This document shows, piece by piece, positions 1 through 29,859 of a stretch of 29,859 nt of DNA (the stretch's first letter is position 1; every line of letters begins with the position of its first letter). Where the stretch lies: IMG/VR virus record IMGVR_UViG_3300021137_000065, positions 1-29,859 of that record; one strand, 5' to 3'. The stretch comes from a virus. A model generated the notes under the pieces. The model was not told the origin of the DNA. It made no database searches and saw only the letters and a list, made by a program, of their open reading frames with translations. The position numbers and the translations under genes are program-made.

Positions 1-210
1 GATGCAGCCGGAGAGAAAGAAAAGCCACATTTTAAAGAAACTAAATTACCGGCATTTGTTAAAAAGCATAAGAGCATTACCGATTTAACATTGGCGATTG
101 ACTCCTGTGAAAACCTTAACGAATTATCACAATTACACGCTTTAAACAAAGATTTAATTAACCCGGCTATAACGGCATTATTCACAACCAAGAAAAACCA
201 CTTAAACTAA
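1..210 (+). CDS. C-terminal fragment of unidentified early protein
   Basis: Frame 1 is open from the first base to a TAA at 208-210, giving the last 69 residues of a protein that starts outside the window. The tail is charged and helical (KHKSITDLTLAID..., ending FTTKKNHLN). Short helical tails of this kind occur at the C-terminus of phage recombination or annealing proteins, and the neighbours (SSB-like, methyltransferase, replication initiator) fit that setting, but no diagnostic motif is present. The stop overlaps the next ATG by one base (TAATG), so the two genes are probably translationally coupled. The identity is a guess; the existence of a coding end is well supported. Confidence 0.7.
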   Translation, partial: DAAGEKEKPHFKETKLPAFVKKHKSITDLTLAIDSCENLNELSQLHALNKDLINPAITALFTTKKNHLN

Positions 211-437
211 TGAGCATTTATAACACTTATCAAATGATTGGAGAATCCGAATTAGGATTAAATAACTTTTTCTCAATATCTATTTTTGAGGAATCAGCTT
301 CCGTAATTGGATATTATACCAAAGAACTTTACGATAAATGTACTTTTTTGGGTTATATTTTTGAATGGAATGCAAATACAAATTGTCTCCAGGCGAAGAA
401 CGAAGTAATCACTATTAATTTATACATAAAACCATAA
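210..437 (+). CDS. Small hypothetical protein
   Basis: This 75-residue protein starts at the ATG that overlaps the upstream stop codon and ends three bases before the next gene. The sequence is rich in aromatic residues (Phe, Tyr) and has no signal peptide, cysteine motif or obvious helix-turn-helix. I do not recognise the family. Its position between the upstream gene end and the next early gene, with tight spacing, argues that it is real and part of the same early transcript. Confidence 0.65.
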   Translation: MSIYNTYQMIGESELGLNNFFSISIFEESASVIGYYTKELYDKCTFLGYIFEWNANTNCLQAKNEVITINLYIKP

Positions 438-440
438 ACT

Positions 441-860
441 ATGAACACTTTAGCAATTTGGGAAATCGCCCCAACCAAAAGCGATATTGATGCTCTTGCT
501 CAAAATGTAGCCAACGAATTAAACGAAGGCACTATAAAGCCGGAAGATGTAGCCGTAAAGGTTGCAGTTGTTGAGGCTTTTGCAAAACAATTAAGAGCAA
601 AAAGCGAAGAATATATAATCGACTTCTTAGACAAATGCCCAAAAGGTAAGTATGACCATTTAGGGGCGAATTTAGCTCTTAAAGACAGTCAAACCTATGA
701 TTATGGTGCTTACTCCGAAAGATGGGCAGAATTACAGGATCAAATTGATTTATTAAAAGCAGAACAAAAAGAAATCGAAGAAAAAGGAAAAAAATTTGAA
801 AGAGGTGCAATCCCTTTAAAATCTTACAAACAATCTTACACTATCACTTTAAACAAATAA
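441..860 (+). CDS. Conserved-looking phage early protein, coiled coil
   Basis: A 139-residue, highly charged, mostly helical protein. The stretch around residues 85-120 (AELQDQIDLLKAEQKEIEEK) has heptad-like spacing consistent with a coiled coil. The ATG lies in an AAACTATG context shared by several other genes here (1104, 3646, 3885). A Gp157-like or Gam-like recombination accessory role is possible from shape and position, next to an SSB-like gene, but no motif proves it. It should be treated as a protein of unknown function in the recombination/replication block. Confidence 0.75.
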   Translation: MNTLAIWEIAPTKSDIDALAQNVANELNEGTIKPEDVAVKVAVVEAFAKQLRAKSEEYIIDFLDKCPKGKYDHLGANLALKDSQTYDYGAYSERWAELQDQIDLLKAEQKEIEEKGKKFERGAIPLKSYKQSYTITLNK

Positions 861-863
861 AAA

Positions 864-1091
864 ATGGAAAACAAAATCAAATTTGGAGCTTGGAAAAAAG
901 CTACCTCAAAAGGAGAAGTAATTGAATTTACTATTAATGGTCAAAGATATTCTATGTGGCAAAATCCTTATAAAAAGGAAGAAAAACATCCTGATTATAA
1001 CATTTTTCCTAATAATTTTGTGCCTAAAGCAGAATCTAAGCAGGAATATGTAAACCAACAAGAACACGAAGACAAAGATTTACCATTCTAA
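864..1091 (+). CDS. Small SSB-like protein with acidic DLPF tail
   Basis: A 75-residue protein. Residues 1-55 alternate short hydrophobic and basic strands (IKFGAWKK..., EFTINGQRYSMW, NPYKKEEKHPDYNIF), as expected of a small beta-barrel. The C-terminus is an acidic tail ending EDKDLPF. Bacterial single-stranded-DNA-binding proteins end in a similar acidic tip (DDDIPF type) that docks repair and replication partners. Position among recombination genes supports an ssDNA-binding or SSB-mimic role. The tail is seen; the OB fold is inferred. It starts three bases after the upstream stop. Confidence 0.75.
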   Translation: MENKIKFGAWKKATSKGEVIEFTINGQRYSMWQNPYKKEEKHPDYNIFPNNFVPKAESKQEYVNQQEHEDKDLPF

Positions 1092-1103
1092 AATAAACCA
1101 ACT

Positions 1104-1298
1104 ATGAAAACGCAAAAACAACAAATTTTAGCCTATTTAGAAAAAGGCAAAGCTATCACTCCTTTACAAGCTTTAAACAAATTCGGGTGCTTTAGATTAG
1201 CTGCAAGAATAGCCGATTTAAGAAATGAAGGGTTAAATATTGCAACTAAAAATGTAACTAAAGATGGAAAAACTTTTGCAAGTTATATTTTATGTTAA
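1104..1298 (+). CDS. Helix-turn-helix DNA-binding protein (HTH_39-like)
   Basis: A 64-residue protein whose pattern KQQILAYLEKG, then ITPLQALNKFGCFRLAARI, then DLRNEGLNI matches the small winged HTH family common in phages (HTH_39 type). The recognition helix is probably around FRLAARIADLR, followed by a C-terminal beta hairpin (KDGKTFASYIL). It may regulate early genes or help at the origin. The stop codon lies inside the start of the methyltransferase gene (7-base overlap), implying coupled translation. Confidence 0.8.
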   Translation: MKTQKQQILAYLEKGKAITPLQALNKFGCFRLAARIADLRNEGLNIATKNVTKDGKTFASYILC

Positions 1299-2170
1299 CT
1301 CACGGATCATTATTTAGTGGAATTGGTGGGTTTGACCTTGCTGCTGAATGGGCAGGTTGGGAAAACATATTTCATTGCGAATGGAATCCATTTGGACAAA
1401 AAGTTCTTGCCCACCATTTTCCTAATTCAAAATCTTACAATGACATCACAAAAACCGACTTCTCAGTTCATTCAGGGCAAATTGATGTTCTCACAGGAGG
1501 ATTCCCTTGCCAACCATATTCACAAGCCGGGAAACGACTTGGGAAAGCCGATGAAAGACATCTCTTTCCTGAAATGCTTAGAACGATTAAAGAAATCAAA
1601 CCAAGGTGGGTTATTGGCGAAAATGTTCGTGGACTTGTTAGTTGGAACGAAGGGTTGGTATTCAACGAGGTGTACGCTGACTTGGAAATCGAAGGATATG
1701 AAGTCCAATCGTTTCTTATTCCAGCTGCAAGTGTCAACGCTCCCCACCAAAGATACAGGATATGGTTTATTGCTTACTCCAACGACAAAGGAAGATATAG
1801 TGAATTTGGAAATTTTTCAAAAGAGAATGGAGAAATATCCCAACGGAACGAAGATGCCAAATTTAGCGACACAAATGTCAAGCATGATGCTACAAACTCC
1901 ATGAGCTTCGGACAAGAACAAACATTGGAAAACGGAAAAATGGAAAGGGAACGACTTGGGCAGTCAAATGAACGAAATTTTTGGGACTCGTTCCCATCTC
2001 AATCCCCTCTTTGTGGAGGAGATGATGGGCTTCCCAAAGAATTGGACAACATTACCTTTTCTAAATGGAGAACAGAATCAGTTAAAGCCTACGGAAATGC
2101 AATAGTTCCTCAAGTAGCATATCAAATATTTAATGCTATAAATGAGTTTGAATTATTAGTAAATAAGTAG
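1292..2170 (+). CDS. dcm: DNA cytosine-5 methyltransferase (Dcm-type)
   Basis: A 292-residue C5-cytosine methyltransferase that transfers a methyl group from AdoMet to cytosine in a specific DNA site. Motif I GSLFSGIGGFDLAA (residues 5-18) binds AdoMet; motif IV GGFPCQPYSQAGK holds the catalytic Cys73; motif VI is GENVRG (109-114); motif VIII is QRYRIWF (about 153-159); the final KAYGNAIVPQVA is motif X. The target-recognition stretch between VIII and IX is short and low in hydrophobics, and its specificity cannot be read. No restriction partner is seen nearby, so protection of phage DNA from host restriction is the likely role. The ATG overlaps the upstream gene by 7 bases. Confidence 0.95.
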   Translation: MLTHGSLFSGIGGFDLAAEWAGWENIFHCEWNPFGQKVLAHHFPNSKSYNDITKTDFSVHSGQIDVLTGGFPCQPYSQAGKRLGKADERHLFPEMLRTIKEIKPRWVIGENVRGLVSWNEGLVFNEVYADLEIEGYEVQSFLIPAASVNAPHQRYRIWFIAYSNDKGRYSEFGNFSKENGEISQRNEDAKFSDTNVKHDATNSMSFGQEQTLENGKMERERLGQSNERNFWDSFPSQSPLCGGDDGLPKELDNITFSKWRTESVKAYGNAIVPQVAYQIFNAINEFELLVNK

Positions 2171-2178
2171 TATTTTTG
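2148..2178 (+). promoter_or_regulatory. Bacteroidota-type promoter for the replication operon
   Basis: TTTG at 2148-2151, a 20-base spacer, then TATTTTTG at 2171-2178. This matches the known Bacteroidota sigma-A pattern TTTG / TAnnTTTG in both boxes and spacing. It lies across the end of the methyltransferase gene, and transcription would begin near 2182, creating an approximately 85-base leader for the initiator gene. Confidence 0.7.
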
Positions 2179-2182
2179 CAAC

Positions 2183-2258
2183 GGATGTCGCATATCCAAT
2201 AAGAACTTATTAGGGAGGAGGATGAAAAGCAAATGCGACTTGCTTGGATTCCAAATCC
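2183..2258 (+). promoter_or_regulatory. Structured 5' leader with strong Shine-Dalgarno
   Basis: Hairpin GGAT-gtcgcat-ATCC occupies 2183-2197. Its 7-base loop GTCGCAT is fully complementary to ATGCGAC at 2233-2239, so a pseudoknot is possible. AATAAG-aa-CTTATT (2198-2211) can form a second hairpin, and GGATT-cca-AATCC (2246-2258) a third, just before the ATG at 2269. Between them lies GGGAGGAGG (2213-2221), by far the best Shine-Dalgarno in the window. A 16-codon ORF beginning at the ATG at 2222 ends in TGA overlapping the 2269 start (ATGA). The pairings are seen; regulatory use is inferred. Confidence 0.5.
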
Positions 2259-2268
2259 CTTTTTTATT

Positions 2269-3054
2269 ATGAAAAAAGATGCATTTTATTTTCCTCACTT
2301 TGCTAATGCAAGGCACGACAGGAAACTTAAAAGGGTACAAAAAGAATTAGGTTTAGAGGGTTATGCCATTTACTTTCAATTATTAGAAATTCTTAGGGAG
2401 CAATTAGATTTTAAATACCCATTAAGCGACATTGATTTATTGGCTGATGAAATGGGAACCAGTGAACCAAAAGTTAAAGCAGTAATTGTTAATTATGACC
2501 TTTTTACTTTAGATGAGCAAGACAACTTTTTCAGTATCAAACAATTATACTATTTGCAACCTTACATAGAAAAGACACAAAGGGCAAGAATAGCAGCTAA
2601 TAAAAGATGGGATAAAGTTAATGATGATGCAAATGCAATGCAAATGCATAGCAAATGCAATGCCGATGCAATGCAAGGAAAGGAAAGTAAAGTAAAAGAA
2701 AGTAAAGAAAAGGAAACTAAACTAAAGGTTAGTAAAGGAAGTTCACTCACGCTTTTTAGTGAAGTTTTTAATGATATTAAAATATTTAAGTCTAAATTTT
2801 TGGGTACTCAATACGAACACGCTAATTTCGATTATTATTTTGAAGTGATTAAAAATTGGTCCGACTCTAAAGGCGAAAAAAAGAAAGATTGGATTGCCAC
2901 CGCAAAAAATTGGATGGCAAAAGATATGACAAACGGAAAATTTATTGATTTAAACTATAAACCAAATGCAAATACAAACTACTCAAAACAAGCTCCAAAA
3001 GTTACAATCGATCAGCTTGACGAAGCCTTTGCTAAACGCCGTCGTGAGTGGTAG
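2269..3054 (+). CDS. Replication initiator, DUF4373-like N-terminal domain
   Basis: Starting at 2269 this is 261 residues (MKKDAFYFPHFANARHDRKL...). The first ~100 residues match the DUF4373 / Lin1244-type winged-helix domain of phage and plasmid replication proteins. A low-complexity basic linker (KESKVKESKEKETKLK) follows, then a C-terminal region with IATAKNWMAKD, typical of the DnaD-like/helicase-recruiting end of phage initiators. An in-frame ATG at 2233 would add 12 hydrophobic residues and sits 11 bases after a strong Shine-Dalgarno; I prefer 2269 because family members begin near KKDAFYFPH. The linker DNA carries iteron-like repeats. It overlaps the next gene by 11 bases. Confidence 0.8.
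   Translation: MKKDAFYFPHFANARHDRKLKRVQKELGLEGYAIYFQLLEILREQLDFKYPLSDIDLLADEMGTSEPKVKAVIVNYDLFTLDEQDNFFSIKQLYYLQPYIEKTQRARIAANKRWDKVNDDANAMQMHSKCNADAMQGKESKVKESKEKETKLKVSKGSSLTLFSEVFNDIKIFKSKFLGTQYEHANFDYYFEVIKNWSDSKGEKKKDWIATAKNWMAKDMTNGKFIDLNYKPNANTNYSKQAPKVTIDQLDEAFAKRRREW
2627..2740 (+). repeat. Iteron-like repeats plus purine-rich tract: candidate origin
   Basis: ATGCAA occurs at 2627, 2633, 2638, 2655, 2666 and 2671, with near-matches at 2644 and 2660. The 13-mer GCAAATGCAATGC is exact at 2629-2641 and 2651-2663, 22 bases (about two helical turns) apart. Directly downstream, 2677-2740 is almost entirely A and G on this strand. Phage lambda has its origin inside the O initiator gene, with iterons followed by an A+T-rich, purine-asymmetric tract. 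The same order here, inside the linker of the putative initiator, suggests an origin. Confidence 0.5.
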
Positions 3055-3568
3055 TACAGGTGCAGTTTATAACGAGATGTGCCGTTTTAAAGAAAAAGGA
3101 GAAAATCTGCCATTAAAAGTTATTGAGTTAGTTCCTGTAAACGAAAGATTACCGGCATTAAAAGAACTTTACGGAGCAGAAAAAATAGCAGCAGTTTTAA
3201 GCGTTCAAATTACTCGAACATTAAATAATTTTAATTTAAGGGTTGGAATGAACTCCGAGCAAATAATGGATTTGTCTTATGCTATTTTAGATGAAGCAGA
3301 ACAGGATCAATTAGCTATTCAAGATATTTTTTTATTCTTAGACGGAATGGTAAAATTCAAATACGGGAAAGTTTATGACCGAATGGATATGCCTACATTC
3401 TTTGAGATGTTAGAAAAATACCGAGAAGAAAGGCATCAGGCTTATATAAATGGCAAAGAGGAAGCACACGCACAATTTAAATCAATGGGCGATAGCAACC
3501 GAACAAGCCAAGACATAGACAAAGAAGCTAATCGAAACGCAATGGCTAACTATTTAAAAACAAAATAA
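3044..3568 (+). CDS. Initiator-partner protein, DUF6633-like (possible helicase loader)
   Basis: The frame is open from 2966, but the first 26 codons lie inside the upstream gene. The best start is GTG at 3044 (MSGSTGAVYNEM..., 174 residues), overlapping the upstream stop by 11 bases; ATG at 3077 is the alternative. The middle (LRVGMNSEQIMDLSYAILDE, then FLFLDGMVKFKYGKVYDRMD) resembles a helical family found beside DUF4373 initiators in Bacteroidota phages. By position it could be the lambda P-like partner that delivers the host helicase; the sequence itself shows no ATPase motif. The C-terminus is charged (EEAHAQFK..., EANRNAMANYLKTK). Confidence 0.75.
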   Translation: MSGSTGAVYNEMCRFKEKGENLPLKVIELVPVNERLPALKELYGAEKIAAVLSVQITRTLNNFNLRVGMNSEQIMDLSYAILDEAEQDQLAIQDIFLFLDGMVKFKYGKVYDRMDMPTFFEMLEKYREERHQAYINGKEEAHAQFKSMGDSNRTSQDIDKEANRNAMANYLKTK

Positions 3569-3573
3569 AACAT

Positions 3574-3640
3574 TGCCCTCACAAATCATTAATTAACAAA
3601 AAAAAGGGGTGTTCGTGTTATCAAGGTGGGGGCATTTTTT
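3574..3640 (+). terminator. Terminator or attenuator with long loop
   Basis: TGCCCTCAC (3574-3582) pairs with GTGGGGGCA (3626-3634), 9 bp with one G-T wobble, followed by six T. The 43-base loop is unusually long for an intrinsic terminator. The next start codon is only five bases after the T run, so the gene at 3646 depends on read-through or on an unrecognised promoter. Confidence 0.6.
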
Positions 3641-3645
3641 AAACT

Positions 3646-3882
3646 ATGAGCGAAAAATTATATCAACACATTTGTAAAAAGTACCCTAATATAGAATATA
3701 ACGGGGAAGATTTAAACCTTAACAATATTTACTCAAATGCTATTGCAGAAATATGGAGTGATAAAAAAAACTATCCAAGCGTTAAACATATTTGTAAGAA
3801 AGTAAATTTAAGCGAAAGACAAGTTTATAGATTGGCACAAAAGATAGGATTAGAGTCACGAGTATATTATAAAAACAAATAA
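3646..3882 (+). CDS. Small putative HTH protein
   Basis: A 78-residue basic protein. The C-terminal segment PSVKHICKKVNLSERQVYRL has the spacing of a helix-turn-helix (helix, tight turn at NLS, recognition helix ERQVYRLAQKIGL). The N-terminal half has no recognisable motif. It is the first gene after an intrinsic terminator, beginning in the AAACTATG context, and heads a run of small early genes with even lower G+C. A DNA-binding regulatory role is likely, but the target is unknown. Confidence 0.75.
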   Translation: MSEKLYQHICKKYPNIEYNGEDLNLNNIYSNAIAEIWSDKKNYPSVKHICKKVNLSERQVYRLAQKIGLESRVYYKNK

Positions 3883-3884
3883 CT

Positions 3885-4169
3885 ATGAAAACTGCATTAA
3901 CAGAATGGTTTGATGAATTAAAAGCTAATTATCCTTATATGGCTAATGAAATATTTTATAAAGGATTTAATAAATATCTTGAAAAAGAAAAAGAGCAGAT
4001 AATTAATGCACATACTAACGCTTATTTAATTGGCGAAGATGACATAAGTATTGAAGATGCAAATGAAGCAAGTATAAAATACTACAATCAAACCTATAAC
4101 CAAAAGCAAATCATAATAGATATTATGAAATCTGATGAAGAAGATGGATTATATAACCAAAACAAATAA
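3885..4169 (+). CDS. Small hypothetical early protein
   Basis: A 94-residue acidic, helical protein beginning MKTALTEWFDELK and containing a KYLEKEKEQIINAHTNAY helix, with no cysteines and no membrane segment. The EKEKEQIINA pattern recurs in small hypothetical proteins of Bacteroidota phages, all of unknown function. It starts two bases after the upstream stop, and its initiation region (AACAAATAACTATGAAAAC) is nearly copied in front of the next two genes. Confidence 0.7.
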   Translation: MKTALTEWFDELKANYPYMANEIFYKGFNKYLEKEKEQIINAHTNAYLIGEDDISIEDANEASIKYYNQTYNQKQIIIDIMKSDEEDGLYNQNK

Positions 4170-4182
4170 CCTATGAAAACAG
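4155..4182 (+). repeat. Duplicated translation-initiation region, copy 1
   Basis: The 28 bases here, ending in ...CCTATGAAAACAG around the start codon of the gene at 4173, recur at 4366-4393 with a single difference, which changes the start codon ATG to AAG. A shorter version lies at 3875-3893. It looks like duplication of a whole gene-start segment. Confidence 0.8.
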
Positions 4183-4367
4183 AATACCAAGTTAAAAAAG
4201 AAAAGTTTATTAAAGAACAAAATGATAAACTTAGAGAATTAGCAAATAATGGTGATACTGAAATTGCCCATTCTGAAGCAGATTTGATTTTATGTAATAT
4301 ACTTATTGAGTATGGACATGAAGAAACAGTTGATTTATGGAAAAATATTGATAAATGGTACGCTTAA
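4173..4367 (+). CDS. Small hypothetical early protein ending KWYA
   Basis: A 64-residue charged protein beginning MKTEYQVKKEKF and ending NIDKWYA. The second half (SEADLILCNILIEYGHEETVDLWKNIDKWYA) follows a pattern I have seen in small hypothetical proteins of Bacteroidota phages, where a histidine/acid pair precedes a leucine-rich helix and a KWYA tail. No function is known. It lies three bases after the upstream stop, in the cluster of duplicated gene starts. Confidence 0.7.
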   Translation: MKTEYQVKKEKFIKEQNDKLRELANNGDTEIAHSEADLILCNILIEYGHEETVDLWKNIDKWYA

Positions 4368-4393
4368 CCAAAACAAATAACCTAAGAAAACAG
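4366..4393 (+). repeat. Duplicated initiation region, copy 2, with ATG to AAG change
   Basis: It matches 4155-4182 at 27 of 28 positions. The one substitution turns the expected ATG (4384-4386) into AAG. The frame stays open to an in-frame ATG at 4396, four codons downstream, which the gene now presumably uses. Confidence 0.8.
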
Positions 4394-4395
4394 CA

Positions 4396-4596
4396 ATGCA
4401 AGAATTAATTGAAAAGATAGAAAAATTATACTTAATAAAACAAAATGAAAATAGCTATAAACTTTTTAGGCAATTAGAACTTGAAGCAGAGTTAAAAGAA
4501 AAAGAGCAAATGTTTGATTTAATAAAATTTATGCGAACAAATGATAAAATGGGTAAAAGCGTAGAAGATTTATATATTGAATTTATAAACCAATAA
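4396..4596 (+). CDS. Small hypothetical early protein with relocated start
   Basis: A 66-residue charged, helical protein (MQELIEKIEKLYLI..., then ELEAELKEKEQMFDLIKFM), probably a short coiled coil. The upstream sequence copies the start region of the neighbouring gene, except that the corresponding ATG is AAG, so initiation must use 4396. Reading through the AAG would give KTAMQELIEK, close to the MKTALTEWFDEL start of the gene at 3885, hinting that these small genes arose by duplication. Function is unknown. Confidence 0.7.
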   Translation: MQELIEKIEKLYLIKQNENSYKLFRQLELEAELKEKEQMFDLIKFMRTNDKMGKSVEDLYIEFINQ

Positions 4597-4598
4597 CA

Positions 4599-4703
4599 AT
4601 GAGAAAAATATTACAATTTGCTAAGTTCTTTTTTATTTCAACTCCATTGGCTTGTCTTTTATTTATTTTACTATATACAATACAATTAATTAAAAAGATA
4701 TGA
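4599..4703 (+). CDS. Tiny single-pass membrane protein
   Basis: A 34-codon ORF, MRKILQFAKFF..., with one hydrophobic segment (roughly residues 10-28, FFFISTPLACLLFILLYTI) flanked by basic residues at both ends, the pattern of a one-pass inner-membrane peptide. It starts two bases after the upstream stop, and its TGA overlaps the next ATG (ATGA at 4700-4703), strong evidence for real, coupled translation. Function is unknown; small membrane peptides in phage early regions often affect host or superinfection biology, but nothing here specifies that. Confidence 0.6.
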   Translation: MRKILQFAKFFFISTPLACLLFILLYTIQLIKKI

Positions 4704-4918
4704 AAGGTGGAGAAGTGAAAGGTCTTGAGAACGCAAGAACAATAAAAATGATAGACATAGAAACAAAAGAAGCAACCGAATTTAGGTCAATAGCTTATGC
4801 AGTTAGAGTAACAGGAGTGCCGGAGTATTCAATTAGAATGGGTTTAAATCCCTTACAAAAGAAACGATTTGAGGTAAATGGTAAAATCGTTTGTTTTAGA
4901 GTGTTAAATAATAAATAA
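4700..4918 (+). CDS. Small protein resembling a NUMOD-type DNA-binding module
   Basis: A 72-residue protein. Residues 15-70 (IKMIDIETKEATEFRSIAYA, then VTGVPEYSIRMGL) follow the pattern of the NUMOD1-like modules found in homing endonucleases: a hydrophobic strand, a D-E-T turn, then a helix-turn-helix-like segment. Here the module stands alone, directly before a homing-endonuclease-like gene. It could be a detached specificity module or an independent regulator. The start overlaps the upstream stop as ATGA. Confidence 0.6.
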   Translation: MKGGEVKGLENARTIKMIDIETKEATEFRSIAYAVRVTGVPEYSIRMGLNPLQKKRFEVNGKIVCFRVLNNK

Positions 4919-4923
4919 ATGTT

Positions 4924-4931
4924 TATATTTG
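4924..4931 (+). promoter_or_regulatory. Promoter -7 box of the homing endonuclease gene
   Basis: TATATTTG exactly matches the Bacteroidota TAnnTTTG box, 15 bases before the ATG at 4947. No clear TTTG box is found at the usual spacing. The box overlaps a possible TTG start at 4929, which argues against that codon being the start. Confidence 0.5.
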
Positions 4932-4946
4932 CATAAACTTAATGCA

Positions 4947-5609
4947 ATGAATAAACTTGAAATTAAACAAGGGGATAGATTTGGTAAATTAACTATTATA
5001 AAAGAAGTTGGAAGAATTATTTTACCATCAGGTCAAAAAAATCGTGCTTTTTTATGTAAATGTGATTGTGGTAATGAAAAAGAAATAAGATTATTACATT
5101 TAATTAGGGGCAGAATTAAAACTTGTACAATTTGCACAAAAAGAGCAGATTTAGAATATCCTAAACTTTATAGAGTTTGGAAGTCAATTAAAGAAAGATG
5201 TTATTTAGAATCATATATAAATGCTGAAAGATATTCAAAAAGAGGTATTAAGGTTTGTGATGAATGGTTGTATAGTTATAATAATTTTAAAGAATGGGCA
5301 TTAAATAATGGTTATAACCAAAATTTACGAATTGATAGAATTGATAATAATGGTAATTATCAACCAAATAATTGTAGATTTGTAACTAATCAAGAAAATG
5401 TAAATAACAGAGAAATTACATTTATAATTGATTATAATGGGCAAAAAATTCCATTTATGGATTTAATGAGAATTAAAAATATAGATGAAATGCATTATAT
5501 GACCATTAGAAGAAGAATTAAAAGAGGTTGGAATCATAATAAAGCAATAGATACACCAATTAAAAATGGCAACTACAAAAATAGATTCAATACCAAAATT
5601 AACTGCTAA
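4947..5609 (+). CDS. Homing-endonuclease-like protein (AP2/HNH-associated family)
   Basis: 220 residues from ATG 4947. The N-terminal part (GDRFGKLTIIKEVG, then CKCDCGNEKEI and CTICTKR) has a zinc-binding CxC-CG / CxxC look. The middle has YSKRGIKVCDEW, then NLRIDRIDNNGNYQPNNCRF, the core signature of a phage homing-nuclease family often annotated AP2/HNH. The C-terminus (RRRIKRGWNHNKAI) is a NUMOD-like DNA-binding module. It has its own promoter and its last 44 bases run into ninG, so it looks like an inserted selfish gene. Annealing and cleavage residues cannot be assigned by eye. Confidence 0.8.
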   Translation: MNKLEIKQGDRFGKLTIIKEVGRIILPSGQKNRAFLCKCDCGNEKEIRLLHLIRGRIKTCTICTKRADLEYPKLYRVWKSIKERCYLESYINAERYSKRGIKVCDEWLYSYNNFKEWALNNGYNQNLRIDRIDNNGNYQPNNCRFVTNQENVNNREITFIIDYNGQKIPFMDLMRIKNIDEMHYMTIRRRIKRGWNHNKAIDTPIKNGNYKNRFNTKINC

Positions 5610-5946
5610 AGCGCAAAAAATATTTAATAAATGGATTCGTGAAAGAGATTCCGAAGATGGATATTTTACTTGTATTTCTTGTGGAAGAACTTTAACAACT
5701 GATTTAATGGATTGTGGTCATTTTGTTCCTGTTAAAAATTCAAGTGCATTGCGATTTAATGAATATAATTGTTCAGGGGAATGTAAAAGATGCAACGGAT
5801 TTGATGAATTTCATCTAATTGGGTATAGAAGAAATCTTATAAATAAGATAGGAGAGGGAATGGTTTTATATTTAGAACAAAATTCAAGATTAATTAAGCG
5901 TTGGTCACGAACAGAGTTAAACGAAATAATTGAGCGATATAAGTAA
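5566..5946 (+). CDS. ninG: NinG/Rap-like recombination nuclease
   Basis: A 126-residue protein with the pattern of lambda NinG (Rap, a Holliday-junction/branched-DNA endonuclease): CISCGR (Cys36, Cys39), MDCGHFVPV (Cys50, His52), LRFNEYNCSGECKRCN (Cys69, Cys73, Cys76), then a helical tail. Those cysteines and histidine would hold zinc and metal in an HNH-like core. It probably processes recombination intermediates or resolves branched DNA before packaging. Its first 44 bases overlap the preceding homing-endonuclease gene in another frame; the start is kept because MATTKIDSIPKLTAKAQKIF is a normal N-terminus for the family. Confidence 0.85.
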   Translation: MATTKIDSIPKLTAKAQKIFNKWIRERDSEDGYFTCISCGRTLTTDLMDCGHFVPVKNSSALRFNEYNCSGECKRCNGFDEFHLIGYRRNLINKIGEGMVLYLEQNSRLIKRWSRTELNEIIERYK

Positions 5947-6109
5947 CATATACGACACAATAAAAGAAGTAAAGCCAGTAAACGGATATTTTGGCTACAC
6001 TTTTGTAATTGAGGAAATAAATCACTTTGTATATGGGGAAACTAAAGAAGAAGCCTTTAACTTTGTGGCTGATTATATAAAAGAATATTATGGCAAAATT
6101 AAGCAGTAA
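5930..6109 (+). CDS. Small hypothetical protein, TTG start
   Basis: A 59-residue ORF, MSDISNIYDTIKEVKPVNGY..., ending EYYGKIKQ. The only possible start between the upstream in-frame stop (5927-5929) and the conserved-looking body is TTG at 5930, so it overlaps the end of ninG by 17 bases. The body (GYTFVIEEINHFVYGETKEE, then AFNFVADYIKEYYG) reads like a small alpha/beta protein. Function is unknown. It fills what would otherwise be a 270-base gap. Confidence 0.55.
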   Translation: MSDISNIYDTIKEVKPVNGYFGYTFVIEEINHFVYGETKEEAFNFVADYIKEYYGKIKQ

Positions 6110-6209
6110 CGGCAAGGTTAGCTTCGGCAAAAAGAAAGAAGGCAACGCTAAAAAATCATATAATAAACATAGTCCTAAACCTAAAAAATATAGAGGTCAG
6201 GGCAGATAA
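6090..6209 (+). CDS. Tiny highly basic protein
   Basis: A 39-residue ORF, MAKLSSNGKVSFGKKKEGN..., ending PKPKKYRGQGR. About a third of the residues are Lys or Arg, which suggests nucleic acid binding. I have seen similar short KKSYNKH...KKYRGQGR proteins in this position in Bacteroidota phages, upstream of packaging genes, without known function. It overlaps the preceding small gene by 20 bases. Confidence 0.6.
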   Translation: MAKLSSNGKVSFGKKKEGNAKKSYNKHSPKPKKYRGQGR

Positions 6210-6218
6210 AATATATTT

Positions 6219-6653
6219 ATGTTAATAGCACAGTTAAAACCGAATCCAAATAATCCTCGCAAAATAAGCAAGGATGAGTTTGATAAGTTAGTTAAGTCTA
6301 TCGAACAAGACCCTGAACTACTTAACGCTAAACCTATCTTAATAGATGAGAATAATGTCATTTTAGGTGGACATCAAAGATATAGAGCTTGTATTCAATT
6401 AGGCATTCAAGACGTTCCGGTTATAGTATTGAACAATTTAACCGAAAGACAAAAGAAAAAGTTATTGATAATTGATAATACCCACAACGGGCAATTTGAT
6501 ATGGATGCTCTTGCAAATGGAGATTGGCAATTAGAAGATTTAAGCGATTGGAGTGTTAATATTGACTTTTTAAATCCAACGACTGAAGAACCTAAAAATA
6601 TAGACAATACTAAATCAGGTAAGATTTGCCCGAATTGTGGCGTATCTTTGTAA
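6219..6653 (+). CDS. ParB-like N-terminal domain protein
   Basis: A 144-residue protein with the ParB/Sulfiredoxin-fold N-terminus: LKPNPNNPRKISKDEFDKL (about 6-24), the nucleotide-binding GGHQRYRACIQLG box, then VIVLNNLTERQKKKLLIIDN. The C-terminus carries CPNCG, half of a zinc ribbon. Proteins of this kind lie just upstream of terminase genes in many phages, sometimes fused to DNA methylases, and may act as a CTP-dependent clamp, nuclease or packaging helper. No methylase is fused here. Which activity it has cannot be told from sequence alone. Confidence 0.85.
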   Translation: MLIAQLKPNPNNPRKISKDEFDKLVKSIEQDPELLNAKPILIDENNVILGGHQRYRACIQLGIQDVPVIVLNNLTERQKKKLLIIDNTHNGQFDMDALANGDWQLEDLSDWSVNIDFLNPTTEEPKNIDNTKSGKICPNCGVSL

Positions 6654-6671
6654 TTAATTAGAAACTAATTA
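6643..6671 (+). promoter_or_regulatory. Possible promoter box and hairpin before terminase genes
   Basis: TATCTTTG (6643-6650) matches the -7 box. It is followed by a perfect 7-bp hairpin TAATTAG-aaa-CTAATTA (6655-6671), seven bases before the small terminase ATG. No TTTG box lies at normal spacing, so promoter function is uncertain. The same octamer lies at 28669 and 29161. Confidence 0.35.
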
Positions 6672-6677
6672 GAGGAT

Positions 6678-7025
6678 ATGGCAAACGAACAAAATTTAAT
6701 ACCGGCTCAAAAAGGGGAAGTTAGAAACCCAAATGGCAGACCAAAAGGCGTTCCAAATAGCAAAACAAGATTATTAAGATTATTAGAATTAGTTCAAACA
6801 AAAACTAATCCGGTAACAGGAGAAAAAGAAGAATTTACCATAGCTGAACAATTGGATATGGTATTAATTAATAAGGCATTAAAGGGGGATTTGAATGCTT
6901 ATAAAGAACTGTTTGATAGATTAGAGGGCAGAGCAAAACAATCAACTGAAGTTGAGATTAGCGGTGGAATGACAATTAATTGGGAAGAGAAAAAAACATA
7001 CGTTGGAAATAACCCATCTATTTAA
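6678..7025 (+). CDS. terS: Putative small terminase subunit
   Basis: A 115-residue protein with the N-terminal signature RNPNGRPKGVPNSKTRLLRL, a basic motif typical of the DUF5681-like / small terminase group, then helices (IAEQLDMVLINKALKGDLNA, YKELFDRLEGRA) and a short beta tail. The small subunit recognises the packaging site and recruits the large subunit. Support comes from the NGRPKG motif and from being fused by a TAATG overlap to the large terminase gene. A classical HTH is not obvious. Confidence 0.75.
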   Translation: MANEQNLIPAQKGEVRNPNGRPKGVPNSKTRLLRLLELVQTKTNPVTGEKEEFTIAEQLDMVLINKALKGDLNAYKELFDRLEGRAKQSTEVEISGGMTINWEEKKTYVGNNPSI

Positions 7026-8335
7026 TGGAATTATCCATAAAACAAACTATTGCTCTCGATTTACTCGAGGATAAAACAACAAACGAAATATTATTCGGTG
7101 GCGGTGCCGGAGGAGGAAAAACTGCGCTTGGTTGTTATTGGCAGCTTAAGCAGAGATTAAAATACCCAAACACTCGTGGTTTAATAGGTCGTGCCGTACT
7201 TAAGACACTTAAAGAAACAACCTTAGTTTCATTTTTTCAAGTGGCAAAGATGCAAGGTTTAGATGCGGGAAAGCATTATAAGTTTAACGGACAAATGAGC
7301 CAAATAGAGTTCTTTAACGGCTCAACAATTCTATTAAAAGATTTATATTCATATCCAAGTGACCCAAACTTTGATGAATTAGGTTCATTAGAGATTACCG
7401 ATGCGTTTATAGATGAAGCCAATCAGGTAGAGGACAAAGCGAGAAACATTATTAAGTCAAGGATAAGATTTCAGTTGGACCAAAACGATTTAGTTCCTAA
7501 GATACTTTATACTTGTAATCCGGCAAAGAATTGGACTTATTCCGAGTTCTACAAGCCTCAACAAGACGGAAGCATAGCACACAATAAACGCTTTATTGCT
7601 TCGTTAATAGATGACAACCCGTTCATATCTAAGCATTATAAGGAAAACCTTTTAACATTAGACAAGGTAAGCCGAGAAAGATTATTAATGGGAAATTGGG
7701 AATATTCAAATGATCCTGCTCAATTAATTGACTATGAAAAAATACTTGACGCTTTTAGGAGCGATTATTTACCTAATGGTGCATCTTACATTAGTTGTGA
7801 CGTTGCTCGTTTTGGTAGCGATTCCACTGTTATTGGCATTTGGAGCGGAATGCGTGTTAAATTACATCAATACCAAGGCAAGTCGGTTGTTGAAGTTGCA
7901 GAAATAATAAAGAAGTTCCAACAAGAGTTTCAAGTGCCAACATCAAATATCGTAGTCGATGAGGATGGCGTAGGCGGTGGCGTTTGTGATATTCTTAGAT
8001 GCAAAGGGTTTGTAAACAACTCCAGGGCATTAGACAATCCAATAACAAGAGTCAAAGAAAACTACGACAATCTAAAAAGCCAATGTTATTTTAAGTTAGC
8101 TGAATTAATAAATGATAGCAAATTATATATCAATTCTGACGGAAGTCAAAAACAAAAGATAATCGAAGAACTTGAACAAGTCAAACAAAAAGCAGTCGAT
8201 AATGATGGAAGCAAAGGAGTAATATCTAAGGATAAAGTAAAAGCTGCAATTGGTCGTTCTCCCGATTTTTCGGATTGTTTGGCAATGAGAATGATTTTTG
8301 AATATACTCCAAAATTTGTAGTATCGGTTTATTAG
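7025..8335 (+). CDS. terL: Terminase large subunit
   Basis: A 436-residue packaging motor ATPase/nuclease. Walker A is GGGAGGGKT (residues 25-33, Lys32). Walker B ends in Asp130-Glu131 (AFIDEANQ). The coupling motif is near LYTCNPAKNW. The RNase H-like nuclease begins at YISCDVARFGSDST (Asp259), followed by IVVDEDGVGGG and PDFSDCLAMRM with further metal-binding acids. The length and order are normal for phage terminases. It docks on the portal to pump DNA into the prohead and then cuts it. The packaging type (cos or headful) cannot be assigned. Confidence 0.97.
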   Translation: MELSIKQTIALDLLEDKTTNEILFGGGAGGGKTALGCYWQLKQRLKYPNTRGLIGRAVLKTLKETTLVSFFQVAKMQGLDAGKHYKFNGQMSQIEFFNGSTILLKDLYSYPSDPNFDELGSLEITDAFIDEANQVEDKARNIIKSRIRFQLDQNDLVPKILYTCNPAKNWTYSEFYKPQQDGSIAHNKRFIASLIDDNPFISKHYKENLLTLDKVSRERLLMGNWEYSNDPAQLIDYEKILDAFRSDYLPNGASYISCDVARFGSDSTVIGIWSGMRVKLHQYQGKSVVEVAEIIKKFQQEFQVPTSNIVVDEDGVGGGVCDILRCKGFVNNSRALDNPITRVKENYDNLKSQCYFKLAELINDSKLYINSDGSQKQKIIEELEQVKQKAVDNDGSKGVISKDKVKAAIGRSPDFSDCLAMRMIFEYTPKFVVSVY

Positions 8336-8346
8336 TGTAAAATAAC

Positions 8347-8354
8347 TAACTTTG
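8347..8354 (+). promoter_or_regulatory. Promoter -7 box before the portal gene
   Basis: TAACTTTG matches TAnnTTTG, lying in the 36-base gap between terL and portal with 17 bases to the ATG. No clear TTTG box at normal spacing is seen, so the promoter may be weak. Confidence 0.45.
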
Positions 8355-8371
8355 AACTTAAATGTACATAT

Positions 8372-9793
8372 ATGGGATTATTTGATTTTCTATTAAAAGC
8401 AAAATCACCGGCATCCAAACCTTTACAATCAGTTTTACCTTCTCGTGGACCATTAGGTTCAATGGTAAGCATTGAAAGGGGAATTGTAACTTGGCAAGGA
8501 GCTGATGCTCAAAGCTACGTTAATGATGGATATGTTGGCAATGATATTGTTTACTCTATTGTAAGATTAATTAGTGAAAAAGCAAAGATTGCTCCATTTC
8601 ACGTTTATAAAGAAATAGACCCCGTAGCTGCAAAAAGATACAAGGCTTTAATGGCAAGTCCTGACAAAATTGAGAATTGGAAAGAGATAAAAGACTTACA
8701 TAAAAAAGCATTTGAAATATACGAAGGCGATACTCGCTTAAATGAATTATTACAGTTCCCTAACGAAGAAGATACTTGGTCCGATTTAGTTGAACAATGG
8801 TGTGCGTTTAAATTAATAACAGGAAATTCTTTTATCTATGGAAAACTTATTGAAGCCGGAGCAAACAAAGACAAGCCATTTCAACTCTACGCACTCCCAA
8901 GCCAGTTTATGGCAATTAAAGCAGATGTTGAGGTATTCCCTCCAACAAGGGTGGGATATCAATTATACTATGGTAAATTATGGAGTTTTGATACAAAAGA
9001 AATCCTTCACGACAAATACTTCAATCCACAATGGAACATTACCGGAAATCAGCTCTACGGACAATCTCCATTAAAGGCAGCTTCAAGAACTTTAACACGT
9101 TCAAACGAAGCTAAAACTGCTGCGGTTTCTGCATTCCAAAATGGTGGACCGGCGGGAGTGTTGTTTATGAATGACGATAGATTTGATCCTATAAGCGGAG
9201 GCGACCAAGCGGCAGCTTTAAAGAAATCAGTTAGCGAAAAAGCCGGAAGTCAAAACTTTAATCAAATAGCAGTTTCAGGTTATAAAGTAGATTGGAAAGA
9301 AATCGGCTTAAGTCCTGTTGAATTAGGTATTATCGAAAGTGAGAAATGGGATATGGTGGCTTTATGTAATATTTACGGAGTACCGGCTCAACTTTTAAAC
9401 GATTCTACTAATAAGACTTACAATAATCAAATGGAAGGAGAAAAAGCATTAACGACTCGTTGTGCTATTCCTTTATTGATTTCATTAAGAGATAATTTTA
9501 ATCGTAAAATACACACTGATTGGGGTTACAAAGGAGAAAATGTTTATATAGATTTTGACTTATCAGTTTATAGAGAATTAGATGCTAATAAGAACGACCA
9601 AGTTTCTTGGTTAGCAAATGCTTGGTGGCTTACTCCAAAACAAAAGTATGAGCAAATGGGTATTGAAATCCCTGATTATGTGGACCAAGCAGAACTTGAA
9701 AAGTTGTACGTACCAAATAATTTAACTCCTACGGATGAGTTCACTCCTATTCAAGCACCAAAAAATTTAGAAGAACTTTTAAATAATAAATAA
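8372..9793 (+). CDS. Portal protein (HK97 family)
   Basis: A 473-residue portal. The dodecameric ring forms the DNA channel at one vertex of the head and docks the terminase and tail connectors. Features typical of the HK97-type family: a short MGLFDFLLKAKSP lead, VGNDIVYSIVRLISEKA, a central LITGNSFIYGKLI strand, PLKAASRTL, a helix with FNQIAVSGYKV, then the conserved LCNIYGVPAQLLNDSTNKTYNN near residues 330-350. The length fits the family (about 400-500). It is followed with no gap by the next head gene. Confidence 0.93.
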   Translation: MGLFDFLLKAKSPASKPLQSVLPSRGPLGSMVSIERGIVTWQGADAQSYVNDGYVGNDIVYSIVRLISEKAKIAPFHVYKEIDPVAAKRYKALMASPDKIENWKEIKDLHKKAFEIYEGDTRLNELLQFPNEEDTWSDLVEQWCAFKLITGNSFIYGKLIEAGANKDKPFQLYALPSQFMAIKADVEVFPPTRVGYQLYYGKLWSFDTKEILHDKYFNPQWNITGNQLYGQSPLKAASRTLTRSNEAKTAAVSAFQNGGPAGVLFMNDDRFDPISGGDQAAALKKSVSEKAGSQNFNQIAVSGYKVDWKEIGLSPVELGIIESEKWDMVALCNIYGVPAQLLNDSTNKTYNNQMEGEKALTTRCAIPLLISLRDNFNRKIHTDWGYKGENVYIDFDLSVYRELDANKNDQVSWLANAWWLTPKQKYEQMGIEIPDYVDQAELEKLYVPNNLTPTDEFTPIQAPKNLEELLNNK

Positions 9794-10303
9794 ATGAAAG
9801 ATTTAGAAAAACAAATAAGCCAATTAGAAGCAGAATTTAAAAATTTAACTGCTGAAAAGGCTTTTGATGATATTGAAATGAATGAGCCTATCGAGCAAGT
9901 AGAGCCAACAAACGAACCAAACGAAGGCACTTCTCAAGATAACTTTGCAGATTTTGTAAGTTATTTAAAATCAGCATTTGAGCAATCAATTGTATGGCAT
10001 CATCAAACAACTTCTTATGCAGTTCACAAAGCGTTAAATAATTTTTACGATGAAGTTTTAGAATTAATTGATGGCTTAGTAGAAAGCACTTCAGGAATCT
10101 ATGGCAGACCTACTGATTATGTAGTTGCTTCGCCAATGAATTACGAAAGTCCTGAACAAGTTATTGCATACTTCCAAGCGTGTTATGCAGAAATACAAGA
10201 GGATAGAAAAGATATTTACCAAGAAACTTGGATTCAAAATCAAGTAGATGAGATTGCTCAATTGTTCGCAGAAACAATCTATTTACTTTCATTAAATAAA
10301 TAA
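9794..10303 (+). CDS. Head-region protein with Dps/ferritin-like motif
   Basis: A 169-residue protein: an N-terminal coiled coil (EKQISQLEAEFKNL), an acidic linker (about 28-48), then a helical domain. Residues 66-97 read IVWHHQTTSYAVHKALNNFY, then a helix ending ELIDGLVE. The His78, Asp93, Glu97 spacing (15 and 4) equals that of the Dps ferroxidase helices, and the pattern also resembles DUF5856, a small helical phage family. Iron binding is not shown. It sits between the portal and the minor head protein, overlapping the next ATG by one base (TAATG), so it may be a structural or internal head protein. Confidence 0.75.
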   Translation: MKDLEKQISQLEAEFKNLTAEKAFDDIEMNEPIEQVEPTNEPNEGTSQDNFADFVSYLKSAFEQSIVWHHQTTSYAVHKALNNFYDEVLELIDGLVESTSGIYGRPTDYVVASPMNYESPEQVIAYFQACYAEIQEDRKDIYQETWIQNQVDEIAQLFAETIYLLSLNK

Positions 10304-11172
10304 TGAACAGTCAATACAAGAAATTGTATGCTCAAGGATTAAAAACTTATTCGCCTCAATTCAAAAAAGAATTGCAAAAACAGGTGGATGAGTTTTGTCG
10401 TACCCAAGATTTAAACGCAATCTCAAGTAAAGGCTTAAAAAAGACACTTTATTCGCTTCATATAGCAATGGGTACTAAAACGGCTGAAATGTCCTACAAA
10501 AGCCTAAAAAAGACCAAGAATGGCATTTTAGTAATAGAGCAAAAAGGTTGGCTTACTGATTTATGGCAAAATGTTATCACTCGTTACTTGGACCTTAAAG
10601 GATTAAGTCAATTAGTCGAAGAAATAACGAATACAACAAAAGAACAAATCCAAAGATTTTTAAAGAAAGGTATTTTAGAAGGGAAACCATTGCAACAAAC
10701 GATTAAAGAATTAAAGCAATCAGGAATAACCAACTATCGTGCCGAATTAATAGCAAGAACTGAAACCGGCAGAGCTGCCAATGTAGGTTCAATGATTGGC
10801 GCAGTTAGTACAGGATTAAAAACAAATAAGATTTGGATTTCAACTTTAGATGCAAGAACAAGAAGAATACCTCCGGATAAAACGGATCATTTAAATATGA
10901 ACGGAGTTGAGGTACCTATGGATGAAAGATTTGAAGTTTTTGGAGTAGATGGTACTGAATTAATGCTACATCCTTGCGATTCTACGGCTTCGGCTGCTAA
11001 TACTTGTAATTGTCGTTGCACAATCGGATATAAAGTTGTAAAAGATAACAACGGAGATTATATAACTTATCAAGATGAACCGCCTCAAGGCGATGTTGGG
11101 CAGATATGGAGATTGCTAACCGATTCACACAACAACGATATTTATACGCATATCATTCAAGCATTACAATAA
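10303..11172 (+). CDS. Minor head protein (SPP1 gp7 / Mu F-like)
   Basis: A 289-residue head morphogenesis protein. The second half has the family signature: NYRAELIARTETGRAANVG (about 148-166), KIWISTLDARTRRI, the DHLNMNGVEVP turn and finally NTCNCRCTIGYKVV with closely spaced cysteines. Members bind the portal and are packaged in a few copies in the prohead, affecting DNA ejection or head assembly. The N-terminal 130 residues are helical and lysine-rich. The position between portal and protease is standard for this module. Confidence 0.88.
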   Translation: MNSQYKKLYAQGLKTYSPQFKKELQKQVDEFCRTQDLNAISSKGLKKTLYSLHIAMGTKTAEMSYKSLKKTKNGILVIEQKGWLTDLWQNVITRYLDLKGLSQLVEEITNTTKEQIQRFLKKGILEGKPLQQTIKELKQSGITNYRAELIARTETGRAANVGSMIGAVSTGLKTNKIWISTLDARTRRIPPDKTDHLNMNGVEVPMDERFEVFGVDGTELMLHPCDSTASAANTCNCRCTIGYKVVKDNNGDYITYQDEPPQGDVGQIWRLLTDSHNNDIYTHIIQALQ

Positions 11173-11178
11173 AAATAA

Positions 11179-11186
11179 TAACTTTG
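11179..11186 (+). promoter_or_regulatory. Promoter-like box four bases before the protease ATG
   Basis: TAACTTTG matches TAnnTTTG and ends four bases before the start codon. If active, transcription would start at or next to the A of ATG, giving a leaderless mRNA for protease and capsid. No clear TTTG box is seen upstream. Confidence 0.35.
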
Positions 11187-11190
11187 TTCT

Positions 11191-11886
11191 ATGAGCAAAA
11201 TTCAATTAAAAGATATTAACGATTCAATACTTGACGTATCTCCCAAAACAAGAACAGTAAAGGCAGTATGGTCAAGAATGAACAATGTTGATTTAGACGG
11301 CGATATTATCGTACCTGAAGCATTCACTAAAACAATCCAAGAGCGTGGACCAAAGGCAAAGAATATGATTTTTTCTTTGATTGACCACAAAGCAGATATG
11401 CACCACGTTATAGGAAAGCCAAGTGAACTTTATGTAGATGGTGACAAATTAGTAGCAGTTACTCAAATCGTTCCTACTCACGCCGGAGAAGATATTATTA
11501 AACTTTATGATGCGGGTTTAATCAATCAGCACTCAATTGGATTTTCTACAATCAAATCTAACGAAGCTAAAAACGGAATTAGAACGATTAGCGAATTAAA
11601 ACTTTACGAAGGTTCGGCAGTTCTTTGGGGTGCAAATCCTGAAACTCCAACTTTAGGATTTAAAAGTGAGGAATCATTATCTTTGCGTTTAGATGCTCTT
11701 TTGAAAGCAATTAGCAATGGTAAATATACCGATGCTACATTCAAGTCATTAGAGTTAGAAATAAAGAGAATACAAGATATTCTAACAAACAACACTCAAC
11801 CCGCAACCGCAGTTGAGCCGGTAGTTAGTGAGGATGCGGAAGTTCTCAAAGCAATTAAACAATTTAATAATCTATTTAAAAAGTAA
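11191..11886 (+). CDS. Prohead maturation protease (S78 / HK97 family)
   Basis: A 231-residue serine protease that cleaves the scaffold part of the capsid protein during head maturation. The predicted catalytic His66 lies in FSLIDHKADMHHVIG and Ser115 in LINQHSIGFS, the arrangement of the herpesvirus-assemblin-like S78 family. The N-terminus (TVKAVWSRMNNVDLDGDIIV, then PEAFTKTI) is also typical. The last ~60 residues (LELEIKRIQDIL, then QFNNLFKK) form a helical tail that may act in scaffolding. It lies two bases upstream of the capsid gene. Confidence 0.93.
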   Translation: MSKIQLKDINDSILDVSPKTRTVKAVWSRMNNVDLDGDIIVPEAFTKTIQERGPKAKNMIFSLIDHKADMHHVIGKPSELYVDGDKLVAVTQIVPTHAGEDIIKLYDAGLINQHSIGFSTIKSNEAKNGIRTISELKLYEGSAVLWGANPETPTLGFKSEESLSLRLDALLKAISNGKYTDATFKSLELEIKRIQDILTNNTQPATAVEPVVSEDAEVLKAIKQFNNLFKK

Positions 11887-11888
11887 AA

Positions 11889-12980
11889 ATGGAAAATTTA
11901 GAATTAATCAATGAAATGGCTGAGAACGTAAAAGGCTTAAAGGCTGACGTTACTGCTAACATTGACGCTGTAAAAAGCGAAATCAAAGTCGTAAAAGACG
12001 AAATGCAAAAGCAATTTGATGCTGCAACTGCTGCTCAAAAGAAAGCTGCTTCAACTGAAGCAAAATCTCTTTCTCAATTAGTAGAAGAGAAAATGGAAGG
12101 TCGTATGGAAGAAGCTGAACAAACTTTGAAAAAAGGTGGTAAGTTCCGTTTGGAAATGCCTGAAGCTAAGACAATGACAATCGCAGGTAACGTAACCGGC
12201 GACCCTGTAATGACTTACTCTCCAAGACAAGCCTTACAACCAGCTCAATTAGTAAACTTCCGTGATTTAGTACCTACTGTACGTTCTGCAACAGGTCTTT
12301 ACACTTTCTTCAAAGAAAACACAGGAGAAACTAATAACATCGCTATTCAAACTGAAGGTGCTGCTAAAGGTTCTAACGATTACAACTTGACTGAAACTAA
12401 GATGGTAAACTCTTATATCGCAGGTTTCTCTCGTTTCTCTAAGCAAATGATGCGTTCATTACCTTTCTTAAGTCAAACTTTACCAAGATTATTACAGAGA
12501 GATTTCTTCAAAGCTGAAAACGCTTCTTTCTTCGGTACAGTTTCTGCTGCTGCAACAGGTGTTACTACAATGACTGAAACAGTTGACTTAAAGCAATTAG
12601 TACAATTAATCGCTAACCAAAAGGCTGCAAACTTTAACCCATCTTTCATCTTAGTATCTCCTGCTCAACAAGCTCGTATTTTGATTGACACAATCAATAG
12701 CGGTTACTACGTTGGTTCAGGTAGCGTACAAGTTGGAACAGGTGGCGACATCACTATTTGGGGTGTTCCTGTTGTTTCTGCAACTTGGGTTACTGATAAC
12801 AAAGCATTAGTAATTGATGCTGACTACATCGAGAGAATCGAAGTAGAAGGAATTGCAATTGAGTTCGCTTATGAGGATAGTGATAACTTCCAAAAGAACT
12901 TAGTAACTGCGAGAATTGAGTGCTACGAGGCAATCAACTTAATGTTACCAAATTCAGCAATTTATGCTTCTTTAAACTAA
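11889..12980 (+). CDS. Major capsid protein (HK97 fold)
   Basis: A 363-residue capsid subunit. Residues 1-~85 are a charged coiled coil (ADVTANIDAVKSEIKVVKDE), equal to the HK97 delta/scaffold domain removed by the protease. The mature part includes PRQALQPAQLVNFRDLVPTV, FKENTGETNNIA, the A/P-domain-like FNPSFILVSPAQQARIL and a late ALVIDADYIERIEVEGIAIE strand. Codon choice differs from the neighbours (AAC, TTC, CGT and GTA preferred), consistent with very high expression. The gene is followed by a strong terminator. Confidence 0.95.
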   Translation: MENLELINEMAENVKGLKADVTANIDAVKSEIKVVKDEMQKQFDAATAAQKKAASTEAKSLSQLVEEKMEGRMEEAEQTLKKGGKFRLEMPEAKTMTIAGNVTGDPVMTYSPRQALQPAQLVNFRDLVPTVRSATGLYTFFKENTGETNNIAIQTEGAAKGSNDYNLTETKMVNSYIAGFSRFSKQMMRSLPFLSQTLPRLLQRDFFKAENASFFGTVSAAATGVTTMTETVDLKQLVQLIANQKAANFNPSFILVSPAQQARILIDTINSGYYVGSGSVQVGTGGDITIWGVPVVSATWVTDNKALVIDADYIERIEVEGIAIEFAYEDSDNFQKNLVTARIECYEAINLMLPNSAIYASLN

Positions 12981-13006
12981 TCACAAGGTTTAAAATAAAT
13001 AAAATT

Positions 13007-13035
13007 ACCCTCACTTTTATCGGTGGGGGTTTTTT
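13007..13035 (+). terminator. Terminator after the capsid gene
   Basis: ACCCTCAC (13007-13014) pairs with GTGGGGGT (13023-13030), 8 bp with one G-T, an 8-base loop, then a T run. The stem core CCCTCAC/GTGGGGG is the same as in the terminator at 3574. Confidence 0.9.
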
Positions 13036-13048
13036 ATTATTATTATTG

Positions 13049-13056
13049 TAAATTTG
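13049..13056 (+). promoter_or_regulatory. Promoter -7 box of the tail operon
   Basis: TAAATTTG matches TAnnTTTG, 14 bases after the capsid terminator and 12 bases before the first connector gene. The upstream region at normal spacing is T-rich but lacks a clean TTTG. The location makes it a good candidate for the late tail promoter. Confidence 0.55.
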
Positions 13057-13068
13057 TAAAAAAAGAAT

Positions 13069-13617
13069 ATGTCTTTCTATAATTACGTTAGAGATTATAA
13101 ATTAATAGATCAAGGAACAGTTGTTGAGCCAGTAACACTTGCAGAAGCTAAAAATTATTGTCGTGTTTCAACTGATGCCGATAACGATTTAATAACTGAT
13201 TTAATAACTCAAGCAAGACAAGCAATAGAAAAAGCAACAGGTTTGTGTATTATTAAAAAAAGCGTTCAAGTATGGTTTGATAATCCGGCGGGAGATATTT
13301 CTTTGCCTTGGGGACCAATGGACCCAACTTCATTTTCTTTATATAATCAAGATAATACAGAAATAACTGCCAGTAATTATAGACTTTTAGGCGGTCAATA
13401 TCCAAGCCTTTATCAACCAACATATACTATGATGTATGCTTTATATATAAGTGGGTTTGATAGTGTTCCAAAAGACTTAAAAGTGGCTATTCTTGACCAA
13501 ATAGACTTTGATTACGAGAATAGAGGAGCAGACGTAGAAAGATACGACCAAACAGGCGTTTGCCAAAAGGCTTGGAGAGCGTGTCAAAGATATACAAGAA
13601 CAAGTCCAATTTTATAA
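13069..13617 (+). CDS. Head-tail connector protein (gp6-like)
   Basis: A 182-residue connector. The N-terminal helical core (PVTLAEAKNYCRVSTDADND, LITDLITQARQAIEKATG) is the signature of HK97 gp6/phiE125 gp8-type head-tail connectors, which form a ring under the portal. The middle is beta-rich (VQVWFDNPAGDISLPWG) and the C-terminal helix (LKVAILDQIDFDYENRG) is also common to the family. It is the first gene of the tail operon behind a new promoter. Confidence 0.88.
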   Translation: MSFYNYVRDYKLIDQGTVVEPVTLAEAKNYCRVSTDADNDLITDLITQARQAIEKATGLCIIKKSVQVWFDNPAGDISLPWGPMDPTSFSLYNQDNTEITASNYRLLGGQYPSLYQPTYTMMYALYISGFDSVPKDLKVAILDQIDFDYENRGADVERYDQTGVCQKAWRACQRYTRTSPIL

Positions 13618-13618
13618 A

Positions 13619-13960
13619 ATGCAGATAGGTCAAAAAAAGAATAAAAACGTAAACTCATCTACGATGACTCGTAGAGCGATTTTATATCAAGCATCATCTT
13701 TCCCTGATGGGGAAGGTGGGTATCAAACTGTTTTCCAAAATGTAGGCGAGGTTTGGTGCGATTTTAGACCGGCAAGAAGCATAAGAACTTTATTGGAAGA
13801 TGAGAAAACATATTACCAAGATGCTAAAATGTATATTCGTTATGGAATAACAATTAACGAAGAATATCAAGTATTTGTTGAAGGTAAAATGTACACAATC
13901 CAATCTATTAACGATGTAGATAATGCTCATAGATTCTTAGAAATCAATTTTTATGGCTAA
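13619..13960 (+). CDS. Head closure / head-tail adaptor (SPP1 gp16-like)
   Basis: A 113-residue beta-rich protein. The order AILYQASSFPDGEGGYQTVF, VGEVWCDFRPARS, YIRYGITINEEYQVF and KMYTIQSINDVDNAHRFLEI matches head-tail adaptors of the SPP1 gp16 / HK97 gp7 type, which plug the connector after packaging. It starts one base after the upstream stop and its end overlaps the next gene by 8 bases. Confidence 0.85.
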   Translation: MQIGQKKNKNVNSSTMTRRAILYQASSFPDGEGGYQTVFQNVGEVWCDFRPARSIRTLLEDEKTYYQDAKMYIRYGITINEEYQVFVEGKMYTIQSINDVDNAHRFLEINFYG

Positions 13961-14378
13961 CAAAATACAAGTTTTTGGAATTGATAAACTTATTGGCGAC
14001 TTAAGAGCTTATAGCGAAAAGGTTGAAAATGGTTTAAATAATGCAGTAAAAGAAGCTGCATTAAATACTGAAACTGCTGCTAAAATAGATTGCCCTGTGG
14101 ATATGGGTATTTTAAGAGGATCAATACATACTGAACCATTTGAAGATGTAAACGGCAAAGGGTGGGAAGTTTCAACGAGGGTTGAATACGCTCCTTATGT
14201 AGAGTTTGGAACAGGAGCAAAGGTATCTATTCCTTCAGGTTGGGATGAGTATGCAATGCAATTTAAGGGTAGTAAATCAGTAGCCGGAATGAATGCTCAA
14301 CCATATTTAATTCCTAACTTTGAGATGCAAAAAGAACAATTAATAGCTAAAATAAAAACATTAATAAACAATGTATAA
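13953..14378 (+). CDS. Tail completion protein (HK97 gp10-like)
   Basis: A 141-residue protein with the HK97-gp10 family pattern: GIDKLIGDLRAYSEKVENGL, AAKIDCPVDMGILRGSIHT, VEYAPYVEFGTG, then the C-terminal AQPYLIPNFEMQKEQLI. Family members join the tail to the head connector. It overlaps both neighbours (8 bases each side), typical of this compact module. Confidence 0.9.
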   Translation: MANKIQVFGIDKLIGDLRAYSEKVENGLNNAVKEAALNTETAAKIDCPVDMGILRGSIHTEPFEDVNGKGWEVSTRVEYAPYVEFGTGAKVSIPSGWDEYAMQFKGSKSVAGMNAQPYLIPNFEMQKEQLIAKIKTLINNV

Positions 14379-14781
14379 TCCTAATGTCGATATAAAAAAA
14401 TGGTTTTATACCAATTTAGTTTCTGCAACAAGCTTAGGAGTTTATGATGGCATTGCTCCCGATACGGCAGGTAATGAATATTTAATTTTAACCGGCAGAA
14501 CTTCAAGTCAAGTTCAAGGCAAAAACGGATATACCAATACTTTGGTGTTCACGATAGACATTGTCACAAAAAATGCTAACTTTGGCTTTAAAGATTCGGA
14601 AGCTATATCTAATCAAATTTTAGCTGCTATAAATTCCGATACTCATATTACACTTCCAACAGGGTGGAATGCCTCAAGTTTGAGTGTTGCCGGTATCAGA
14701 AATATACAAGCCTTAAATCCATTAGACAATGTTTTTAGAACCTTATTAACATATAATTTAACAATAACACAAACTCAATAA
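14371..14781 (+). CDS. Tail terminator (DUF3168-like)
   Basis: A 136-residue protein. Opening with NVDIKKWFYTNLVSATSLGV then VYDGIAPDTAGNEYLIL, it continues with FTIDIVTKN, AISNQILAAINSDTHI and a final FRTLLTYNLTI strand. This is the fold order of DUF3168/lambda gpU-type tail terminators, which cap the tail tube and contact the connector. Context between gp10-like and tube proteins is standard. Confidence 0.82.
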   Translation: MYNPNVDIKKWFYTNLVSATSLGVYDGIAPDTAGNEYLILTGRTSSQVQGKNGYTNTLVFTIDIVTKNANFGFKDSEAISNQILAAINSDTHITLPTGWNASSLSVAGIRNIQALNPLDNVFRTLLTYNLTITQTQ

Positions 14782-14782
14782 A

Positions 14783-15235
14783 ATGTCAGAAAGTAAAGTA
14801 TCAGCAAGAAGTTACTTATTATTCGCAGATGCTACAAATAGTGGCACATATAGCGTAGTAGCTTGTTTAACTTCAAATGCAATCACATCATCAAACAACG
14901 TAATCGATGCATCTTCAAAATGTGGGGATGACTACGAGCCAGGACCAAACTTTAAGCAATCAATTAAAGCTGAAGGTTTTGCAATCGACCAAACAGGAAC
15001 TCCAAGTAAAGATTCTTACGATTTACTTTATTCTTTGCACGTTGCTAAGACTAAATTTGCAATCAAAATGGGTCCTTCTGCTCCTGCAAGTGGTAATGTG
15101 GTTTATGGTGGAACTGCAACTGATTTAGTATTTATTTCAGCTTGGGATTTAACTGCTCCTGATAAAGAAGACGTTAAGTTTACTGCAACTTTTGAAGTAG
15201 TAAATCCTCCATTAACACAAACAAAAACTACATAA
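14783..15235 (+). CDS. Major tail tube protein (TP901-1-type)
   Basis: A 150-residue tube subunit: YLLFADATNSGTYSVVACLT, then a loop (VIDASSKCGDDYEPG), FKQSIKAEGFAIDQTG, LLYSLHVAKTKFAIKMGP and a closing VKFTATFEVVNPPLT strand. The order matches the TP901-1/lambda gpV-like tube fold, in which hexamers stack around the tape measure. It lies directly upstream of the assembly chaperone pair, as expected. A second protein at 19726 follows the same plan. Confidence 0.82.
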   Translation: MSESKVSARSYLLFADATNSGTYSVVACLTSNAITSSNNVIDASSKCGDDYEPGPNFKQSIKAEGFAIDQTGTPSKDSYDLLYSLHVAKTKFAIKMGPSAPASGNVVYGGTATDLVFISAWDLTAPDKEDVKFTATFEVVNPPLTQTKTT

Positions 15236-15248
15236 CAACTAACCAACT

Positions 15249-15611
15249 ATGTACGAATTAAAACTGAAAAACAACACAATCCATTTAAAATGGGGTACTT
15301 GGGCAATGCGTGAGTTTTGCCAAAACTACAATTTAACTTTAGAAAAGTATTTTGAAGCGTTAGCAGATACCCAAAAAGATATTGATAAGATTGTAAAATT
15401 ATTTTTTATTGGATATAAGGCAGCTTGTTTAACTAATAAAGAAGAAGTAATTTATAACGAAATCGATGTTTGCGAATGGATTGATGAAATCGGGTCTATT
15501 TATGTTAGCGAAGGGCAAGTGGTAGAATATTTTAAATATATTTTATCTACCATTAATGTCAATGTAACTGATGTAAAAGATACCGAGAAAAAAAAAGCCT
15601 CAAAACACTAA
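15249..15611 (+). CDS. Tail assembly chaperone, short form (gpG-like)
   Basis: A 120-residue acidic, helical protein (KWGTWAMREFCQNYNLTLEK..., ending DVKDTEKKKASKH). It sits between the tube and tape measure genes and ends in an A9 run with the slippery A-AAA-AAA in frame, the hallmark of the gpG/gpGT chaperone pair that coats the tape measure during tail assembly. The product made without frameshifting stops 12 bases after the A run. The start is the ATG in a CAACTATG context. Confidence 0.88.
   Translation: MYELKLKNNTIHLKWGTWAMREFCQNYNLTLEKYFEALADTQKDIDKIVKLFFIGYKAACLTNKEEVIYNEIDVCEWIDEIGSIYVSEGQVVEYFKYILSTINVNVTDVKDTEKKKASKH
15588..15596 (+). promoter_or_regulatory. -1 ribosomal frameshift site (A9 slippery run)
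   Basis: Nine A bases in frame as AAA AAA AAA contain the slippery heptamer A-AAA-AAA (15590-15596). Slipping back one base moves ribosomes into a frame open to 15913. AGCCT (15596-15600) can pair with AGGCT (15633-15637), but this starts at the slippery site with no spacer, so a stimulator is not convincing. Confidence 0.8.
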
Positions 15612-15913
15612 CTTGGGATGACATTTTAGTAAAGGCTGCTGAATGTGGAATTAAGCCAAGTGAATTTTGGGAAATGACTTGGAAAGATTATAGTATTATC
15701 GTTTTGGGAACAGAGCGAAAGGAGCTTAATGAATGGGCGAGGACAAGAAACCTCGCCTATATTATTTATTTAAGTAACTCAGGAGATAAGCACCCAAAAT
15801 CATTAAAAGCCTTTTGGCATATACCTCAATTAGATGATATTGATGAACCGGATGAGGTTATGCTATCAAATGAAGAATTATCACGAACTTTGGCACTATA
15901 CGGAATAAATTAA
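15597..15913 (+). CDS. Tail assembly chaperone frameshift extension (gpT-like)
   Basis: The -1 frame is open from the slippery site to TAA at 15911-15913, adding about 105 residues (ASLKTLTWDDILVKAAECGI..., then FWEMTWKDYSIIVLGTE). LKTLTWDDILVKAAECGIKPSEFWEMT is typical of the T part of phage chaperones and starts before any in-frame ATG, so the extension is made only by frameshifting. The first in-frame ATG (15674) is inside it and is not expected to be the start. The full fusion from 15249 is 221 residues. A perfect 7-bp hairpin lies at 15736-15757. Confidence 0.85.
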
Positions 15914-15920
15914 AATAATT

Positions 15921-17789
15921 ATGGCAGAATTTAATTCATACTTAGGGGTCAAGTTTCAGTTCGATAGCGCAGATGCAAGAGCAGATATTATTAAGCTCTT
16001 AAATGATTTAGATTACTTTGAAAAAAAGCTAAAAAATAATTTTGATACTGAATCTATTAAGAGATTTACCGGTGCTATGGATACTGCCAAGCAAGGTTTA
16101 TACGAATATGGAATACAAGTAGATACAGTTACTCAACAATCGTTTCAAAATTTTAGGGCGATTGGTCAAATGGATAGAGTTACTCGTGAGTTTGCTTCAG
16201 GGGGTTTAAATCAGGGGTTGAATGGTCTAACAATGTTAGGGAATACCCTTACAAGATTATCAATACAAGAAGGTGGATTTAAAAATGCAATTTCAAGTTT
16301 AGCCGGAGCATTTACAGGACCGGCAGGTATTGTTTTAGCGGTTTCTGCGGCAGTAGGCTTGTTTGAGGCTTACGAAAAACAAATAAAAAAAGCAGAAGAA
16401 GAAAATCAAAAATTTTCTAAGAGTTTAGATGATGCAAAAGCAAAAGGTTTAGAGCAAGGATTAAAACTTCAAGAATTAATATCAATATCTGAGGATCAAA
16501 CTTTATCAGATAAAAAAAGAACTGAGGCTTTAAATGCAGTTAAAAAAGCAGTAAGCGAAGTAAATGCTGAGTATGGCGCTCAAATTAAGACTTCTGAAGA
16601 TGCTAAAAAAGCCGTTGATTTATTAACTCAAGCATACATTCAACAAGCCGTTGTTGGGGCGAGAATGGCGAAAGTAGCGGCTGATACAATAGCATTAGAA
16701 TCAGCACAAACAACTGTTGCAAAAGCAAAACCAAGTGATATTGGTAAAGTTATAGCTGCTCAAACTACTCAACAATTAGGAGGTACTGCGGGTTTAGGTG
16801 CCGGATTATTAATAAAATCTTTAGGATTACAAGATTTATCTGATGCAATAACTGAATCAAAGAGATTAAAGGAAGAATTAGATAAACAAACTGCTGCACT
16901 ACAAGATGATATAAAAAAATTATCACAAAATCCTTTTGGTGTAGCATTGGCTACAGGAATGGAAGGAATACAAAGTGGTAAAGGTAAAAATTATGATTTA
17001 TCTGATGAGATTGCCAAAATTGAAAGAGAGATTGAATTAACTGCCAAATGGGCAAATGAAGAATATAGACTTTATAAGCAAAGAGAAGAATTTGCTAAAA
17101 AGAATTTATCAATTCAAAAGGCTGATGTTGGAGTAAACAATTTTAATGATTATTTATTTGCGCAACAACAAAAGCAAGAGAAAAAACAAAATACTCCTTT
17201 TGAAGATATAGCGACAAACGCTCCTAAAATACCAGCTTGGATGAATGAATTTACTGAATCAGTAAATAAAAATGATGCTGCAATTAAAAAAGAATATCAA
17301 GATTATAAAGATTTTTCAAACCTTTTATCTAAAACATTGACTAAAGACATAATGGGTCTTTGGGATGCAATGCAAAAAGGAGAAAATATAGGAGATGCAA
17401 TAGGGCAAATGTTTAGTAAACTTGCCGAACAAATAGCTGCGGCTGCTTTACAAGCTGCTTTATTTACTACAATTTTAGATTTGGTTAGCGGCGGAACTGC
17501 CGGAGGCGGGGCAAGTTTTGGAGATATGTTTAGTCAATTATTAGGCATTCCTAAATTCGCTGAAGGTGGGGTTGTTTCTAAACCTACTCTTGGAGTATTT
17601 GGGGAAGCCGGTCCTGAAGCAGTAATGCCTTTATCTAAATTGGGTAATGTAGTTTCTAATTCATTTAGCGCAGGTGCAATGAGTGGTGGAAGCCAAATGG
17701 CAGGAGGACAATTTACTTTGCGAGGCAATGATTTAGTTTTAGCTTTGCAAAGAAGTAATTATTCATTAGATTTAAGAAGAGGAGCATAA
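15921..17789 (+). CDS. Tape measure protein
   Basis: A 622-residue tail length-determining protein. It is mainly helical with long charged segments (SLDDAKAKGLEQGLKLQELI, and 370-470), a hydrophobic stretch about 125-150 (SSLAGAFTGPAGIVLAVSAA) and the conserved C-terminus IPKFAEGGVVSKPTLGVFGE then AGPEAVMPLSK, typical of tape measures. At about 1.5 angstrom per residue, the known ratio, the tail would be about 90 nm long. It is short for a siphovirus but complete. It directly follows the chaperone pair and overlaps the next ATG by one base. Confidence 0.93.
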   Translation: MAEFNSYLGVKFQFDSADARADIIKLLNDLDYFEKKLKNNFDTESIKRFTGAMDTAKQGLYEYGIQVDTVTQQSFQNFRAIGQMDRVTREFASGGLNQGLNGLTMLGNTLTRLSIQEGGFKNAISSLAGAFTGPAGIVLAVSAAVGLFEAYEKQIKKAEEENQKFSKSLDDAKAKGLEQGLKLQELISISEDQTLSDKKRTEALNAVKKAVSEVNAEYGAQIKTSEDAKKAVDLLTQAYIQQAVVGARMAKVAADTIALESAQTTVAKAKPSDIGKVIAAQTTQQLGGTAGLGAGLLIKSLGLQDLSDAITESKRLKEELDKQTAALQDDIKKLSQNPFGVALATGMEGIQSGKGKNYDLSDEIAKIEREIELTAKWANEEYRLYKQREEFAKKNLSIQKADVGVNNFNDYLFAQQQKQEKKQNTPFEDIATNAPKIPAWMNEFTESVNKNDAAIKKEYQDYKDFSNLLSKTLTKDIMGLWDAMQKGENIGDAIGQMFSKLAEQIAAAALQAALFTTILDLVSGGTAGGGASFGDMFSQLLGIPKFAEGGVVSKPTLGVFGEAGPEAVMPLSKLGNVVSNSFSAGAMSGGSQMAGGQFTLRGNDLVLALQRSNYSLDLRRGA

Positions 17790-19711
17790 TGTCATACGCA
17801 AATAAATATCAATCAACATTCGCAACAAAAAGTGGCAAAACGGCTTATTTGTATTTAGCAGAAGATGGTTATGTAGGAAGCGTTATTAATTATCAAGGAG
17901 TACACATAGACTTAAATTATATTCCAACTTCAGATGATCCATTTGAGCCTATTTATGCAAGTCAATTAAACGTAGTAATAGATATTACTGATGATTTGGT
18001 AGATATGCCAAATTTGGTCACTTTAAATGATAGGAAATACCACGCAAAACTTTACATTGATACCGATTTAGAGTGGCAAGGTTGGGTTTTGAGTGATAGC
18101 GTACAAATTAACTATTCAACCGGCAGAAGACAATTAAGTTTTAATGCCGTTGATGGCTTAGGTATTTTAAAAGATATTTTACTTCCTATTTCGGCTTCAA
18201 CAAACATTAATGAATTAAATTCACTTTTATATTATATTAATTTGAGTTTAAATTCAATAGCATTTCCTACTAATCCAAACTTAAATATAGTTTGTTCTTA
18301 TTTTAATATAGGTATGGATGATAGAGGAACGCATCCTTATAGCGAACCTTTTTCTCAAACTTATTTACCAAATAGAACTTTTGTAAGCAATTACATTTAT
18401 TTAGATTGCTTACAAGTATTAAGTAATATAGTAAAATCTTTTGGGTGTAGAATATTTCAAGCGGGTGGCAAATGGTGGATTGTAGCAATAAATGAATTTG
18501 CAAATACAGGAGCTTATTTTACGCAATATGATTATGCCGGAACAGTTGTATCAAGTGGCACAATAAATACTTTAAGTACAATTCAAGGTTATACCGGTAA
18601 TACAAGTGGACTTTATTTTATAGACAATTCTCAAATGAAAATTTTAAGAAAAGGATATAATATAATCCAACAAAATATTTCTATTCAAACTGCTAATAAT
18701 TATGCTCCTAATGGTAATTTTAGACCTTATACGGGCAATATGGTTGCAAATTGGGATATTGGTGCCACAGGAACAGGAAGTAGCGTTACAATAATTGATA
18801 ATGCTTCTTATGATTCTGCTCAATATAGACTTATAAGAAGTTCAACTGGAACTGCATTTATTGAAATTGGTATAGCAAGTTCAGGACAACCGGCAAGAGG
18901 TCCATATATTAACGGCAACAACGCAATAGATGTTTCTTGGATATTTCAAGGACAAAGTTTGGGTTCAAGTCCAAGAGCATTGGTTTATTTATACATAACC
19001 GATGGCACAAGCCAATACAATTGGAATGGCACCGCTTGGATTTTGAATAGTGTTGGAACTTATCTAACAATTCCGGCTTATTCGGGATCAAGTGGTAATG
19101 ATGTAAATACTTATAGTTTTAAAACTGCGCCTACTCCAATTGCGGGTCAATTATTTTTTAAACTTTCTTTAGAAGCAGGAACAGGAACATTTATACAAAT
19201 TAGCAATTTTAAAATATCAATTACTCCATTTGCAAAAGAAGTTAATTATTTTGGTTATTTAGTTAATACTACATCTTATGTAAAAACAACTGACATTCCA
19301 TATGGTTATGCCGTACCTGAAACGGGAACTGCTCCGGAGTTAGGGGTATTTTTAAATGCTTCGGGTGCTTATATGGATAGTTGGTACGAATACGGAACTG
19401 CAACTTATTATGATTCAATGTTCTCTTTATTGTATCAAAAATATATGAACATATTTGGCAATAATATAGTAAATATTGATGCAAGTTTAAGTTCTTGGAA
19501 TACGGCAAATGGGTATTTAAACGCTTCTAAATTATTTAAGGCTGATGATACCGACCCAGCTCAAATAAATGTTAGTGCAAATTCATATATGTTAGGTAAT
19601 TCGACAATAAGTTATCCTAATGATGAAACTAAGGTTACATTATTGCAAATATCAAATACTCCAATATCTGCGACCTTTGGACATACATTTACTTACAATA
19701 CCTTTAATTAA
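17789..19711 (+). CDS. Tail hub / distal-tail protein with galactose-binding-like insert
   Basis: A 640-residue protein. Residues 1-~140 (YQSTFATKSGKTAYLYLAED, then LVTLNDRKYHAKLYIDTDLE) resemble a distal-tail or baseplate hub N-terminus. After a ~150-residue linking region (CLQVLSNIVKSFGCRIFQAG, then KWWIVAINEFAN) there is a jelly-roll-like segment at about 310-475 (NGNFRPYTGNMVANWDIG, later FKLSLEAGTGTFIQISNFKI), as in carbohydrate-binding domains. It may link the tube to the fibre and touch host glycans. It follows the tape measure with a TAATG overlap. Confidence 0.7.
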   Translation: MSYANKYQSTFATKSGKTAYLYLAEDGYVGSVINYQGVHIDLNYIPTSDDPFEPIYASQLNVVIDITDDLVDMPNLVTLNDRKYHAKLYIDTDLEWQGWVLSDSVQINYSTGRRQLSFNAVDGLGILKDILLPISASTNINELNSLLYYINLSLNSIAFPTNPNLNIVCSYFNIGMDDRGTHPYSEPFSQTYLPNRTFVSNYIYLDCLQVLSNIVKSFGCRIFQAGGKWWIVAINEFANTGAYFTQYDYAGTVVSSGTINTLSTIQGYTGNTSGLYFIDNSQMKILRKGYNIIQQNISIQTANNYAPNGNFRPYTGNMVANWDIGATGTGSSVTIIDNASYDSAQYRLIRSSTGTAFIEIGIASSGQPARGPYINGNNAIDVSWIFQGQSLGSSPRALVYLYITDGTSQYNWNGTAWILNSVGTYLTIPAYSGSSGNDVNTYSFKTAPTPIAGQLFFKLSLEAGTGTFIQISNFKISITPFAKEVNYFGYLVNTTSYVKTTDIPYGYAVPETGTAPELGVFLNASGAYMDSWYEYGTATYYDSMFSLLYQKYMNIFGNNIVNIDASLSSWNTANGYLNASKLFKADDTDPAQINVSANSYMLGNSTISYPNDETKVTLLQISNTPISATFGHTFTYNTFN

Positions 19712-19713
19712 GT

Positions 19714-19721
19714 TAAATTTG
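19714..19721 (+). promoter_or_regulatory. Promoter-like box four bases before ATG 19726
   Basis: TAAATTTG matches TAnnTTTG and lies between the tail hub gene and the next gene. A weak upstream box (TTTA, 19688-19691) lies 22 bases before it. Transcription would start at or beside the start codon. Confidence 0.4.
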
Positions 19722-19725
19722 CGAT

Positions 19726-20412
19726 ATGATTAATAAAGTTTCAGGGAAAAATATAATGTTATACTATCACGACCAAATTTCTGGTAATGATATTCCTTTT
19801 GCTTGTTCTACAAATTGCACTTTTAACGTACAAGTAGGACAAAAAGAGGTTACAAGTCAAACATCGGCTTGGTATAAAGAATATAAAATAGATATAGCAT
19901 CTTGGACCATTAGTTGTGATGGTTTAATTACATTAAGTAATTATGGTTATTTGTTTCTTTTGCAACAACAACAAAATAGAACAACGATTCAAGTAAAGTT
20001 TGTTATTGATAACGGAGTAGATGGTTTAGTTATTATTTCGGGCAATTGTAATCTTACAAACCTACAAATAAACGGACCTTATAAAGATACTGCAACTTAT
20101 TCTTGCTCACTACAAGGAACGGGAGCTTATGGTACTTCAGGAACAACAGTTACTCCTTCAGGAACAGTAATCGTAGCCGGTGGAGTTGTTTACGATAAAC
20201 AATATACTGCGGCGGGTGGCGAAACAACAATTACTTATACGGATATGATAGGCAAGACTTGTCTTTATGTTTCTCGAGGTGGCGTTGATGTGAGAGATAT
20301 TGTTTCAAGTGGAGCAACAGGAGAGCAAGTAGGATTTAATCAAACTACAGGAGTATTAACATTCCCAAGAGCGTTAGAAAGCGATGAATTTATAAGAGGT
20401 TTATTCCAATAA
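19726..20412 (+). CDS. Second tail-tube-like protein
   Basis: A 228-residue protein. Residues 1-~130 (GKNIMLYYHDQISGNDIPFA, FNVQVGQKEVTSQTSAWYKE, IASWTISCDGLI, TIQVKFVIDNGVDGLVIISG, YSCSLQGTGAY) follow the order of strands and loops of TP901-1-type tube proteins, including the 'strand - cysteine - DASS-like loop' pattern also seen in the 14783 gene. The C-terminal ~95 residues form an extra beta domain (VVYDKQYTAAGGETTITYTD). It may be a tail-tip ring or a variant tube protein. Function is inferred from shape and position before the fibre. Confidence 0.65.
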   Translation: MINKVSGKNIMLYYHDQISGNDIPFACSTNCTFNVQVGQKEVTSQTSAWYKEYKIDIASWTISCDGLITLSNYGYLFLLQQQQNRTTIQVKFVIDNGVDGLVIISGNCNLTNLQINGPYKDTATYSCSLQGTGAYGTSGTTVTPSGTVIVAGGVVYDKQYTAAGGETTITYTDMIGKTCLYVSRGGVDVRDIVSSGATGEQVGFNQTTGVLTFPRALESDEFIRGLFQ

Positions 20413-20422
20413 AATATTAAAG

Positions 20423-23400
20423 ATGAGTCAACAAATACAAATAACAGGAGGAGCAAAAGTTAGAAATTTAGATGGAGTAATTACCGGTTCAACGGGTGTT
20501 CTTAATAGTTTACCAATTAATGGAGCAAATGGTATTCCTCAATTAGATTCTAACGGGAAAATTTTAGTTTCACAATTACCTAATTCAGTAATGGAATATA
20601 AGGGTATGTGGAACGTGGCTACAAATACTCCTTATTTAGTAAATGGAACAGGAAATGCCGGAGATGTTTATTTAGTAACGGGTGCGGCTACCGGTGGAAC
20701 ATCACACGACTTTGGAGCAGGTGCTATAACTTTTTACAATTCGGACCAAGTTATTTATGACGGCACAAATTGGGATAGAGCAAGTGGTTCAAGTGGAACA
20801 GTTACTTCAGTAGGTTTAACAATGCCTTCTGCTTTTTCGGTTAGTGGTTCTCCTGTTACCAATTCGGGAACATTAGCAGTTTCAGCTTCAGGAACGACTT
20901 CTCAATATATTAACGGAGCCGGTGGGTTGACTACATTCCCAAGTTTAACGGGATATGTGCCTTATACCGGTGCTACAAACGATGTAGATTTAGGAACACA
21001 CAAATTAACTTTAACTGATGAGCAATTTAACCCATCTTCAGCACCTTCTTATTCTGAAGGGGAAGTATGGTACGATTCAACTCAAAAGGCTTTAGCATAT
21101 TACAATGATGTAACAAATAACACTTTACACATTGGGCAAGAGGTTCAATTAAAAGTTTACAATAATACAGGTTCAACAATTGTTAAAGGTGCGCCTGTTT
21201 ATATTACTTCAACTAATAGCGGGTTTACTTATCCATTAGTGGCTTTGGCAAAAGCAGATACTTTAACAACTGCTAACGTAATTGGGGTAGCAAATCAAGA
21301 TATCCCAACTTCAACGGCGGGTTATATTGTACTTTCAGGGTTGGTAAGTAACATAAGCACAGGCTCATACACAGTTGGAACAGTTTTATATTTAAGTCCT
21401 TATTCTGCAGGTCAATTAATGAGTACAGTTCCACCAACGGGATATGCGGTTCGTGTTGGTGTGGTTTCTTATTCAAATAGTCCTAATGGTTCTATTTATA
21501 TTAATCAATCTAATTCTTATTCAACGGCTGCAAGTATTGTTGGAACGATACAAATTTCGCAAGGTGGAACGGGAGCGACAACTGCCGGTGGAGCATTAAC
21601 AAATTTAGGCGCAGCAGCTTCAAGTAGATTAATTTCAACTACAACTCCCTTACAAGGTGGGGGAGATTTAACGGCTGATAGAACTTTAAGTATTTTACAA
21701 GCCGGTACTTCTCAATCGGGTTATCTTTCTTCGACTGATTGGAATACTTTTAACAATAAGCAAAATGCTTTAGGTTATGTGCCTGTCGGTGGTTCAGGTT
21801 CAGTAAATTATATTTCTAAGTTTACAGGTTCAACTACGATTAGTAATTCGGGAATTTACGAGGGAGTTACCAATTACGTTTCTATTGGTAATACCAACAC
21901 AACTTATAACTTAGACGTAACCGGAACGGGTAGATTTACGGGCGATGTATTATTTGGGAATGCTTTGACATTGACAGGTAGTTCTTTCTTGAATAGTATG
22001 ACTCATATCAAGCAAGTATCTGTTATGTATCCTTCTACGGGTTATACAACAATAGCCGGTAGTTCAACGGGATTAACTTTAAATACCGGTGGAGCATATA
22101 CTTTAGATTTATCATTCCCTACAACGGCAAGTTATACTTATACTTATCCTTCAGCTTCGGGAACTTTAGCTTTAACAAGTCAATTAAGTGGAGTAATTTA
22201 TGGTTCAGGTTCTACATATCAAGTAGCTTGGTTCAACGCTACAAATTCAATAGGTGGAAGTTCTAATTTATATTTTGACCCAACGACAAATCGATTAGGG
22301 ATTAATCAATCTTCTCCTTTATATTCTTTAGATGTAACAGGAACGGCAAGAATTACCGGCAATGCTATTTTTGGTGGTACATTAGGGAATGGAACATATA
22401 CTTATACTTTACCAAGTGCAACAGGAACTTTAGCTTTAACTTCTAATTTAAGCTCTTACGTTCCTTATTCGGGTGCTACGGGTTCACTTTATATGGGTTC
22501 AAGTTATTTAGTAAGCGCAAAAGCATTTGTGACAAGTGGTTCGGGTGGTGGAGCTTATTTAAAATTATTGAATGCTTTAACGGCTGCAACTCCTGAATCT
22601 GATGGTGTAAAATTATCTTCGGTTGGTTCAGTAGATTTGGTTATTTCAAGCAATACTTATAATTCAACATTAGTAACAAGTGGGAATAGTGCTGATAGGA
22701 CATACACATTCCCTAATGCTTCAGGCACGATAGCTTTAACTTCTAATATTCCAACTTTAAGTGGAACTGCGCCTATTTCTTATAGTGCCGGAGTAATTTC
22801 AATTAGTCAAGCAACAAATGCGTCTAATGGTTACTTAACAAGCACCGATTGGACTACATTTAACAATAAACAAGCAGCTTTAGGTGGAACAGGATTAGTA
22901 AAATCTACTGCGGGAAGTATAACTTATATTACTGATAACTCAAGTTCTTGGAATAGTGGTTCAGCTATTGCCAACTCTTTGAATGGCGTTTCTCCTATTA
23001 ATTTTAATAGTATTACAGGAGCGATTAGTATTTCTCAAGCAAATACATCAACTAATGGATATTTAAGTTCTACGGATTGGAACACATTTAACGGAAAGCA
23101 AAACGCTTTAACTAATCCTGTAACCGGAACAGGAACAACAAACTATATTTCTAAATGGACTGCAAGTGGAACAATAGGTAATACTTCAATCTACGAGGGA
23201 ACAAGTGGATATATCTCAATAGGTAATACAAACAATACATATAACTTAGATGTAACGGGTACAGGTAGATTCACAGGGCAATTAACTTTAGGCTCTACAA
23301 TTACTAACGGAACTTATACTTATACTTTACCAAGTGCAACGGGAACTTTGGCATTAACTTCTCAAATTCCATCTTTAACGGGGTATGTTCCATATACCGG

Positions 23401-25255
23401 AGCTACGGGTGCAGTTAATTTAGGAGCTTATGATTTAACAGTTAATACATTAAAGATAGGATTAGGTGCTGGAAATATTTCAACTAATACAGCATTAGGT
23501 ACAGCAGTTTTGGGAAGTAATACAAGTGGTGCAGATAATACAGGAGTTGGTTGGGATACATTATATTCTAATACAACTGGAACTTATAATACAGGAGTTG
23601 GAGCTGCGTCATTATATAGTAATACAATAGGTTCTAATAATACTAGCATTGGATATGGTGCAGGATTTGCTATAACATCAGGTAACAGTAATATTTTAAT
23701 TGGTCAAAATTCAGGTGCTAATATTACCACTGGTTCTAATAATACCATAATTGGTAATTATGGAGGATCAACTACTTTAGCTAGTAATGTTATTTTAGCT
23801 GATGGTGCGGGCAATGTAAGGTTCCAATGGGATGGCTCAACTACAAGATTGCCGTCTTATGTATCAATAGGCAATACTAACTCTACCTATAACTTAGATG
23901 TTACAGGTACAGGAAGATTTACAGGAAACCTAAATGCAGCAGCAGGAACTTTTGCAGGTAATTTAAACATAACAGGAAATAACTTTTTTACGTTAGCTGT
24001 TACCAATGTAAGTGCAAGAATTGGTGAATATGATGCTACTAATAGAATAGAATTTACTGCTAACCAAAATACTTCAGATGCTCAGGATGATGCTACAAAG
24101 CCATCTTGGGGATTAGTATTCAATGCCAACTCAACTGACACTGCTTATATAGGACATAAGGCAGCAGGAGGAGGTAGTGCAGCATTAACTCCATTAATGA
24201 CTATTGCAGGTTCAGGAGCAGCTACATTCTCAAGTAGTGTAATAAGTAATCAAGAATACGATGTTAATGCATCAGGTGGAATAGGTGGTTATTTAGGTTT
24301 TAAATTAAGATATGGTTCTTCTAGTGTACAAAGCTTAACGATGGGGCAGGTTACTGCTGGTAATGGAGCTTGGATAGGTATGGCACAATACCGTAATGCA
24401 GGTTATTGGCAAACAGAAGGAACTGCTGCTGCAATATTAAATTTTGGAAGTGATGGAAGTTTTAATATTGCTACAAATTCAGGATTAACTGCTAATACAG
24501 ATTATAATATTAGTCAAAGATTTTACATATCTCCATCAGGGAATGTAGGTATAGGAACAACAAGTCCAAGTAACTATTTACACATTAACGGAACATCATC
24601 GGTTAAACTTGAAATGTCAGGTGGAACTGCTCAAAATGGTATTTTATTTGATGCAATAGGTACAGCACATCAATATTATATTGGAGCGGGTAATAATTTA
24701 CTTGTTGGTGGTGACCAAGGTATATTATTAGGGTACGATGTAAATACTTCAAAGTCTGCAATACATTTTGACGGAAGTGGTAATGTAAAATTTAATGCAG
24801 GAGCATCATCTGAGTCAATGCGTATTACAAGTGGGGGATATGTAATTATAAGTGGACCTACTTATGGTAATACAGTTACATCTTCACCAAGAAATTTATA
24901 TATAGATTCAGTAGGTGGTTTAGGTGGTATATCATCAATTAGAGCATCAAAAATTAATATTCAAAATATTGATAATGTAAATTGGTTAAATCAATTAAAT
25001 CCTGTTACTTTTAATTATCGAAAAAAAGATGAACAAGGTAAATATTTAGAAGAGGCTTATGAAGATTTAAATTATGGTTTAATTGCAGAAGATACAGAGC
25101 CAATAGCTGAATTTTTAATTAATTATAGAGTAAATGAAGATGGATTTAAAGAAATGGCAGGTATTGAATATTCAAGATTAATTATTCCAATGTTAAAAGC
25201 TATTCAAGAACAACAAAAACAAATAGAAGATTTAAAATCACTTATAAATAAATAA
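20423..25255 (+). CDS. Tail fibre with C-terminal S74 self-cleaving chaperone
   Basis: A 1610-residue fibre, the likely receptor-binding protein. N-terminal residues 1-~100 (collagen-like linker and attachment) are followed by long repetitive beta sequence: three SIGNTN..LDVTGTGRFTG repeats, three YLSSTDWNTFNNKQ-like repeats and many PSATGTLALTS copies. At about 1018-1115 there are short NTGVG/NTSIGYGAG repeats like trimeric autotransporter heads. The last ~106 residues (SSIRASKINIQ, then LNPVTFNYRKKD, YGLIAEDTEPIAEFL, SRLIIPMLKAIQEQ) form an endosialidase-type intramolecular chaperone that trims itself near Ser1505, with Lys1510 as the likely partner. Codon choice changes near 23,440. Confidence 0.92.
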   Translation: MSQQIQITGGAKVRNLDGVITGSTGVLNSLPINGANGIPQLDSNGKILVSQLPNSVMEYKGMWNVATNTPYLVNGTGNAGDVYLVTGAATGGTSHDFGAGAITFYNSDQVIYDGTNWDRASGSSGTVTSVGLTMPSAFSVSGSPVTNSGTLAVSASGTTSQYINGAGGLTTFPSLTGYVPYTGATNDVDLGTHKLTLTDEQFNPSSAPSYSEGEVWYDSTQKALAYYNDVTNNTLHIGQEVQLKVYNNTGSTIVKGAPVYITSTNSGFTYPLVALAKADTLTTANVIGVANQDIPTSTAGYIVLSGLVSNISTGSYTVGTVLYLSPYSAGQLMSTVPPTGYAVRVGVVSYSNSPNGSIYINQSNSYSTAASIVGTIQISQGGTGATTAGGALTNLGAAASSRLISTTTPLQGGGDLTADRTLSILQAGTSQSGYLSSTDWNTFNNKQNALGYVPVGGSGSVNYISKFTGSTTISNSGIYEGVTNYVSIGNTNTTYNLDVTGTGRFTGDVLFGNALTLTGSSFLNSMTHIKQVSVMYPSTGYTTIAGSSTGLTLNTGGAYTLDLSFPTTASYTYTYPSASGTLALTSQLSGVIYGSGSTYQVAWFNATNSIGGSSNLYFDPTTNRLGINQSSPLYSLDVTGTARITGNAIFGGTLGNGTYTYTLPSATGTLALTSNLSSYVPYSGATGSLYMGSSYLVSAKAFVTSGSGGGAYLKLLNALTAATPESDGVKLSSVGSVDLVISSNTYNSTLVTSGNSADRTYTFPNASGTIALTSNIPTLSGTAPISYSAGVISISQATNASNGYLTSTDWTTFNNKQAALGGTGLVKSTAGSITYITDNSSSWNSGSAIANSLNGVSPINFNSITGAISISQANTSTNGYLSSTDWNTFNGKQNALTNPVTGTGTTNYISKWTASGTIGNTSIYEGTSGYISIGNTNNTYNLDVTGTGRFTGQLTLGSTITNGTYTYTLPSATGTLALTSQIPSLTGYVPYTGATGAVNLGAYDLTVNTLKIGLGAGNISTNTALGTAVLGSNTSGADNTGVGWDTLYSNTTGTYNTGVGAASLYSNTIGSNNTSIGYGAGFAITSGNSNILIGQNSGANITTGSNNTIIGNYGGSTTLASNVILADGAGNVRFQWDGSTTRLPSYVSIGNTNSTYNLDVTGTGRFTGNLNAAAGTFAGNLNITGNNFFTLAVTNVSARIGEYDATNRIEFTANQNTSDAQDDATKPSWGLVFNANSTDTAYIGHKAAGGGSAALTPLMTIAGSGAATFSSSVISNQEYDVNASGGIGGYLGFKLRYGSSSVQSLTMGQVTAGNGAWIGMAQYRNAGYWQTEGTAAAILNFGSDGSFNIATNSGLTANTDYNISQRFYISPSGNVGIGTTSPSNYLHINGTSSVKLEMSGGTAQNGILFDAIGTAHQYYIGAGNNLLVGGDQGILLGYDVNTSKSAIHFDGSGNVKFNAGASSESMRITSGGYVIISGPTYGNTVTSSPRNLYIDSVGGLGGISSIRASKINIQNIDNVNWLNQLNPVTFNYRKKDEQGKYLEEAYEDLNYGLIAEDTEPIAEFLINYRVNEDGFKEMAGIEYSRLIIPMLKAIQEQQKQIEDLKSLINK
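21716..23925 (+). repeat. Peptide repeats within the fibre gene
   Basis: Three copies of a YLSSTDWNTFNNKQ-type unit (near 21716-21772, 22826-22882, 23053-23110) and three of a SIGNTNxTYNLDVTGTGRFTG unit (near 21875-21943, 23209-23277, 23857-23925). The peptides are almost identical while many synonymous bases differ. This is protein repetition rather than a DNA array. Confidence 0.85.
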
Positions 25256-25259
25256 AAAA

Positions 25260-25589
25260 ATGGCAACAACTTATCAATGGGTAATTAACCAAATGGACAC
25301 TAAGCCAAAAGATGACGGATTAACTGATGTCGTTGTTTGTGTGCATTGGTCACGCATAGCAAATCAAGATAAAATAGTAGTATCATCATACGGCACAATG
25401 GGTTGTGAAACTCCAAGCTCAACCGACTTTACCGCTTACCCTGATTTGACTTACGAGCAAGTATGTGGGTGGTTGGATAACGGGCTTGATACGTCTGCAA
25501 TCGACAAAGGTTTAGACCAACAAATAGAGAACATAATCAACCCACCGATTGTGGTTTTGCCTCTGCCTTTCCAAAATCCAACTAATTAA
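25260..25589 (+). CDS. Fibre-associated hypothetical protein (DUF7936-like)
   Basis: A 109-residue protein: YQWVINQMDTKPKDDGLTDV, VVCVHWSRIANQDKIVVSSY, a TMGCETPSSTDFTAYPDLTY middle and a helical end (EQVCGWLDNGLDTSAIDKGL). This W-x-I...VHW...F...YxxLT pattern is a small family often found directly after fibre genes in environmental phages (DUF7936-like, from memory). It may help fibre assembly or cap it; the function is not known. It starts four bases after the fibre stop. Confidence 0.7.
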   Translation: MATTYQWVINQMDTKPKDDGLTDVVVCVHWSRIANQDKIVVSSYGTMGCETPSSTDFTAYPDLTYEQVCGWLDNGLDTSAIDKGLDQQIENIINPPIVVLPLPFQNPTN

Positions 25590-25592
25590 TAT

Positions 25593-25600
25593 TATATTTG
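25593..25600 (+). promoter_or_regulatory. Promoter -7 box for the lysis operon
   Basis: TATATTTG matches TAnnTTTG, 14 bases before the ATG at 25615. The box TTTC (25568-25571) lies 21 bases upstream and is a weak -33 candidate. A dedicated promoter for the lysis genes fits. Confidence 0.5.
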
Positions 25601-25614
25601 TAAAAAATTATATT

Positions 25615-25758
25615 ATGAATTTAAACGAGCAACAACTTCAAGAGTTACAAAACATCATTAACGCAATTCCTACTTTGTACGGAGTGCAATTAATTCAATT
25701 CTTTCAAAAGGTAGCTGCAGATGCTCAGCCTAAAGAAGAAGCAAAAACTGAAGCATAA
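25615..25758 (+). CDS. Small hypothetical protein before lysis genes
   Basis: A 47-residue protein, MNLNEQQLQELQNIINAIPT..., ending PKEEAKTEA. The frame is open upstream to 25549, but those codons overlap the preceding gene and the promoter, so 25615 is the better start. It has one amphipathic helix (LQNIINAIPTLYGVQLIQFF) and a charged tail, no clear membrane segment, and overlaps the following holin-like gene at TAATG. Similar short leading proteins occur in lysis operons of Bacteroidota phages, without known role. Confidence 0.6.
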   Translation: MNLNEQQLQELQNIINAIPTLYGVQLIQFFQKVAADAQPKEEAKTEA

Positions 25759-25931
25759 TGGCACCACATAGCGACCGAGCAGATTTATCAACTATACTAA
25801 GTATTATGGGAGCAGTAGTTTCGATTACTAATATTCAACCTATTGTTACATTGATAGCTTCTTTGGTCGCTATTGTTTCCGGAGGATTTGCCATTCGTTA
25901 TTATTATTTGGCTTCTAAAAAATTAAAGTAA
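25758..25931 (+). CDS. Small membrane protein, holin-like
   Basis: A 57-residue ORF, MAPHSDRADLSTILSIMGAV..., ending YYYLASKKLK. One clear membrane segment (IVTLIASLVAIVSGGFAIRY, about 29-48), preceded by a weaker hydrophobic helix (STILSIMGAVVSI) and followed by a basic tail, fits a class II holin or pinholin-like protein. Overlap at both ends (TAATG and TAATG) with neighbours in the lysis operon supports real expression. Whether it or the 26475 protein is the actual holin cannot be told. Confidence 0.65.
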   Translation: MAPHSDRADLSTILSIMGAVVSITNIQPIVTLIASLVAIVSGGFAIRYYYLASKKLK

Positions 25932-26473
25932 TGAAAGATTTAGTCATTGTTTTATTGGTGGCTATTCTTATCTTTTTTGTAGCGAGGGAATCACGCTATT
26001 CAAAAACTGACCCCGTAATCGTAACTCACTACGATACAGTTTACCAACAGAAAACTTTCACAAAATTTACAAAGGGGGATTCTATCCCTTTTGTTGTTTT
26101 AGCCGTAGATAGCTTTAAATATACGATTCACGATACGATTTCAATAATTAAAGACTATTTGACGACAAAGGTTTATACCGACACTTTTTCAATAGATAGT
26201 TCAAAATTTACCATAATTGACACTATTTCGGAAAATAGAATTCAAAATAGGCGTTTTTTGGCTGATATTCACGAAAGAACAATAAGAATTACAAACGATA
26301 TATACCATAAAGATAAAAATGCCCTTTATTTAGGCTTTTTAGGCGATTTAAGGCGATTTGACAACAAAGTGGGGTTAGGTGTTGGCTTAGGGTTTAAAAC
26401 GGCTAAAAATGACTTATTTACCTTTGGGGTAACTACCAACCAATTTTCGGTAGGATATTTTAAAAAATTTTAG
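25931..26473 (+). CDS. Spanin-like membrane-anchored protein
   Basis: A 180-residue protein with an N-terminal membrane helix (LVIVLLVAILIFFVA, residues 4-18) followed by a periplasmic, beta-rich region (DPVIVTHYDTVY, DTISIIKDYLTTKVYTDTFS) and a C-terminal segment LYLGFLGDL, VGLGVGLGFK, NQFSVGYFKKF resembling a beta-hairpin that could insert into the outer membrane, ending in Phe. An inner-membrane anchor plus outer-membrane end suits a spanin, which joins the two membranes late in lysis. Being between two holin-like genes and the muramidase supports this. No lipobox is present. Confidence 0.55.
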   Translation: MKDLVIVLLVAILIFFVARESRYSKTDPVIVTHYDTVYQQKTFTKFTKGDSIPFVVLAVDSFKYTIHDTISIIKDYLTTKVYTDTFSIDSSKFTIIDTISENRIQNRRFLADIHERTIRITNDIYHKDKNALYLGFLGDLRRFDNKVGLGVGLGFKTAKNDLFTFGVTTNQFSVGYFKKF

Positions 26474-26474
26474 T

Positions 26475-26657
26475 ATGAAAAACATTTCAGCGTGGAAAAC
26501 CACAAGCATTGGTCTTGTATTAATCGGGGGCGGTTTAACTTCAGTTTTAACAGGCAAAGCAGATTGGACCGGTGCTATCGTAGCGATTGGAGCCGGAATA
26601 GGTTTAGTATTCAGTCCTGATACTTTTATCGACAAGCTAACAAAGAAGAATGATTAG
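26475..26657 (+). CDS. Holin-like membrane protein
   Basis: A 60-residue protein with two hydrophobic segments (TTSIGLVLIGGGLTSVLTG, about 9-27; TGAIVAIGAGIGLVFS, about 32-47) separated by a short KADW turn and ending KLTKKND. The two-segment topology and the Gly/Ile-rich composition match small phage holins of Bacteroidota. It precedes the muramidase with an 8-base overlap, so it is the better holin candidate. A DWTG turn is common in these. Confidence 0.7.
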   Translation: MKNISAWKTTSIGLVLIGGGLTSVLTGKADWTGAIVAIGAGIGLVFSPDTFIDKLTKKND

Positions 26658-27252
26658 TCGCAAATCAATCGATTTTATAGTTCAGCAGGAATGCGGAGGT
26701 CGTGCCTATTATGATAAGGTACTACAAAAACCTTCGTGGCCAGGCGGGGATAGTGGTGTGACTATCGGAATTGGCTATGACGCAGGATATGAAACCTTAA
26801 CACAGTTTACAAAAGATTGGGGCAATAATTTACCGATTGACTCGTTTAATCTATTAAAGCCGGTTATAGGGATCAAAGGAGAAAAAGCAAGGGATTTATT
26901 GAAAGGCGATATTTTGAACATTAGAATACCTTTTAATATGGCTTATGACGTTTTTGTTAAAAATGATGTGCCGAGATATTTTGCGATGACTAAAAAAATA
27001 TATCCTCAATTAGAAGAATTAAACGAGGACACTCAAGGGGCATTGGTTTCTATGGTTTTTAATAGAGGAACAAGTTTAGCTGGAGATTCAAGAACGGAAA
27101 TGAGGGCGATTGTTGATTTGGTTGCTAAAAAAGATTATGAAGGAATCGCTGAAGAAATAGAAAAATCTAAACGGCTTTGGGAGCATAAAGGGCTTGATGG
27201 CTTAGTTTTAAGGCGAGAAGCAGAATCCGATTTAGTTAGAAATTCAATATAA
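26650..27252 (+). CDS. Endolysin, pesticin/T4-lysozyme-type muramidase
   Basis: A 200-residue muramidase that cuts peptidoglycan. The likely catalytic Glu14 lies in FIVQQECGG; PSWPGGDSGVTIGIGYDAGY (residues 28-47) carries Asp34 and Thr38, which line up with the Glu-Asp-Thr triad of T4 lysozyme and the pesticin C-terminal domain. VPRYFAMTKKIYPQLEELNE then DTQGALVSMVFNRGTSLAGD and the end LVLRREAESDLVR are typical of this phage group. There is no signal peptide, so release depends on the holin. It overlaps the holin gene by 8 bases. Confidence 0.92.
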   Translation: MISRKSIDFIVQQECGGRAYYDKVLQKPSWPGGDSGVTIGIGYDAGYETLTQFTKDWGNNLPIDSFNLLKPVIGIKGEKARDLLKGDILNIRIPFNMAYDVFVKNDVPRYFAMTKKIYPQLEELNEDTQGALVSMVFNRGTSLAGDSRTEMRAIVDLVAKKDYEGIAEEIEKSKRLWEHKGLDGLVLRREAESDLVRNSI

Positions 27253-27269
27253 AAACAACAACCAACATA

Positions 27270-28004
27270 ATGACAACAACAAAACGCAAAAGACTTTACT
27301 TCGATATTGAAGTGTCTGCTAACGTGGGTTTATTTTGGCAATCAGGTTACAAGATTACTATTGGAACGGAAAACATAATAAAGGAACGTGCCGTTATTTG
27401 CATTTGCTATAAATGGGAAGAAGATAAAGACGTTTATTATTTACAATGGGATAGTAAGCAATGCGATAAAAAATTACTACAAGAATTTATTAAGGTAGCC
27501 AATGAAGCCGATGAGCTTATAGGGCATAATGGCGATAAGTTTGACCTTGCTTGGATCAGAACAAGATGCCTTTATCACAGGATAGATATGTTCCCTACAT
27601 ACACGACAATTGATACTTTAAAGATTGCTCGTTCAAAGTTTAGATTTAATTCAAATCGTTTAGATTACATAGGTAAGTTTTTAGGGTTGGGAGAAAAGAA
27701 TCATACCAACTTTGACCTTTGGAAAGACATAATGCTAAAGAACGATAAAAAGGCAATGAATGAAATGATTGATTATTGCATTCAAGATGTGGTCCTATTA
27801 GAGAAAGTTCATAAAGAATTAAACAATCATATTCCTGCTAAAACTCATTACGGAGTTATTTTTGGGCAAGATAGAGGCACCTGTCCTGAATGTGGAAGCG
27901 ATGAGATAGTAAAAAATAACAAAAGGGTTATGGCTTCGGGATTAGTAAAGATTCAATATAAATGCCAGACCTGCGGGAAATTTCATAGCAAAACTGATAA
28001 ATAA
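27270..28004 (+). CDS. DEDD-type 3'-5' exonuclease with zinc ribbon
   Basis: A 244-residue RNase H-like exonuclease. Exo I is YFDIEVS (Asp12, Glu14), exo II is LIGHNGDKFDLAWI and exo III is YCIQDVVLLEKV, all with the acidic residues of a DnaQ/PolB-type proofreading exonuclease. The C-terminus has a zinc ribbon (CPECGSDE ... CQTCGK). No polymerase domain is present, so it likely works alone or with a host or phage polymerase in replication, repair or recombination. It starts a replication-like block right after the lysis genes and ends with a TAATG overlap. Confidence 0.85.
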   Translation: MTTTKRKRLYFDIEVSANVGLFWQSGYKITIGTENIIKERAVICICYKWEEDKDVYYLQWDSKQCDKKLLQEFIKVANEADELIGHNGDKFDLAWIRTRCLYHRIDMFPTYTTIDTLKIARSKFRFNSNRLDYIGKFLGLGEKNHTNFDLWKDIMLKNDKKAMNEMIDYCIQDVVLLEKVHKELNNHIPAKTHYGVIFGQDRGTCPECGSDEIVKNNKRVMASGLVKIQYKCQTCGKFHSKTDK

Positions 28005-28204
28005 TGAAACAATCAAAAATATTAACGGAAGTAATTCAAGACTTCCAGGCAAGAGAAAAAAAAGGAGTTGAAACTTACGGAACAACTTTAGACCGAAAAG
28101 ATTTGACAACTTCTCAATGGTTGGTACATTTGCGAGAGGAGTTGCAAGATGCAATTTTGTATCTTAAAAAACTTGAGGAAATTCAAAACGATAAAGTATA
28201 TTAA
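28004..28204 (+). CDS. MazG-like small protein
   Basis: A 66-residue helical protein. The pattern KGVETYGTTLDRKD, then QWLVHLREELQDAILYLKKL resembles one half of the MazG-like nucleotide pyrophosphohydrolase helix pair, where the EExxD acids (Glu45, Glu46, Asp49) hold a metal ion. A complete enzyme needs more acids, so it may be a dimer or a reduced version. Phage MazG-like proteins change nucleotide pools or host stress signals. It is coupled by TAATG to the exonuclease gene. Confidence 0.65.
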   Translation: MKQSKILTEVIQDFQAREKKGVETYGTTLDRKDLTTSQWLVHLREELQDAILYLKKLEEIQNDKVY

Positions 28205-28205
28205 T

Positions 28206-28397
28206 ATGAAAATAAAACTACCTAAAAAATTTAATTCTATGAGTTTATTAGAACAAGAGGAAATATTGGTTAAAAACCTAAATGTGGTTTATGATTTAGA
28301 AAAAGAAATAAAACAGGCATTGGCTAAAATAAGAGGTGGTCAAAAGATTAATATAGTTACGGATGAAAGACCTGATGAAGCATTATTAAAAGCGTGA
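28206..28397 (+). CDS. Small hypothetical protein
   Basis: A 63-residue protein, MKIKLPKKFNSMSLLEQEEI..., ending PDEALLKA. The frame opens at 28149, but the first 19 codons lie inside the upstream gene, so 28206 is the sensible start. It has a helical middle (LLEQEEILVKNLNVVYDLEK) and an acidic tail. No family is recognised. The TGA overlaps the next gene's GTG start (GTGA), so translation is coupled. Confidence 0.65.
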   Translation: MKIKLPKKFNSMSLLEQEEILVKNLNVVYDLEKEIKQALAKIRGGQKINIVTDERPDEALLKA

Positions 28398-28663
28398 AAA
28401 TAAAAGTTATATATAAAAAGTTAGGCAGAGAACAGGCACATGGCATAGCCGAAAGTGATGGTATTATCTATATTGATCCTCGTTTAAAAGGTCGAAAAGA
28501 AATGGAAATATTAATTCACGAGTGCCACCATTTGCTTAACCCAGAGCATAGCGAAGAAGAAACCATTAGGCAAAGCGTTATTTTAACTAAGTTACTTTGG
28601 CGAATGGGTTATCGAAAGGTCGATAATTCCAAGCATTTGCCGCTACAAGACGGCTCTAAATAA
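28394..28663 (+). CDS. HExxH zinc metallopeptidase-like protein
   Basis: An 89-residue protein beginning at GTG 28394. The motif ILIHECHHLLNPEHSEEETI (His42, Glu43, His46 of HExxH; Glu55 or Glu56 as possible third ligand) is a zinc metallopeptidase core, but the protein is much shorter than usual ImmA/WSS1-like enzymes. It may be a minimal peptidase or a zinc-binding non-enzyme. The C-terminus is basic (LLWRMGYRKV). The gene is the last one before the terminator at 28702. Confidence 0.75.
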   Translation: MKIKVIYKKLGREQAHGIAESDGIIYIDPRLKGRKEMEILIHECHHLLNPEHSEEETIRQSVILTKLLWRMGYRKVDNSKHLPLQDGSK

Positions 28664-28668
28664 AAAAG

Positions 28669-28732
28669 TATCTTTGCTATGTTGTTTATCATAGTTGGTT
28701 TCCCGTTAGTCTAAAAAGCTAACGGGTTTTTT
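28669..28732 (+). ncRNA. Candidate small RNA unit A
   Basis: Box TATCTTTG (28669-28676) is followed within about 25 bases by an intrinsic terminator. In between is a 5-bp hairpin CTATG (28677-28681) with CATAG (28690-28694). A transcript of roughly 50-55 nt would result. There is no clear TTTG box at normal spacing, so the unit may be just the operon's terminator with a chance box. Confidence 0.35.
28702..28732 (+). terminator. Intrinsic terminator of the rightward operon
   Basis: CCCGTTAG (28702-28709) pairs perfectly with CTAACGGG (28719-28726), a 9-base loop, then six T. The stop codon of the minus-strand HNH gene (TAG, 28711-28713) lies in its loop, so the insertion ended right here. Confidence 0.93.
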
Positions 28733-29058
28733 CTTCCATATCTATTTTTTAATCTACCATTTTTAGATGCGTGAATCATATTTTCCTTTTCAGTAACCCA
28801 CTCTAAATTTGATAACTTACAATTTTGTTTATTACAATCTTTATGATTTACTTGAGGTAAGTTAAAAGGGTTATTAATAAAGTTTTCTGCAACTAATCGA
28901 TGTACATATTTAGTATAAAATCTGCCATCTTTTCTAAGTCTTACAAATAAATAACCTATGCCATTGTTTGCAGGAGATAAAAATCTATTTCTAAATGAAG
29001 TAAAAACATTACCATCTTCGGTAATAAAGTAATTTGGAAATCCTTTAATGGGTTTCAT
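28711..29058 (-). CDS. HNH homing endonuclease with NUMOD4 domain
   Basis: A 115-residue protein on the opposite strand, the only minus-strand gene clearly seen. The N-terminal NUMOD4 motif is KPIKGFPNYFITEDGNVF; the HNH core is VHRLVAENFI then QVNHKDCNKQNCKLSNLEWV, with the His, Asn and paired cysteines typical of this family. It introduces a double-strand break to copy itself to empty alleles. Its placement between a terminator and a bidirectional promoter region lets it avoid interrupting a gene. It is a complete free-standing element; no intron is visible. Confidence 0.92.
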   Translation of the reverse strand: MKPIKGFPNYFITEDGNVFTSFRNRFLSPANNGIGYLFVRLRKDGRFYTKYVHRLVAENFINNPFNLPQVNHKDCNKQNCKLSNLEWVTEKENMIHASKNGRLKNRYGRKNPLAF

Positions 29059-29067
29059 AAATAAAAT

Positions 29068-29097
29068 TTTGGTTAAGACAAATTTAACTTATTTTTG
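29068..29097 (+). promoter_or_regulatory. Strong rightward promoter (TTTG-18-TATTTTTG)
   Basis: TTTG 29068-29071, 18-base spacer, TATTTTTG 29090-29097: the best two-box match besides the one at 2148. Transcription would begin at about 29100 and meets a terminator about 50 bases later. Confidence 0.65.
29079..29086 (-). promoter_or_regulatory. Leftward promoter -7 box for the HNH gene
   Basis: On the minus strand this reads TAAATTTG, a perfect -7 box 20 bases before the HNH start codon. It is back to back with the rightward box at 29090, forming a divergent promoter pair inside 20 bases. Confidence 0.5.
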
Positions 29098-29099
29098 TC

Positions 29100-29159
29100 A
29101 AAGTTCATAAATAAGACAAATGGTTTAAGGAGGTTCGTTTCTACGATGCCTCCTTTTTT
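29100..29159 (+). ncRNA. Candidate small RNA unit B ending in a strong terminator
   Basis: The promoter at 29068-29097 points into a ~60-nt stretch with no gene. It ends in AAGGAGG (29127-29133) / CCTCCTT (29149-29155), with an inner TCGT-ttct-ACGA helix (29135-29146), followed by a T run to 29159. This is either a small RNA or an attenuator for the DUF1003 gene, whose own box begins at 29161. Confidence 0.5.
29127..29159 (+). terminator. Intrinsic terminator of unit B
   Basis: A 7-bp outer stem AAGGAGG/CCTCCTT plus an inner 4-bp stem and a run of six T (29154-29159). The sequence AAGGAGG also looks like a Shine-Dalgarno, but it is paired in the stem and no real gene follows it. Confidence 0.88.
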
Positions 29160-29160
29160 A

Positions 29161-29168
29161 TATCTTTG
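29161..29168 (+). promoter_or_regulatory. Promoter-like box three bases before DUF1003 ATG
   Basis: TATCTTTG, identical to the boxes at 28669 and 6643, ends three bases before the ATG at 29172. It follows the unit B terminator, so it would be the gene's own promoter and would make a leaderless mRNA. Confidence 0.45.
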
Positions 29169-29171
29169 ATT

Positions 29172-29600
29172 ATGAATTGGCATAAAAAACACAAAGAAGA
29201 ATCTTCAATCGGAGATAAGATAGCAGATGCAGTAGCAAACGGAATGGGTTCTTGGAATTTTATTATTTGGCAAACTGTTATTGTTTTGATTTGGATGGGG
29301 TTAAATGTAGTCGGATTTATTAAACATTGGGATAGTTACCCATTTATACTCTTAAATTTGATTTTTTCTACTCAAGCTGCTTATGCTGCGCCAATTATTA
29401 TGATGAGCCAAAACAGACAAAGTGAGAGAGATAGAGAACACGCACAACACGATTACGAGGTTAATCTTCAAGCTAAAAAAGAAATCGAGGACATACAAAT
29501 ACAACTTTATAAGTTAGAAACCGAAAAATTAGACAAGATTATTGAAATACTTGAATCTTACGATTATTTTGATGATGATTTCGATATTTACGATAATTAA
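29172..29600 (+). CDS. DUF1003 family membrane protein
   Basis: A 142-residue protein. The DUF1003 signature is complete: GDKIADAVANGMGSWNFII, a first membrane helix (IIWQTVIVLIWMGLNVVGFI), then WDSYPFILLNLIFSTQAAYA with APIIMMSQNRQSERDREHAQ, then HDYEVNLQAKKEIEDIQIQL. The acidic end (DYFDDDFDIYDN) is unusual. DUF1003 proteins are common bacterial membrane proteins of unknown role; here, behind its own promoter and flanked by terminators, it looks like a cargo ('moron') gene acquired from a host. ATG 29172 is preferred over TTG 29166 because the promoter box overlaps the latter. Confidence 0.92.
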   Translation: MNWHKKHKEESSIGDKIADAVANGMGSWNFIIWQTVIVLIWMGLNVVGFIKHWDSYPFILLNLIFSTQAAYAAPIIMMSQNRQSERDREHAQHDYEVNLQAKKEIEDIQIQLYKLETEKLDKIIEILESYDYFDDDFDIYDN

Positions 29601-29602
29601 TT

Positions 29603-29624
29603 ACTCAATGGATTGAGTTATTTT
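29603..29624 (+). terminator. Weak terminator after DUF1003
   Basis: ACTCAA-TGGA-TTGAGT (a perfect 16-base palindrome with flanking T/A) directly after the stop, followed by TATTTT. A further ACTCAAT lies at 29625. The short stem and weak T run make this a modest terminator. Confidence 0.5.
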
Positions 29625-29631
29625 ACTCAAT

Positions 29632-29699
29632 GTTCACTTATAATATTGTTCACGAAAACGTGAACGTTCACCGGCAGTGAACAAACTATATAGGTGAAC
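29632..29699. repeat. GTTCAC/GTGAAC repeat array
   Basis: Six half-sites in 68 bases: GTTCAC at 29632, 29648, 29666 and GTGAAC at 29660, 29677, 29694. They form GTTCACG-aaaa-CGTGAAC (29648-29665), the perfect palindrome GTGAACGTTCAC (29660-29671) and GTTCAC-cggca-GTGAAC (29666-29682). The array is noncoding and lies between converging transcription units. A protein-binding array (operator, origin or attachment-site arms) is likely. Confidence 0.7.
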
Positions 29700-29736
29700 A
29701 GTTTATAATTTCCTTAATTATCGCAGTATTACTACT

Positions 29737-29837
29737 TAATTTGTCACATATTTATATAAAATTGTGACATAATTTGTCTACTTTTTTATATAAAAAACAG
29801 GACAATTATATTTTAATTGCCCTTAAACCTAATTTGT
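29737..29837. repeat. TAATTTGT direct repeats with TGTCACA inverted repeat
   Basis: TAATTTGTC occurs at 29737-29745 and 29770-29778 (33 bases apart, about three helical turns), and TAATTTGT again at 29830-29837. TGTCACA (29742-29748) and TGTGACA (29763-29769) form a 7-bp inverted repeat around the gap. The stretch is very A+T rich and holds no gene that I can support. Confidence 0.55.
29792..29822 (-). terminator. Leftward intrinsic terminator at the right edge
   Basis: On the minus strand: GGGCAATTA (29822-29814), a 5-base loop, TAATTGTCC (29808-29800) with one mismatch, then TG and six T (29797-29792). Two minus-strand frames are open from the window edge into this hairpin (stops at plus 29806-29808 and 29813-29815), so a leftward gene beginning beyond the window probably ends here. 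Confidence 0.65.
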
Positions 29838-29859
29838 AATTCATAGCAAATAAAGCCTT

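Follow-up and report, generated by a model that had tools for sequence, protein, structure and literature searches.

Origins of replication located inside the gene of their own initiator have been described before. In phage lambda, four iterons followed by an A+T-rich tract lie in the middle of the initiator gene O, and O binds through its amino-terminal half (PMC7466680, PMC4488673). In RepA_N plasmids such as pSK41, four Rep boxes lie centrally in rep, in the part that encodes a dispensable linker, and the N-domain and the origin were exchanged together in the chimeric pPR9 (PMC5703833). Short repeats are also known, namely, the triplet 5'-TA(A/G)-3' repeated next to initiator boxes in the DnaA-trio element of bacterial oriC and a repeated 5-nt motif in the unwinding element of V. 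cholerae ori2, which is read by RctB (PMC10797057).

Here, we focused on a candidate origin in a virus contig of unknown host (IMG/VR record IMGVR_UViG_3300021137_000065), which was analyzed over its whole length of 29,859 nucleotides (referred to as the window here). A preliminary description had proposed a lambda-style origin in the linker of a DUF4373-like initiator gene, based on ATGCAA repeats, an exact 13-mer occurring twice 22 bases apart, and an adjacent purine-rich tract. Our results support this interpretation, although origin activity is inferred. The repeat unit, however, is 11 bp rather than ATGCAA or a 13-mer, the purine tract is a pentamer repeat, and the likeness to lambda is one of layout and not of homology. 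What is new is the 11-bp step, the pentamers, and a short N-domain motif that matches the iteron class in assignable genes. Literature searches, which covered open-licence papers only, found no report of DUF4373 or DUF1376 genes holding origins.

An 11-bp array and a 5-bp periodic tract in the initiator gene

The array and the tract lie within a gene that carries an N-terminal Lin1244_N domain and matches a phage family of replication initiation proteins (Table 1). Cultured relatives are annotated as replication initiators. DUF4373 or DUF1376 genes lie directly upstream of DnaB or DnaC-like genes in several cultured phages, although the gene after the initiator in the window has no assigned function. 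Only PF14297 was found in Pfam, with no hit to RepA_N (PF06970), and NCBIfam gave no hits. Foldseek searches of the full AlphaFold2 model and of the N-domain against the PDB returned only weak winged-helix-like hits, so that no structural family is claimed, and a profile search of PDB sequences gave nothing convincing.

Table 1. Features of the window discussed in this study, with their positions and supporting evidence.
Position	Strand	Feature	Evidence
178		Single DnaA box TTATTCACA	The only one in the window; 2.4 kb upstream of the array
2269..3054	+	Replication initiator gene, 261 aa, Lin1244_N (PF14297, formerly DUF4373)	PF14297 E=7e-11, 43.2 bits (cut-off 25); phrog_2562 'replication initiation protein' E=1e-17
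2299..2613	+	N-terminal domain (residues 11-115), proposed DNA-binding domain	AlphaFold2 pLDDT mostly above 90 in residues 21-90; fold hits to winged helices only weak, best E=0.1
2593..2610	+	Pre-iteron motif A-A-N-K-R-W (residues 109-114) at the end of the last N-domain helix, proposed specificity determinant	Motif class matches iteron class in assignable genes; motif codons vary synonymously
2620..2763	+	Disordered linker (residues 118-165) containing iterons and tract	pLDDT below 50
2627..2676	+	Iteron array: four 11-bp units (2627, 2638, 2649, 2660) and a partial unit (2671)	Self-match at lag 11; synonymous conservation
2675..2740	+	5-bp periodic purine tract (TAAAG)n, proposed DNA unwinding element	Best lag-5/10/15 match and purine maximum of the window; stop-avoidance pattern
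2761..2934	+	C-terminal helical domain, exchangeable between relatives	Predicted helices in residues 165-222; swapped between the window and a relative (L010)
28711..29058	-	ORF that by eye looks like an HNH/NUMOD-type homing endonuclease	On the strand opposite to nearly all other genes

The six ATGCAA repeats of the array (eight in the gene) and the 13-mer GCAAATGCAATGC, found at 2629 and 2651 and nowhere else in the record, were confirmed. In register, they form a tandem array with the units ATGCAAATGCA, ATGCAAATGCA, TAGCAAATGCA, and ATGCCGATGCA plus the partial unit, so that the 22-bp spacing of the 13-mer is two units. Each unit spans about one helical turn and, since 11 is not a multiple of 3, the units fall in codon phases 1, 0, 2, 1, and 0. 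The following 66 nt contain 56 purines, the highest value in the window, and repeat with a 5-bp step, where every third unit, whose TAA would be in frame, loses mainly that T. Over the whole window, the best self-matches at lags 5, 10, 11, and 15 all start at 2627-2675.

To assess whether this pattern could arise by chance, we redrew the codons of this one gene synonymously. Two copies of the 13-mer appeared in 0.3% of trials and eight or more ATGCAA in 0.8%, whereas an unbroken purine run as long as the observed one (14 nt) appeared in every trial. Purine richness alone is thus explained by the Lys/Glu peptide, but the 5-bp period, judged over the family, is not. For the window gene taken alone the protein-preserving test described below is only marginal, and the strong evidence is comparative. 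GC skew, which the preliminary description had proposed as a test, was uninformative in this short contig with nearly all genes on one strand, being positive throughout with no switch near 2.6 kb.

Selection at the DNA level

The main test put forward in the preliminary description, conservation of the repeats at the DNA level despite synonymous freedom, came out clearly positive. Of 65 viral relatives, we compared 16 of the more diverged ones with the window codon by codon. Where the amino acid is the same, the codon is the same in about 97% of cases in the array, against about 45-75% over most of the rest of the gene. In 19 distinct genes with the peptide DANAMQMHSKCNADAMQ, every codon is invariant except one Ala, whose wobble base is position 2664, inside unit 4, and in 21 genes with FNDRSTTVQ, which belong to another iteron class, only one Val wobble base varies.

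In order to avoid choosing genes by their repeats, we then collected initiators by N-domain profile, Pfam model, or tblastn, which yielded 33 clusters at 60% identity. Each gene was compared with 200-500 versions in which synonymous codons were permuted, a null that keeps the protein and the codon use. Lags 5, 10, 15, 20, and 25 and lags 11 and 22 stand out, while the other lags stay near expectation. In a rerun, 17 of 33 clusters passed p<=0.01 at lag 5, 13 at lag 11, and 22 at either, so that 11 of 33 show neither period, whereas control ORFs from the same loci that do not overlap the initiator gave 0 and 2 of 62. In all nine clusters with both periods (p<=0.02), the 11-bp array comes first. 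The unit sequences differ and include ATGCAAATGCA, CCGTTCAACGA, TTCAACCACAG, ATTCCGGAGTG (Vibrio phage 1.155), GGGTCATGANN (E. coli phage mEp515), TTCGGACANAC, and GCATTGCCAGA. As a positive control, the same scan found the known iterons of lambda O at lags 20, 23, and 24, codons 112-123, at the same place in the gene. TP901-1 Rep shows no 5- or 11-bp period, and the pattern TTCAACCA at an 11-bp step was found in no viral contigs. DUF4373 genes were also found on two Bacillota plasmids of 36.6 kb and 45.8 kb (NZ_CP042244 and NZ_CP054611), which are possibly phage-plasmids that use this type of initiator.

The pentamer tract shows a pattern of stop avoidance. In 59 tracts whose consensus pentamer contains TA(A/G), the T is present in 68% and 83% of units when out of frame but in 5% when it would start an in-frame codon, while the other four bases match equally well in every phase (3.5-3.8 of 4). 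In Vibrio phage 1.155, for example, the series is CAGAC TAGAT TAGAT CAGAT TAGAT TAGAT AAGAA, with the first, fourth, and seventh pentamers in frame. The absence of in-frame stops is forced by coding, and the informative part is that the rest of the unit is kept. The amino acid pattern KESKVKES is thus what remains of a DNA pentamer repeat after stop codons are excluded. Given that the set was restricted to tracts with TA(A/G), the likeness to the DnaA-trio triplet (PMC10797057) is suggestive only; the step here is 5 nt and not 3, and no DnaA box lies near. Compared with the 5-nt motif of V. cholerae ori2, the motif, the initiator, and the replicon are different.

Frame and protein INDEPENDENCE

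A 21-bp piece of the array occurs in 47 IMG/VR contigs. Nearly all copies lie in linkers of initiator-type genes, among them genes with DUF1376 and other N-domains, and some are in another frame. In one contig (L194; L numbers are our labels for individual sequences), the piece lies at the 3' end of a gene at 10371-11096 (- strand) that does not look like a Lin1244_N or DUF1376 initiator and whose C-terminal part by eye resembles a DnaA DNA-binding domain. A 25-bp piece of the unrelated CCGTTCAACGA class occurs in 39 contigs, in frames 0/1/2 in 24/6/9 cases and in several N-domain families, mostly at residues 115-150. Profile comparison relates the Lin1244_N and DUF1376 N-domains (hhalign E=6e-6, probability 85%). 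The initiator of L179 carries a reversed iteron-like 11-bp array inside the N-domain coding region (codons 81-95), besides the one in the linker.

Exchange and stand-alone occurrence of the modules

L051, L056, and L057 are nearly identical in DNA from the purine tract to the end, but their N-domains (30-38% identical) and iterons are unrelated, the break lying between iterons and tract. A chimera of this kind is known in plasmid pPR9 (PMC5703833). The window and L010 show the other swap, with the same N-domain, iterons, and tract but a different C-domain. We relied on these swaps and on the motif described below, because the simple correlation of N-domain and iteron distances is positive (partial r 0.44) but so is that of the C-domain (0.29).

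Modules of iterons and pentamers also stand in intergenic DNA. L191, a 15.4-kb fragment in which no initiator was found, carries the array followed by (CAAGA)n pentamers in a gap between two other genes (3158-3267). In L284, from a 57.2-kb phage, an intact CCGTTCAACGA array is followed by pentamers with consecutive TAAA units that no reading frame could tolerate (about 2940-3020). The initiator of that phage (in L354), 11 kb away, has the motif AGLKSAAKR and only a remnant of the array in its linker, so that the origin seems to have left its gene. L188, a phage whose initiator carries the ATGCAAATGCA iterons, has a second copy of that array at about 12140-12190, apparently intergenic and without pentamers.

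A motif associated with the iteron class

The residues just before the array, at the end of the last N-domain helix, follow the iteron class rather than the N-domain family. R[WY] is found before 38 of 43 ATGCAAATGC arrays and 0 of 43 CGTTCAAC arrays, while AG is found before 42 of 43 CGTTCAAC arrays and 2 of 43 of the others. With five motif and five iteron classes, all 106 genes with both assigned agree (e.g., AAxxRW with GCAATGC and AGxxSAxxR with TTCAAC), as do all 18 combinations at the N-domain cluster level (permutation p<=5e-5). A TCCGGAG pattern gave mixed, partly noninitiator contexts and was not used for this rule. These classes were defined after looking. A prediction was written down beforehand for unseen cultured DUF1376 phages, to which Bacillota PF14297 genes were added under the same rules. 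This gave six genes with a motif, of which three were assigned and all concordant, three were below the two-copy threshold, and none were discordant. One counter-case is Acetobacter phage phiAX1, which has GCAAATGC repeats without the RW motif. Linkage alone is a poor explanation for the association, given that motif codons vary freely at synonymous sites (diversity 0.5-0.8, Trp aside) while iteron codons do not, and that in the L284 phage the motif matches an array 11 kb away.

Proposed function and alternative explanations

Taken together, we consider it most likely that the segment 2627-2740 is the replication origin of the phage and works like lambda ori or the pSK41 origin, although no binding or replication data were found for any member and binding, strand opening, helicase recruitment, and origin activity are inferred. 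In the proposed order, the N-domain, with the helix ending in AANKRW, binds four iterons stacked on one face of the DNA helix; the complex strains the DNA; the adjacent (TAAAG)n tract opens; one strand is held in 5-nt steps by the initiator or a partner; and the C-domain brings in the helicase loader and the helicase. The element is not a member of either family by descent, since it has no lambda O or RepA_N domain. Lambda iterons are 18-19 bp at 20-24-bp steps, against an 11-bp step here. For the RepA_N plasmids, no pentamer tract or motif rule is mentioned in the section consulted (PMC5703833).

An alternative is an autoregulatory operator or partition-like site bound by the initiator rather than the origin. 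An operator that controls the initiator gene would share several of these features, iterons bound by an initiator can also act in control, and the intergenic copies in L188, L191, and L284 would fit regulatory sites. We consider this alternative unlikely, because the array lies about 360 nt inside the gene and is coupled to a 5-bp purine tract, and because the order of iterons and then an asymmetric tract is that of lambda ori (PMC7466680). Even less likely is that the repeats are merely a by-product of a Lys/Glu/Asn/Ala/Gln-rich peptide in an A+T-rich genome. The linker is predicted to be disordered and the purine run length is expected from the peptide, but periods of 11 and 5 do not fit codons, the same DNA is read in all three frames, synonymous sites are frozen, and modules stand in intergenic DNA, which refutes this explanation for the family. 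A slippage-born microsatellite without function would fit tandem short units in a low-complexity neighborhood but is equally improbable: unit-specific differences (TAGC in unit 3 and the odd middle of unit 4) are kept over relatives that differ at about half of their other synonymous sites, unrelated unit sequences share the same 11-bp step and a similar gene position, and such arrays were rare in the control ORFs.

A further-reaching possibility, which we regard as about as likely as not, is that phage initiators of several N-domain families use a transferable recognition code. In this code, a 6-10-residue motif at the end of the last N-domain helix (AAxxRW, AGxxSAxxR, AGxxGMxxRW, SGxxGAxxRW, or SMTSN/K) would specify the iteron core (GCAATGC, TTCAAC, ATAACA, GGCTAT, or GTCATGA), stacked about one per helical turn next to a tract of TA(A/G)NN pentamers that is captured as single strand in 5-nt steps.

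The origins of most phages have not been located. If this holds, the origin and its likely binding specificity can be read from the initiator gene for many phages with DUF4373 or DUF1376 initiators, a large part of them uncultured. It gives a clear case of overlapping DNA and protein constraints, where stop codons are avoided inside a DNA repeat, explains a recurrent low-complexity linker, and offers a natural series of matched protein motifs and DNA sites for asking how initiators choose their origins.
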